Origin: Desulfobulbaceae bacterium
Lineage (GTDB): Bacteria; Bacteroidota; Ignavibacteria; Kapaibacteriales; UBA2268
Direction: 5' to 3'
Length of the DNA stretch: 53,080 bases
Assembly: GCA_018335795.1 (NCBI GenBank)
Contig: JAGXRP010000002.1
Location: 1 to 53,080 of the forward strand
Positions within the stretch are counted from its first letter, which is position 1; each line of letters begins with the position of its first letter. The position numbers and the translations under genes are program-made. Below, piece by piece: positions 1 through 53,080 of this stretch. The notes under the pieces were generated by a model, which had not been told where the DNA came from, did no database searches, and was given only the letters and a program-made list of their open reading frames with translations.

Positions 1-458
1 TTCACTACTGCTTTGAACGCTTCTTCGCACATGTCATCAGATTTTACGTTTGAGTTGGATGTATTTACTTCAAAAATTAATTTTCCTTTGTAATCAATTA
101 TAGCAAAGTCCGTTGAAGCATTTATTTTCAATTGCTTTTTCAATTCATTATCATCTCTTGCAAGTGGACCGTCCCAACTAATTCTGCTTGAAACTTGCTT
201 CAGCTCTTTTTCGCGATTTACTTTCACCATTGCTATAGGTTTGAATTTACGGTAGTGCACACGCTGGCTGACGCATTGAATCAACCACTGGGGAATGATT
301 TCACATTTGACGCAATTCCCCGGGTCAATAAATACTACAACCATATATTCATACTTTTGCAAATTGCATTTTGATTTCAACTTTTCGAAATTATTTTGCG
401 AGAACGCACTAATAAAGGTCAATCCTACAAATAACGATATGATAGATATCAGTCTCAT
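1..458 (-). CDS. Secreted thioredoxin-like protein with CxxC motif (3' end cut by window)
   Basis: The frame is open from an ATG at 458 to the window edge, giving 152 residues without a stop. Residues 1-20 form a signal peptide (MRLISIISLFVGLTFISAFS, then Q). A strand VVVFIDPGNCVKC follows; this hydrophobic strand ending in CxxC is the usual layout of a thioredoxin or AhpC/TSA fold active site. A later segment, TDFAIIDYKGKLIFEV, resembles the 'P-x-x-x-hydrophobic-D-x-x-G' strand pair of TlpA-like proteins, but the cis-proline is not evident. The ATG overlaps the stop of the upstream lipoprotein gene as ATGA, so translation is probably coupled. A periplasmic thiol redox role is inferred from motif and context only. 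The C-terminus is not in the window. Confidence 0.6.
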   Translation of the reverse strand, partial: MRLISIISLFVGLTFISAFSQNNFEKLKSKCNLQKYEYMVVVFIDPGNCVKCEIIPQWLIQCVSQRVHYRKFKPIAMVKVNREKELKQVSSRISWDGPLARDDNELKKQLKINASTDFAIIDYKGKLIFEVNTSNSNVKSDDMCEEAFKAVV

Positions 459-1756
459 TTCACTTCTACCCATTTGCAATAGTTAAGATAATAATTATCA
501 TCATCGCCGGTAACAACAAGAACCTCACTTTCATTAAATGGATTAGCGGCTACTCCATGTACTTGTTTATTTGGGAAATATTCCATATTATACCTAAATT
601 GTTTTTTCAAAATACCCTTCTTTTCATAAACTTGAATCAAATTTGTGGCACTATGTTTATTACCGTCACGTTTTGGGAATCTTGTATAGACGAGTAAATT
701 ATTATCCTTTGTCACACTAATATTTTCTATAGTAAAATTCAACATTTTAGCTTTTGTTAAATAGTCGTTTACAGAACTGAAATTAACATAGAACTCATCA
801 TTATTTACTTCAAATTGGAGCGGAAATTGATAAAGAGTATGGTAGTTATATATAGTATCATTAATTGGGAATACATACCATAATTCCTTATTATCATCTA
901 CGATCATTTGTGGATATGAGAAATTTTGAAATACTTTATATTTTATGTTTTTATTAGGCAAAATTGCTCCATACGATTTTTCATTACTATTCTTATCAAT
1001 CTCTGCAATTGTATAGAACTTGATATTCTTGGGGTCTTCTTTGCTATAAATAGGATGATAACTCGGGAAAGTATGCATATATATCAATAAATTATTTAAT
1101 TCATCAGAGGAGGTTGTGATTTCAGTACTCATTTTAACATATCTTATAGAATCAATTGAATAATTTACAAGGGGTATATAGTCATTTGACTTCAAATCCT
1201 CATCAAAAATAATAATTAAAGGACTATAAGCTTGAATATATTTTGACTCGCCACTTGATGAATCAATTGCAATTATTTGTAGCTTAACACATGCAGAATA
1301 GCTATTAAGAGCAGGATTATAAATAAAAGTCTCAATACTATGCTTATAGCTTTTAATAAATCTCGTCCACACATTCTCATCAATATCGCCATGTAATTCA
1401 TATTGTTGTTTAATTAACCTTTCGCTATTTAAAATATCAAAACCCATTCTTACTAAATCATGGTCGTGAGTTATTACAGCTAAAAAAGTATCAATCAATT
1501 TCCAATCAGGTATATATTGCCAAAGGAGTTTGCCCGTTGTATCGTATAATTTGCAACTACCGTCTTTGCTACTAACTATACTTATCGTACCATTCTCAAA
1601 TGCTTTGAATTTTGCGATATCTGTGATTAACTGATTATCTTCTTCTTGAAGCACATATTGCTTGTCAAGACTTAAGGTAAAGTTATTTTTAGTAGATTCT
1701 TCTGAATTACAAGCTATTGTAAAAAAAAAGAATGATACAAATAATAAATATTTCAT
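455..1756 (-). CDS. Lipoprotein, possible 6-bladed beta-propeller
   Basis: This is a 433-residue protein with a lipoprotein signal: a hydrophobic stretch of Phe and Leu ends in TIAC, making Cys16 the likely lipidated residue. The rest has no transmembrane segment. It is rich in short beta-strand-like stretches with aromatic residues, such as KLYDTTGKLLWQY and NKELWYVFPINDTIYNY. Such spacing is seen in TolB-like/BF3164-type propeller lipoproteins of Bacteroidota, but I cannot confirm the fold by eye. The gene lies between a small secreted peptide gene (85 bp upstream) and a CxxC thioredoxin-like gene that overlaps its stop. This suggests a three-gene unit. Function is unknown. Confidence 0.65.
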   Translation of the reverse strand: MKYLLFVSFFFFTIACNSEESTKNNFTLSLDKQYVLQEEDNQLITDIAKFKAFENGTISIVSSKDGSCKLYDTTGKLLWQYIPDWKLIDTFLAVITHDHDLVRMGFDILNSERLIKQQYELHGDIDENVWTRFIKSYKHSIETFIYNPALNSYSACVKLQIIAIDSSSGESKYIQAYSPLIIIFDEDLKSNDYIPLVNYSIDSIRYVKMSTEITTSSDELNNLLIYMHTFPSYHPIYSKEDPKNIKFYTIAEIDKNSNEKSYGAILPNKNIKYKVFQNFSYPQMIVDDNKELWYVFPINDTIYNYHTLYQFPLQFEVNNDEFYVNFSSVNDYLTKAKMLNFTIENISVTKDNNLLVYTRFPKRDGNKHSATNLIQVYEKKGILKKQFRYNMEYFPNKQVHGVAANPFNESEVLVVTGDDDNYYLNYCKWVEVK

Positions 1757-1778
1757 TTTGAACTCCAGAATTTAAATA

Positions 1779-1821
1779 AACCAATCACATTTTAAAACTA
1801 ATTATCAAAATGTGATTGGTT
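1779..1821 (-). terminator. Perfect 15-bp hairpin between the small-peptide and lipoprotein genes
   Basis: Arms 1779-1793 and 1807-1821 are exact reverse complements (AACCAATCACATTTT and its complement) around a 13-nt loop. In the transcript the stem is followed by UAUUUAAAUU, which is not a strong U-tract. It could be a weak terminator/attenuator or a processing/stability hairpin. Either would let the upstream 99-codon gene be expressed more strongly than the lipoprotein. Confidence 0.6.
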
Positions 1822-1841
1822 GAATAGAATAAATTAACATC

Positions 1842-2141
1842 TTAATTTGATGATATCATATCAACTCGACCACCTGGCCCGGTTTGAATTGGGTCAACAA
1901 ATAAATCATTACCATTTATAGACCAACAAGTCCACGCAGGATCATTATCGCAACTTATTGATACACTGATAACTTCACCCCCTGGACCATAAGTAACTGT
2001 ATGTCCTGAATGTCTTCCTGGCCCTGAAGATGCACCAGTAGATGATGTCCAGCCTGTAGGTGAATAATAAATGGCACCTTGTATGCCAATATTTGCAAAC
2101 AAAAATGCTATTACGAAAATTGCTGCTATTATCTTTTTCAT
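1842..2141 (-). CDS. Small secreted Gly/Ser-rich protein of unknown function
   Basis: This 99-residue product starts with a clear signal peptide (MKKIIAAIFVIAFLFANIGIQG) preceded by AAAGGG eight bases before the ATG. The mature part is about 77 residues and rich in Gly, Ser, Thr and Pro. It has two GPGG turns (YGPGGEV and TGPGGRV) and two Cys in SCDNDPAWTCW that could form a disulfide. No known domain was recognised. Its position, ahead of a lipoprotein and a thioredoxin-like gene, recalls the small exported peptides (NVEALA type) encoded beside BF3164-type lipoproteins in Bacteroidales. However, the NVEALA motif is not present, so this is only an analogy. Confidence 0.6.
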   Translation of the reverse strand: MKKIIAAIFVIAFLFANIGIQGAIYYSPTGWTSSTGASSGPGRHSGHTVTYGPGGEVISVSISCDNDPAWTCWSINGNDLFVDPIQTGPGGRVDMISSN

Positions 2142-2420
2142 TATAGTACCCTTTTTAAAATTTACATATTTAGTTAAAAAAATACAATAGATTTCACTAT
2201 TTCGACGCGGTGGGTATTCATTTCACCCCCAAAGCTCCCCGTGCTCCGGGTGTTCATTGCGCAATCATATCCGACCTCTCTCAACAGTGAGTGAATACGA
2301 TTTATGGTATTTCAATGAACTTGAATGTACTTGTTGATTTTTGTTTTGGCATGTTTGGTCTGATGCTTGTGGATAAGTTTTGAGCAATATGATACAGAAA
2401 GACTTTCGTGTCTCGTCATT

Positions 2421-2476
2421 CCTCTGTACCTCTGTACCTCTGTACCTCTGTACCTCTGTACCTCTGTACCTCTGTA
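2421..2476. repeat. Seven perfect tandem copies of an 8-bp unit (CCTCTGTA)
   Basis: The unit CCTCTGTA is repeated seven times without a mismatch over 56 bp in a non-coding spacer. Such arrays are prone to slippage and may vary between strains. Confidence 0.97.
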
Positions 2477-2630
2477 GAAATACCTATTTTACAAATTTTC
2501 AACATCAATTGCCTTTATTGTATGTTTGTACAATGCTAACGTAATAAAGCTTTTCGTCATTTCCAAATAAAAATTGAAAATATTTTCCCCAAAAATTTCA
2601 ATCACTTTGTTGCAAAGTCGTAAGAAGCTG

Positions 2631-2656
2631 CGTCATTCTGAGCGAAGCGAAGAATC
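2631..2656. repeat. Dispersed-type element CGTCATTCTGAGCGAAGCGA plus AGAATC
   Basis: This string, with inner inverted arms ATTCT/AGAAT, is a motif I recognise as a common intergenic repeat in FCB-group and some other bacterial genomes. Only one copy is present in this window, so its repetitive nature here rests on general knowledge. Confidence 0.5.
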
Positions 2657-2669
2657 AAGATTTGATTTT

Positions 2670-2769
2670 GTCCCGTCAGTTGTTATAATTGATAGTAGGG
2701 ATGAATCTGAATTATAGTCGTCTTTTGTAATAATTAACGATACACTAACTTTGTAACAACTGACGGGAC
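2670..2769. repeat. 100-bp MITE-like element with 19-bp terminal inverted repeats
   Basis: The left arm (2670-2688, GTCCCGTCAGTTGTTATAA) and right arm (2751-2769, TTGTAACAACTGACGGGAC) are inverted copies with one mismatch. The interior has no ORF. A compact palindromic version of the same termini lies at 21368-21396. No clear target-site duplication is visible. Confidence 0.75.
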
Positions 2770-2818
2770 GAGTAAACCTCCAAATAAAAATTGAAAATAT
2801 TTTTAAAATTCTTGAATT

Positions 2819-2850
2819 CCCCTCTTGAGGGGTGTCTGCGCAGCAGACGG
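2819..2850. repeat. Double palindrome CCCCTCTTGAGGGG / GTCTGCGCAGCAGAC
   Basis: Two adjacent perfect hairpins (stems CCCCTC/GAGGGG and GTCTGC/GCAGAC) sit in non-coding DNA. The combined string looks like an intergenic repeat seen in Bacteroidota genomes. There is one copy in this window. Confidence 0.5.
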
Positions 2851-2872
2851 GGTGATTGCATTAAAATCTTCA

Positions 2873-2899
2873 CCCACGAATAAATTCATGGGCTATGTT
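2873..2899 (+). repeat. GGGCTATGTTT hairpin repeat, copy 1 (degenerate)
   Basis: CCCACGAATAAATTCATGGG forms an imperfect hairpin and is followed by the conserved tail CTATGTTTA. The same design occurs at 15997-16025 and 21457-21486, with a tail-less hairpin at 19983-20001. Confidence 0.7.
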
Positions 2900-2921
2900 T
2901 ATATCACTCCCAAACACATCC

Positions 2922-2953
2922 CCCAAAAAAAAGCTGCCCATTCGAGCAGCTTT
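2922..2953 (-). terminator. Rho-independent terminator after atpG
   Basis: On the minus strand the stem AAAGCTGC/GCAGCTTT (2953-2946 with 2937-2930) has an 8-nt loop and runs straight into an eight-T tract. It lies about 27 bp after the atpG stop and ends the ATP synthase operon. Confidence 0.9.
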
Positions 2954-2979
2954 CATGATATTTTTTGTGACTTGTGTGT

Positions 2980-3864
2980 TTATGCACTCTTGAGAGCGTC
3001 GGCACCACCGATGATTTCGAGCATCTCTTTTGTGATGTCGGCTTGGCGGGCTTTGTTGTATTGCAACTCGAGGAATGTAATCAATTCCTTGGCGTTGCGA
3101 GTCGCATTGTCCATAGCTATTCTGCGTGCGGCTTGCTCTGCGGCGTTGGATTCGAGTAGGGCGCTCCAAATTTTGATGTCCACAAGCTTTGGCAGCAAAT
3201 CATCTATGATTGCCTCTTTCGATGGCTCGAAAATGTAATCAACCGATGTTTTGGATTTGGTGCTTGTTGTAATATTTTCGATTGGCAAAATGTTTCTGAT
3301 TGAAGGTGCTTGCCTCATGACGTTGATGAATTCATTAGTCACAACCACTACTTTGTCATAAGTCCCTTCGATAAATTTACCTGCGAAGACATCCACAATT
3401 TGTCGTGTGTGCTCAAAATTTAATTGAGCGAAAATCCCTTGAAATTCGGCTATTACGTTGTAGTTGCGCTTTTTGAGAAATGATATGCCTTTTCTGCCGA
3501 TTGCTACAAAATGGATGACCGCTCCCGGGTATTGCTTTTTCAGTTCTTCGGAATGGCGAATAGCTTCTTTGAGCAAATTAGTGTTGAAACTACCGCATAG
3601 ACCGCGGTCGGAAGTCACAACGACGAGTGCGATATTTTTGATTTCGTTCGTTTTTCTGAGCAAGGGATGCGTGTAATCATCCGATAGCGAGGAGACAAGA
3701 TTGGACAATATGAAGTCAATTTTGCGAAAATAGGGGCGAGCCGATTCGATTGAGGTTTGGGCACGCTTCAATTTTGCAGTCGCAACCATTTTCATCGCCG
3801 AAGTGATTTTCGATGTACTTTTGACACCTTGAATCCGTTGTCTAATATCTCTTAAAGTAGCCAT
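2980..3864 (-). CDS. atpG: ATP synthase F1 gamma subunit
   Basis: This 294-residue protein is of normal length for the gamma subunit, the central rotor shaft of F1. The N-terminal helix (ATLRDIRQRIQGVKSTSKITSAMKMVA) and the C-terminal helix (RRIAMDNATRNAKELI, then the IIGGADAL end) are the two coiled-coil strands that enter the alpha3beta3 head; both match the family well. The Rossmann-like middle is also present (IALVVVTSDRGLCGSFN). It is the last gene of the atp operon and is followed by a strong terminator. Unusually, hldD rather than atpA is its immediate upstream neighbour (21-bp gap). Confidence 0.97.
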   Translation of the reverse strand: MATLRDIRQRIQGVKSTSKITSAMKMVATAKLKRAQTSIESARPYFRKIDFILSNLVSSLSDDYTHPLLRKTNEIKNIALVVVTSDRGLCGSFNTNLLKEAIRHSEELKKQYPGAVIHFVAIGRKGISFLKKRNYNVIAEFQGIFAQLNFEHTRQIVDVFAGKFIEGTYDKVVVVTNEFINVMRQAPSIRNILPIENITTSTKSKTSVDYIFEPSKEAIIDDLLPKLVDIKIWSALLESNAAEQAARRIAMDNATRNAKELITFLELQYNKARQADITKEMLEIIGGADALKSA

Positions 3865-3885
3865 AATATTTCGTCGTTATTTTGC

Positions 3886-4851
3886 TTAATATATTTTTTG
3901 ATTTTTTTCCAAGTAACTATTCACGTAATCCGCAACGCTTTCCTCGAGTGATTTGAATTTATAGTTCAAGCCCGATTCGGCTAATTTACTCATATCTGCT
4001 TCAGTATAATTTTGGTACTGATTGGCAATTGATTCGGGCATGTCAACGTATTCGATGTCGGGCTTAATTCCCAGAGATGCAAAAACTGCATTTGCCAAAT
4101 CATTCCAACTGCGAGATTGACCCGTTCCCAAATTGTAAATCCCCGAAAAACTATTATTTAAGTACATTTGCCAAACAACTTCGACAACGTCTTTAACGTA
4201 AACGAAGTCGCGTTTTTGTCCACCATTGGCAAATTCGGACGTATTCGATTTGAACAAGCTAACTTTTCCGGTCTCTTTGATTTGCTTATATGATTTGAAT
4301 ACCATGCTTGCCATTCCGGCTTTGTGATATTCGTTCGGACCAAACACGTTGAAAAATTTAATCCCCGTGAAAGTTTTGTCCAAACCCGAATCAATCACCC
4401 AATTATCAAAGAGTTGTTTAGAAAATCCATAGCAATTCAAAGGCATTAATCCGTCAAAATTCTTATCCGAATAACCCAAACTTCCGTCGCCATAAGTTGC
4501 AGCACTACTTGCGTAAATGAACTTAATATGATTTCGGTCAGCGTACTCGGCAAGGTCTATGCTGTAAGCCAAATTATTATCTAATAAATACTCAGCATCA
4601 ATTTCCGTGGTTGACGAGCATGCACCGAAATGAATAATTGCGTTAATTCCTGCGGCAAATTCTCTTTGTTTCAACTTCTGGCGGAATTCGCTCTTGTTGT
4701 AATAATACTTGAACTTTTTACCCAACAAGTTTTTCCATTTTTCATGTGTCCCTAGATTATCAACGACGAGGATATCTTTGATACCCTCATCGTTAAGTTT
4801 TCTCAAAAAACATGAACCTATGAAACCGGCTCCGCCTGTAAGGACTAACAT
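3886..4851 (-). CDS. hldD: ADP-L-glycero-D-manno-heptose 6-epimerase
   Basis: This 321-residue short-chain dehydrogenase/reductase-type epimerase converts ADP-D-glycero- to ADP-L-glycero-manno-heptose for the LPS inner core. The nucleotide-binding motif TGGAGFIGS is at residues 5-13. The VVDNLGTHEKWKNL segment after beta-2 is typical of HldD/RfaD rather than GalE. The catalytic triad is visible as Ser115/116 (YASSAATYG), Tyr141 and Lys145. The gene is wedged between atpA and atpG: its ATG is one base after the atpA stop and its stop is 21 bp before atpG. It is therefore almost certainly transcribed with the ATP synthase genes. No other heptose gene is nearby. Confidence 0.93.
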   Translation of the reverse strand: MLVLTGGAGFIGSCFLRKLNDEGIKDILVVDNLGTHEKWKNLLGKKFKYYYNKSEFRQKLKQREFAAGINAIIHFGACSSTTEIDAEYLLDNNLAYSIDLAEYADRNHIKFIYASSAATYGDGSLGYSDKNFDGLMPLNCYGFSKQLFDNWVIDSGLDKTFTGIKFFNVFGPNEYHKAGMASMVFKSYKQIKETGKVSLFKSNTSEFANGGQKRDFVYVKDVVEVVWQMYLNNSFSGIYNLGTGQSRSWNDLANAVFASLGIKPDIEYVDMPESIANQYQNYTEADMSKLAESGLNYKFKSLEESVADYVNSYLEKNQKIY

Positions 4852-4852
4852 A

Positions 4853-6409
4853 TTATTTTTTCAAACTTTTCATGAAAGTCGAATTAAAGCTCTTAATCAA
4901 ATCGTTAAGCCGCTTCTTAATATCGTCAGTAAGTTCGTTTTTATCCAAAATTTCTACTAACAAATCTGCATGTAAATTATCAAAATATTCGTAGTATTCT
5001 TTTTCGTAGCGTTTGATTTCAGTCAAAGGTATATCGTCCAAGAAACTGTTTGTAGCGGCATAAATCAACACAATTTGCTTTTCAACCGGTATCGGGTGGA
5101 ACTGTGGTTGTTTCAAGATTTCTGTCAACAATCCGCCACGTTTCAATTTGGCTTGAGTTGATTTGTCCAAATCCGAACCGAATTTTGCAAATGCTTCCAA
5201 TTCGCGGAACATCGCCAATTCGAGTTTCAACGGTCCTGCAATCTTTTTCATAGCTTTGATTTGAGCGGCACCACCCACACGAGATACCGAGATACCAACG
5301 TTCAATGCGGGTCGTACACCTGCGTTGAACAAGTTTGGTTCGAGATAAATCTGACCATCTGTGATTGAAATCACGTTTGTCGGGATATATGCCGATACGT
5401 CGCCTGCCTGAGTTTCTATAACCGGCAATGCAGTCAGCGAACCGCCACCTTGACTATCGTGTAATTTTGCAGCACGCTCTAACAAACGGCTATGAAGATA
5501 GAATACGTCACCCGGATATGCTTCGCGTCCCGGTGGGCGTCTGAGCAACAATGAAACTTGACGGTAAGCCGCAGCTTGTTTCGACAAGTCATCATAAACG
5601 ATAAGTGCATCCATACCGTTGTCGCGGAAATATTCACCCATCGAGCATCCGCAGAAAGGTGCAATGAACTGAAGTGGTGCGGGGTCGGAGGCATTCGCAG
5701 TTACGATGATAGTATATTCCATCGCTCCGTATTCTTCGAGATACGACAATACGTTTGCTACTGTAGAGCCTTTTTGACCGATTGCAACATAAATACAGAA
5801 AACGGGTTTGATACCGCGTGCTTTGGCATCTTCGGAGTGAGTATATTTTTGGCTGATGATTGTGTCGAGTGCCACAATTGTCTTACCTGTTTGGCGGTCA
5901 CCAATTATCAACTCACGTTGACCTCTACCGATTGGAATCAATGCGTCAATAGCCTTGATACCTGTCTGAAGCGGTACATTAACGGGTTGACGATACATTA
6001 CACCCAATGCTTTTCTTTCAATCGGGTAAAATTGTTTTGTATCAATCGGACCTTTGCCGTCAATTGGAATGCCGAGAGGATTGACCACTCTGCCCAATAA
6101 TTCTGTACCGATTGGCACTGAAGCCACACGGTTTGTACGGCGAACAGTATCGCCTTCTTTTACTAAATTGTCATCGCCAAATAATATGACGCCGACGTTG
6201 TCTTCTTCCAAATTAAGTACCATACCGTACACATCATTCGGAAATTCGACAAGCTCCGCCGCCATTACGTTTCTCAATCCGTAAACGCGAGCTACACCGT
6301 CACCAATTTGAAGCACCGTCCCGACTTCGTAGATATCGGTTTCGTTTTCGAATCCTGATAACTGTCGTCTTAATATTGCTGATATTTCATCCGGACGAAC
6401 ATCTGCCAT
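4853..6409 (-). CDS. atpA: ATP synthase F1 alpha subunit
   Basis: This 518-residue non-catalytic nucleotide-binding subunit of F1 is of full length. The Walker A motif GDRQTGKT is at residues 170-177. The alpha signature [17 protein letters not shown] carries the arginine that reaches into the beta catalytic site. The N-terminal region [11 protein letters not shown] is the delta-binding segment. It follows atpH by 28 bp. The beta and epsilon genes (atpD, atpC) are not in this operon or elsewhere in the window, a split arrangement known in some Chlorobi and Bacteroidota. Confidence 0.98.
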
Positions 6410-6437
6410 TGTAAAACCTTTATAATAATTTTAATTT

Positions 6438-6995
6438 TTAATTGATTTCAACATCAAGAGTTTCTTTTAGTCTAACTCGTAAATTTTCTAATTTATTGCT
6501 AATCGAAGCATCAAATACTTTGTCGGCAATTCGCACCATAATTCCACCTTTGATAGACGGATTGATTACAAATGTCGGTTTTATTTTTTTCGCGGTAGAT
6601 TTGGTAAGCGCTGCCAATACATTTAGTTTGGTTGCTTCGTCCATTTCTCGTGCAGTAGTTATAGTTGCTTCGACAATATTATTTTCGAGATTGTAAATAA
6701 TCTCAAACTGTCTGATTATACTAAGAATTAGCCATTCACGCTGCTTGTGAGCCAATAATTTGATGAATTCTAAGGTAGTATTGCCAATTTGGTTCGTGAA
6801 TAATTCATCAAAAATTGCTTCTTTTTTGCGATGATTGATTACCGGGCTTTTGATAAAGCTCAATAATTCCGAATTAGATGAAATTGTTCGCTGAACATTC
6901 AACATATCGGCATAAACTTTTTCTACCGAATCGAATTGAACAGCGATTCCGTATAATGCTTTGGCATATCTGCTGGAAACTTTTTGTTCAACCAT
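6438..6995 (-). CDS. atpH: ATP synthase delta subunit
   Basis: This 185-residue stalk protein (OSCP family) links the b dimer to the top of F1. It begins with SSRYAKALYGIA, the family's conserved helix. It ends with the beta domain (INPSIKGGIMVRIADKVFDASISNKLENL), which matches the 'GG-hydrophobic-x-I-x-D-x-x-D-S-x-x-x-x-L' pattern of delta/OSCP. It lies 2 bp after the atpF stop and 28 bp ahead of atpA, within the operon. Confidence 0.96.
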   Translation of the reverse strand: MVEQKVSSRYAKALYGIAVQFDSVEKVYADMLNVQRTISSNSELLSFIKSPVINHRKKEAIFDELFTNQIGNTTLEFIKLLAHKQREWLILSIIRQFEIIYNLENNIVEATITTAREMDEATKLNVLAALTKSTAKKIKPTFVINPSIKGGIMVRIADKVFDASISNKLENLRVRLKETLDVEIN

Positions 6996-6997
6996 GA

Positions 6998-7492
6998 TTA
7001 ATTATTCGGCAATTTATCAATGAAATCATTAATTAGCTTTTTGTCCTTTGCTCCATCCAATTTTTCCATCAAAATTTGCTCGGTTGCTTGGACAACAAGG
7101 TCGGCGACTTCTGAACGCAATTGCACAAGTGCCGCTTCCTTAGTTCTTTCAATTTCTTTCAGAGCATCTTGAATTTTCGCTTTTTTCACAGCTTCAGCCT
7201 CATCAGTAGCTTTTTTAATATGCAATTCGGCTTGTTCTCTGCCTTTTGCAATCATTTCAGCAACTTGAGCTTGCGTATTATCTAACTTTTCTTGGCTCTC
7301 TACGAGCAATTTCATTGCATTTTTGTTGGCTGTATCGGCGCTATCAATAGCGTGTTGGATTGATTCTTCTCTTGCTTTTATAGCATTGATAATGCCTTTG
7401 CCACCAAATTTGATAAGCAAGAACAAGAAAATACCAAAGTTAATAACAGTCCAAAAAACTAAACCGTGAGGTATATTTAAAATGGAATCCAT
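6998..7492 (-). CDS. atpF: ATP synthase F0 b subunit
   Basis: This 164-residue protein has a single N-terminal membrane helix (about residues 10-30, FWTVINFGIFLFLLIKF). A long charged helix follows, rich in Ala, Glu, Lys and Gln, which forms the peripheral stalk dimer. Length and pattern are typical of b. The gene is followed immediately by atpH (2-bp gap) and preceded by atpE at 110 bp. Confidence 0.95.
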   Translation of the reverse strand: MDSILNIPHGLVFWTVINFGIFLFLLIKFGGKGIINAIKAREESIQHAIDSADTANKNAMKLLVESQEKLDNTQAQVAEMIAKGREQAELHIKKATDEAEAVKKAKIQDALKEIERTKEAALVQLRSEVADLVVQATEQILMEKLDGAKDKKLINDFIDKLPNN

Positions 7493-7602
7493 ATTTCCTC
7501 AATAATGAATTAAATAATAAAAATGATACATATTCTATAAAAAACAGAGTATGGAACGGAATAATGATTATTCCGCTCCAACTCGAAAAAACTCAATCGT
7601 TA

Positions 7603-7830
7603 TTACTTAATTGCAAGCAATAAGCAAATAACGGCAGCGAACATCGCGATACCTTCGATAAGAGCGGCGGCAATAATCATGGTTGTCCTGATATCACCTG
7701 CAGCTTCGGGTTGTCTGCCCGATGCTTCTAAGGCTGATGAAGCCAATCTGCCAATGCCCATACCGGCACCGATTACTGTTAAGCCTGCTCCAAGACCGGC
7801 GGCTAAAAATGCTAATGAATTTGCGTCCAT
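7603..7830 (-). CDS. atpE: ATP synthase F0 c subunit
   Basis: This 75-residue double-helix hairpin forms the rotor ring. Helix 1 has the Gly-rich GAGLTVIGAGMGIG pattern and the polar loop is RQPE (residues 39-42). Glu59 in ALIEGIAMF is the ion-binding carboxylate. The residues after it (Gly-Ile) are not the Ser/Thr typical of sodium-binding rings, so proton coupling is the better guess. The spacing to atpF (110 bp) is larger than elsewhere in the operon. Confidence 0.97.
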   Translation of the reverse strand: MDANSLAFLAAGLGAGLTVIGAGMGIGRLASSALEASGRQPEAAGDIRTTMIIAAALIEGIAMFAAVICLLLAIK

Positions 7831-7876
7831 TTCAAATCTCCAATTTTTTTAGAATGATATATCAAATAAATTTTAA

Positions 7877-8941
7877 TTAATGTGCATGACTTTCAGCTCC
7901 ATGCTCGTGAGCATGGTCGCCAATTGCTAATCCTACAAATATTGCCGTCAACATAGTAAACAAATAGGCTTGGATTGTTGCTACCAACAATTCGAGTGCA
8001 TATATAAATAATGAAAACGCGGTTATTGCCGGCGATAATGCCAATGTCTTGAAAAAGAATAAAATCCCTAATAGCGAAAGCAAAATTACGTGTCCCGCTG
8101 TCATATTTGCAAAAAGACGAATTGTGAGAGCGAAAGGCTTAATGAACAAACCTACTACTTCAATGGGTACCATTATGAATCCAAGCCACCAAGGAGCTCC
8201 GCCCAATAAATGCTTGAACCATGCTCCGACTCCTGAAACCTTCATGGCTGTTATATTGATTACAAGAAACGAGATAATTGCCAATCCTCCTGTTGTAGCT
8301 ATGGCTCCGGTTGCTGTATGGGCGCCCGGAATCAATCCCATTAAGTTCATAGTCCAAATGAAAAAAAATAGGGCTATGAAATAGGGGAGTAGGAAATCTG
8401 ATACTGCTACCGAAGGAATGTTCGGACGTACCATTTGGTCGCGTACATATAGGATTATTGATTCTACTGCATTTTGAAATCCTGATGGGGCTTTGCCGGG
8501 GCGCTTTTTGTATCCTACAATTGCTTTGCGGAATATTGCAACACAGATTAATATTGCGAGCCATTGGAATATTACAAAGTTTGTAATAGACAAATCCCAA
8601 GCTGGGGCAAGCCCTGTCTCATTATTGACTATTGATTTGTGACCTTTGTGTTCGGTCACTGTATATAAACCTGATTCTTTTACTGCTTTGGTATTTTTGA
8701 AGAAATGAAATCCGTTATCAATATAAATTTTAGGGAGGTCTGTGATTTTATAAGCACCTATGTATAATGCATCGTGGTCGTTTAACTTCCCAAGCAATTG
8801 CATGAAAATCGAACCTTCTTGCTCTTCATGCCCTTGTTTGCTATCAGTATGTGAATGATCGTGCTCTTGAAGTTCTAATTCGTTAGATGAATTTTTGGTA
8901 TCTATCAAATCCAACTTTGTGTTGGAGTTATTTTGACTCAT
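7877..8941 (-). CDS. atpB: ATP synthase F0 a subunit with His-rich ends
   Basis: This 354-residue protein is longer than the roughly 270 residues of E. coli a. The extra length is an N-terminal segment of about 115 residues before the first core membrane helix. It contains a His/Glu-rich stretch (ELQEHDHSHTDSKQGHEEQE) and recalls the long a subunits of Bacteroidota. The essential arginine is Arg275 in ALTIRLFANMTAGH. The C-terminus is again His-rich (GDHAHEHGAESHAH). Several core membrane helices are visible between residues 120 and 340. Both His clusters could bind metal, but no role is known to me. Confidence 0.96.
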   Translation of the reverse strand: MSQNNSNTKLDLIDTKNSSNELELQEHDHSHTDSKQGHEEQEGSIFMQLLGKLNDHDALYIGAYKITDLPKIYIDNGFHFFKNTKAVKESGLYTVTEHKGHKSIVNNETGLAPAWDLSITNFVIFQWLAILICVAIFRKAIVGYKKRPGKAPSGFQNAVESIILYVRDQMVRPNIPSVAVSDFLLPYFIALFFFIWTMNLMGLIPGAHTATGAIATTGGLAIISFLVINITAMKVSGVGAWFKHLLGGAPWWLGFIMVPIEVVGLFIKPFALTIRLFANMTAGHVILLSLLGILFFFKTLALSPAITAFSLFIYALELLVATIQAYLFTMLTAIFVGLAIGDHAHEHGAESHAH

Positions 8942-8963
8942 GCAGAAATCCTTTGTTTATCAT

Positions 8964-9260
8964 TCATTTGAATTTTATCACGCTAAAACGTTTGTTGATA
9001 TATAATATTTCACTTAACAAAGCCACAAAATGACTCACTACAAAACTTACTGCGAAAACAATTTGGTCGAATCCGCTGAACTTGATTATAGCTACGACAA
9101 TAACAACCGAAATCAAGAATTTTATTGCCAACAAACCAAAAAATTTATTGACAAAATCCTTCCAATTTTGCTTCATCATAATCCTTTCGAGCCTTTTGAT
9201 TACAATCAGAGCCCCGACAGCATTTATGACAACTGACGTAAGTATAGCTAATAATGTCAA
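8964..9260 (-). CDS. AtpI-like small membrane protein of the ATP synthase operon
   Basis: This 98-residue protein has three hydrophobic segments (about residues 3-21, 38-62 and 66-85) and a short basic end. Size, topology and position directly before atpB fit the AtpI/UncI-like proteins that assist c-ring or a-subunit assembly, although the sequence itself is poorly conserved. Its start overlaps the stop of the AtpZ-like gene by 4 bases. Function is assigned mainly by context. Confidence 0.7.
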   Translation of the reverse strand: MTLLAILTSVVINAVGALIVIKRLERIMMKQNWKDFVNKFFGLLAIKFLISVVIVVAIIKFSGFDQIVFAVSFVVSHFVALLSEILYINKRFSVIKFK

Positions 9261-9460
9261 AGAGTTTTCTTGTCCTTAATGTCTTTACTTTTTTTACCTT
9301 CGGAATTTATCAATGCTACAGTTTTAAACAACTTGTACATACTGACAATGAAACCGAACAGACCTAGTATCAGAGTCCACAAAGGGCTTGTTCCATACTT
9401 TTGGTCGAGCCAATAATGACCTATCAACACACCAAAAGCCGCCGGCAAGAAGGTCTCCAA
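9257..9460 (-). CDS. atpZ: AtpZ/AtpI family protein, start uncertain
   Basis: The product has two membrane helices joined by GHYWLDQKYGTSPLW, the 'G-x-x-LD-x-x-x-GT-x-P' signature of the ATPase_gene1 (AtpZ) family. It is the first gene of the atp operon. The listed start is a TTG at 9460 giving 67 residues. The same frame stays open to 9547 and the upstream residues (KPRNWSQSGRFITIGLE) look like genuine family sequence, yet this stretch has no ATG, GTG or TTG. The nearest ATG (9522) is out of frame by two. Either a non-AUG start is used, or a frameshift (real or sequencing) lies between 9460 and 9522. Confidence 0.75.
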   Translation of the reverse strand: METFLPAAFGVLIGHYWLDQKYGTSPLWTLILGLFGFIVSMYKLFKTVALINSEGKKSKDIKDKKTL

Positions 9461-9555
9461 ACCAATAGTAATAAACCTTCCTGATTGCGACCAATTTCTT
9501 GGTTTAGTTGAATTAATGTCATTTTTAATTTCAAAATACCGAAAATATTAAAGTT

Positions 9556-9586
9556 CAAAAATAATACTTTTATACAAGACTAACAA
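9556..9586 (-). promoter_or_regulatory. Bacteroidota-type promoter of the ATP synthase operon
   Basis: On the minus strand TTG (9586-9584) is followed after 20 bases by TATTTTTG (9563-9556), fitting TTG-N19-TAnnTTTG. Transcription would begin near 9549, so the AtpZ start codon must lie downstream of that. Confidence 0.6.
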
Positions 9587-9628
9587 GATATTTTGTCATG
9601 AATTTATTTTAATATGACATAATTGTAT

Positions 9629-10990
9629 CTAAAAGCCGTATTCAAACAAGTTTTTAATTACATCTTCGGTGAAAATATTTTCTGATTCGCCGTACCATTT
9701 GCCGTCTGGTATCAAAATAAGCGAACCGTAAGTAGACGGGTCATATGGAATGAAAGCGGATGTTGCTATTTCGGTCTTTTCTTCGGGGCGGTATTCATTG
9801 TCATAATCAATGACTACAAATGTGCATCCGATTTCATAAAATTCATCATCTATTGGGTTGCTTTCATACCCAAACAAAGTGAATGGAATTCTAAACTTCA
9901 AAACATAACCCAAACTGTCGTCCAAATAATTTGAGACTGCTTTAATCAATTTTGCATCTTCCTTTTGGATATCAGTCAATTCATCATTAGTAGATACTTT
10001 TACATATGGGTCTTTGTCTAAGAAATTTCCCGGAAAGACACTAATTTTATACAATCCTTTTATAGATTGAGTTCGGAATTTCACTTTATTCCCGTTTCTT
10101 TCAGTGAATCTATCAAATGTCGGGTTAGAATTTATGTCGAACCAAATATCCAAATAATCACTTATGCAGGTATCACAACTTTGAGTTACAATTGCATCGT
10201 CAATTACTTCGACTGTAAAATACAAATATTCATCATCGAATGCTGAAGTCACTTTGAATGAGCAATCTTTTTCACCTTTCCAATCATATGCACCTTCGTG
10301 AACGAAATCGGTATAATTTGCGAAAGTGTCCCCGAAATAACCTTTGTAAACAGTTCTGCCACGTCTGTAGGTCGGGATACTCAAGAAATCTCTGTAAAAC
10401 AGTTCTTTTCCGCTTCGAGTGTTGATATATTTTTCACTACCACGTAAAGTCTTGTAGTTTCGGACACTTTCATGAGTCAAATCGCCTACACGCCCTGTAT
10501 TAAATACTTCACCAAGCAAAATCGAGCCGTTATCATATGTATAACCGTCCATTTTCCAGTGATTTTCCTCAAATTTCTTTGTTACAAAGCAAATATTATT
10601 TCTGATTACCACCCCAATTTCGAGTGGTAATTCCACAAATTGATACTTGTGGTGAGCGACTCGTCGCATAAATCCATCAATATCAACAAATAAATAAACC
10701 TGCATATTTCGCGACCTATCGCCGGCAAGTCTTAGAGTAATTCCAAGGTCTGCATGGTCATCGCCCGAAAAATCGCCAATATCATAGCCCCAAATGAAAT
10801 AATCTATTCCTTGCGGCAATTGCTTATAGACGTCATCAATAAGCAACTTATCAAAATAAGGCTCCAATCGTTGGGCAAGCTCGGAAAACTTAAGACCGGA
10901 TTGGCTATAAGATATAGATGTGTTAAACAAGAAAAGTGCAATAAAAAAAACAAAATACTTTGCTAAACTGTTTATTTTCATCACTTGCAT
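9629..10990 (-). CDS. Secreted protein with C-terminal CBM9-like domain
   Basis: This is a 453-residue protein with an N-terminal signal peptide (KYFVFFIALFLFNTSISYS, then Q). Residues 1-200 have no recognised domain but include an FSGDDHADLGITLR segment like an FG-GAP/VCBS-type calcium loop. From about residue 215 the pattern (TDFVHEGAYDWKG, DEYLYFTVEVIDD, DYLDIWFDIN, GYVLKFRIPFTLFG) matches the CBM9-like/DOMON fold found in carbohydrate-binding and heme-binding exported proteins. A second ATG at 10981 is an alternative start. The gene begins 4 bp after the PfkB kinase stop. No T9SS sorting domain was seen. Confidence 0.7.
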   Translation of the reverse strand: MQVMKINSLAKYFVFFIALFLFNTSISYSQSGLKFSELAQRLEPYFDKLLIDDVYKQLPQGIDYFIWGYDIGDFSGDDHADLGITLRLAGDRSRNMQVYLFVDIDGFMRRVAHHKYQFVELPLEIGVVIRNNICFVTKKFEENHWKMDGYTYDNGSILLGEVFNTGRVGDLTHESVRNYKTLRGSEKYINTRSGKELFYRDFLSIPTYRRGRTVYKGYFGDTFANYTDFVHEGAYDWKGEKDCSFKVTSAFDDEYLYFTVEVIDDAIVTQSCDTCISDYLDIWFDINSNPTFDRFTERNGNKVKFRTQSIKGLYKISVFPGNFLDKDPYVKVSTNDELTDIQKEDAKLIKAVSNYLDDSLGYVLKFRIPFTLFGYESNPIDDEFYEIGCTFVVIDYDNEYRPEEKTEIATSAFIPYDPSTYGSLILIPDGKWYGESENIFTEDVIKNLFEYGF

Positions 10991-10994
10991 ACCA

Positions 10995-11987
10995 TTATTG
11001 ATTTAAATTATATATTGACTTTTTGATTTCACTTAGTCCTGATGCAATTCGTGCTCCGAATTGTGATACTACTTTTGCTCCGGCTGCGGATGCCAAATTA
11101 CCTGCTATCCTCAATGAATTTGTATCAATCAATCCATACATAAATGCTCCGGCGAATACATCGCCTGCACCTGTAGTATCTTTTAGAGTTGCCGGGTAAG
11201 CAGCTATATGTTGTTTTTTGCGATTCCAAAGTATTTGACTTCCCTTAGAACCCATTGTAATGACTACATTTTGGCTTCTGTCCGCAAAAAAGTCCATTGC
11301 TTCATCAATAGTTGCTTTACCTGTAAATGATAAAGCTTCGGCTTCGTTACAAAACACTAATTCGCTCTCATTGACAACGCGGTCAAGATTCGCTTTGAAA
11401 TTATCGGTAATAAATGTGTCCGAAAAGGTGACTGCAACTTTTGTATGATGGAGCCTCGCATATTCCGTAGCCCTGAAAACGGCTTTAGTGCCCGAAGGAT
11501 TAGAAAATTTATACCCTTCGATATAAAGCCATTCGGAGCGTTTGATTAATTCTTCATCAATATTTGCTTCTGTGAATAGTGCAGTGGCTGCAAGAGATGT
11601 GTGCATTGTGCGTTCCGAATCCGGAGTTATCAGCACAACGCATGTTCCGGTGGCTGTTTTCGCAATAGTTTGAGCACTCAATACTATGCCTAATTTCTTA
11701 AATTCTTCTGCATAAAATCTCCCAAATTCATCATCGCCCAGTACAGTTTTATATGCTGCTTTGCCACCAAGCTGTCTAAATGCTATTATTGTATTTGCTG
11801 CCGAGCCACCGCTACAGCGATTCATGGGTTTGTTTGCAAATGATTTCAAAATATCGGATTGCACCACTTCATCTACAAGTCTCATCTCGCTACGACGAAG
11901 CCCAAGTTTTGCAAATTCAGCATCGCTAAGTTCATATTGCAAATCCACTAATCCATTACCAAGCCCGAGAAGTTGAATATCTTTCAT
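10995..11987 (-). CDS. PfkB-family sugar/nucleoside kinase (adenosine kinase-like)
   Basis: This 330-residue ribokinase-fold kinase has the N-terminal Gly pair CSGGSAANT (residues 58-66) and the C-terminal PfkB signature DTTGAGDVFAGAF (270-282), with Asp276 as catalytic base in the GAGD anion hole. The start (GLGNGLVDLQYELSDAEFAKLGL) resembles the adenosine-kinase-like branch rather than ribokinase. The substrate cannot be fixed from sequence. It sits 3 bp after ddl in a compact minus-strand run. Confidence 0.88.
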   Translation of the reverse strand: MKDIQLLGLGNGLVDLQYELSDAEFAKLGLRRSEMRLVDEVVQSDILKSFANKPMNRCSGGSAANTIIAFRQLGGKAAYKTVLGDDEFGRFYAEEFKKLGIVLSAQTIAKTATGTCVVLITPDSERTMHTSLAATALFTEANIDEELIKRSEWLYIEGYKFSNPSGTKAVFRATEYARLHHTKVAVTFSDTFITDNFKANLDRVVNESELVFCNEAEALSFTGKATIDEAMDFFADRSQNVVITMGSKGSQILWNRKKQHIAAYPATLKDTTGAGDVFAGAFMYGLIDTNSLRIAGNLASAAGAKVVSQFGARIASGLSEIKKSIYNLNQ

Positions 11988-11990
11988 CTT

Positions 11991-13019
11991 TTAATCTTTT
12001 TCCTTATTTAAAGCTAAATTTACGATTTTTTCGCAGAGTTCGGGGAATTCTATGCCGATTTCCTTTGCAGCCATAGGTACTAAACTTTTAGACGTAAAGC
12101 CGGGAATTGTATTTAATTCCAAACACCATGGCTGACCTTCGTCGTCTAATCGGAAATCCACTCGAGCAAATCCGTCACATCCCAATACATTATAAACTAT
12201 TGTTGCCATTGTCGAAGTGAATTCGGCTATATCATCAGTCAAATCTGCAGGGCATATATATTCCGTCTTGCCTTTGGTATATTTATGTTCATAATCATAA
12301 AATCCGTCGTGAGTTATGATTTCGATAATCGGCAATGCTTCACCACCAATTATCCCGACAGTTAATTCACGTCCTTCTATATATTTTTCGACCAACACAG
12401 GGTCAGAATATTTATTAGCTAATACAATTGCATTGTGAATATCGTCCAGATTGCCATTGTCAATTATTGTCAACCCGATTGTAGAGCCTTGGTCGTTGGG
12501 TTTGATAACCAATTCTTTGCCCAATGATGAACGCAAATCCTTATAAACTTCCAGATTATCAATATCTTTTTTATGAACCATCTCCCATTGCGGAGTAAGA
12601 ACACCCGCGGAAGCAAACATGATTTTCGATGCGGCTTTATCACTCGAAAGGGCACTCGCTTTGACTTTGCTTCCTGTATAGGGAATACCTCGTAACTCAA
12701 GAAGTGATTGGATTAGCCCATCCTCGCCATATTTTCCGTGCAAAACTATGAATGCAACATCAATGGAGTCGAATACATCGGACGCTATACAATCTATATA
12801 TGCACGTTTTTCGAATTGCTTTAGGTCTTCAATATCATGAAATTTTTCAATATCGGCTATTTGCTCTTCGCTGCGAACCAAAAAATCGGCTCCATAAGCA
12901 GGGTCAACCGGCACAACTTCGTAATCTAAAGAACGTAATGCCTCGATAACCGCTTTACCACCTGCGATTGCAACATTTCTTTCAGTTGAGATTCCACCAT
13001 AAACAACAGCTATTTTCAT
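11991..13019 (-). CDS. ddl: D-alanine--D-alanine ligase
   Basis: This 342-residue ATP-grasp enzyme makes the D-Ala-D-Ala dipeptide of peptidoglycan. The start MKIAVVYGGISTER has the N-terminal GG(x)S loop. GKYGEDGLIQSLLELRGIPYTGS is diagnostic for Ddl, as are EKYIEGRELTVG and the metal-binding end GFARVDFRLDDEGQPWCLELNTIPGFT. Length is normal. It starts immediately before the UDG stop (no gap), indicating co-transcription with that gene. Confidence 0.96.
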   Translation of the reverse strand: MKIAVVYGGISTERNVAIAGGKAVIEALRSLDYEVVPVDPAYGADFLVRSEEQIADIEKFHDIEDLKQFEKRAYIDCIASDVFDSIDVAFIVLHGKYGEDGLIQSLLELRGIPYTGSKVKASALSSDKAASKIMFASAGVLTPQWEMVHKKDIDNLEVYKDLRSSLGKELVIKPNDQGSTIGLTIIDNGNLDDIHNAIVLANKYSDPVLVEKYIEGRELTVGIIGGEALPIIEIITHDGFYDYEHKYTKGKTEYICPADLTDDIAEFTSTMATIVYNVLGCDGFARVDFRLDDEGQPWCLELNTIPGFTSKSLVPMAAKEIGIEFPELCEKIVNLALNKEKD

Positions 13020-13823
13020 TTATTTTCCAGAATTTAGTAAATATTCGTCATATAATTTTCTTAAGAATCTTACATCATCCCATACGAATTGTTTCCAAGC
13101 CGGATTTCTGAGCAATGCAGCAGGATGATATGTTGTTATCATTTTTATATTGTGATAATCCAAAACTTTTCCGCGAATTTCGGACATCTTATGCGTTTTT
13201 TTGAGCAATGTGTCAACCGAAGTCAGTCCCAACGATAGTATGAAAGCAGGTTTTATCAAATCAATCTGCTTTTTCAAATATGGTTCGCATTTGTCAACTT
13301 CCTCTTTGACCGGTCTGCGGTTGCTCGGAGGACGACATTTGATGATATTTGCTATAAAGACTTCTTCGCGACTCAGATTGATTGATTCGAGAATTTTTGT
13401 CAGCAGCTGACCTGCACGTCCTACAAATGGTTTACCCTGTTCGTCTTCATCTGCTCCCGGAGCTTCGCCAATCACCATTATATCTGCATTTGGATTACCC
13501 GTGCCGAATACAAATTTGATTCGCGTTTCCCCAAGCGGACACTCGAGGCAGGTGTTGATTTGAGAATCAAGCTCGTCCAATGTAGTCGCTGATTTCCAAT
13601 TGCTCTCAGTACTCAATCTTTTTCCTTGCACTTTTTGCGGCGGCGTGTCTTGTATCTTCGGTTTGATTATTTCTTCCTCTTTCAAAATTTCCTTTTGTGC
13701 TAACTTCGTTTCAGTCGCTTTGAATTCGATTCCGACATTATTATCAAGCAATAATCCGTTGCCGTAAAGCTCGGCATTGAATTTCATATACTCGATAAGT
13801 CCGTTTTTTATGTTTGATTTCAT
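13020..13823 (-). CDS. Family 4 uracil-DNA glycosylase (Fe-S type)
   Basis: This 267-residue protein removes uracil from DNA in base-excision repair. The catalytic/water-activating motif [12 protein letters not shown] lies at residues 119-130 and the second motif HPAALLRNP at 233-241. Four cysteines (Cys92, Cys95, Cys163, Cys179) are placed as in family 4 enzymes that bind a [4Fe-4S] cluster. Residues 1-80 form an N-terminal extension that looks disordered and charged. It is the first gene of a minus-strand run with ddl. A TACTTTTG promoter box lies 22 bp upstream. Confidence 0.93.
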
Positions 13824-13844
13824 ATATGCTACCTGTCAACTATA

Positions 13845-13852
13845 CAAAAGTA
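13845..13852 (-). promoter_or_regulatory. -7 box TACTTTTG upstream of the UDG gene
   Basis: The minus strand reads TACTTTTG at 13852-13845, matching TAnnTTTG, 21 bases before the ATG. No clear TTG lies 19 bases further upstream. Confidence 0.45.
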
Positions 13853-13922
13853 AGAAAAATGAACGACTTAAATTTAGACAATAAATCGAAACCAAAAACA
13901 CGGTTTATTCATAAAATGATAT

Positions 13923-13930
13923 TATTTTTG
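13923..13930 (+). promoter_or_regulatory. -7 box TATTTTTG upstream of ptb-buk
   Basis: TATTTTTG at 13923-13930 matches TAnnTTTG, 51 bp before the ptb ATG, in the divergent spacer. The -33 element is only TTT-like. Confidence 0.45.
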
Positions 13931-13981
13931 TATTTAGTATTGTTTAATCTGAACAAAATGTAAATTAAATGGAGAAAAGCC

Positions 13982-14878
13982 ATGGAGATTAAGTCATTAA
14001 ATAGCTTTGTTGATATAGCCAAAAGTAAAGTCAAGAAGAATCTTGTAGTAGCTGCAGCAGAAGATGAACATGTATTAGGTGCAGTCAAAGACGCTGCTGC
14101 AAATGATATAATAGAACCAATCTTCGTTGGAAACAAACAAAAAATAGATGCTATTGCTGCAAAAATCCAATTTGATATTTCAAAATTTGAACTAATCGAA
14201 GAAAGCAATCCCGCAACGTCGGCTCAAATTGCTGTCAAACAAATAATTGACGGGCACGCACAGATTTTGATGAAAGGATTGGTTGGTACTGCTGATTTTT
14301 TGAGGGCAATTCTTCAAAAAGATAGCGGTTTGCGAAAAGGAGATTTGTTGTCTCATATCGGCTTTTTCGAAGTCCCGACTTATCATAAAATCATTGCTCT
14401 GACCGATGCAGCACAAAACATCGCTCCCGATTTCAACGAAAAGGTAGCAATACTTAAAAATTCTCTCGATATGTTCAAGCATCTCGGCTATGAGTGTCCC
14501 AAAGTTGCCTGCCTCGCAGCAATCGAAGGTGTAAACCCGAAAATGCCATCAACTATGGAGGCTGCAGCATTGACTCAGATGAATCGCCGAAATCAAATCG
14601 CAGGATGTATCATAGACGGTCCTTTGGCATTCGATAATGCCGTTTCCAAATTATCTGCTGAGCATAAAGGAATCGAAAGTGAAGTTGCCGGCGATGCAGA
14701 CTTGCTTTTTGCTCCCAATATAGAGGTCGCAAATGTTTTATATAAATCGTTCACATATTTTGCAAATGCAACGGTCGCTGCTATTATCCTCGGAGCATCC
14801 GTTCCGGTAGTGCTAACTTCGCGTTCCGATTCTGACAAGAGCAAACTAATGTCTATTGCATTGGCGGCATGTTATTAA
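13982..14878 (+). CDS. ptb: Phosphate butyryltransferase
   Basis: This 298-residue enzyme of the phosphate acetyl/butyryltransferase family transfers the acyl group of butyryl-CoA, or a branched-chain analogue, to phosphate. Family segments seen are KNLVVAAAEDEHVLGAVKDA, EPIFVGNKQKI, LMKGLVGTADFLRAIL and the end HKGIESEVAGDADLLFAPNIE. GGAG precedes the ATG by 8 bases. The butyrate kinase gene follows at 26 bp. Together they make the CoA-releasing, ATP-yielding Ptb-Buk pair. Direction in vivo (butyrate or isobutyrate/isovalerate production, or acyl activation) cannot be told from sequence. Confidence 0.95.
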   Translation: MEIKSLNSFVDIAKSKVKKNLVVAAAEDEHVLGAVKDAAANDIIEPIFVGNKQKIDAIAAKIQFDISKFELIEESNPATSAQIAVKQIIDGHAQILMKGLVGTADFLRAILQKDSGLRKGDLLSHIGFFEVPTYHKIIALTDAAQNIAPDFNEKVAILKNSLDMFKHLGYECPKVACLAAIEGVNPKMPSTMEAAALTQMNRRNQIAGCIIDGPLAFDNAVSKLSAEHKGIESEVAGDADLLFAPNIEVANVLYKSFTYFANATVAAIILGASVPVVLTSRSDSDKSKLMSIALAACY

Positions 14879-14904
14879 AATTTTATCCAACAGGAAAATG
14901 AATC

Positions 14905-15975
14905 ATGAAATTACTTGCTATTAACCCCGGTTCGACTTCAACGAAAATCGGTGTTTACGAAGATTTAAACTTATTATTCGATAAAACCTTGCGTCATAGT
15001 GTCGAAGATTTGGATATTTTCCCATCTATAATAGACCAATATGACTTTCGCAAAAATGTGATTATCGAGGCTTTGAAAGAAAATAATATTGATATTAAAG
15101 AAATTGATGCCTTTGTTGGTCGTGGTGGTTTAGTCAAACCAATTCCCGGCGGAGTTTATCGTACCAGCACAGCGTTGTTGGAGGACTTGAAAAAAGGAAT
15201 TCTCGGTGAGCACGCTTCCAATTTAGGTGGAATTTTGGCTTATGAATTAGCTCGGACTGTCGGCAAACAAACAAATTCCTTCATCGTTGACCCTGTAGTT
15301 GTTGATGAATTGGACGATATTGCTCGCTATTCAGGACGTCCCGAAATGCCGAGAGTAAGCATCTTTCACGCCTTGAACCAAAAAGCTGTTGCAAGACGTT
15401 TTGCTCGCGAACGCGGCAAAAAATACGAGGATTTCAACTTAATTGTGGTTCATCTCGGTGGTGGTATCACAGTTGGTGCTCATAAGAACGGACGAGTTAT
15501 TGATGTGAACAATGGTCTCGACGGCGAAGGACCATTCTCGCCCGAAAGAGCTGGTAGCCTTCCTGTTGGGACACTCACAAAAATCTGTTTTTCCGGGAAA
15601 TATCAATTGCACCAAGTTAAAAAGATGATTACCGGACAAGGTGGAATCGTGTCTTATCTTGGCACAAATAATTGCATGGAAGTAGAGGAGAAAATCGAAA
15701 AAGGTGACCAAAAGGCAAAGATGGTTTACTTAGCGATGGCATATCAAATTTCTAAAGAAATCGGCTCACTCGCTACAGTTCTCGAAGGCAAAATTGATGC
15801 GATTATTCTCACAGGTGGTGTTGCTTATTCCGAATTGCTCACGAAGTGGATTCGCAAAAGAGTTGCATTTTTGGCTCCTGTTTTCGTTTATCCCGGCGAA
15901 GATGAATTGCAAGCTTTAGCCGAAGGTGTATATTTCGCCATAAACGGTGAAATTGAAATCAAGGAGTATATTTAA
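14905..15975 (+). CDS. buk: Butyrate kinase
   Basis: This 356-residue acetate/propionate/butyrate kinase-fold protein makes ATP from butyryl-phosphate. It begins with LLAINPGSTSTKIGVYED (the phosphate-1 motif). It has VGRGGLVKPIPGGVY (residues 72-86), the VVHLGGGITVGAHKNGRVIDVNN motif and the late GKIDAIILTGGVAYSE motif, all typical of Buk. It partners Ptb upstream. A GGGCTATGTTT hairpin repeat begins 22 bp after the stop and no strong terminator is visible. Confidence 0.96.
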   Translation: MKLLAINPGSTSTKIGVYEDLNLLFDKTLRHSVEDLDIFPSIIDQYDFRKNVIIEALKENNIDIKEIDAFVGRGGLVKPIPGGVYRTSTALLEDLKKGILGEHASNLGGILAYELARTVGKQTNSFIVDPVVVDELDDIARYSGRPEMPRVSIFHALNQKAVARRFARERGKKYEDFNLIVVHLGGGITVGAHKNGRVIDVNNGLDGEGPFSPERAGSLPVGTLTKICFSGKYQLHQVKKMITGQGGIVSYLGTNNCMEVEEKIEKGDQKAKMVYLAMAYQISKEIGSLATVLEGKIDAIILTGGVAYSELLTKWIRKRVAFLAPVFVYPGEDELQALAEGVYFAINGEIEIKEYI

Positions 15976-16300
15976 AAAAATTATACTATTCTATAACTCA
16001 CGGTTAAAACCATGGGCTATGTTTATTTCTAATTTTAGGGCTATTTTACACTTATATACAACAACGATTCGCTGATGCATTTGTAGTTAAGCAAATATAT
16101 AGAGCAGCCGTATTTCTCAGTTGGTCTATATTTGTATTGAGTATCAATTATGTAATTGCAAAACGTATGAGTTTGAAATCGGTTTTTGAGAGCAGAGTAG
16201 CACAGAATAGAAAATGATATTGCTATTTGGAATTTTTTTTATATTGTTTAATTTGCAATTATAACAAATTTGTAAATTTATACTAGAGGTACTATAAAAA
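15976..16300. other. Spacer after buk with a hairpin repeat and no gene
   Basis: Apart from the hairpin repeat at 15997-16025, this AT-rich 325-bp stretch shows no ORF with start signals or recognised product. It may be decayed DNA upstream of the pseudogene at 16301. Confidence 0.55.
15997..16025 (+). repeat. GGGCTATGTTT hairpin repeat, copy 2
   Basis: CTCACGGTTAAAACCATGGG is an imperfect hairpin (CACGGTT/AACCATG) followed by the conserved tail CTATGTTTA. It is the same family as the copies at 2873 and 21457. Confidence 0.75.
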
Positions 16301-16619
16301 ATGTTCATAAGTATTTCATTGCTTTAGCTATATTAGTAGCAATATTTCATATAAGGAGTTTTGGGCAAAACCCTCCTCGTTTACCGGATTATAATACTTT
16401 GACATCCAAAATAAGTATTGAAATCGAATTGGCAGACATTACCGATGACAAAAATTTAGTGATTGACAAAGACATCGCCGCAAATATTTACTTTCCCGAG
16501 TATGGTATATATACGACTGGTGAAATGATTCTCGGTCAGGGTTGCCAAATTACATAATCCAAGCCGATACTCTCGTTTATCCTAATAATAAATACCCTAA
16601 ATGCCTTATAATGTTTTAG
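16301..16619 (+). pseudogene. Decayed secreted-protein gene (two apparent frame breaks)
   Basis: An ATG at 16301 leads to a stop after eight codons. The frame starting at 16303 encodes VHKYFIALAILVAIFHIRSFGQ, a clear signal peptide ending before Gln. A mature-like sequence follows (NPPRLPDYNTLTSKISIEIELADITDD and more) as far as a stop at 16555. The next frame (from 16545) continues plausibly as PNYIIQADTLVYPNNKYPKCL to a stop at 16617. Two small indels would thus restore a secreted protein of about 105 residues, which itself looks like only the N-terminal part of a larger protein. No family was recognised. Confidence 0.55.
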
Positions 16620-16650
16620 AATATTCAAAATCTTACTTATTCTATAAATG

Positions 16651-16676
16651 AACTCGATATTTAATCGGGTTTTTTA
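16651..16676 (+). terminator. Hairpin and T-tract after the pseudogene
   Basis: AACTCGAT and ATCGGGTT pair (one G-U) around a 4-nt loop and are followed by TTTTTATTTT. It would terminate plus-strand transcription from the pseudogene or from buk. Confidence 0.7.
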
Positions 16677-16818
16677 TTTTCCCTATAATCTACACAAAAT
16701 CAAGCTTAATTGAAGTTTCGTTAAATTCGAAACTTTAAAATGTCAAAATACATACCAAAATGAGTGATAAGTATAACAAAAAAAATTAATTATGTAAAAT
16801 ACACTATGATATTAAACA

Positions 16819-16826
16819 TATCTTTG
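16819..16826 (+). promoter_or_regulatory. -7 box TATCTTTG upstream of the T9SS protein gene
   Basis: TATCTTTG matches TAnnTTTG and lies 81 bp before the ATG at 16907. Two short inverted repeats follow in the leader. No good TTG is found at the expected distance. Confidence 0.45.
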
Positions 16827-16834
16827 CAACGCAA

Positions 16835-16881
16835 ATGAATCCGTTTGAACAGATTCATAAAAACACTATCAAATTGATAGT
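16835..16881. promoter_or_regulatory. Two short inverted repeats in the leader of the T9SS protein gene
   Basis: ATGAATC/GATTCAT (16835-16841 and 16852-16858) and ACTATCA/TGATAGT (16865-16871 and 16875-16881) lie between the promoter box and the start codon. They could be operator half-sites or leader hairpins. Confidence 0.35.
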
Positions 16882-16906
16882 AGTTCAAATTTAATTTTAA
16901 GGGATA

Positions 16907-19849
16907 ATGATTATGATAATGACAAATAACTTAGGTTTAGCGGGGATACGTACAAAATTATTACGCTTTATGGGTACATTGATAATTTTAGTAATAACCG
17001 GAAGTTCGATAGCAACTTCGATACCTGCATTGAACCTTCGTTCTTTAGAAGATTTCGTGATTTTGGCAGGTTCAACAGTTACAGGCATTCCACCGGTTGC
17101 TATTAAAGGCAATGTTGGTTTAAGTCCGGCTGCCGGAAGTTTCATAGTGGGATTTGATGGCTCGAATGTAGACGGGATTTTATATGTTGTTGATGATACC
17201 GGTCCTGCGGGTTCGGTAAAAAATGCTACATTACTACAAACAGCGAAAAGTGATTTGACAACTGCTTACAACGATGCTGCAGGCAGAACACCTGTCCCAA
17301 CAGGCGATTTTCTTAATCCGGGCGATGGCAATATGGGTGGTTTAAGCCTCGTTGCCGGACTATACAAATTCACATCGTCAGCAGCTATAACCGGAGCAGA
17401 CCTAACATTAACGGGAAGTTCGTCCGATGTATGGATTTTTCAGATTGCCACCTCTTTTAATATAGGAAGCGGAATCAAAATCATACTTGCAGGTAGTGCA
17501 CAAGCTAAAAATATCTTTTGGCAAGTAGGCACATCAGCTACTATAGGCACTTATGCAACACTCAAAGGCACAGTTTTGGCTGACCAATCGGTTACTCTTG
17601 GTACAGGAGCTTCAATGGATGGCAGAGCTTTGGCATTTAGTGCCTCAGTAACAATGGCTTCCGGCGTTACAACAAATTTACCGGATGAAGAAGTTCAAAA
17701 TCCTCCGATATTTTCAGTAAACCCTACAAGTTTAGATTTTGGAAATGTCAGTAACGGTCAAACAAAAATGGATTCTGTAACTGTCATCAATAAAGGTGGC
17801 GAGAATCTTATCATATCTAACGTTACAAGTACGAATGCCTTATTTACTGTAACTCCGAAAAATGGTACAATTGCTCCCGGTGATTCAATAAAATACTATA
17901 TTACATTCGCTCCTTTGTCAAGTAGCATAAGAACCGCTTCTATTATCTTCAATCATAATGATGCCGGTCTTAAGGATACGGTAAGTGTCAGCGGAAGTAG
18001 TTCATCAGCAATATTTACCTCCAAACCGAGTACATTATTCTTTGGGAAAATCAATACAGGCTCTCAAAAAGTGGATTCAATCACTGTAACTAATATGGGA
18101 ACATCAAATCTTATAATAAGCAATGTGACATCTTCCAATGAACTATTTACAGTGAATTCAAGTTCCGGAACATTATCACCCGGGCAGAGCAAGAGTTTTG
18201 CAGTGACTTTCTCGCCACTGACTGATGGGTTGAAATCAGGATATATCTATTTCACTCACAATGCTTCAGGATTGAAAGATTCTGTCAGAGTTGTTGGCAC
18301 CGGCGGAACACAGAGCACAAATCCTGTATTTGCCGTAAATACATCAAATATCAGCTTTGGTTCAGTTTTAGTAAATGAAGAAAAACAAAGAAAAGTAATA
18401 ATTTCAAACACCGGTGATGACGATTTGATAATTTCGAGTATATTTTCTGGAAATAATCAATATACAGTTTCATCCTCAGGTGGTACAATAGCGCCCGGTT
18501 CGACTATGGAAGTGATAATCACTTTTACCCCAACATCCGAAGGACTGAAATCCGGTTATATCTATTTCATGCATAATGCTGCAAACGAATCAGATTCAGT
18601 AAGAGTTAGTGGTACCGGTAGAATTGAAGGAACCAATCCGGAATTTACTATCAATACATCATATCTTGATTTTGGAACCGTTTTAGTAGGCACACAGAAA
18701 CAACTAAGTGTTACTGTGACTAATACCGGTGATGCTGATTTGATATTCTCTGACTTGTTTTCTGATGACTATCAATACATTATCTCACCAACAGGCGGAA
18801 CAATTCCACCTAATGGAACATTAACATTTCATATAACTTTTGCACCTAATGTTGTAGGTCAAGTGGATGCATTAATTCAATTTACTCACAATGCCGGAAT
18901 TGACATAATCAATGTTACCGGAATCGGTGAATTTGTCATTTCAATCAGTGAAGCAAAAGCGCTACCTGCGGGTACTGAATTTGCAATCGAGGGTATTGTT
19001 ACACGTACTCTTGGTAAATATACACGGATTCAAGATGAAACAGGTGGCATCACAATATTTCAATCTTCAGGCGACTTCCATTATGATGTTGCAACTAATG
19101 AGATTAGAATGCGAGATAGAATTCGTGTTCAAGGTAGAACATCAGAGATGAACCACTTGACTGTGATTAATGGGGACGATTTGACAGGATATGAAGTAAT
19201 ATCTCCGTCAAATCCAATGCCGACTCCTATTAAAGTAACATTGCAAGATATTATGCAAAATGGTGAGATGTACGAAAGTCGCTTGATTACTGTTGTTGAC
19301 CTGACCCTACCAAATGTAGGCGGTAATACTTTCAACGCCGGAACACTTTACCAAGTTACTGACCCATCGGAGAATTCTAATGGTGTTACAATCAGCATAG
19401 GAAGCAATGAAGATACACATATGGTCGGACAGCCTTTCCTCGAGTCAGCAATATTTGTTGGCGTGCTTGGTCAGTCAAGTATGAATTCGCCTTATAATGG
19501 ATATCAGCTATTCCCGGTACTCCAAACCGATTTGATATTTTCAGAAACAAGCGTTATGGATAATGAGTATTCGCGTAATTTCACATTATCGAATAACTAC
19601 CCGAATCCATTCACAAATACGACAACAATTCAATATAGTTTGGTAAATGCAGATTATGTCAAAATGAATATTACCGATATGCTCGGAAATGTAGTCGCAA
19701 CTGTCGTTGATGGCTACCAAACTGCCGGTACACACACAGTAACATTCTCGACAAATGAAAAAGCTACTAAACTTGCGAGTGGAGTATATTACTACACATT
19801 ATTCTCAGATAAATTTTCCCTTGTTCGTTCGTTTGTAATAGTTGAATAA
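16907..19849 (+). CDS. T9SS substrate: ice-binding-like domain, four choice-of-anchor D repeats, OB-like domain
   Basis: This is a 980-residue exported protein. A signal peptide spans about residues 13-38. Residues 40-262 match the ice-binding (DUF3494) beta-solenoid family: FVILAGSTVTGIPPVAIKGNVG, DLTTAYNDAAGRTP, GGLSLVAGLYKF, VWIFQIATSF and NIFWQVGTSATIG. About residues 264-676 hold four Ig-like repeats of roughly 100 residues, each with an '(L/I)xFGxVxxGxxK' start and an 'F-x-x-x-x-x-G-x-L-x-P' core. These are of the choice-of-anchor D/HYDIN-like type. Residues 677-870 resemble an OB-fold domain (GTEFAIEGIVTRTLGKYTRIQDE). Residues 890-980 are a T9SS type A sorting domain (NYPNPFTNTTTIQYSL). 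The ice-binding fold also serves as an adhesin, so surface attachment is as likely as ice binding. Confidence 0.9.
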   Translation: MIMIMTNNLGLAGIRTKLLRFMGTLIILVITGSSIATSIPALNLRSLEDFVILAGSTVTGIPPVAIKGNVGLSPAAGSFIVGFDGSNVDGILYVVDDTGPAGSVKNATLLQTAKSDLTTAYNDAAGRTPVPTGDFLNPGDGNMGGLSLVAGLYKFTSSAAITGADLTLTGSSSDVWIFQIATSFNIGSGIKIILAGSAQAKNIFWQVGTSATIGTYATLKGTVLADQSVTLGTGASMDGRALAFSASVTMASGVTTNLPDEEVQNPPIFSVNPTSLDFGNVSNGQTKMDSVTVINKGGENLIISNVTSTNALFTVTPKNGTIAPGDSIKYYITFAPLSSSIRTASIIFNHNDAGLKDTVSVSGSSSSAIFTSKPSTLFFGKINTGSQKVDSITVTNMGTSNLIISNVTSSNELFTVNSSSGTLSPGQSKSFAVTFSPLTDGLKSGYIYFTHNASGLKDSVRVVGTGGTQSTNPVFAVNTSNISFGSVLVNEEKQRKVIISNTGDDDLIISSIFSGNNQYTVSSSGGTIAPGSTMEVIITFTPTSEGLKSGYIYFMHNAANESDSVRVSGTGRIEGTNPEFTINTSYLDFGTVLVGTQKQLSVTVTNTGDADLIFSDLFSDDYQYIISPTGGTIPPNGTLTFHITFAPNVVGQVDALIQFTHNAGIDIINVTGIGEFVISISEAKALPAGTEFAIEGIVTRTLGKYTRIQDETGGITIFQSSGDFHYDVATNEIRMRDRIRVQGRTSEMNHLTVINGDDLTGYEVISPSNPMPTPIKVTLQDIMQNGEMYESRLITVVDLTLPNVGGNTFNAGTLYQVTDPSENSNGVTISIGSNEDTHMVGQPFLESAIFVGVLGQSSMNSPYNGYQLFPVLQTDLIFSETSVMDNEYSRNFTLSNNYPNPFTNTTTIQYSLVNADYVKMNITDMLGNVVATVVDGYQTAGTHTVTFSTNEKATKLASGVYYYTLFSDKFSLVRSFVIVE

Positions 19850-19912
19850 GCAACTTTAACAAATATGAAGTAAGTTCAAACTTCTAATAACGACCTTTGG
19901 TACAACATATTT

Positions 19913-19947
19913 ACCCTTCCTGACGAAAGTCTCGGAAGGGTTTTTTG
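19913..19947 (+). terminator. Rho-independent terminator after the T9SS protein gene
   Basis: ACCCTTCC and GGAAGGGT (19913-19920 and 19934-19941) form an 8-bp stem followed by TTTTTTG. It lies about 64 bp after the stop codon. Confidence 0.9.
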
Positions 19948-19982
19948 TATTTGGGAACGAGTGAAAAATAAGGAGAACATTG

Positions 19983-20001
19983 CCCACGTTTTTAACCGTG
20001 G
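19983..20001. repeat. CCCACG-GTTTTTAACC-GTGGGG hairpin, tail-less relative of the hairpin repeat
   Basis: CCCACGTTTTTAACCGTGGG is a hairpin like the other copies but is followed by GAAAG instead of CTATGTTT. It lies between two convergent genes. Confidence 0.5.
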
Positions 20002-20053
20002 GGAAAGAAGAAAAATGTTCATTCTATCTCGACCTGAAATTCATTGAAAAAAT

Positions 20054-21169
20054 CTACTCCTCAATCTCATCTTCACTTGCATCAGGAACTGGTGTTGGGA
20101 AACCATAACGTAAGTTTTCCCCAGAACCAAAAGAATAACTATAACAATATTCTAGATCTTCAATCAAGGACATATTTATTAGAACAGATTCGAAAATATA
20201 ACTGTTGTTCCAGTCGGAGGTAAGCAATGATGTCTTTATCAGAATGGGTGTTAAAATATATATATCTAAAGATTCGCTCTGTCCTATTTCTTTTGAATAT
20301 TGGATGGCTATATTTTGTAATTGACTCATATTATCTTTAGTGTTAAAATAATACACAGCTATACCAAAAACTCGATAATTCAATTTTAAATGTTCTACAA
20401 TTTGTTCTAACTGCACATTATTTTCCAGAGAATAATATAGGCTGCTATCAATCTTTTTGAGGCATTGGTGATAAATTTTTAATTTACCATCATAAGGATC
20501 TTTATAGTAATTTTCATCACAAGGATCTGTATAGTTGCTTTCATCACAAGGATCTGTATAGTTGCTTTCATCACAAGGTTGTGTATAGTTGTTTTCGTTT
20601 AAATCGAATCTTTCATAAAAAAGATATTCAGTTTCCATATCTTCTCCTGTTGTATCTGTTACTGGCACAGGTTTCCATGCTTTGCTGCTTTGATATTGAA
20701 ACACCCTTTTTACTCTTTCGTTTTGCACCTTATTGAAATTCTGCTTGATTACTACATCATCAATAAATTTATAATCATTGACAATCATATCGGTATTTTC
20801 GCCTTCAATTTCTGATGATAGAAGTAGAACATATATATTTGAAAATGAGGTATCGCCCTCGCATTCAACTGTTAATGAATGGATTCTATTTGTGGGGACA
20901 TTCTTATCAACTTTAATACCGATTATAACAGATTCTATCTTCTCGTTTTTTCCAATTAAAGCTATTAACTTTTCAACTGTATTGTCTTTTTCAATGTCTA
21001 TCGAGATTTTCTCATCAAAACGATATGGACGATTTTTTAATTGTTCCATAATTTCAATTTCGCCCATATATTCCTGACGAAACTTGAAATCCTCATCAAG
21101 TTGAACATCATTTTGACAAATTGCAACACTGAGGAAAGCGCACAATAAAAACAGAATCAAATGTTTCAT
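20054..21169 (-). CDS. Secreted acidic protein with internal 9-residue repeats, unknown function
   Basis: This 371-residue protein has a signal peptide (MKHLILFLLCAFLSVAI). The Cys in AICQND is not in a standard lipobox, so ordinary signal peptidase I cleavage is likelier. Residues about 190-224 contain tandem 9-residue units of the type SNYTDPCDE, encoded by 27-bp DNA repeats, giving several regularly spaced Cys. Two segments (IESVIIGIKVDKNVP and RVFGIAVYYFNTKDN) look like related beta-strand units. No family was recognised. An upstream TATTTTTG promoter box and GGAGA before the ATG support expression. Confidence 0.65.
   Translation of the reverse strand: MKHLILFLLCAFLSVAICQNDVQLDEDFKFRQEYMGEIEIMEQLKNRPYRFDEKISIDIEKDNTVEKLIALIGKNEKIESVIIGIKVDKNVPTNRIHSLTVECEGDTSFSNIYVLLLSSEIEGENTDMIVNDYKFIDDVVIKQNFNKVQNERVKRVFQYQSSKAWKPVPVTDTTGEDMETEYLFYERFDLNENNYTQPCDESNYTDPCDESNYTDPCDENYYKDPYDGKLKIYHQCLKKIDSSLYYSLENNVQLEQIVEHLKLNYRVFGIAVYYFNTKDNMSQLQNIAIQYSKEIGQSESLDIYILTPILIKTSLLTSDWNNSYIFESVLINMSLIEDLEYCYSYSFGSGENLRYGFPTPVPDASEDEIEE
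20496..20603. repeat. Four tandem copies of a 27-bp coding repeat
   Basis: Units start at 20496, 20523, 20550 and 20577. The second and third are identical and the outer two are degenerate. They encode the 9-residue repeats (N)YTDPCDES of the secreted protein. Confidence 0.9.
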
Positions 21170-21205
21170 ATCATGTTCTCCAAAAAAGGTTCATTATGTC
21201 TAGTA

Positions 21206-21213
21206 CAAAAATA
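21206..21213 (-). promoter_or_regulatory. -7 box TATTTTTG upstream of the 371-residue secreted protein
   Basis: The minus strand reads TATTTTTG at 21213-21206, 36 bases before the ATG at 21169, matching TAnnTTTG. Confidence 0.45.
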
Positions 21214-21367
21214 ATTGTCGTAAGACCCGAGACCCCTATCGGTAGCAGAGTGAACAGCTTTTTTCATTTTCATTCTCCTCCTCCGATATTTTGCATTTAG
21301 TTATTTTGCAAACATATAAAAAAAAGGAATAGCATCGAAAATTCTAATTGTAAAATGTGTAGTCGTT

Positions 21368-21396
21368 GTCCCGTCAGTTGTAACAACTGACAGGAC
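21368..21396. repeat. 29-bp palindrome of the GTCCCGTCAGTTGT family
   Basis: GTCCCGTCAGTTG and CAACTGACAGGAC (one mismatch) flank a 3-base centre. These are the same termini that bound the 100-bp element at 2670-2769, here without the interior. Confidence 0.8.
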
Positions 21397-21402
21397 AGGG
21401 TA

Positions 21403-21438
21403 CCAGATGTACCACACCTACCAGATGTGGCACATCTA
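21403..21438. repeat. Tandem pair of 18-bp units CCAGATGTRSCACACCTA type
   Basis: CCAGATGTACCACACCTA (21403-21420) is followed directly by CCAGATGTGGCACATCTA. The pair also forms an AGATGT/ACATCT hairpin. Confidence 0.7.
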
Positions 21439-21456
21439 TAACGTCATTTTTCCATT

Positions 21457-21486
21457 CCCACGATTGAAACCGTGGGCTATGTTTTT
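21457..21486 (+). repeat. GGGCTATGTTT hairpin repeat, copy 3 (best preserved)
   Basis: CCCACGATTGAAACCGTGGG gives a hairpin with outer stem CCCACG/CGTGGG, followed by CTATGTTTTT. It is the clearest copy of the family in this window. Confidence 0.8.
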
Positions 21487-21559
21487 GGTCAGAACGCTGT
21501 TCCTTCCCTTCAATAATTGAAATGGGGTGAGCAATGTGGTTGTGGGTTAATACTATAAA

Positions 21560-21597
21560 ACAAGGGCTTGTTGAAACATTACGTTTTAACAAGCCCG
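21560..21597 (-). terminator. Terminator after rpmA
   Basis: On the minus strand GGGCTTGTTAAAA and its near-complement (21596-21584 with 21576-21564) form a long stem followed by TTGTTTTATAG. It lies about 40 bp past the L27 stop codon and ends the rplU-rpmA unit. Confidence 0.85.
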
Positions 21598-21637
21598 ATT
21601 GCAAGTGGTGATGAACACCATTATGTTATTAATACAA

Positions 21638-21895
21638 TTAGTTAGACGGATAAACCGAAACTTTCTTGCGGTCTCTGTCTTTTCTTTGGAATTCGACTTT
21701 GCCGTCAATCAATGCAAAGATTGTGTAATCTCTGCCCATTCCGACGTTATCGCCGGGATGGATATTAGTGCCTACTTGGCGAATAATGATATTGCCTGCG
21801 ACAACACTTTCGCCACCGAATTTTTTTACACCACGACGCTTGGATTGCGAATCTCGACCGTTTTTGGTCGAGCCCATACCTTTCTTATGTGCCAT
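21638..21895 (-). CDS. rpmA: 50S ribosomal protein L27
   Basis: This 85-residue protein begins [29 protein letters not shown], the L27 signature, with [28 protein letters not shown] in the core. It starts directly with MAHKKG, so no Firmicutes-type N-terminal cleavage extension is present. It follows rplU by 14 bp and is followed by a terminator. Confidence 0.98.
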
Positions 21896-21909
21896 TGTCT
21901 AAGCCTTAA

Positions 21910-22218
21910 TTATATGTTGATATTTGTTATTTCAATTTGAGTATATTTGGCACGGTGTCCGTTTAATTTACGGTATCCTTTGCGACGGTGCTTGTGGAAT
22001 ACAAGTACTTTGTCGCCTTTGCCGTGCTCAATAATCTTTGCTTGAACGTTGCCAGTGATGTAAGGAGTACCAATTTGAGTAGCACCGTCATTCTCAGCAA
22101 ATAGAATATTGTCGAATGTCACTGTGTTGCCGGGCTCGCCAGGGAGCAATGGAACATTGAGCATATCGTTTTGATGTACCGTAAATTGTACACCTGCTAT
22201 TTCAACTACTGCAGTCAT
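21910..22218 (-). CDS. rplU: 50S ribosomal protein L21
   Basis: This 102-residue protein has L21 features: VVEIAGVQFTVHQNDMLNVPLL, then KVLVFHKHRRKGYRKLNGHRAKYTQIEI, the conserved 'F-K-x-R-R-R-K-x-Y-x-R-x-x-G-H-R' type end. It is the first gene of the rplU-rpmA operon and has the best-fitting promoter in the window directly upstream. Confidence 0.98.
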   Translation of the reverse strand: MTAVVEIAGVQFTVHQNDMLNVPLLPGEPGNTVTFDNILFAENDGATQIGTPYITGNVQAKIIEHGKGDKVLVFHKHRRKGYRKLNGHRAKYTQIEITNINI

Positions 22219-22254
22219 TTTAAATTATTTCCAATTTTTTACTTAATAGAACTA

Positions 22255-22284
22255 CAAATATACGAGTTAAATTTATTAGTCCAA
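22255..22284 (-). promoter_or_regulatory. Consensus Bacteroidota promoter TTG-N19-TATATTTG for rplU-rpmA
   Basis: The minus strand has TTG (22284-22282), exactly 19 bases, then TATATTTG (22262-22255). This is a full match to the primary-sigma consensus of Bacteroidota. It lies 36 bases before the rplU ATG. Confidence 0.75.
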
Positions 22285-22301
22285 ACTTATTTTGCAAAAA
22301 T

Positions 22302-23549
22302 TTATGCTGTTTGCTTATTTTTTTTGTAAATATATTGAGGTTCGGCGTTTTCGGAGAAAACCTCCTTTGTGATAATTACTTTTTCAAGATTTTTCTTATC
22401 AGGCACTTCATACATTACATTCAACATTGATTCTTCGACTATTGATCGAAGAGCGCGAGCACCTGTTTTGCGCAACTTTGCTTTCGCTACAATAGCTTCC
22501 AAGGCATCGCTTGTGAATTCGACTTCGACATTTTCGAGCGAAAAGAGTTTCTCGAATTGCTTGATAATAGCATTTTTCGGTCGTGTCAAAATATCGAGCA
22601 ATGCCGAATCTGTAAGCTCTTCGAGCGCTGCAAGCACGGGCAATCTGCCAATAATTTCTGGTATAAAGCCGAATTTGAGCAAATCTTGTGGTTCCGCATG
22701 TTTTAGCAAAGCTAAATTCTCTTCGACAGTTTCCCCAGCTTCGGCAGTAAATCCGATTGTGCTATTTTTAAGCCTCGTTGCAATAACTTTTTCCATACCT
22801 TCAAAAGCCCCACCGCAAATGAAGAGAATATTGGTAGTGTCAATATATATCAACGGTTGTTCGGGGTGCTTTCTTCCACCTTTAGGTGGAACGCCGGAGC
22901 GAGTACCTTCGAGTATTTTCAGCAATGCTTGTTGGACACCTTCGCCGGAAACATCGCGAGTAATTGATGAAGATTCGCTCTTACGTCCGATTTTGTCAAT
23001 CTCGTCAATGTAAATGATTCCGCGTTGAGCCGCTTCTACATTGTAATTTGCATTTTGGAGTAAATTTAGCAGAACTGTTTCAACATCATCGCCGACGTAA
23101 CCGGCTTCAGTAATAGTAGTGGCATCGGCAATTGCAAAAGGTACTTTCAAAAATTTGGCAAGAGTTTTTGCCATCAAAGTCTTTCCCGTCCCGGTTGGTC
23201 CGATAAACAGAATATTGCTTTTTTCGAGTTCGATATCGTTTTTGCCTGAGCGAGCTTCGTTGGAGCGAATTCGTTTATAATGATTATAAACTGCTACACT
23301 AAGTACTCGTTTGGCATAATCTTGACCAATTACATATTCGTCTAAATAAGATTTGATTTCTGACGGCTTGGGCAATTCGTGCCGCTCTTGCAATTCGAGC
23401 GAACTCACTTTATTGTGACGCAAAATATCAACAGCGCTATCAACGCAAAAATCGCAAATAAAGATTTTTTCCGGTCCTTCGATTAGCCCGGTGACATCTT
23501 TGGCATTTCTGCCACAAAAAGAACATTTGACACTTTCTTTAGTTTTCAT
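22302..23549 (-). CDS. clpX: ATP-dependent Clp protease ATPase subunit ClpX
   Basis: This 415-residue AAA+ unfoldase feeds substrates to ClpP. The N-terminal zinc-binding domain uses Cys9, Cys12, Cys32 and Cys35. Walker A GPTGTGKT is at residues 117-124 and Walker B is IIYIDEIDK. The IGF loop that docks into ClpP is present in STIGFTAE, and the sensor region reads [12 protein letters not shown]. It lies 5 bp after clpP, in the order tig-clpP-clpX. Confidence 0.98.
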
Positions 23550-23554
23550 CTCAA

Positions 23555-24178
23555 TTACTTCGATTCTTCTGGTTTAGTATTTGGCGAATCGGGAATTGTT
23601 TCCAAAATTGAATCAATGATTCCATATTCAACGGCATCGCGTGAGGACATGTATTTATCTCTGTCCGCATCCAATTTTATTTGTTCTACATCTTTGCCGG
23701 TATGTTTGGCAATGATTTGATATAGGCTGTCTCTCATTCGTATTATTTCTTTCGAATAAATTTCTATGTCTGAAGATTGCCCTTGTGTACCGCCGGAAGG
23801 CTGATGCAACAATATTCTTGCATTTGGTAATGCGTAACGTTTGCCTTTAGCACCGGCACATAATAAGACTTGAGCCATTGAAGCGCCCATACCCATGCAA
23901 ATAGTGCTTATATCGGGTTTGACGAATTGCATCGTATCGTAAATAGCTAATCCGGAAGTTACGCTTCCACCGGGAGAATTGATGTATAAATTAATGTCTT
24001 TTTTGGGGTCTTCACTTGATAAGAAGAGCAATTGAGCAATGACTAAATTTGCCATGTAATCATCAATTGGTTGCCCAATAAAAATTATTCTTTCTTTAAG
24101 CAAACGTGAGTAAATATCAAAGGAACGTTCTCCTCTGCTTGTTTGTTCGATTACTATCGGTATTAATTGGTTGTTCAT
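23555..24178 (-). CDS. clpP: ATP-dependent Clp protease proteolytic subunit
   Basis: This 207-residue serine protease forms the tetradecameric chamber. The catalytic triad is Ser100 (GMGASMAQ), His125 (LLHQPSGG) and Asp174 (ADRDKYMS). [15 protein letters not shown] is the oxyanion/substrate strand. The N-terminal pro-region before the hydrophobic RIIFIG core is about 30 residues. A hairpin terminator-like structure lies between tig and clpP, so clpP-clpX levels may be uncoupled from tig. Confidence 0.98.
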
Positions 24179-24199
24179 TCAGAAATTATCCTATAAATT

Positions 24200-24236
24200 A
24201 AAAAATTAGCCTATCTATAAACGAATTTAGATAGGC
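24200..24236 (-). terminator. Hairpin with T-tract between tig and clpP
   Basis: GCCTATCTA/TAGATAGGC is a perfect 9-bp stem (24236-24228 with 24217-24209) followed on the minus strand by TAATTTTTTAA. It is probably a terminator or attenuator after tig. Confidence 0.75.
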
Positions 24237-24281
24237 ATTAATTTAAAGTAATCCGTTTGAAAAAAGAATCAGGAAGATGAT

Positions 24282-25742
24282 TTATTTATCTTCTTCTTCA
24301 TCAATTTCGTCGTCGTCGTCAAAGTCATCGTTCATCAACTCGTCGTCAATCAATTCGGGGTCTAAAATTTCATCATCATCGAAATCAATGTCATCATCGA
24401 ATTCATCATCTTCGATTTCGTCGTCGAAATCATCAATTCCACCCATAGCAAGTGGGTCATATTCATTTTCACCACTGCCGAACGGGACTTCGTTCGTCAC
24501 TGAAAAGTCTAATAATAAATCCATTGTTTTTTTAACCAAAATAGTGTTAGTAAATCGTTCATCATGTAGTAACTGATGTTTTAATTTTTCGGGTTCCATT
24601 CCTGCCTTTTCGGCATTCTTTTGTACGAATTCTTCTATGTCGTGTTCTTCGACAGTCAAGCCTTCGAGCTCAATAATTTTAGTACGGATTAGCTCCCATC
24701 TTACAAGTCGCTCTGCGATTGGATTGATATGTTCGCTAATTTGTTCAGGTATAGTTTCGATTTTATCAATTTGGGCTTTGGGGTCGTATTGCTTAACCAT
24801 GTCACGATAATAATCAATGGCTGCCAAATTCACAATGGATTTTGGAACCGGGAATTCAAGATTGAGTTCTACAATCTTGTTTATAAGATTGTTTTCCATT
24901 TCGCTACGGCTACGTTTGTCCCAGTCATCTTGGAGCATAAATGAAATTTCTTCGCGAAAATCAGCTGTATTGGAATATTTGCCTTTGGAAATTTCAGCAA
25001 CGAATTCATCAGTGAATTCGGCAGGAACAACTTTTTGGACTTCATTTACTGTAACTTGGTATTTTTTTGCCCCTTGATTAGGAATTTCATGGTTATATGT
25101 AAAAACGTCACCGTTTTTAGTGTTGAGCAATGACTGTTTGAGCGAATCACCTAATTGTTTATCATTCAAATAAACGTGCATTTCTTCGGATTTGGCACTA
25201 ATCAATGGCAATCCGGATTGCTCGTCCAATTCTGTCAGTTTGATTCCTACAACATGTTCGTAATCGTCAACTTGCTCAGTAATTTCAAAACTTGCATTTT
25301 GGACACAAAGATTCTTGACATAATTGTCAATTTCATCTTCATTAACTACATGAACAGGCTCGTCAATTACTAATCCCTTATATTCGTTTAACGTAAATTG
25401 CGGGATAACTTCGTAATGAACAGTGAAAGTAAGATTTCCATTTTCATGTTTGACATCATGCAAATGAGGTTGCCCGACAACATGAATTTTGTTTTCGCTA
25501 GCAATTTTTGCAAATGCATCCGAAATAATGTCTTGTTCAGCTTCGGCTTCGATTGATTTGCCATAAAGCTGTTTGATTAAATTTATGGGCACTTTTCCTT
25601 TGCGAAAACCCCCATGTTGAATATCGGGTTGAACTTTCCTATAAGCCTTTTCGTATTCAGGACGTAGGTAGTCTGCGCCCAAGGTTACAGTGATTTCTTG
25701 TTCGCTCGCATTCAGTTCTTTTATCGAGTGTTCCAATTTCAA
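24282..25742 (-). CDS. tig: Trigger factor with a 50-residue acidic tail
   Basis: This is a ribosome-associated chaperone for nascent chains. The ribosome-binding loop GGFRKGKVP is at residues 44-52. The middle region (about 150-240) aligns with the PPIase domain but is weakly conserved. The C-terminal helical arms run to about residue 425. The protein then adds a tail whose last 50 residues contain 34 Asp or Glu (DDFDDEIEDDEFDDDIDF and on), making 486 residues against roughly 430 in typical trigger factors. The tail is in frame and ends with DEEEDK and a stop. tRNA-Leu lies 22 bp upstream on the same strand, with clpP and clpX downstream. Confidence 0.95.
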   Translation of the reverse strand: MKLEHSIKELNASEQEITVTLGADYLRPEYEKAYRKVQPDIQHGGFRKGKVPINLIKQLYGKSIEAEAEQDIISDAFAKIASENKIHVVGQPHLHDVKHENGNLTFTVHYEVIPQFTLNEYKGLVIDEPVHVVNEDEIDNYVKNLCVQNASFEITEQVDDYEHVVGIKLTELDEQSGLPLISAKSEEMHVYLNDKQLGDSLKQSLLNTKNGDVFTYNHEIPNQGAKKYQVTVNEVQKVVPAEFTDEFVAEISKGKYSNTADFREEISFMLQDDWDKRSRSEMENNLINKIVELNLEFPVPKSIVNLAAIDYYRDMVKQYDPKAQIDKIETIPEQISEHINPIAERLVRWELIRTKIIELEGLTVEEHDIEEFVQKNAEKAGMEPEKLKHQLLHDERFTNTILVKKTMDLLLDFSVTNEVPFGSGENEYDPLAMGGIDDFDDEIEDDEFDDDIDFDDDEILDPELIDDELMNDDFDDDDEIDEEEDK

Positions 25743-25764
25743 AATCCTAAGACAATTGTTAAAG

Positions 25765-25846
25765 TACGGACGGAGAGAGTCGAACTCTCACACCTTTCGG
25801 TACTAGATCCTAAGTCTAGCGCGTCTGCCAATTCCGCCACGTCCGC
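25765..25846 (-). tRNA. tRNA-Leu (anticodon UAG)
   Basis: The minus strand folds as a class II tRNA. The acceptor is GCGGACG with CGTCCGT, ending on a G-U pair. The anticodon stem is CTAGA/TCTAG with loop CTTAGGA giving anticodon UAG (reads CUA/CUN Leu). The variable arm is TACCGAAAGGTG and the T-arm GAGAGTTCGACTCTC. The discriminator is A and CCA is not encoded. It is probably co-transcribed with tig. Confidence 0.95.
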
Positions 25847-25860
25847 AAAAATACAGATTA

Positions 25861-25868
25861 CAAATATA
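25861..25868 (-). promoter_or_regulatory. -7 box TATATTTG upstream of tRNA-Leu-tig
   Basis: The minus strand reads TATATTTG at 25868-25861, 15 bases before the tRNA 5' end. A TTG occurs 16 bases further upstream, shorter than the usual 19. Confidence 0.5.
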
Positions 25869-25944
25869 ATATCATTTTAAATCACAAAAAAATTTGTTTT
25901 GCAAATATTCAAAAATTTCTTTGAATTACATGACGAATGCTTGT

Positions 25945-25952
25945 TACTTTTG
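25945..25952 (+). promoter_or_regulatory. -7 box TACTTTTG abutting the hpnE start codon
   Basis: TACTTTTG ends 3 bases before the ATG at 25956, with TTG at 25921-25923 (21-base spacing). The predicted transcription start falls on or next to the ATG, suggesting a leaderless mRNA. Confidence 0.5.
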
Positions 25953-25955
25953 TAC

Positions 25956-27275
25956 ATGAAAAAAGTGATTATTATCGGTGCAGGTGTTGCCGGAATTTCC
26001 GCAGCAATCGAAATTTGCCAATCGGGGCATGAAGTAGTACTGCTTGAGCAAAAGTCTCAAATCGGTGGCAGAATCTACTCTATCGAGGATAATATATCGG
26101 GCGATTTGATTGATAATGGGCAACATTTACTTACGGGAGCTTACCACAGATTTTTAGAAATTCTAAAGATTTTGGGGACTGACGGTCAAATTAAAAAGCA
26201 AAAATCTTTATCTATAGATTTTTATTCAAAAAATGGTACTACAAGTTTAGACACTTCAAAATTGCCGGGTAGTTTGGGACTACTTTATGGATTATTATCG
26301 CTCCAAAACATCAAATTAGTTTCAAAACTTGCTGCTATTAATCTTGCTATCAAACTGAAAATCGGTTTGGAAGGCAATACTGACGAAGATTGCCATACTT
26401 TTCTCCGTAGGCATAATCAGGGCGAAGATTTAATCACTTTATTTTGGGAACCACTTATAATGGCAACGATTAATGCCGAAATGAATGTTGCTCCGGCAAA
26501 ATTGTTGGTAAATGTTCTCAAGAAAGCATTTTTTGCCGATAGAAAATCAGCAATTCTGATGTTCCCAACAACTGATTTGAATCAATTATTAGAACCTCTT
26601 GATGAATTTCTTGCGAAGAATAATTCCAAAATCAAACTTTCAACCAAAGTTGCAAAATTGAATTTTATTGAAAATACCTGCAAAGGAGTGATATTATCGA
26701 ACGGTGAAATAATCGAAGCCGATGCAGTGATTATAGCCGTTCCACCATATTCACATCAAAAAATGCTACCATCTGAATCACCTTTAGCTGAATTCGCAAT
26801 GAAAATGACTTACTCTCCGATAATCTCGGTTTATTTCTGGTTCGAGCAAGATTTGTTTGACTTTGATTTTGCAGGAATTATTGGTTATCATTCTCAATGG
26901 ATTTTTAACCGCAGACGTTTGATAAAGATAGAATCTCCTAAGTTTGGCGGTCATATTACGGTAACCGTCAGCGCCGCCGAAAGTATTATTAAAATGTCTT
27001 TAGATGATATAGCCGAGCTCGTTTTCGACGAAATTAGAATGGTTTTCAAAATAGACGATGAGATAAAACCAATTCGACATAAAGTTATAATCGAAAAATT
27101 CGCTACTCCCTTATTTACTTGCGAGAACGAGAAACAAAGACCGAGCGAATCTACAGATATAGAAGGATTATTCGTGTCGGGTGATTGGTGCGATACGGGG
27201 CTCCCCGCAACGATTGAAGGAGCTGCAATCAGTGGTTTGAATGTGGCTAAGCTAACAAAAAAGTTCTTGGTTTAG
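25956..27275 (+). CDS. hpnE: HpnE-like FAD-dependent hydroxysqualene dehydroxylase
   Basis: This is an FAD-binding amine-oxidase-fold protein. The start is placed at ATG 25956 because MKKVIIIGAGVAGISAAIEI is the standard dinucleotide-binding N-terminus (GxGxxG). An upstream in-frame start would add 19 unrelated residues. Other motifs are EQKSQIGGRIYS, DNGQHLLTGAYHRFL (the 'NGQH' region typical of HpnE-type squalene-associated desaturases), and the C-terminal GLFVSGDWCDTGLPATIEGAAISG that closes the FAD site. Known family members convert hydroxysqualene to squalene in hopanoid synthesis. HpnC and HpnD are not in this window, so the substrate is inferred. Length is 439 residues. Confidence 0.8.
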   Translation: MKKVIIIGAGVAGISAAIEICQSGHEVVLLEQKSQIGGRIYSIEDNISGDLIDNGQHLLTGAYHRFLEILKILGTDGQIKKQKSLSIDFYSKNGTTSLDTSKLPGSLGLLYGLLSLQNIKLVSKLAAINLAIKLKIGLEGNTDEDCHTFLRRHNQGEDLITLFWEPLIMATINAEMNVAPAKLLVNVLKKAFFADRKSAILMFPTTDLNQLLEPLDEFLAKNNSKIKLSTKVAKLNFIENTCKGVILSNGEIIEADAVIIAVPPYSHQKMLPSESPLAEFAMKMTYSPIISVYFWFEQDLFDFDFAGIIGYHSQWIFNRRRLIKIESPKFGGHITVTVSAAESIIKMSLDDIAELVFDEIRMVFKIDDEIKPIRHKVIIEKFATPLFTCENEKQRPSESTDIEGLFVSGDWCDTGLPATIEGAAISGLNVAKLTKKFLV

Positions 27276-29164
27276 CGAATTTCAAATTTGAAATCGGTGT
27301 AGCGTTTGGCAAGTTTCGATGCGACTTCTTCGGCATCTTGCTGAGTTTTATATCCCCAAATCTTAACGCGATAAACAGGGGAATTATTCTGCAAAACCCG
27401 GTCGTAGTAAGAACGATAACCGATATTTTCCCATTCTTCAACTTGGAGTAGCGCATCAAATTCCGAATCCCTATAACCAGAAATAATTTCAAAAGGTAAA
27501 TAATCGGGGTCGAGCCAACGCAATTCTACCCGGCGATTGTAGTATTGTGCCCAATACGAATTTTGTAAATAATAAATAGGATTGCTTGAACCTTCGGAAC
27601 GAATCCGAATCATAGCAGGGTCGGCTCCTAATTCTATTAATCTGCGTCTTACCTCTTGAGCACGCTTCAGAGCTAATTTTTGGGATTCTTCATCATTGCC
27701 TTCGATGCTGCTATTTCCAATTAACTCTATTTTGCGTCCGGGACTTTCGGATAAAACCCGTGCGAGAGTACTGATAGTTTCGTCAAAATCGCGACTCAAT
27801 ACGGTATCACGTTGCTCGAATGATGCAACTGCTTGGTATCTGAAAAATTGCTTTTCGCGAGCAATCGGAATTTTGACTGTATCGGCAATTCTCGGCAATA
27901 TGGTGTTGTGGCTGATTATAATATTTCTATAATTTTCAGTTGGATTTTTTTGCTCATTATAAGCCAAAGTAAGTTCGTAGCCTTTACGCACAGAAAAAGA
28001 AATCTCATTGAAAACTTTTGGCAAATCCGATATTTGACTGTCATCCAAACCGTAGTATTTGCCACCTGTGTTATCGCAAAGATATTTGAGCGAGTAAGTA
28101 TCTACGGCATTTCCTATTCCAATTACGTAAATCGGAATTCCACGCGATACGGCAAACTCAACCAAGTCATTTCTGTCGTAAACAAGCGAAGCATTGTCCG
28201 TGCTATATGCAATCAAAACCAAAATTTTTTTATTGTCAGATTGCATCGAAGCAAATGATTGTAATGTACTTAGCCCGGATTTGTAAACAGCGCTGAATCC
28301 ACTTGCTTTTTCGATACCTAGATTACGAATAAAATTATTAAATTTGTCGGCATTTTGCAGAGCGACCGAAGTGTTGATTTTTTGATTGAACGAGCGAAAC
28401 ATAATTCTGTCTTTATTTCTCAGACCTTTGGCAAAAGATTTGAAATTGTCGAAAATCGGATAGTAATCGCCTGCAATAGCCGAGTTATCAAGCAATACCG
28501 CCAAATCAATATGTTTTGAATCATAATGATATTTCTTGAAAGATAATACATCTAAATTTGTGATTTTTTCGGATGGAATATCTACCATAGTAGCTACCAA
28601 ATCACTTCCAAACTTTGAATTATTATTAAGTCCTTCGATGAAATTCCCAAATTCATCGAAAACTAAGAGATTAAGATTGATTTTGTCATTGTCAATCATA
28701 TGAGAAAGTATGCGAAAATTTTTTGGCTTTACATTGGCAGAATAATCAATTATACCCGAGAAGTATTCGGATTGCAAAAATGAAGGTGTAGCATCAGTAG
28801 CTTGGACAGTACCTGTAGTGATTATATCTTCGGGCATTTTAACAAAGACATGCCATTTGAATAATACTGTGTCCACACCTCGTATAGCAAGAAAATTGTA
28901 GATTGTGGTGGCGTCGGGTTTGACGGTTAAACTGTCAATCGGGTCGTAATTTCTGCGTAAATTTTCAATCCTTATTTTTTCAGCACCCTCAAATTGCCAA
29001 GATAATTTGGCAGATTCACCCTTTTGAATCTCGGAAACAGCAGGGAAAACGATTGGTTTGATTGCAGTTTCCTTGGGTGAAGAACACGAAATCGCTGTCA
29101 TTGCAGATATTATTACAGCAAGTGACAGAAATAAAATATGTTTTTTAAAGTATAACTTATTCAT
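27272..29164 (-). CDS. Lipoprotein with VWA-like, OmpA-like and SPOR-like domains
   Basis: This is a 630-residue lipoprotein with its lipobox ending at Cys27 (TAISC). Residues about 45-105 look Ig-like. About 195-375 resemble a von Willebrand A domain: DLAVLLDNSAIAGDYY, then KKILVLIAYSTDNAS and VSRGIPIYVIGIGN. The metal site DNSAI lacks the second Ser of DxSxS. About 455-550 form an OmpA-type peptidoglycan-binding domain (KIELIGNSSIEGNDEE, RAQEVRRRLIELGA, YNRRVEL). About 575-630 look like a SPOR repeat (PVYRVKIWGYKTQQDAEEVA). The combination points to an outer-membrane lipoprotein tethered to septal or bulk peptidoglycan. Its 3' end overlaps hpnE by 4 bases, convergently. Confidence 0.8.
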   Translation of the reverse strand: MNKLYFKKHILFLSLAVIISAMTAISCSSPKETAIKPIVFPAVSEIQKGESAKLSWQFEGAEKIRIENLRRNYDPIDSLTVKPDATTIYNFLAIRGVDTVLFKWHVFVKMPEDIITTGTVQATDATPSFLQSEYFSGIIDYSANVKPKNFRILSHMIDNDKINLNLLVFDEFGNFIEGLNNNSKFGSDLVATMVDIPSEKITNLDVLSFKKYHYDSKHIDLAVLLDNSAIAGDYYPIFDNFKSFAKGLRNKDRIMFRSFNQKINTSVALQNADKFNNFIRNLGIEKASGFSAVYKSGLSTLQSFASMQSDNKKILVLIAYSTDNASLVYDRNDLVEFAVSRGIPIYVIGIGNAVDTYSLKYLCDNTGGKYYGLDDSQISDLPKVFNEISFSVRKGYELTLAYNEQKNPTENYRNIIISHNTILPRIADTVKIPIAREKQFFRYQAVASFEQRDTVLSRDFDETISTLARVLSESPGRKIELIGNSSIEGNDEESQKLALKRAQEVRRRLIELGADPAMIRIRSEGSSNPIYYLQNSYWAQYYNRRVELRWLDPDYLPFEIISGYRDSEFDALLQVEEWENIGYRSYYDRVLQNNSPVYRVKIWGYKTQQDAEEVASKLAKRYTDFKFEIR

Positions 29165-29183
29165 ACAAGCAATTTATATCAAT

Positions 29184-30512
29184 TTACTTTTTTGAAAAAA
29201 TAAATTTTCCATTTTCTAAGCAATCTATGTAAATTTTTTCTCCCGAACTAAATTCCCCTGAAAGCAATTTGACCGATAATGGGTCAGTAATGTGCTTTTG
29301 AATAGCACGTTTAAGCAGTCTGGCTCCAAACTGTGGGTCAAACCCGATATTTGAAAGCCATTCTAAAGCAGATTCAGAAACTTCATAAGTAATATTTTTT
29401 AAAGCTAACATTTTACCAAGTCTTTTCAATTGTAGTTCGGCAATTTTTTTAATTTCTTGACTTGTCAAAGGTTTGAAAAGAACAATTTCGTCAACCCGAT
29501 TCAAGAATTCAGGTCTTAAACGCTTATGTAATTGTTCTACAATAAGCACTTTGATGTCGGACATAATCTCGTCTCGATTGATTTCATCAATCAAATTCAG
29601 TTTATCTTGAATAAGTTCAGTACCCAAATTTGAAGTCATTATGATAATTGTATTTTTGAAATCAACGAGTCTGCCTTTGCCGTCGGTCAATCTGCCATCA
29701 TCAAGAACTTGTAATAGAAGATTGAAAACATCGGCATGAGCTTTTTCAAATTCGTCCAAAAGTAGTACTGAGTATGGTTTCCGTCGCACGGCTTCGGTGA
29801 GTTGCCCACCCTCTTCATATCCTACATATCCGGGAGGTGCGCCCAGTAATCGCGAAACAGAAAATTTTTCCATATACTCGCTCATGTCAATTCGGATAAC
29901 CGCTTGCTCATCATCAAAAAGGAACTCTGCTAATGCTTTCGCCAATTCGGTCTTACCGACTCCGGTTGAGCCAATAAAAATGAATGAACCTATGGGGCGA
30001 TTTATATCTTGCAATCCCGCTCTTGAACGCCTAATGGCATTGGAAACAGCGATGACAGCTTCTTCCTGACCAATGACTCTTTCGTGTATTCGCTCTTCCA
30101 TTTTAAGTAATTTTATGAGTTCAGATTCCAACATACGATTGACGGGAATTCCTGTGGATTTTGATACAACTTCAGCAATATCTTCAGCATCTACCTCTTC
30201 TTTCAGCATTTTCCCTTCAGACTGAATTTTTTGGAGCAATTGATTTGCATCTTGGAGTTTTTTCTCGATTTCGGGCAATTTACCGTATCTTATTTCGGCA
30301 ACTTTTGCGAGTTCGCCGTCGCGTTCAAAATTTTCCGAAATGATTTTAAGATTTTCTAATTCTTTTTTACAAGTCCTAATGGAACTAATAGCACTCTTTT
30401 CACTCTGCCATTTTGCGGACAACATTCTTTGTTTAGATTTTAATGACTTGAGTTCAGACTCAATTTCATTCAATCTTTTGCGAGTAGCTTCTTTAGTCGA
30501 AATTTCATTCAT
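29184..30512 (-). CDS. ClpB-like disaggregase fragment: partial M-domain plus NBD2 only
   Basis: The 442-residue product matches only the second half of ClpB. Residues 1-105 are the tail of the coiled-coil M-domain (KRLNEIESELKSLKSKQRM, ELAKVAEIRYGKLPEIEKKL). They are followed by TGIPVNRMLESE, GQEEAVIAVSNAIRRSRAGL, Walker A GSTGVGKT (181-188), pore loop GYVGYEEGG (228-236), Walker B LLLDE (250-254) and the C-terminal small domain. The N-domain and the whole first AAA+ module of a normal ClpB (about 860 residues) are absent, and a divergent SRAP gene occupies the upstream DNA. The start is set at ATG 30512. An in-frame ATG at 30635 would add 41 non-homologous residues and overlap that gene. 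Sequence conservation is high, arguing for function. Confidence 0.85.
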   Translation of the reverse strand: MNEISTKEATRKRLNEIESELKSLKSKQRMLSAKWQSEKSAISSIRTCKKELENLKIISENFERDGELAKVAEIRYGKLPEIEKKLQDANQLLQKIQSEGKMLKEEVDAEDIAEVVSKSTGIPVNRMLESELIKLLKMEERIHERVIGQEEAVIAVSNAIRRSRAGLQDINRPIGSFIFIGSTGVGKTELAKALAEFLFDDEQAVIRIDMSEYMEKFSVSRLLGAPPGYVGYEEGGQLTEAVRRKPYSVLLLDEFEKAHADVFNLLLQVLDDGRLTDGKGRLVDFKNTIIIMTSNLGTELIQDKLNLIDEINRDEIMSDIKVLIVEQLHKRLRPEFLNRVDEIVLFKPLTSQEIKKIAELQLKRLGKMLALKNITYEVSESALEWLSNIGFDPQFGARLLKRAIQKHITDPLSVKLLSGEFSSGEKIYIDCLENGKFIFSKK

Positions 30513-30515
30513 GTT

Positions 30516-30523
30516 CAAAACTA
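30516..30523 (-). promoter_or_regulatory. -7 box TAGTTTTG abutting the ClpB-half start
   Basis: The minus strand reads TAGTTTTG at 30523-30516, three bases before the ATG at 30512. No TTG at the right distance was found, so confidence is low. Confidence 0.3.
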
Positions 30524-30607
30524 CATAAATTTTACATATTGATTGATACAACGGAGTAAAGATTTTTTTATTAATTTTGGAAATTGGAAAATGATAAGGT
30601 TTTGTAA

Positions 30608-31291
30608 ATGTGTGAAAGATTTGCACTAAATGCAACGACCAAAGATGTCGGAAAATTGGTGCCCAAAATAAAGATTCAGAATGAAATCAGGAATAGCTTC
30701 AATATTGCTCCCTCAGCATCTATCGCATGTTTGAAGGATGAGGGCGATTCGGTCGCTCTATCGTATTTCAGATGGGGACTGATTCCGTCATGGGCAAAGG
30801 ATAGTTCTATCGGGAATAAAATGATAAATGCACGAGCGGAAACACTTACAGAAAAAGTTTCTTTCAAACGACTCCTGAATCGCTATCGATGTATAATTCT
30901 CGCATCAGGATTTTATGAATGGTTTAAAGCAGTAAATGACCAAATACCGCATTACATAACTATGAAAAACGATGAACTGATGTGTTTTGCAGGTTTGTAC
31001 GATAATTGGAAAAATGAAAACAACGAAATCATAACTACAGCGACTATAATTACTACCGAACCAAATACACTGATGGCACAAATCCATAATCGAATGCCCG
31101 TGATTTTAGAGCCTGATGATATTAGCGACTGGTTAGATACAAAATTGGATTTTAATATTTTGAGTGATAGACTAAAACCAATTCCATCGTATAAATTGAG
31201 GGCTTATCCTGTGAGTCATTTGGTTAACAATCCGCAACATAATAATGTAGATTGCCTCGCTCCGCAAGGTGAAGACTTAGTTGTCAGTTAA
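30608..31291 (+). CDS. SRAP (YedK/HMCES) family DNA-crosslink protein
   Basis: This 227-residue SOS-response-associated peptidase protects abasic sites by linking its Cys2 to the DNA. The N-terminus is MCERF, where most family members read MCGRF/Y; Cys2 itself is retained. Other family motifs are FRWGLIPSWAKD, MINARAETL, CIILASGFYEWF (catalytic Glu) and the IHNRMPVIL histidine motif. Its 3' end overlaps the TPR gene by 8 bases, convergently. Confidence 0.93.
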   Translation: MCERFALNATTKDVGKLVPKIKIQNEIRNSFNIAPSASIACLKDEGDSVALSYFRWGLIPSWAKDSSIGNKMINARAETLTEKVSFKRLLNRYRCIILASGFYEWFKAVNDQIPHYITMKNDELMCFAGLYDNWKNENNEIITTATIITTEPNTLMAQIHNRMPVILEPDDISDWLDTKLDFNILSDRLKPIPSYKLRAYPVSHLVNNPQHNNVDCLAPQGEDLVVS

Positions 31292-32006
31292 TTTCAGAAA
31301 TTTTCGACTCGAAATATTTTGCTTTTTCGGGTTGAATTTTGATTAATTCTCTATAAATTGCTTTCGCTTTGCTGAAATTTCCTTGACGAATTAGAATATT
31401 TGCATATGTTTCGGTAACCGGCAAACCACGTATATCGTCCAATTTGAAAAATTCATCACTTTCAATTGTGATTGTTCTGACTAATTTTTTTCGATATTTA
31501 GGTGCCAATTTGCGATTGTTTGCATCAGAATAAAATCTCGACATTGTAATTTGACGATTTTTTGCTACTTCTGATGCTTTATTTATTTTCTGACGATAAG
31601 TATCGTTTGCCGATTTGTCATAAAACGCAGATAATTTGATGTCTGAGCGTAAAGAAATTTCAACCGTATCAACCTGCTCAAATTCGACTTCAATTCCTTC
31701 TTCCTTTGTCGCTTCAATAGGTTCATCTTGTTCAATAAAGTATTCTGTAGATTCAGATTGGGCAAATTTAGTTCGAATTTTTGCCGGCTTATTTTGAATA
31801 ATATTAACGGAGAATTTTTCGATAACTTGCTGTGAACGCTCCGAATTACCTTCAAGAGAATATGCATGAGCCAATATAGCGACAGCTGCTGCATAATCAG
31901 GATAAATTTCCAATCCTCGCTCACAAAGCGAAATAGCTTCGGCGATTCGACCTTCACTAATAAGCTCTTCGGCTTCTATTGCAAAAAGTTGATTAATATC
32001 ATCCAT
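31284..32006 (-). CDS. TPR-containing protein
   Basis: This 240-residue protein starts at ATG 32006; an in-frame TTG at 32021 would add five residues. Residues 5-65 form one or two tetratricopeptide-like helix pairs (LFAIEAEELISEGRIAEAIS, GLEIYPDYAAAVAILAHAYS). A C-terminal pair follows at about 205-238 (ANILIRQGNFSKAKAIYREL). The middle, about residues 75-150, is acidic and low-complexity. It has no signal peptide, so it is probably cytoplasmic. It is 20 bp downstream of the polyprenyl synthase gene. Function is unknown. Confidence 0.7.
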   Translation of the reverse strand: MDDINQLFAIEAEELISEGRIAEAISLCERGLEIYPDYAAAVAILAHAYSLEGNSERSQQVIEKFSVNIIQNKPAKIRTKFAQSESTEYFIEQDEPIEATKEEGIEVEFEQVDTVEISLRSDIKLSAFYDKSANDTYRQKINKASEVAKNRQITMSRFYSDANNRKLAPKYRKKLVRTITIESDEFFKLDDIRGLPVTETYANILIRQGNFSKAKAIYRELIKIQPEKAKYFESKISEIN

Positions 32007-32026
32007 GCTTTCAAATCCCAATATTA

Positions 32027-33001
32027 TTAACTTGTACGCAAAATAACAAAATCAGCAAATTGCAAAAGAGATGTCTTTGCAGGTGATTCGGGAAAAATCT
32101 CAAGATATGATTTCGCTTTGTCAACGTATTCCTTAGCAATTTTTTCTGCATAATCTATTCCGCCAATTTGCACAACTTGCTCGATAAGTTCTACTATTTC
32201 GCCCTTTGTCATTTTCCCTTTCAAAATTCTATTTTTGATTTTTTCGGCATCTTTTTCTTCTAATTTGCTCAATGAGTAAAGCAAAGGCAATGTTATCTTT
32301 TTCTCTTTGATGTCATTGCCTACCGGCTTACCGATTAAAACGCTACGGGACGTATAATCAAGCATATCATCTTTAATTTGGAAAGCAATGCCGATATTTT
32401 CGCCATATTCGCTGAGTGCTTCGTGTTGAGCCGGATTATTAGTAGCACTCAAAGCACCTATTTTGCAACATGATGAAAGCAATGAAGCGGTCTTATCGCG
32501 AATTATTCGGAAATAAGTTTCCTCGTCTATTGATGTTCCTCGGCTTTTGTCAATAGACAACAGTTCACCTTCGCTCATTCGTTTTACAGCTACAGAAACG
32601 GCTTGTAAAAATTCAAATTCTTCATTATCAACAGCAGCTAACAATCCCTTAGAGAGCAAGAAATCACCAATAAGAACGGCTATTTTATTATTCCATTTTG
32701 CATTGATAGATGCCAAACCACGACGTTCGGAAGCTTCATCAACTACATCATCATGAATGAGAGTCGCAGTATGCAGTAATTCAACTAAAGATGCTCCGAC
32801 GTAGGAACGTTGATTGACTTCACCGCAAATTTTAGCGGACAAGAACACCAAAACCGGTCGAAGCTGCTTCCCTTTTCGTTGAGCAACATACTTGATAATT
32901 AAATTCAACAACGGTACTTTTGTATTCAGAGTGCTTTTGAAATACTCTGAAAACTCTTTCAAATCATCTTTTACAGGTTTAATTATATCGTTTAATGTCA
33001 T
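32027..33001 (-). CDS. Polyprenyl (trans-isoprenyl) diphosphate synthase
   Basis: This 324-residue enzyme extends isoprenyl diphosphates, probably to the long chain used for quinone side chains. The first Asp-rich motif is LIHDDVVDEASERRG (Asp84-Asp88) and the second is QIKDDMLDY (211-215). The bulky-residue check site before the first motif reads ELLHTATL, with small residues at -4/-5, consistent with a long-chain product (as in IspB/HepT-type enzymes). Exact chain length cannot be read from sequence. Confidence 0.92.
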   Translation of the reverse strand: MTLNDIIKPVKDDLKEFSEYFKSTLNTKVPLLNLIIKYVAQRKGKQLRPVLVFLSAKICGEVNQRSYVGASLVELLHTATLIHDDVVDEASERRGLASINAKWNNKIAVLIGDFLLSKGLLAAVDNEEFEFLQAVSVAVKRMSEGELLSIDKSRGTSIDEETYFRIIRDKTASLLSSCCKIGALSATNNPAQHEALSEYGENIGIAFQIKDDMLDYTSRSVLIGKPVGNDIKEKKITLPLLYSLSKLEEKDAEKIKNRILKGKMTKGEIVELIEQVVQIGGIDYAEKIAKEYVDKAKSYLEIFPESPAKTSLLQFADFVILRTS

Positions 33002-33084
33002 GTTCAGTTCAATAAAATTACATAGAGTACGAGAAATTCATACATGAATAATAACTAAGTAACGAAAATATATAAGTTATCGTA

Positions 33085-33843
33085 TTATTCATCTTTCGGT
33101 TTCTTTTCGACTAATTTTACAATCCAAATGCTAATTTCATACAAAATAAATAGTGGGAGCGCAAAAAACATTTGGTTAATTGGGTCGGGAGTCGGTGTCA
33201 ATATTGCAGCTAAGATGATTATAACAACAACTGCATGACGCCAATAGGACCTAAGTCCTTTAGATGTGATTAAACCTGCTTTTGCCAAAACATAGGATAC
33301 CATTGGCATTTCGAATATTATCCCCGAAGCTAAAATCATTAGTGTCACAAATCCGAAATATGCGTTGACATCAATATCGGTTCTGATTTTATCCGTACCG
33401 AATGTAGCAGCAAATCCAAGCATAGAGGGAATCATGAAAAAGTAAGCGAATGCTACCCCGATGAAGAAGGATATAGAAGTAAAAAACGTTATCTTGCTTG
33501 CCCATTTCCTCTCATTTTCATATAAGCCCGGAGCTATAAAGAGCCATATTTGCCACAATAAAAAAGGGAATGAAATGATAAAACCTGTAATGAAAATCAC
33601 TTTAAAATATAAAAATGGAATACCGAATGGTTGCAAATTTTGCAAACTCAACTTAGCTGCAGATGCCGGTGCGAGCAAAATGTAGTTCATAAGGTCTTCT
33701 ATGAAGAAACCTGAAATTATGCAACCTATGATAATACCTACAAATGCAAAAATTATACGCTTTCTGAGTTCATCCAAATGCCCCATGAAGCCGATTTCTT
33801 CCTTTTCTTCGCCGGTTTCTTTATTTTCTTTCTCGTTGTTCAC
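33085..33843 (-). CDS. tatC: Sec-independent translocase subunit TatC
   Basis: This 252-residue membrane protein is of the Tat receptor complex. Family features are MGHLDELRKRI at the start of the core, then FIYLAPASA-type periplasmic loop, six hydrophobic helices, and FPFLLWQIWLFIAPGLYENERKW in the first cytoplasmic loop. AILTPTPDPINQMFFALPLFILYEI in the last pair is also diagnostic. The listed GTG start overlaps the flippase 3' end by 23 bases; ATG at 33786 (MGHLDEL) is a plausible alternative. The DUF1501 protein later in the window carries a twin-Arg signal and is a likely substrate. Confidence 0.95.
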   Translation of the reverse strand: MNNEKENKETGEEKEEIGFMGHLDELRKRIIFAFVGIIIGCIISGFFIEDLMNYILLAPASAAKLSLQNLQPFGIPFLYFKVIFITGFIISFPFLLWQIWLFIAPGLYENERKWASKITFFTSISFFIGVAFAYFFMIPSMLGFAATFGTDKIRTDIDVNAYFGFVTLMILASGIIFEMPMVSYVLAKAGLITSKGLRSYWRHAVVVIIILAAILTPTPDPINQMFFALPLFILYEISIWIVKLVEKKPKDE

Positions 33844-35080
33844 TACTTTGCAATAAAAATAAGTAAAGTGTTAAAAGTACAATTTCACCAACTACAAAGA
33901 TAAATGCTATACCGTTAATACCATAAAAGAAATTTACGACAACAACAGCAATAAAAGTCATCAATGCAGTGGCAAACAATGATTTAGAGATTTGCAATTC
34001 GTAATTGCGTGATATTAAAAATGATTCGACAATTTGATGCATCGAAATAGGTATGATTGCCCAAATCATAATTTTCAAAATCCCAATAGCTTCGGAGATT
34101 TGAAATGTCAAATCAATAATCAATTCTGCTAAAGCAAATATTGAAACTGCAATTATAGCATTGATTAAAAACATGTAAAAAAGCGACTTCTTAAGCAAAG
34201 ATTTATGCTCTGTCCTACTTTCGGAGGAGAATTCCGGCAAAAGAACATTGACGGTGGAAGCAGGAAGTAATCTAAGAAGCGATACAAATCGCATACCGAC
34301 AGTAAAAACACCTACCATATAGTTGCTTTGGAACAAAGGTAAAATCAACAAGGTTGACCTATATTGCATCATCGTGAGCAAATTAACGAACGTAAACCCG
34401 CGTCGTTCCTTAATTCTTGCAATCGTTGAACTGAATGAGAATAATGACTTTGTATATGGAAATAATATGTCTAAGGAGAAATTTTCAATTTGACGAACTG
34501 TATATAAATAAAGGAACATTTTTATAAGCTCCGAAAAAACCAAAACCAGAAATACATAAGCAATATTCGCGGTTAACCACAAAACGAGAGTCATTGTAGG
34601 GTACAAAAACAATGATGTACTGATTTCGATGATTGATATGCTCGAAAATCTCTTGAGACCACGACAAACAGACTTCAATGTCATGTTTGCAGATGCCGGA
34701 ATTACCCAAGGTAAAATAGCCAGAAAATACCATTCTCCTAAGGCGATCATGCCATAGAAGCAAAATATCGGAAATCCGAACAAGAGAATTCGCGTTTTGA
34801 AAACTTGTGCATCTCCGATTAATGCTTTCATTCTGTCAGGTTCTTGAGCTATTTCTCGTGGAATTTCGACTTCATAACCGGATTCGCCCAAAGTCCAAAG
34901 CATTGTGGCGAGCATAAATGAAAAGGTGTATATCCCGAGATACTCAGCTCCAAAAAATCGTCCCAGAACAAACGCAAATAATATACCTAATACAGCATTA
35001 ACAAGGTCTGCCGACATTAAGTAGAGAATCGAAACCGATATATTTTTTTTAAAAATTTGATTTCCGTTTTTTTTATTCAT
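33821..35080 (-). CDS. Polysaccharide flippase (MOP/Wzx-like)
   Basis: This membrane protein of about 419 residues has 12 or so hydrophobic helices and the N-terminal pattern of oligosaccharide flippases: LYLMSADLVNAVLGILFAFVLGRFFGAEYLGIYTFSFMLATM. The start is set at ATG 35080, nine bases inside a TTG option. It presumably moves lipid-linked glycans across the inner membrane. No glycosyltransferases are nearby. The tatC gene overlaps its end. A divergent asparagine-synthase homologue lies on the other side. Confidence 0.82.
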   Translation of the reverse strand: MNKKNGNQIFKKNISVSILYLMSADLVNAVLGILFAFVLGRFFGAEYLGIYTFSFMLATMLWTLGESGYEVEIPREIAQEPDRMKALIGDAQVFKTRILLFGFPIFCFYGMIALGEWYFLAILPWVIPASANMTLKSVCRGLKRFSSISIIEISTSLFLYPTMTLVLWLTANIAYVFLVLVFSELIKMFLYLYTVRQIENFSLDILFPYTKSLFSFSSTIARIKERRGFTFVNLLTMMQYRSTLLILPLFQSNYMVGVFTVGMRFVSLLRLLPASTVNVLLPEFSSESRTEHKSLLKKSLFYMFLINAIIAVSIFALAELIIDLTFQISEAIGILKIMIWAIIPISMHQIVESFLISRNYELQISKSLFATALMTFIAVVVVNFFYGINGIAFIFVVGEIVLLTLYLFLLQSSEQRERK

Positions 35081-35140
35081 ACTTTGCAATTTAAGAATTA
35101 TCTGTCTAACAATAAGTATAAATTTTGGAGGTGATGCTTA

Positions 35141-35203
35141 ATGGGTAACGAAAAAAAGTATAGCCCGCAAGAAATACTGACTAATGGCAGGGAGGGAGGG
35201 TAG
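35141..35203 (+). CDS. Candidate 20-residue peptide with perfect Shine-Dalgarno, ending in Gly-Gly
   Basis: ATG at 35141 opens a 20-codon frame (MGNEKKYSPQ...NGREGG) ending at TAG 35201-35203. It is preceded by GGAGGTGAT (35127-35135), a nine-base perfect match to the anti-Shine-Dalgarno, five bases before the ATG. Most other genes here have weak or no such site. The TTG start of the asparagine-synthase homologue lies two bases after the stop, so the two are probably translated together. It could be a substrate peptide, a coupling leader peptide, or the true N-terminus of the next gene if a frameshift exists in the G-rich run. It has no recognised family. Confidence 0.4.
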   Translation: MGNEKKYSPQEILTNGREGG

Positions 35204-35205
35204 CC

Positions 35206-36924
35206 TTGACTTTTATTTTTGCCGTATTCGGGCATTTCCCCGATTCCATTCGTGTGCTTGTCACCAATAAATTTGGCGACAAAGTGATTCACTCATCGTC
35301 CGATTACCTGCTCGCAGGTGGCGGACTAAAGGAAACTTTTGCATATAGACGAACCGATGAATCGCATATAGCAGTATGCGGAGTGCCTCTTATGAAAATA
35401 AATGACAAGTATATATTAGTCAGAAATGAAAATCTCGATGCAGTTGCACAAAACCCCTCAAAAGCAAGTACTTTTGAGGGGCATTTTGTCTTTTGCAGTA
35501 AACGCAACAATACATTAACAATTGTCAATGATATACTTGGTTTTCGCGAATTTTACGAATACGTCGGCGACGGATACAGCATAATAAGTACAGAAGTAAG
35601 GTTAATTGCCGAAATTGCAGGTGGATTAAAACTTAATCAAAATTGGTTAGCAACAGGTTTTTTACTCAAGGTTCAATTAGACAAAGAATCACATGCACAG
35701 GGGATAACACGTTATTGCGGTGCAGAGATGCTCCAACTGAAATTGACAGACAAAGGTCTAATTCGGGAGAGATCCAAATTGCAAGCCCCCACAGAATTTC
35801 CCAAAACAGAAGAAGAAATCAAAAATGAAATAATACAACTTTCATTCCCTGAAATTGATGATTTCAAATCAGTAATATCAATGTCCGGCGGATTGGATTC
35901 GAGATTTTTATTGTCGTTGATGAAACCTGCAAAATCCGATTTGAAGGCAGTAAGCATTGGATTTGCCGACCACCCGGATAATTTAACAGCAATAAAAGTT
36001 TGTAATGCTGCAGGAATGGAACATTCGATTTTAGATACTGATGATTTGGAAAGCTACCCATTTGGTTTTGGGGATATAATCAATTATGTACAAGGTAACA
36101 GAAGTCAATCAGTCGCTTCAGAATATTTGTTTATGCGACTCTGTGACTATATTTACAAAAAAGGACTAATTCAAGTTGATGCAGGTTGGGCAGAAATTGG
36201 GCGACACATGTTGTTCTCGAAATTGCAATACTTATCTAAATTGGGATTTGCCAAAATAGATAAATTTCGACTATATGAATTGTTCAAATCATCTCGAACG
36301 ATTTTTTTAGATAATGGATTAGCTCAAGATTTAAAGAAGATTGCATTAGAGAAAGCAGATTCAATCATTAGTTCATACGAAATGAATAAACGACAGGATT
36401 TAGCAAAGCGATTAGACGATTTTTCAATAGATTTTAAAATCAGTAATAATATTTCCGCAAAGCAAAGTTTGGCAGATAGCACACACATCAGCTTAAGTCC
36501 ATTCAACCAACCCATCATGAATCGTGCTTTGGTTGCATTAGCTCCGAATCAAAAGTTAAATGGAAGGTTTTATCGAGACACAATCAGAAAAGCATTTCCA
36601 GCAATAGCTAAGATAAATTTAGTCAAAGGGACTCACGAAATCCCCTTCAATTTCGGTACTCTGTCAGTTGGATTATACTTAAAATTCACAAAAAGCAAAT
36701 ATCATCGCGATTATTCAGTTGAAATGTTTAGATTATTTGGGAATGAAATTCGCGATTATCTCAACTCCACCGAAACATTCTCAAGTGCTTATTATGACAA
36801 TGGCATTGTGAAAAACATAATCAACAATGCAAATGTTGTGAATCCAAAATCATGTCATGATTTAGATACACTATTGACATTCGAGATTTTCCGGCGTTCA
36901 ATCGAAAGTCCCAAAAAGAGTTAG
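35206..36924 (+). CDS. Asparagine synthase-related protein lacking the glutaminase Cys
   Basis: This 572-residue protein has an N-terminal class II amidotransferase-like half and a C-terminal ATP pyrophosphatase half with the PP-loop ISMSGGLDSRFLL (Ser227-Ser232). The usual start MCGI(A/F)G is replaced by TFIFAVFG, so the catalytic Cys is missing and glutamine hydrolysis is unlikely. Cys-less homologues include lasso-peptide cyclases and beta-lactam synthetases, which adenylate a carboxyl group and join it to an amine. The TTG start is the first in frame after a stop and follows GGGAGGGAGGG. It is divergent from the flippase and directly follows a 20-codon ORF. The substrate is unknown. Confidence 0.8.
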   Translation: MTFIFAVFGHFPDSIRVLVTNKFGDKVIHSSSDYLLAGGGLKETFAYRRTDESHIAVCGVPLMKINDKYILVRNENLDAVAQNPSKASTFEGHFVFCSKRNNTLTIVNDILGFREFYEYVGDGYSIISTEVRLIAEIAGGLKLNQNWLATGFLLKVQLDKESHAQGITRYCGAEMLQLKLTDKGLIRERSKLQAPTEFPKTEEEIKNEIIQLSFPEIDDFKSVISMSGGLDSRFLLSLMKPAKSDLKAVSIGFADHPDNLTAIKVCNAAGMEHSILDTDDLESYPFGFGDIINYVQGNRSQSVASEYLFMRLCDYIYKKGLIQVDAGWAEIGRHMLFSKLQYLSKLGFAKIDKFRLYELFKSSRTIFLDNGLAQDLKKIALEKADSIISSYEMNKRQDLAKRLDDFSIDFKISNNISAKQSLADSTHISLSPFNQPIMNRALVALAPNQKLNGRFYRDTIRKAFPAIAKINLVKGTHEIPFNFGTLSVGLYLKFTKSKYHRDYSVEMFRLFGNEIRDYLNSTETFSSAYYDNGIVKNIINNANVVNPKSCHDLDTLLTFEIFRRSIESPKKS

Positions 36925-36946
36925 TCAATTTTCGATGAATGTTTCG

Positions 36947-36954
36947 TATTTTTG
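36947..36954 (+). promoter_or_regulatory. -7 box TATTTTTG overlapping the first TTG of the EamA gene
   Basis: TATTTTTG at 36947-36954 matches TAnnTTTG. Its last three bases are the first in-frame TTG, so transcription would begin a few bases later, and translation from one of the later TTG codons (36964 or 36976). Confidence 0.45.
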
Positions 36955-36963
36955 CATTTTACT

Positions 36964-37866
36964 TTGGGACATAATTTGTTTATAGGGGAAATTTCAGCAC
37001 TTACAGCAGCTTTACTATGGTCTAATGCGTCTATAGTATTCACAACTGCAACTATTAAATTAGGTCCCATCCAACTGAACGTTGACAGAATGGCATTAGC
37101 TACAATTTTGTTAGCTATTACAATCTTGATTTGGGGTCTGAGTTATTCTGTCACGAGTTACCAACTTCTGATGCTTACATTAAGCGGTATAGTTGGTTTA
37201 GTGGTTGGAGATTCTTTTTTATTCAAATCATTCAGTGCGATTGGACCACGAATGACAATGCTTATTTATTCTGTTAATCCAGCAATTGCGGGAATCTTAG
37301 CATTTTTTGTGCTGGGTGAGGTAATGTCCACTTTCGCAATCATAGGTATTCTGATTACACTTAGCGGAATATTTATTGTAATTATTGATAGAAAGCCAAG
37401 CACAGGCAATCGCCAATTTCATATGACAGCCAAAGGGTTGATGTATGCTTTATTAGGTGCAGCAGGGCAAGGAATTGGGTTGATACTTGCAAAAATGGCG
37501 TATTCTGACGGTGATATTCATAGCATAACAGCCACTTTTGTACGCATAGCATCGTCTGTAGTATTTTTGTTACCGGCAGCAATTTTTATTGGGAGATACA
37601 AAAATCCTGTGAAATTATACTCGAAAGATAATAAGACTTTTGGTCTTGTAGCACTTGGTTCGGTGATAGGACCATACTTAGGAATAACGCTCAGTTTTGT
37701 AGCGCTGACAAACACTCAGGTAGGAATAGCAGCGACACTAATGTCAACTGTACCAATTATGATATTACCCGTTACTTACGTATTTTACAAAGAAAAAATA
37801 AATGCAAGAGCATTAATCGGAGCATCGGTTTCAGTTATCGGTGTTGCCATGTTGTTTCTGACTTAA
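36964..37866 (+). CDS. EamA-family (DMT) transporter
   Basis: This protein of about 300 residues has ten predicted membrane helices in two five-helix repeats, each with an EamA pattern (LTAALLWSNASIVFTTATIKL and LMYALLGAAGQGIGLILAKMA). It ends with the 'L-x-x-x-P-(I/V)-x-x-x-x-x-x-x-x-(K)-E-x-(I)' type motif: STVPIMILPVTYVFYKEKINARALIGASVSVIGV. The exported substrate cannot be predicted. No ATG is available. TTG codons at 36952, 36964 and 36976 are possible starts; the first overlaps a promoter box, so 36964 was chosen. Confidence 0.85.
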   Translation: MGHNLFIGEISALTAALLWSNASIVFTTATIKLGPIQLNVDRMALATILLAITILIWGLSYSVTSYQLLMLTLSGIVGLVVGDSFLFKSFSAIGPRMTMLIYSVNPAIAGILAFFVLGEVMSTFAIIGILITLSGIFIVIIDRKPSTGNRQFHMTAKGLMYALLGAAGQGIGLILAKMAYSDGDIHSITATFVRIASSVVFLLPAAIFIGRYKNPVKLYSKDNKTFGLVALGSVIGPYLGITLSFVALTNTQVGIAATLMSTVPIMILPVTYVFYKEKINARALIGASVSVIGVAMLFLT

Positions 37867-37879
37867 TCGGATTGAAAAA

Positions 37880-38698
37880 ATGAAAACTATGACTAAAAAA
37901 AGAGAACTTGTCAGCTCGAACAAAACAACGACAAAAGCAAAAAGCACGCGGCCTAAGAAAAAAGGCGAAAGTGAACTTGATGTTGATATCAGATTGAACA
38001 AATTCATAGCTGATGCCGGTGTAACTTCACGTCGCAAAGCCGATAAATTGATTCTTGATGGAGCCGTAAAAGTAAACGGTATAGTGGTGGACCAGCCGGG
38101 CACGAAAGTAAACAAAACAGACTTTGTAACTGTGCATGGCGACCCCGTTAAGGAAAAGACAATGCCAATATACATTGTGTTGAATAAACCCAAAAACATA
38201 ATTACAACCACCGACGATGAATTAGGTAGAAAAACCGTTCTTGACATTGTCAAAAAACATGCAAGAATTTATCCTGTAGGGCGATTAGACCGCAACACAA
38301 CAGGAGTTCTTTTGCTGACAAATGATGGTGACCTCGCTCATAGGCTTACTCATCCATCGTATGAAATTGAGCGGGTTTATGATGTGAAATTAGACCAAGT
38401 TCTCAAAACAGAAGACGCAAAAGCGATTTCGCAGGGAATTGAGCTCGAAAACGGTGAAAAAACTCAGCCATGTGAATTGTTCATTCATACATATGATAAA
38501 TCAAAAGTAACCATTACCTTACGTGAAGGAAAGAATCACGAAGTAAGGAGAATTTTTGAAACTTTCGGATACGAAGTCAAACAACTCGACAGGAAGACAT
38601 TCGCTGGAATAAACGTATCGGGTTTGCCAAGAGGTACTTACAGACATTTAAACCGCAAAGAATTGCAACATGTAAAAAAAATCGTGAAATTGAATTAA
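37880..38698 (+). CDS. rRNA pseudouridine synthase (RsuA/RluB family)
   Basis: This 272-residue protein has an N-terminal Lys/Arg-rich extension of about 40 residues, then an S4 RNA-binding domain (IRLNKFIADAGVTSRRKADKLI). The catalytic domain has YIVLNKPKNIITTTDDELGRKTV and YPVGRLDRNTTGVLLLTNDG, where the Asp of GRLD is the catalytic residue. The KNHEVRRIFETFGYEVKQLDR segment is typical of RluB/RsuA. The target uridine, probably in 23S rRNA, is not certain. It begins 14 bp after the EamA stop. Confidence 0.93.
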   Translation: MKTMTKKRELVSSNKTTTKAKSTRPKKKGESELDVDIRLNKFIADAGVTSRRKADKLILDGAVKVNGIVVDQPGTKVNKTDFVTVHGDPVKEKTMPIYIVLNKPKNIITTTDDELGRKTVLDIVKKHARIYPVGRLDRNTTGVLLLTNDGDLAHRLTHPSYEIERVYDVKLDQVLKTEDAKAISQGIELENGEKTQPCELFIHTYDKSKVTITLREGKNHEVRRIFETFGYEVKQLDRKTFAGINVSGLPRGTYRHLNRKELQHVKKIVKLN

Positions 38699-38734
38699 AC
38701 AAAAATATTTTTTTTCCGATATTTTTTGTAATTT

Positions 38735-38742
38735 TATATTTG
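38735..38742 (+). promoter_or_regulatory. -7 box TATATTTG upstream of the 155-residue secreted protein
   Basis: TATATTTG at 38735-38742 fits TAnnTTTG and ends 21 bases before the ATG at 38764. Confidence 0.5.
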
Positions 38743-38763
38743 TAAATATGCCAAGAGATTAAA

Positions 38764-39231
38764 ATGAAAATACTGTTTACTTTGCTTTTTTTGATGACAT
38801 TCACAATGTTTGCCCAAGACGGCGGACTGCAACACTCTGCTTCTAATACTCAAGGGCGTGGTTTCGACGAAGTCCCTACAAACTTGAAAAAGCGAGTTGA
38901 AAATTTTTTTGAAACTTTGAAATCCGAAGATGTAAATAAAGCCTACGAAGAATTATTGCAAAATAGTCCGATTATGAACCAAAAAGAGGATTTGAATAAT
39001 TTAGTTATCCAAACCAGAAGAGCAATCGGTTTATACGGCAAAATTTACAGCTATGAGCCTGTTTATGCTGATATAGTGAGTAATTCATATATCAGATTGA
39101 ATTATTTAGGGATTCATTCAAATTATCCTGTTCGATGGATATTTACTTTTTATCGTTCACCAAAGCATGATTGGATAATAACAAACATAAAATTTGATGA
39201 CTTAAGCGAATATTTTTTCCGAAACAATTGA
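38764..39231 (+). CDS. Small secreted protein, NTF2/DUF4019-like guess
   Basis: This 155-residue protein has a signal peptide (MKILFTLLFLMTFTMFA, then Q). The mature part begins with a polar stretch, then LKKRVENFFETLKSEDVNKAYEELLQNSPI. This helix-rich start followed by strands (VSNSYIRLNYLG, VRWIFTFYRSPKHDWIITNIKFDD) is the pattern of small NTF2-like exported domains. The family assignment is only a shape argument. It has its own promoter box and precedes purF. Confidence 0.6.
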   Translation: MKILFTLLFLMTFTMFAQDGGLQHSASNTQGRGFDEVPTNLKKRVENFFETLKSEDVNKAYEELLQNSPIMNQKEDLNNLVIQTRRAIGLYGKIYSYEPVYADIVSNSYIRLNYLGIHSNYPVRWIFTFYRSPKHDWIITNIKFDDLSEYFFRNN

Positions 39232-39281
39232 TGCTAAACTTAAAAAGTTTTCCACTTTCAGAATTAAAAATTATAAATCCT

Positions 39282-39289
39282 TATTTTTG
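39282..39289 (+). promoter_or_regulatory. -7 box TATTTTTG upstream of purF
   Basis: TATTTTTG at 39282-39289 ends 31 bases before the purF ATG and matches TAnnTTTG. Confidence 0.5.
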
Positions 39290-39320
39290 TAAATTGAGAA
39301 CATGAGAAACACATTTTAAA

Positions 39321-40838
39321 ATGAAAAGACATCCAAATAATATATCCATCTTAGTTCCCGAATTAGACAAGGCTCGTCCAAATTGCGCAGTAGTAGGAGT
39401 TTACGGACATCCTCAGGCTTCTATTATGACATATTACGCTCTGCATGCTTTACAACATCGGGGACAGGAAGCAGCAGGAATAATTAGTATTTATCAAGAT
39501 GAGAAAAAAAAGAAAAAGAGATTTGCTGCAAAACGAGGGCAGGGTTTGGTATTAGATGTTTTTTCAGAACCGAATATCCTTACCCAAACCCTAAAAGGCG
39601 ATATGGCAATCGGTCATAATCGTTATTCGACTACAGGCTCATCTTCTACAAATAATATTCAGCCTTTTAGTATGATTTATAATGATGGTATTTTTGCATT
39701 GGCACATAATGGCAATTTGACCAATACAAAGACTTTACGTAATAAATTGATACAAGAAGGTTCGATATTCCAAACTACAACAGATTCAGAATTGTTTTTG
39801 CATTTAATCGCAAAAAGTAAAAAAGAGTCACGCCTCGAAAAAGTGCGAGATGCACTCCAAACAGCACGTGGGGCATATTCATTGACAATGTTGACCGACG
39901 ACACGTTAATTGCCGCACGCGATCCAAATGGAGTCCGACCACTAAGTATTGGCAGAATGAAAACCGATACCGGTTGGGCGTATATAATTGCTTCCGAAAC
40001 TGCAGCATTCGATATTATTAGTGCCGAATATATTAGAAGCGTTCATCACAATGAGATTATACAAATAGACCAAGAAACTTTAAAAACAGGCGAAATTAAA
40101 TCTTTTAAAATCGTTGACGAAACACCTATTGCCCACCATTGCATTTTCGAGTATATTTACTTTTCAAGACCTGACAGCAAAATTTTCGGGCATAGTGTTG
40201 ATAAAGTTCGCAGAAAACTGGGGAAAAAATTAGGCGAAGAAATGCCAATCGTCGATAAAGATGATAAAATCAGAGCAGTTCCTGTGCCTGATAGTGCAAA
40301 TACCGCAACTATAGGTTTTTCGAGAGTTAACTCTGCAAACGGCAACGAAACCTTGTTTGAATTAGGGTTAATCAGGAGTCACTATATTGGCAGAACATTT
40401 ATCGCGCCGGGACAAAATAACAGAGAATTTAGAGTAAAAGCTAAATTCAATGTGGTCAAAGGTGTAATCGAAGGAAAAACTATTGTTCTCGTAGATGATT
40501 CGATTGTACGGGGGACAACTTCTAAAGCATTAGTGAAATTAGTCAGAGAAGCAAATCCCAAAAAATTGCATTTATTAATCAGTTCACCGCCCATCAAGCA
40601 TCCTTGCTTTTATGGAATGGATTTTCCTAGTGAAGAAGAATTAATTGCAAATCATCACGATTCGATAGAAAAAATTGGCGAATATATTGGCGTTGATACA
40701 ATTCATTATTTATCGAAAGAAAAATTGATGGAATCAGTGCCTCAAGAAGAAGGCATTGACTATTGTACTGCATGCTTTACAGGCAATTACCCTATTGAAA
40801 TTGAAAAAAATGGAGTAGATATAAATACAAATGACTGA
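39321..40838 (+). CDS. purF: Amidophosphoribosyltransferase
   Basis: This 505-residue enzyme makes 5-phosphoribosylamine from PRPP and glutamine, the first step of purine synthesis. The catalytic cysteine is Cys22 (NCAVVGVYGH), preceded by a propeptide to be removed, as in Bacillus-type enzymes. Cysteines in HHCIFEYIYF, HPCFYGMDFPS and CTACF are placed as the [4Fe-4S] ligands of that class. The PRPP motif IVLVDDSIVRGTTSK is intact. The 3' end overlaps yraN by 8 bases. Confidence 0.97.
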   Translation: MKRHPNNISILVPELDKARPNCAVVGVYGHPQASIMTYYALHALQHRGQEAAGIISIYQDEKKKKKRFAAKRGQGLVLDVFSEPNILTQTLKGDMAIGHNRYSTTGSSSTNNIQPFSMIYNDGIFALAHNGNLTNTKTLRNKLIQEGSIFQTTTDSELFLHLIAKSKKESRLEKVRDALQTARGAYSLTMLTDDTLIAARDPNGVRPLSIGRMKTDTGWAYIIASETAAFDIISAEYIRSVHHNEIIQIDQETLKTGEIKSFKIVDETPIAHHCIFEYIYFSRPDSKIFGHSVDKVRRKLGKKLGEEMPIVDKDDKIRAVPVPDSANTATIGFSRVNSANGNETLFELGLIRSHYIGRTFIAPGQNNREFRVKAKFNVVKGVIEGKTIVLVDDSIVRGTTSKALVKLVREANPKKLHLLISSPPIKHPCFYGMDFPSEEELIANHHDSIEKIGEYIGVDTIHYLSKEKLMESVPQEEGIDYCTACFTGNYPIEIEKNGVDINTND

Positions 40839-41190
40839 TTCAACTCGTTCAATTGGTTCAAAATTTGAAGATATCGCCGCTAATTATTTGACTGACAGAG
40901 GTTACACAATAATTAAGCGGAATTTTCATTTTGGCAAATTGGGCGAAATTGATATAGTTGCTCAAATTGGCAATATACTTGTTTTCGTTGAAGTAAAAGC
41001 CAGAACGTCAGTAGAGTACGGTACAATTTACGATACAGTCCCACTTTCGAAGCGGAAAACGATTCGCAAAACAGCAGAAGGTTATTTATATGTTAATAAA
41101 ATTAACGATAGAGAGTGCCGATTAGATTTTGTGGGTATAGATGCTACTGTTCGCCCATTTGTGATTACACATATTGAAAATGCTTTTTGA
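40831..41190 (+). CDS. yraN: YraN/UPF0102 family protein (nuclease-like)
   Basis: This 119-residue protein has the family pattern GSKFEDIAANYLTDRGYTIIKRNFHFGKLGEIDIVAQIGNILVFVEVKARTS. The GEIDxxx...FVEVKxR residues are the metal-binding core of a restriction-endonuclease-like fold (Holliday-junction resolvase-related). Its cellular role is not established. It overlaps purF by 8 bases and is the last gene before a 129-bp spacer. Confidence 0.93.
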   Translation: MTDSTRSIGSKFEDIAANYLTDRGYTIIKRNFHFGKLGEIDIVAQIGNILVFVEVKARTSVEYGTIYDTVPLSKRKTIRKTAEGYLYVNKINDRECRLDFVGIDATVRPFVITHIENAF

Positions 41191-41319
41191 AAAATATAAT
41201 TTTATTAAAATAATTTCAATCATAATCATTCGTAGTAAATTAATAATTTAGCAAATATTAAAATAATTTATAAAATAGTAATTTGAAAGACAATTAACTA
41301 AATAATTCAGGAATGACTA
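41191..41319. other. Leader region of sucD
   Basis: This AT-rich 129-bp spacer contains TAGTAATTTG near 41276, one base off TAnnTTTG. No terminator for purF-yraN was seen. Confidence 0.3.
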
Positions 41320-43368
41320 ATGAGTGTTTTAGTAGGAAAACAAACAAAATTGCTCGTACAGGGCATCACAGGTTCGGAAGGAACTTTTCATACTTCACAG
41401 ATGATTGAGTACGGAACTCCTGTAGTTGCAGGTGTAACTCCCGGCAAAGGTGGAATGTTGTATGGCGGAAAAGGGGACATAATGTTCAAATCAGCTGTGC
41501 CACTTTTCAATTCCGTAAGTGAAGCTGTAAAGAAAACAGGTGCAAATACATCTGTAATTTTTGTTCCACCACCATATGCGGCTGATGCGATTTTGGAAGC
41601 AATAAACGCAAAAATCAAAGTTATAATTTGTATTACAGAAGGAATTCCAGTTCGTGATATGATTCCGGTAAAGCATGCCTTGGATAATTCCAATTCAGTA
41701 CTTATCGGTCCCAATTGTCCGGGTGTAATTACTCCTGATGAAGCAAAAATCGGTATTATGCCGGGTTTTATTCATAAAAAAGGCAATATTGGCGTTGTTT
41801 CTCGCTCAGGCACTTTGACTTATGAAGCTGTAAAGCAATTAACGGATTTAGGATTAGGTCAATCAACTTGTATTGGAATTGGTGGCGACCCAATTATCGG
41901 AACTCAACATATAGATGCTATAAAATATTTTAACGAGGACCCCAACACACATGCAATCGTTATGATTGGTGAAATAGGTGGTTCGGCAGAAGAAGAAGCA
42001 GCCGCTTATATTGCGAAATATGTTCAAAAACCGGTAATAGCATTCATTGCAGGTAGAACTGCACCTCCCGGAAGACGTATGGGTCATGCCGGTGCAATTA
42101 TATCCGGTGGAAAAGGCACGGCTGAAGAAAAAATCAAAGCACTTAAAGAAGCCGGTATTTTTGTAGTCGAAACACCCGCGAAGATTGGTCAAACAGTTCT
42201 TGATTCTTTGAAGTTAGGGATACCTGCTCCCAAAAGAAAACAGGGGAGACCTCCGAGAGCCGAAGGTGCAGTTGTAAAAACTGTTGCTCCCGTAGTAACC
42301 GATGCAACACCCAAAAGAAGACCGGGAAGACCTCCGAGAGCCGAAGGTGCAGTTGCAAAAACTGTTGCTCCCGTAGTAACCGATGCAACACCCAAAAGAA
42401 AACCTGGAAGACCTCCGAGAGCCGAAGGTGCAGTTGCAAAAACTGTTGCTCCAGTAGTAACTGATGCAATACCCAAAAGAAAACCGGGAAGACCTCCGAG
42501 AGCCGAAGGTGCAGTTGCAAAAACTGTTGCTCCAGTAGTAACCGATGCAACACCCAAAAGAAAACCGGGAAGACCTCCAAGAGCCGAAGGTGCAGTTGCA
42601 AAAACTGTTGCTCCAGTAGTAACCGATGCAACACCCAAAAGAAAACCGGGAAGACCTCCAAGAGCCGAAGGTGTAGTTGCAAAAACTGTTGCTCCCGTAG
42701 TAACCGATGCAACACCCAAAAGAAGACCAGGGAGACCTCCGAGAGCCGAAGGTGCAGTTGCAAAAACTGTTGCTCCCGTAGTAACCGATGCAACACCCAA
42801 AAGAAAACCGGGGAGACCTCCGAGAGCCGAAGGTGCAGTTACAAAAACTGTTGCTCCCGTAGTAACCGATGCAATACCCAAAAGAAAACCGGGAAGACCT
42901 CCGAGAGCCGAAGGTGCAGTTACAAAAACTGTTGCTCCCGTAGTAACCGATGCAACACCCAAAAGAAGACCAGGAAGACCTCCAAGAGCCGAAGGTGCAG
43001 TTGCAAAAACTGTTGCTCCCGTAGTAACCGATGCAACACCCAAAAGAAGACCGGGGAGACCTCCGAGAGCCGAAGGTGCAGTAAATAGTACTGTGGGTAA
43101 CGAAATTACTGAAAATCAAGAAGCAAAAGCAAAAAAAGAAGCAGCTCCCAAAAAGCCCAAAAAAGTCATTGACACTTCGAGTATGACTCCTTTGGAAAGA
43201 GCAATTGCTCGCAGAAGAGGCAGACGCAAAAAAGGTATCACGGTAACGACTGCTAAACCTCCGGTTGACTTAAGACCGGTTGAGGAACCCGTTGTTAAGT
43301 TTCCGGAAAATCCCAAAAATGTGATTGTGTTCGACTCAAGCGATGAAAATCCGAACAACAATGAATAG
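41320..43368 (+). CDS. sucD: Succinyl-CoA synthetase alpha subunit with 11 AT-hook-like C-terminal repeats
   Basis: Residues 1-304 are a complete SucD, the CoA- and phosphate-handling subunit of the TCA-cycle ligase. They contain the CoA-binding [35 protein letters not shown] and the phospho-His loop [14 protein letters not shown] (His256). A normal SucD stops near residue 290. Here the frame runs on through ten full 27-residue repeats and one partial repeat (residues 305-588), core [14 protein letters not shown], each with a GRP flanked by basic residues as in AT-hooks. A further basic tail follows ([15 protein letters not shown]), then an acidic end. No stop or start signal separates the parts. 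A terminator follows 27 bp after the stop. sucC is not in the window. Confidence 0.95.
42232..43083 (+). repeat. 81-bp coding minisatellite, 10 full copies plus a half copy
   Basis: Units start at 42232 and every 81 bp to 43042. Copies are nearly identical; changes are mainly K/R, T/I and A/T/V codons. The near-identity suggests recent expansion or gene conversion. The reverse strand stays open in several frames across the array only because of the periodicity. Confidence 0.98.
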
Positions 43369-43394
43369 AATTGGATATTAATCGTCTAAAGTTT

Positions 43395-43427
43395 AAAGCG
43401 ATGTTACTAAACATCGCTTTTATTTTT
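43395..43427 (+). terminator. Terminator after sucD
   Basis: AAAGCGATGTT and AACATCGCTTT (43395-43405 and 43410-43420) form a perfect 11-bp stem with a 4-nt loop, followed by TATTTTTG. Confidence 0.9.
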
Positions 43428-43493
43428 GAAAAAAAATCAAATAATTTGAGATAAAAAACAAACTAATGTGTTATTATAATTATGGAGGACTCA

Positions 43494-43922
43494 ATGTCAA
43501 ATAAAACTTTAGCAATTATCAAACCTGATGCAACCGCCAAAAATGTAAGCGGTGAAATTATTGCAGCTATACAGCAAGCAGGATTCAGGATTTTAGGAAT
43601 GAAATTAACAAAAATAAGCCCGGAAGTAGCGGGAGAATTTTATGCCGTTCACAAAGAAAGGCCTTTCTACGGCGAACTAATTGCCTATATGACAAGCGGT
43701 ACTATTGTTCCACTTGCATTACAAAAAGACAATGCCGTCGAAGAATTTCGTAAATTAATCGGTGCTACAGACCCTAAAAAAGCTGAAGCGGGTACAATTC
43801 GCGCAAGATTCGGGACAGGAATCGAAGCAAATGCAATTCATGGAAGTGATTCTGACGAAAACGCTTTGCGTGAAATTGGCTTTTTCTTCCCCGAAAGTGA
43901 AATAGTAGCAGTAAACAAATAG
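43494..43922 (+). CDS. ndk: Nucleoside diphosphate kinase
   Basis: This 142-residue enzyme balances NTP pools by phospho-His transfer. The catalytic His116 lies in NAIHGSDS. NKTLAIIKPDAT begins the fold and FYAVHKERPFYGELIAYMTSG is the nucleotide-binding region. ATG 43494 is preferred because GGAGG sits five bases upstream; an in-frame ATG at 43482 would add MEDS. It follows the sucD terminator, so it likely has its own promoter. Confidence 0.97.
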   Translation: MSNKTLAIIKPDATAKNVSGEIIAAIQQAGFRILGMKLTKISPEVAGEFYAVHKERPFYGELIAYMTSGTIVPLALQKDNAVEEFRKLIGATDPKKAEAGTIRARFGTGIEANAIHGSDSDENALREIGFFFPESEIVAVNK

Positions 43923-43939
43923 CAAGAATTCGATAGTAA

Positions 43940-44476
43940 ATGGCAAAATTCGATACGATAAAGCAAGAAATAATCCACGAAAATCCTTATTGGATATATC
44001 GGAAAGATGAATACTTGATGCCTAATGATGAAATCGGCAATTACTTTTTTGTCGAGACACCGGGCTCGGTATTTGTAATTCCGCAATTAGATGACGGCAG
44101 ATTCATCCTTGTCAGACAATTTCGTTATTTGAATGGCAGATTCAGTATCGAATTTCCGGGTGGTGGAGTAAAATCTGAGAATAGTATAGAAGACAATGCT
44201 AAGAAAGAACTAAAAGAAGAAGCAGGATTAATCGCAGGTTCGTTCAAAAAAATTGGTGAGTTCAATCCCTTGAATGGAGTAACGAACGAAATTTGTCATG
44301 TGTTTTTTGCCCAAGAATTAAGATTTGAGGAAAATTCACCGGACGCCGGAGAAGAATTTTCAATTTTGACATTTAACGAAATAGAGATTGATTCGTTAAT
44401 CAAGAGTGGTGAGCTGTGGGATGGGATGACGCTTGCTGCTTGGAGTTTATATAAATTGTGTATCAAAGGAGTTTAG
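43940..44476 (+). CDS. Nudix hydrolase (ADP-ribose pyrophosphatase-like)
   Basis: This 178-residue protein has a Nudix box GGGVKSENSIEDNAKKELKE + EAGL, with the core K-E-L-x-E-E-x-G-L intact. The first Glu of the box appears replaced by Asn (GGVKSEN), with a Glu one position away, and the usual Arg is Lys. VRQFRYLNGRFSIEFPGGGV before the box and GEFNPLNGVTNEICHVFFA after it are typical of the ADP-sugar/ADP-ribose pyrophosphatase group. The substrate is not certain. It starts 17 bp after ndk. Confidence 0.85.
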   Translation: MAKFDTIKQEIIHENPYWIYRKDEYLMPNDEIGNYFFVETPGSVFVIPQLDDGRFILVRQFRYLNGRFSIEFPGGGVKSENSIEDNAKKELKEEAGLIAGSFKKIGEFNPLNGVTNEICHVFFAQELRFEENSPDAGEEFSILTFNEIEIDSLIKSGELWDGMTLAAWSLYKLCIKGV

Positions 44477-44479
44477 AAA

Positions 44480-45451
44480 ATGAAAGTATTGTTCGCCATC
44501 TTAATTTTGACTTTCCTGATTGGCTCGGGAAAAGTATATTCTCAACAAAAATCGAGCCCGGAAACAGAACCGTTAAAGTATTCAATCAGGGTTAATTTCC
44601 CTGTTAATGTCCATCATACTTATACATTCACTGAGATTTCGAAAATCACACGATATTTTAGTGACGGTACTTCTAAGCAATTCAACAGAGAATTGACTTA
44701 TTACTTTGGCTTGAGAGCACCTAATGATGCTTCCAAAGATGGATTCAATCAAATAGAAGTATCGGTAGATTCATTGCAATACAGGTTTTCAGATGGCGAT
44801 ACGACAATATTTTTCAATTCTCAAGCGGATGATATGAGAATGCCGGGGAATGATGATTACAAAATCGCCTCCATACCTTTAGGAATGTCATACATAGTTA
44901 CCTATTCTCCTTATAATGAAATTGTCAAAATCGAAGGTGATAGATTGGAAACTCAGAGAGAATATCTAACAAATCCCGCGACCGGACCGAGTGACTCTTT
45001 GGTCAAGAATACATGGCTAATCGGATTGTCAGATTTTGCACTTAGTAATTATTTTGATATTGTGAAATCAATTCCCCCTACATTCAAAGCGGCTAAGGAT
45101 ACATCTTGGACAACAGCTGTCCCTGTATCAATTGAAAATACACAATTTATTGATTCGGCAAAATTTACACTAAAGCAAATTACACCCAAAAATTATGTTA
45201 TCGAAGGTCAATCTACTAAATTTACGCCGCTGGCTACAAATGCCCGCATGTTCAATATTATGAAACTTTTGCATCTATCAGATGCAAAAGGCACTGCAAA
45301 TTACACGTTGATGATACATCCTCGTGGAACAGTGAACGAGTTTAAAGCCGTATATAAGATAGATTTAACTTATCCGCTATTGTCTGACGAATTTAAGCAA
45401 ACAATAGAAACAACAAGACATTGGAAATTAGATAATATGTATATGTGGTAA
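44480..45451 (+). CDS. Secreted beta-rich protein of unknown function
   Basis: This 323-residue protein has a signal peptide (LFAILILTFLIGSGKVYS, then QQ). The mature protein is beta-rich with no Cys and no recognised domain. IRVNFPVNVHHTYTFTEISKITRYF near the start and a final barrel-like stretch (GTANYTLMIHPRGTVNEFKAVYKI) suggest a periplasmic or surface protein of the DUF6263-like type, which is a guess. It begins 3 bp after the Nudix stop, so it is in the same transcript, and ends before a terminator. Confidence 0.6.
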   Translation: MKVLFAILILTFLIGSGKVYSQQKSSPETEPLKYSIRVNFPVNVHHTYTFTEISKITRYFSDGTSKQFNRELTYYFGLRAPNDASKDGFNQIEVSVDSLQYRFSDGDTTIFFNSQADDMRMPGNDDYKIASIPLGMSYIVTYSPYNEIVKIEGDRLETQREYLTNPATGPSDSLVKNTWLIGLSDFALSNYFDIVKSIPPTFKAAKDTSWTTAVPVSIENTQFIDSAKFTLKQITPKNYVIEGQSTKFTPLATNARMFNIMKLLHLSDAKGTANYTLMIHPRGTVNEFKAVYKIDLTYPLLSDEFKQTIETTRHWKLDNMYMW

Positions 45452-45498
45452 ACCTTTAAACATGTTTTTGCTATTTGGCAAAAATTGCTTATCTTAGA

Positions 45499-45537
45499 AT
45501 ATGGTATGGTATATATTATCATATCATATTTTTTTTT
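45499..45537 (+). terminator. AT-rich hairpin terminator
   Basis: ATATGGTATGGTA and TATCATATCATAT (45499-45511 and 45517-45529) pair over 13 bp with two G-U pairs and are followed by nine Ts. It lies 48 bp after the secreted-protein stop. Confidence 0.8.
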
Positions 45538-45576
45538 CAGGGGGTTTGCAGTTTCTAATATATTTATGATAATAAA

Positions 45577-47949
45577 ATGAACAAGAGAAAGTCCAATTTT
45601 AAGGAAATTATTTCGCCGATTGATGTAATACCTGTAATTGTAATTCTAATCGGTTTGTTGATAGCACTTTTTTTTGAGGATAGTGCAGTCCGACTAATCG
45701 GAGTCAGCGTAGCTGTACTCGGAGCAGTATCATTATTTATGCTGATTTCGCAACGCAATTCTGATGTTGTCCGAAATCCATTCCCAAAATCCTCCGAAGG
45801 ACAAGATTTTGAAGTGACTACAACTAAAGATTATTCAGGCACTCGGCGTACAGTAGAAAATTTCGAAGAATCTTTCGGCAAGGATGATGAATTCCCGATG
45901 ACTGAAACTGCCTATATGAAATTCGAATCCGACAAAGATAAAACTAATGTCCAATCAAAACAAGAAACTACAAAAGCCACATCAAAAACATACGTAGCCG
46001 AATCTCGTGCATCAGGATTTTCATATAACGAAAGCACTTCGGGAATGCGAATTGTCGGTATAACGAAACGGACTCATAGTGCTGTTTCGATTGCTCCTGA
46101 AGATTTAGCAAAAAGTACAGAATTGGAAGAAAAAATTCGGATTAAGGAAAATATCAATAATGAAAATACATATACAAATGTTGCTGATAACATCGAACAT
46201 TACGATGTAAATGAGCAAGAATCGCAACAAGAAAATAAACAGATTCATGATGTAGAACCTGTGAGCCAATCTGCACAAACTACTGATGAATTTGACGAAC
46301 TCGAAGAGATATATGAGGTTCAAGAAATGGAACCCATAATCGAAGAGATTGACGGACCGTTAAACACGAAAGAAGAAATAATCGAAGAACAGGCTGATAT
46401 TCCGATTAAACAACAAACCAAAAAATTTACCGAGAAAAAAATTGACCTACCGATTTCGGTATTTACAGAAATTGACCAAATACTTGGGGATGAACCTCGT
46501 AAGGAATTTGAGTACTTTTTATCTCGTATTTTGATCATTATCCGCTCTATAACGGATTCACGAACAGCTCTGTTCTTACTTGCCGATTACGATAATAACG
46601 AATTTATACTTGAAGCATTTGCTACAAATAAACCGGAATTGATTTCAGGCAAAAAACGGATACCAATTTCTACTGATATTTTAAGCCAAATATTAGGTAA
46701 TGCGAAACCAGAAATATTGACTGACATTAACCCATCTGCAGAACTTGATTTGATACCTTATTACAACCAATATTCTCAGACTATGTCATTTGTGGGTGTG
46801 CCAGTTTTTTGGGGAGAGCATCCCGTCGGTGTCTTATGTGCCGATTCAACTTCCAATGATGCATACAGTTCTTCAACAGTTGCATTTTTGGGACACTTCA
46901 CAAAGCTAATATCTGCACTTGTCAAAAGCTACACACAAAAGTATGATTTATTACAAGCATCAAAAACCTTGGAAGCTGTCAACTTGTTTAATTATATTGC
47001 TACATCGAGCAAAGATGGTGCAGAAAATTTGGCTGAAACAATCGTTGATTCTGTTTCGCGAATTTTTGATTATCAAACGACAGGTGTAGTTGGATTCAAT
47101 TCCGAAAAACAAATTTGGGAACTTAAAGCAGTAAAATCTGCTTTCAACTATAGCGTAGGTCAGGAAATTACATTCGAAGATTCAATCGTTGGAGAAACAA
47201 TTACCTCTTGCAAAACTTTAAGGTTTACATCAAAAGAAGTTAGGGGTGTAAGGCATACAAAGTTTGAACCGAAATTAGAATCCGGCGAATTCATCAGTAT
47301 TCCACTTCGCTCGGCAACAGGTGTTTATGGTGCGATGTTTGTCGAAAATGTGTCGGTTAACCATCTTTCAGATTTCGATGTTACAATTTTAGAGATTCTC
47401 GGAATTCACGCCGGTAATGCTATTGAACGTATGCACCTGATGGAAAGTCTGAACCGATCGCAACTTCTTAACCACGAAACTGGTCTGCTCAATCCTACTG
47501 CTTTTTATAAGCGAATCGAAGAAGAAATGGACAGAAGTCGAGACATGCATAATGATTTGACTTTATGTATATTCAAAATTGACAAGTATGCAGCACTCGA
47601 CCCTGAAAAGCATTGGGACCGTTATGAATTTGCTCAAATGATGGTTATCGAAAAGGTGAAAAAATATCTTAAAAACTATGAAAAATTTGGGCAAATAGAT
47701 GAATCCACTTACGGAGTACTTTTCGTTGCTAAGGAATCAAATCAAGTAAAATTAATTGCCGAACGAGCAAGAGCCGAAATTGCAAATACTGTATTAAACG
47801 TTGATGGAAGTAAATTTAGCGTTACTTTGAGCATAGGAATTGCAGGACTATCGAATTCCGACCACGATATTTCATCGTTTATCAATAACGCAGGTAGTGC
47901 ATTAAACAAAGCTCTCGAACGTACTAATAATGTGCACTTGTTTTACTAA
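45577..47949 (+). CDS. Membrane protein with two GAF-like domains and a degenerate GGDEF-like domain
   Basis: This is a 790-residue protein. Two membrane helices lie at about residues 16-56, followed by a long charged, probably disordered linker (about 60-285). About 305-455 and 470-625 resemble GAF domains, the second with SIVGETITSCKTLRF and EFISIPLRSATGVYGAMFVE. The C-terminal 160 residues have GGDEF-family layout (NHETGLLNPTAFYKRIEEEM to FSVTLSIGIAGLS), but the GGDEF motif is replaced by GQIDESTYGV near residue 708. Diguanylate cyclase activity is therefore unlikely. It may be a sensor with a pseudo-cyclase output. RNase R follows 15 bp downstream. Confidence 0.82.
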   Translation: MNKRKSNFKEIISPIDVIPVIVILIGLLIALFFEDSAVRLIGVSVAVLGAVSLFMLISQRNSDVVRNPFPKSSEGQDFEVTTTKDYSGTRRTVENFEESFGKDDEFPMTETAYMKFESDKDKTNVQSKQETTKATSKTYVAESRASGFSYNESTSGMRIVGITKRTHSAVSIAPEDLAKSTELEEKIRIKENINNENTYTNVADNIEHYDVNEQESQQENKQIHDVEPVSQSAQTTDEFDELEEIYEVQEMEPIIEEIDGPLNTKEEIIEEQADIPIKQQTKKFTEKKIDLPISVFTEIDQILGDEPRKEFEYFLSRILIIIRSITDSRTALFLLADYDNNEFILEAFATNKPELISGKKRIPISTDILSQILGNAKPEILTDINPSAELDLIPYYNQYSQTMSFVGVPVFWGEHPVGVLCADSTSNDAYSSSTVAFLGHFTKLISALVKSYTQKYDLLQASKTLEAVNLFNYIATSSKDGAENLAETIVDSVSRIFDYQTTGVVGFNSEKQIWELKAVKSAFNYSVGQEITFEDSIVGETITSCKTLRFTSKEVRGVRHTKFEPKLESGEFISIPLRSATGVYGAMFVENVSVNHLSDFDVTILEILGIHAGNAIERMHLMESLNRSQLLNHETGLLNPTAFYKRIEEEMDRSRDMHNDLTLCIFKIDKYAALDPEKHWDRYEFAQMMVIEKVKKYLKNYEKFGQIDESTYGVLFVAKESNQVKLIAERARAEIANTVLNVDGSKFSVTLSIGIAGLSNSDHDISSFINNAGSALNKALERTNNVHLFY

Positions 47950-47964
47950 TTCTCTTAAACTTAT

Positions 47965-50094
47965 ATGAAACGCGAAAAATTAACAACTCAACTTCTCGAT
48001 TTGATACTAAATTCTGAAGTTCCTCTGAGGCTTTTAGATATTTCAAAATCACTCGGAATTAAATCAGACACAGAAGAATATGCTATATTGCAAAGTTCTC
48101 TCGAGCATCTTATCGGAACAGGTGTAATCGAAAAGACCGCAAAACGAAGATATATTTTCAAGCAAAATGATTCCGACTCGACGATTACAGGCACCATTAG
48201 AATTGAAAATGATAAGGGAGTTATTGAGACACAACTATCATTTGCACCGAAAGTCAGCATTCAAACTCGAAATTTGAACACAGCGCTTCACGGCGATACA
48301 GTTGTAGTGCAACTTCATGCACAAAAAAAGGGCAAAAAAGCTCGCGGTGAAGTAACCAAAATCATCGAACGAAATAAAACAGCAATCGTTGGAACGATAG
48401 ATTATAACGGCTACTACTACTTCCTCATACCGGACGAAGCACATTATTATGTAGATTTTCTCATACCCGAAACAAAACTCAAAGGTGCAAAACTCGGCGA
48501 TAAAGTTAAAACAAGTTTATTGCATTGGGATGACCCTCTACAATCACCAACTGCTGAAGTTAAGGAAATAATTGGCAAATCGGGCATTCCCGTTGTCGAA
48601 TTTGATTCCATAATTCGCGAATTTGAATTGCCGACGGAATTTCCCGATGGAGTAATGAAAGAACTTGCAGCTGTAGTCCCTGATATTAAGCGAAAACCAC
48701 CCGGAAGGATGGATTTGCGTAATAAGCTCATAATTACTATTGACCCATTCGATGCGAAAGATTTTGACGACGCATTGTCCTTAGATATGCTGCCAAACGG
48801 TAATTACAAACTTGGAGTGCATATTGCAGACGTTAGCCATTACGTCCCCGAGAATAGCGAAACTGATATCGAAGCCCGTTACCGCGGCAATAGTGTTTAT
48901 CTTGTGGATAGAGTTGTCCCGATGTTGCCCGAATTATTATCCAATGAAATTTGTTCGCTCAACCCAAATGTCCCGCGTCTAACGTTCTCAGTTTTTATGG
49001 AAATTGATATGAAGGGTAATGTAGTTGATTACGAAATCGCTGAATCAATCATTAAAAGCAAAAGACGCTATAATTACGATGAAGTATTGGAAATTATTGA
49101 ATCCAAAAATGGTGATAACTCTCAATTGATATTACAACTTCACGATTTAGCCGAAAGGCTTAAGTATAATAGGTTTCGCAACGGTGGAATTAATTTCGAT
49201 ACTACAGAATTCAAATTCGTACTCGACGAAAACAAGCAACCAATCGAAGTTTTACTCAAAAGAACTACCAAAGCAACTTCGCTTGTAGAAGAATGTATGC
49301 TCTTGGCAAACCAAACGGTTACTCTTCATATCAAAAAATTGCGAAAAGAATACTTCATGGAATTACCCTTTCTATACCGCGTACACGAAGAACCTGACCC
49401 AAAAAGGATATCAGAAGTTTTGGAATTTATAGCTTCATTAGGACATAAAACCAAAAAGAAGAAAATTACATCATCAGATATCAATAATATATTGGAAAGT
49501 TTCGACGGCAAGCCGGAAGAACGTGTTGTGAACCAAGTTTTGATACGTTCAATGGCTAAAGCGATTTATACAGATAAAAATGTAGGTCATTATGGGCTCG
49601 GATTTACTGACTATTCGCATTTCACCTCCCCTATTAGACGTTATCCCGATTTAATCGTACATCGGTTACTGAAAGAATATGCAAAAGGCAAACCGTCGCC
49701 GGATAGATTAGTTTTTCTCAAAATGTTTGTCAAAGATTGCGGATTTCATACCTCAAGCACTGAAAGAACGGCAATGGAAGCTGAACGAGCTTCTATCAAA
49801 CTGACACATGCAGTAATGTCCGAAAAGCACATTGGGAGTTCTTTCAACGGTACTATAACCGGCGTTACAGGATTTGGATTATTCGTCCAAATGGATGATA
49901 TTTGGGCGGAAGGATTATTACATATTCGTGATATTAATGATGACTACTACGTTTTTGAAGAAGCAAAATACAGATTAGTCGGCAAAAGAACTAAAAAAAT
50001 CTTCGGTCTTGGAATGAGAGTTAGAGTAAAAATTATCAAAGTCAATATCAATAAACGAAATATTGACCTTGCTTATGTTGATAGTATCGAATAG
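47965..50094 (+). CDS. rnr: Ribonuclease R
   Basis: This 709-residue 3'-5' exoribonuclease of the RNB family degrades structured RNA. An N-terminal winged-helix region (residues 1-65) precedes cold-shock domains. The RNB catalytic motif is LIITIDPFDAKDFDDALSLD, with the Asp cluster that binds magnesium, and VHIADVSHYVPENSETDIEARYRGNSVYL follows. YSHFTSPIRRYPDLIVHRLL is diagnostic. A C-terminal S1 domain (about 625-705, GSSFNGTITGVTGFGLFVQM) and a basic tail complete the protein. It is followed by ribE at 6 bp. Confidence 0.97.
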   Translation: MKREKLTTQLLDLILNSEVPLRLLDISKSLGIKSDTEEYAILQSSLEHLIGTGVIEKTAKRRYIFKQNDSDSTITGTIRIENDKGVIETQLSFAPKVSIQTRNLNTALHGDTVVVQLHAQKKGKKARGEVTKIIERNKTAIVGTIDYNGYYYFLIPDEAHYYVDFLIPETKLKGAKLGDKVKTSLLHWDDPLQSPTAEVKEIIGKSGIPVVEFDSIIREFELPTEFPDGVMKELAAVVPDIKRKPPGRMDLRNKLIITIDPFDAKDFDDALSLDMLPNGNYKLGVHIADVSHYVPENSETDIEARYRGNSVYLVDRVVPMLPELLSNEICSLNPNVPRLTFSVFMEIDMKGNVVDYEIAESIIKSKRRYNYDEVLEIIESKNGDNSQLILQLHDLAERLKYNRFRNGGINFDTTEFKFVLDENKQPIEVLLKRTTKATSLVEECMLLANQTVTLHIKKLRKEYFMELPFLYRVHEEPDPKRISEVLEFIASLGHKTKKKKITSSDINNILESFDGKPEERVVNQVLIRSMAKAIYTDKNVGHYGLGFTDYSHFTSPIRRYPDLIVHRLLKEYAKGKPSPDRLVFLKMFVKDCGFHTSSTERTAMEAERASIKLTHAVMSEKHIGSSFNGTITGVTGFGLFVQMDDIWAEGLLHIRDINDDYYVFEEAKYRLVGKRTKKIFGLGMRVRVKIIKVNINKRNIDLAYVDSIE

Positions 50095-50100
50095 GCGATT

Positions 50101-50742
50101 ATGTTTACAGGATTAATTGAAGAAATCGGTACGATAGATTCGGTCAAGAACATTGGCGGTGGAAAGCATTTCACTATCGCAGCTAAGAAAATCATGGACG
50201 ATTTGAAAATTGATGACTCCGTCTCAATCAATGGAGTTTGCCAAACGGTAGTTTCTCATACAGATAAAACTTTTGAAGTAACCGCAGTCGAAGAAACCTT
50301 ACGAAAGTCAACTTTGGGGCATTTCAAAAATGGCGATAAAGTGAATTTGGAACGTGCAGCCGCTGTGGGTGATAGGCTCGGAGGACATATCGTTCAAGGG
50401 CATGTGGATTGCGTTGCATATATAAAATCAATCGAAAAGGAGCAAACAGGAATTCTCGTCTGGGTGGAATATCCGCCTGAATATAATAAATACGTCGTAA
50501 TTCACGGTTCGATAGCTATCGAAGGAGTAAGTCTGACAGTAGCGAGAGAGAACAGTTCCGCTTTCATGGTTTCCATCATACCACATACTTGGGATGTTAC
50601 TACATTGCGAACTTTGAAACCCGGAAGAAAAATAAATATTGAATTCGATATATTAGGTAAATATATCGAAAAAATGCTAAAACGCGAAAAAAGCTACACA
50701 CCAACCGGATTAGAAAAATTCATTGACCAACCGGATTGGTAA
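50101..50742 (+). CDS. ribE: Riboflavin synthase, alpha chain
   Basis: This 213-residue enzyme joins two lumazine molecules into riboflavin. It has the standard start MFTGLIEEIGTI and two similar lumazine-binding halves (VSINGVCQTVVS with LGGHIVQGHVD, then IAIEGVSLTVA). The trimerising C-terminal helix ends KYIEKMLKRE. No FMN riboswitch was seen because it is the third gene of a tight unit. Its end converges with the DUF1501 gene one base away. Confidence 0.97.
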   Translation: MFTGLIEEIGTIDSVKNIGGGKHFTIAAKKIMDDLKIDDSVSINGVCQTVVSHTDKTFEVTAVEETLRKSTLGHFKNGDKVNLERAAAVGDRLGGHIVQGHVDCVAYIKSIEKEQTGILVWVEYPPEYNKYVVIHGSIAIEGVSLTVARENSSAFMVSIIPHTWDVTTLRTLKPGRKINIEFDILGKYIEKMLKREKSYTPTGLEKFIDQPDW

Positions 50743-50743
50743 T

Positions 50744-52306
50744 TTATATTTTCATCAATTTAATTGTCCCAAATTTCAAACCATTAGAAATTTTAACAAT
50801 ATAAGCGCCACTTGGGAAATGAGATAAATCCAACTCAATAGCATTCCCACTAATTATATTTATATTTGATTCATAAATCAATCTTCCCGAATAATCAACA
50901 ATGCTACATTTGGCGGCACTAATACAGTCGAAAGTATGATTGATGAATGCATTGTTGACTACAGGATTTGGGTAAACCGATAAATGAGCTTGAGGCAAAT
51001 TCGATTCTCCAACACTCGATGAAGACCTGATTAATTGCATATAATCAAATTTGCCGAGCATGATTTTTTCCAATTTGTCCTGCGGAACTTCAAACCAATC
51101 CATAAGCAACGAATAATAAACAGACCTAAAATCGAATTGATAATCAAGATTATCTCGTACCGTAACCTCATTGGGTATAAATGGATTGTTACCATGAATA
51201 ATGGGATTGACCATCGAACCGAACAAAAACATTGGTGCCGACGTTCCGTGGTCAGTTCCAAAACTTGCGTTAGCAAGGATTCGTCTGCCGAACTCGGAAA
51301 ATGTCATGCCAACTACTCTATCTTCTAAGCCATGAAGTTTTAAATCTTGCTGGAATGCACCTACTGCTTCAGCAACACTTTGTAACAAAGTGGCATGAGT
51401 ACCAAATATTGGATTTCCGCTCACAACTTGGTCTGAATGAGTATCAAAGCCACCCAAACTGACAACATAAACCTTAGTTTTCAAACCACCGGCGATAAGT
51501 CTGGCGACGGTTTTGAGCTGGTCAGACAATTGATTTTGTGCCGAATTGGGATATTCCACCAAATTAGTTGATTTTTCTAAAGCACTTTTGAGTGTAACAG
51601 AATAATTATTTGTTTGGCTAATTACAGAGCGAATATATTTCAATTCCAAACCGGCGCGAATTTCAAGTTCACTATCATAGGGAATATCATTCAAATCATA
51701 GAATTGCCCATTTGGAGCTAATGCCATACCCATCGAAGCAACGTGCCCTTGGCAGGTTTCCGATACAACACTTCCAACAGTAATTGACAATGGGTCTTTG
51801 AATTCTTCATTCGGATAATTAGCCGGGAAATCGGGATGATATTCCGAAAGATAACGCCCAAGCCATCCGGTGGTTACGACTTTATCCGAATCTGATGCCG
51901 AAGTCCAAATATCTGTAGAGCGAAAATGCGAAAAATTCGGATTAGGATAACCAACTGATTGGACAATTTCGAGTTTAGCATCATCTTGTAAATTTTTCAA
52001 ACTCTTCAAAGATGGGTGCAATCCTGTCTCATCATTAATTCTAAGAACGTCTTTTTCGGGAATAATTACTTGCCCTCTGAATTTGGCAAGTAAATCATAT
52101 TTATCTAAAGGAATTACTGTATTTAACCCATCATTACCACCTACAAGGTTGATCAGAACTAATATTCGGTCATTTTCTTGTCCTAAAAAGCCCATTAACT
52201 CATTAAAAGGGCTTGACATCAGATTCACCGGCATTCCATTTATCATAATTGGTAAAGTAGAAACTGCCAAACTTGTTTTGATGAAATCTCTTCTTTTCAT
52301 TTCCAT
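50744..52306 (-). CDS. DUF1501 protein with Tat signal and T9SS sorting domain
   Basis: This is a 520-residue protein. The N-terminus KRRDFIKTSLAVSTLPIMI is a twin-arginine signal. About residues 45-440 form the DUF1501 alkaline-phosphatase-superfamily-like domain: VLINLVGGNDGLNTVIPL, KTKVYVVSLGGFDTHSDQ, VVGMTFSEFGRRILANASFGTDHGTSAPMFLFG. Residues about 444-520 are a T9SS type A sorting domain (HLSVYPNPVVNNAFIN to SGAYIVKISNGLKFGTIKLMKI). The pairing with a DUF1800 gene immediately upstream is standard for this family. Export would go via Tat, then T9SS. The enzymatic substrate is unknown. Confidence 0.92.
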   Translation of the reverse strand: MEMKRRDFIKTSLAVSTLPIMINGMPVNLMSSPFNELMGFLGQENDRILVLINLVGGNDGLNTVIPLDKYDLLAKFRGQVIIPEKDVLRINDETGLHPSLKSLKNLQDDAKLEIVQSVGYPNPNFSHFRSTDIWTSASDSDKVVTTGWLGRYLSEYHPDFPANYPNEEFKDPLSITVGSVVSETCQGHVASMGMALAPNGQFYDLNDIPYDSELEIRAGLELKYIRSVISQTNNYSVTLKSALEKSTNLVEYPNSAQNQLSDQLKTVARLIAGGLKTKVYVVSLGGFDTHSDQVVSGNPIFGTHATLLQSVAEAVGAFQQDLKLHGLEDRVVGMTFSEFGRRILANASFGTDHGTSAPMFLFGSMVNPIIHGNNPFIPNEVTVRDNLDYQFDFRSVYYSLLMDWFEVPQDKLEKIMLGKFDYMQLIRSSSSVGESNLPQAHLSVYPNPVVNNAFINHTFDCISAAKCSIVDYSGRLIYESNINIISGNAIELDLSHFPSGAYIVKISNGLKFGTIKLMKI

Positions 52307-52308
52307 TC

Positions 52309-53080
52309 CTACATTAAATGATAATCAGCTGATGATAAAATACTTTTGAATAATAACTTAAGCCGGTACAAAATTGCATTCTTAACTTCCTTGTTATCCG
52401 GATTATCAACCATATACAACCAAAAGGAAGTCCATTCATAATCGGGATTAGTCTGCAAAACTACTTCGGAGAGATAATCCATAATACTTTGATTTTGAAT
52501 TATATTCTCAGCCAATACATCAGGCAGAAGGAAATTAAGAGCGTCTTTAATTAGTTCTAAATGCTTTTCGGGTTGGCTGAAATTTGCAACCACTTTAAAT
52601 AAATCTGCTTGAAGAGTGAATTCTGCTTGTCTCAAACCATTTAAAATAAAAACATCACTTAATATAGTACGAAACTGAATCGAAACAGAACTTGTCCACG
52701 ACCTGTAAAATGATGGTTCTTGATGGTACGCGGGCCATCCGGCTACACTCGGCGGATTGCTGATTATCATCCCTTGAATATATGCTTGGACAAAACCGTA
52801 ATTGAATAAATGTGCGAAACTCTTATCATAATCCTGAGTTTCAGGGAATTTTGTATCAAAAATCTTATACATTCCGAGGATAAAATCCATCGGATTTTTT
52901 ATCATGACAGCTCTATTTTGCAAATCGTAGAAATGTGAACTTTCAAAAAGAGCTTTTAGAACGGGTTTGATTTCAAAGTCATTGTCAATCAAAATCTGAG
53001 CTAAAGGTTTAATCACATTATTTTCAGTTTCTTCGGAAATATCATAATAAACGAACCATCTATAAATATCTCTGCAAAAA
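52309..53080 (-). CDS. DUF1800 family protein (5' end outside window)
   Basis: The frame is open to the window edge, reading CRDIYRWFVYYDISEE just inside it, so the gene is truncated at its N-terminus. An internal GTG at 53016 is not the true start. Family features are the KIYRWFVYY-like helix, LFESSHFYDLQNRAVMIKNPMDFILG, PSVAGWPAYHQEPSFYRSW and the C-terminal region. DUF1800 proteins are usually encoded beside DUF1501 proteins, as here (2-bp gap). The molecular role is unknown. Confidence 0.9.
   Translation of the reverse strand, partial: FCRDIYRWFVYYDISEETENNVIKPLAQILIDNDFEIKPVLKALFESSHFYDLQNRAVMIKNPMDFILGMYKIFDTKFPETQDYDKSFAHLFNYGFVQAYIQGMIISNPPSVAGWPAYHQEPSFYRSWTSSVSIQFRTILSDVFILNGLRQAEFTLQADLFKVVANFSQPEKHLELIKDALNFLLPDVLAENIIQNQSIMDYLSEVVLQTNPDYEWTSFWLYMVDNPDNKEVKNAILYRLKLLFKSILSSADYHLM

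What the first reader, a model, noticed from the sequence alone, without database searches (positions are those of the whole stretch)
29184..30512. Stand-alone ClpB C-terminal half with its own start
The protein contains only the end of the M-domain and NBD2 of ClpB. N-domain and NBD1, about 420 residues, are missing, and a divergent SRAP gene lies where they would be. Walker A, Walker B and pore-loop residues are intact, so it is not a decaying fragment. A promoter-like TAGTTTTG lies next to the start. A single-ring, NBD2-only disaggregase with a stub of coiled coil would differ in DnaK coupling, because the M-domain normally docks on NBD1.
Basis: partly seen in the sequence, partly recalled or inferred. 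Interest (0 to 1): 0.6.

Follow-up and report, generated by a model that had tools for sequence, protein, structure and literature searches.

The report
ClpB disaggregase split between two genes
In this bacterium and many of its relatives, including green sulfur bacteria, the aggregate-dissolving chaperone ClpB is made as two separate proteins from two genes, cut at one loop of its regulatory arm, which probably have to find each other to build a working machine.

Summary
The C-terminal ClpB ORF is real (29184-30512, minus strand, 442 aa, ATG start). It is not an orphan NBD2 machine. The same genome encodes the missing half (N-domain, NBD1, middle-domain helix 1; 439 aa) on another contig and has no full-length clpB over cut-off. 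The pieces tile the ClpB model (positions 1-430 and 428-852). Of 60 genomes of the own order, none has a full-length clpB over cut-off and 51 show both halves (three C halves broken or partial). The same break occurs in four other families of the class (both halves in 13 of 13 genomes checked) and three families with the FMO protein, i.e. green sulfur bacteria (11 of 11 checked). The cut lies in the middle-domain distal loop, near E. coli residue 433. The second strand of the NBD1 small domain falls on the C half, so NBD1 can only be completed in trans. Helix 1 and that element are about as conserved as in fused ClpB. Most likely the halves co-assemble into a DnaK-coupled hexamer; assembly is inferred, not shown. 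Trees speak against one clade of split genes (AU p 0.0008 with 61 rows, 0.045 with 36), so repeated fission at one loop is plausible.

The parts
29184..30512 (-). clpB C half (middle-domain helices 2-4, end of NBD1 small domain, NBD2), 442 aa, ATG start, stop included
30216..30506 (-). middle-domain helices 2-4 (residues 3-99; predicted helices 3-64 and 68-99)
   Evidence: AlphaFold model, mean pLDDT 85.6; alignment to E. coli ClpB from residue 433 on; helix names from PMC3887210
30144..30206 (-). end of NBD1 small domain (residues 103-123, LKEEVDAEDIAEVVSKSTGIP; exact residues are my assignment): modelled without a strand before the helix
   Evidence: pLDDT 69, 71, 68 in the blocks covering residues 101-130; PMC3887210 passage on two small-domain strands separated in sequence by the whole MD
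29949..29972 (-). NBD2 Walker A GSTGVGKT (residues 181-188)
   Evidence: sequence; invariant positions; role recalled
29820..29831 (-). NBD2 pore loop GYVG (residues 228-231)
   Evidence: role recalled
29751..29768 (-). NBD2 Walker B (residues 249-254, ends in DE)
   Evidence: role recalled
30516..30523 (-). TAGTTTTG beside the start codon; sister species L089 has TATTTTTG at the same place; no clear enrichment of the full TTG-N(17-23)-TAnnTTTG promoter pattern upstream of either half
27272..29164 (-). OmpA-like gene directly downstream, same strand; this neighbour is found in 17 of 20 C-half loci examined (16 of 19 own-order loci plus named contig L113; L075 was left out) and in 0 of 23 C-half loci of the other split families (many with only 1.5 kb flanks)
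   Evidence: name recalled from sequence

Best explanation
This is one subunit of a naturally split ClpB. In this lineage the clpB gene is broken in the middle-domain distal loop into clpB-N (N-domain, NBD1, middle-domain helix 1; elsewhere in the genome) and clpB-C (middle-domain helices 2-4, the end of the NBD1 small domain, NBD2; in the window). The two proteins pair non-covalently: helix 1 of the N half packs as a coiled coil against the helices of the C half, and the C half's strand completes the NBD1 small domain. Six such pairs then form the usual two-tier ClpB hexamer, which threads aggregated proteins and is switched on by DnaK. Shown: existence, domain content, break point, conservation of both halves, absence of full-length clpB over cut-off, no sign of relaxed constraint on the interface segments, presence of dnaK. 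Inferred: physical pairing, hexamer, disaggregase activity, DnaK coupling.
For: Complementary halves in one genome: C33 matches ClpB positions 1-430, the window 428-852; no match over the full-length cut-off (genome 99.93% complete, 3.09% contamination; same-genus G001 and G002 also have both halves). N half: 439 aa with Clp_N, AAA, AAA_lid_9. Own order: 0 of 60 genomes over the cut-off; by my count of the listing 51 show both halves, 2 only N, 2 only C, 5 neither (listing stops near E 1e-148; three of the C halves, in G037, G046 and G054, are in pieces or at a contig end; the N half of G016 is partial). Other split families: both halves in 13 of 13 and 11 of 11. The break point is within a few residues of the same place in the sequences printed. 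Constraint: helix-1 stub identity relative to NBD1 is 0.93 in 43 split and 0.93 in 18 fused genes of the class; the end of the NBD1 small domain on the C half relative to NBD2 is 1.13 against 1.19 (mean pairwise identities, no significance test). Catalytic motifs conserved in 17 C halves and 16 N halves. dnaK present. G036 (about 100% complete) shows neither half, as a co-dependent pair would.
Against: No experiment or complex prediction shows that the halves bind each other. The genes are not adjacent in any of the genomes listed apart from the frameshifted G197, and I found no shared promoter or CIRCE element. Four genomes list only one half, all at most 94% complete. In G037 (one contig) the C half is itself broken into two ORFs. 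Of the 62 genomes of f13, f15, f19 and f22, 8 have no half-level best match (6 of f15, 2 of f19). The distal-loop Asp named in PMC3887210 seems, by eye, not to be kept at the break (no call aligned it), so DnaK coupling may be altered.
Confidence: 0.85

Rival explanations
1. The C half works alone as a single-ring, NBD2-only disaggregase or unfoldase, like the metazoan mitochondrial protein Skd3, which has one AAA domain.
For: NBD2 is intact with its pore loop. Skd3 is reported as a potent disaggregase (PMC7343390, title and abstract start seen in the listing; its single AAA domain is recalled). Caseinolytic peptidase B homologue chains, which I take to be Skd3, are among the PDB relatives.
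Against: The N half accompanies it in nearly all genomes checked. [quoted passage not shown]
Confidence: 0.05
2. The two halves have become two independent machines, an NBD1 remodeller and an NBD2 remodeller, that no longer associate.
For: Genes apart, in different neighbourhoods; no shared regulatory motif found.
Against: Helix 1 on the N half and the end of the NBD1 small domain on the C half keep about the same relative conservation as in fused ClpB; halves co-occur, and both are absent in G036.
Confidence: 0.06
3. A full-length ClpB is made after all, by protein or RNA joining (split intein, trans-spliced intron).
For: The pieces tile the protein almost without overlap.
Against: N halves end 0 to about 15 residues after the conserved sequence with variable tails and a stop; C halves begin with their own ATG and about 5-15 variable residues. 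There is no room for an intein and no Rfam match, such as an intron, at 28900-31600.
Confidence: 0.02
4. Assembly or annotation artefact, or a decaying pseudogene.
For: G197, in an otherwise mostly fused family, has an in-place frameshift in the same helix, so broken clpB genes can appear in single sequences.
Against: Same break in many independent genomes including single-contig ones; same gene order in sister species; conserved motifs and no relaxed constraint.
Confidence: 0.01

Closest known systems
Canonical ClpB / Hsp104 (TIGR03346; E. coli and T. thermophilus ClpB)
   Same: All domains, catalytic motifs and middle-domain helices are present once the two proteins are put side by side; 48-58% identity between the C-half model and the solved ClpB structures heading the list.
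   Different: Two polypeptides from two separate genes, broken in the distal loop between middle-domain helices 1 and 2; neither half reaches the family's curated cut-off.
Nannochloropsis plastid ClpC, taken apart into clpC1 (D1), clpC2 (D2) and a possible N-domain ORF (PMC3999925, passages read)
   Same: An Hsp100 with its two AAA domains encoded by separate genes.
   Different: ClpC rather than ClpB; plastid; the authors could not clearly identify the M-domain in the pieces; here the middle domain itself is divided and both parts are conserved.
Engineered T. thermophilus ClpB pieces, NBD1 and NBD2 expressed separately (PMC3940203, passages: NBD2 construct 520-854)
   Same: NBD1 and NBD2 as separate proteins.
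   Different: Artificial; the NBD2 construct starts after the middle domain, about 90 residues later than the natural cut (C-half residue 10 aligns with T. thermophilus 428).
Skd3 (metazoan mitochondrial 'ClpB')
   Same: NBD2-type AAA domain in a disaggregase without NBD1 (disaggregase: title and abstract start; domain content recalled).
   Different: Skd3 has no partner half (recalled); here a conserved N half exists.

Membership tests
ClpB (equivalog TIGR03346) | One protein scoring over the curated cut-off (1232.1 bits) | tested here: not met
   C half 622.8 bits, N half 666.6 bits
ClpB (equivalog TIGR03346) | ClpB is the best-scoring family for each half, over ClpV, ClpA, ClpK and ClpG | tested here: met
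ClpB | N-domain, NBD1, middle domain and NBD2 all encoded in the genome | tested here: met
   positions 1-430 on C33 and 428-852 in the window
ClpB | Middle domain with four helices | tested here: met
   helix 1 by alignment in N-half tails (its helicity was not predicted); helices 2-4 in C half; helix names from PMC3887210
ClpB | Hexamer, DnaK-dependent disaggregation | not testable with these tools
   dnaK is present; activity needs the bench
Skd3-like NBD2-only disaggregase | No NBD1 partner half in the organism | tested here: not met
   N half on contig C33
Split-intein protein | Intein fragments at the break | tested here: not met
   no room: N tails end within about 15 residues of conserved sequence and C halves start within about 15

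The most novel reading that the evidence does not exclude
clpB was broken independently at least twice, perhaps three times (green sulfur bacteria; families f15+f22; families f19+f13+own order), always in the middle-domain distal loop, giving a two-component disaggregase whose assembly from separately regulated halves is itself an activity switch, with the open loop changing how DnaK turns the machine on.
Probability: 0.3. Interest if true: 0.82.

Novelty: new variant of a known kind. Interest (0 to 1): 0.68.

Why it matters
ClpB is treated as one polypeptide whose middle domain relays DnaK's signal to NBD1. A natural version with that domain cut and NBD1 completed by a second protein, kept over whole lineages, would show that the chain need not be continuous at the distal loop, and it offers a ready-made system in which the two rings can be mixed, titrated and mutated separately. 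It also suggests that green sulfur bacteria, of which one 2007 paper says only one species contains ClpB (PMC1887533, passage), have it in two pieces, and warns that annotation by a full-length cut-off misses it.

Tried and rejected
NBD2-only machine: set aside after the N half was found. Assembly chimera: rejected by conserved gene order in sister species. Intein or intron: no room, and no Rfam match at 28900-31600; the N-half locus was not scanned with Rfam. Shared regulation: CIRCE sites had 6-10 mismatches upstream of 68 N and 56 C stretches (duplicate loci included; best of 30 shuffles 4-7), and the TTG-N(17-23)-TAnnTTTG pattern was found in 3 of 68 and 1 of 56 against 0.8 and 0.95 expected. 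Extra full-length matches of about 743-760 bits in own-order genomes: three examined (G046, G051, G058), all three are ClpV; a fourth (G213) was not examined. Single clade of split genes: AU p 0.00082 with 61 rows but 0.045 with 36 rows; the class's split genes alone p 0.058; on rpoB p 0.22 for class-split monophyly; f15+f22 (p 0.21) and f19+f13+own order (p 0.58) as clades are not rejected on ClpB. The split state needs 5 changes on the 61-row tree (starred branches force only 2), 4 on the 36-row tree and 3 on rpoB (starred branches force 1). So repeated fission is favoured, not proven. Re-fusion was considered because fused genes of f20, f23, f24 and f29 carry about 7-14 extra residues at the break; most fused relatives in the class keep the KDEAS-like loop of distant ClpBs, and an insertion is also seen in one Prevotella locus, so loop tolerance explains it as well. 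Organism names of the window's own order were not obtained.

Full report
OBSERVATION. The window holds a 442-residue ORF on the minus strand at 29184-30512. It is the C-terminal half of ClpB: TIGR03346 positions 429-852, aligned with E. coli ClpB from residue 433 on, 54% identical in the structural alignment. Catalytic motifs are conserved in 17 aligned relatives. The gene stands between a divergent SRAP-like gene and an OmpA-like gene. Two same-genus genomes keep the same order.

THE MISSING HALF. The genome (3.53 Mb, 82 contigs, 99.93% complete, 3.09% contamination) has no full-length clpB over cut-off, but contig C33 holds a separate 439-residue ORF (GTG start) that matches ClpB positions 1-430 (sequence) with Clp_N, AAA and AAA_lid_9 domains. 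The only other large relative is an intact 850-residue protein that I take for ClpC (name inferred). G001 and G002 of the same genus also show both halves. So the protein is divided, not truncated.

DISTRIBUTION. Of 60 genomes of the own order, this one included, none has a ClpB over the full-length cut-off. By my count of that listing, 51 show both halves (three of the C halves, in G037, G046 and G054, are in pieces or at a contig end; the N half of G016 is partial), 2 only N, 2 only C and 5 neither; the listing stops near E 1e-148, so 'neither' may include weaker, unlisted pieces. In a class sample of 294 genomes, 145 are over the cut-off. All 62 own-order rows and, by my count, all 62 rows of families f13, f15, f19 and f22 are below it; of the latter, 54 have a best match at the level of one half and 8 do not. 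I checked 13 of those 62 and all 13 have both halves. The 145 genomes over the cut-off are among the remaining 170. In a phylum sample of 247 genomes, 152 are over the cut-off. By my count 61 genomes of families f35, f37 and f50 are below it, all with a best match at the level of one half; 11 were checked and all 11 have both halves. Searches scored only the three best candidates of each genome. Ten of these 11 were tested for the FMO antenna protein (PF02327). All ten match (one, G369, over only 202 of 355 positions), against 0 of 5 genomes of the window's class and 0 of 14 controls. FMO marks green sulfur bacteria (recalled; Chloracidobacterium is the other bearer I know of). G197, in a family that is otherwise mostly fused, has a frameshift in the same helix with overlapping ORFs; I treat it as a separate, in-place break of unknown meaning.

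WHERE THE CUT IS. In the sequences printed, the N half ends after ...(Q/R)LEIER(E/Q)AL(L/K)REL or a close variant, plus 0 to about 15 variable residues; the C half starts with an ATG and about 5-15 residues before (T)(R/K)KRLEEIEKEL-like sequence; fused genes read through, for example KRE-KDEAS-AKRL. C-half residue 6 aligns with E. coli 433, and N-half residue 436 with position 435 of the E. coli-type ClpB model, so the cut is near E. coli residue 433. DeSantis et al. [quoted passage not shown] E432 is at one end of the middle-domain coiled coil and E432A represses ClpB (PMC4023160, passages); by the mapping it is N-half E433, invariant in 16 N halves. So the cut opens a hairpin tip, leaves helix 1 on the N half and puts helices 2-4 plus everything after the middle domain, including the second strand of the NBD1 small domain, on the C half. 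The AlphaFold model of the C half shows helices at 3-64 and 68-99, then a stretch with lower confidence and no strand. The first PDB match is E. coli ClpB.

ARE THE HALVES STILL ONE MACHINE? Two segments make sense only if the halves meet: the helix-1 stub on the N half and the end of the NBD1 small domain on the C half. Relative to the neighbouring NBD, both are about as conserved in 43 split genes as in 18 fused genes of the class (0.93 against 0.93; 1.13 against 1.19); helices 2-4 give 0.74 against 0.77; in 21 named fused genes of other groups the three ratios are 0.84, 1.08 and 0.60 (means of pairwise identity, no test). The organism has dnaK. G036 lacks both halves. I conclude that the halves pair and form a ClpB hexamer; the pairing itself is inference. 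The two genes are on different contigs or kilobases apart; the closest pairs seen are 5.8-7.6 kb apart in f22. No shared regulatory motif was found.

ORIGIN. On a 61-row ClpB tree with the junction columns left out, the split state needs five changes, and holding all split genes together is rejected (p-AU 0.00082); with 36 rows the rejection is marginal (0.045). On rpoB the split genomes form three groups: green sulfur bacteria, f15+f22, and f19+f13+own order. Holding the last two groups together is not rejected there (0.22) and is borderline on ClpB (0.058). The OmpA-like neighbour of the C half is found in 17 of 20 loci of the own order and its named relative L113 but in 0 of 23 loci of other split families. 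Repeated fission at one tolerant loop is therefore plausible, not proven. Insertions of about 7-14 residues at that loop in fused families f20, f23, f24 and f29 suggest that the loop tolerates change.

LITERATURE. 'split ClpB' has no hit in the held library, and 'ClpB' + 'two separate genes' + 'disaggregase' has none. Searches joining ClpB with Chlorobi or gene fission (10 of 21 papers listed) and with Chlorobium or Chlorobaculum tepidum listed no title or abstract start that describes it; most of the listed papers were not opened. One 2007 paper says C. phaeobacteroides is the only Chlorobi species containing ClpB (PMC1887533, passages), which fits the halves having been overlooked. From memory, UniProt lists a 'ClpB 1' and a 'ClpB 2' for Chlorobium tepidum that may be the two halves; not checked. 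The nearest precedent found is the dismembered plastid ClpC of Nannochloropsis (PMC3999925, passages).

Noticed in passing
window 41320-43368 (+): Succinyl-CoA ligase alpha-like protein (name recalled) with a long C-terminal tandem repeat ([27 protein letters not shown]-like units, roughly ten) and GC of 0.49 at 42001-43000 against about 0.35-0.39 around it.
   Followed up: no
L097 (G197:C1:1161000-1171000): In a mostly fused family, clpB is broken by a frameshift in the same middle-domain helix, with overlapping ORFs matching 1-442 and 407-848; its genus-mate G262 shows no ClpB-level match.
   Followed up: partly
G036 (own order, about 100% complete): No clpB halves found, only the ClpC-level match.
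   Followed up: partly
L110 (G037:C1:982000-989000): clpB C half itself broken into two overlapping ORFs (429-702 and 694-848) in a single-contig genome.
   Followed up: no
L193, L202, L203, L205, L206, L112 (fused clpB of f23, f29, f24, f20): Extra residues at the distal loop where relatives are split; possible re-fusion scars or loop tolerance.
   Followed up: partly
L011, L012, L013 (G058, G051, G046): ClpV (type VI secretion ATPase) genes in a few own-order genomes.
   Followed up: partly
G122:C1:124404-128128 and G081:C52:6948-10408: rpoB matched in two and three open frames respectively; sequence error or real breaks.
   Followed up: no
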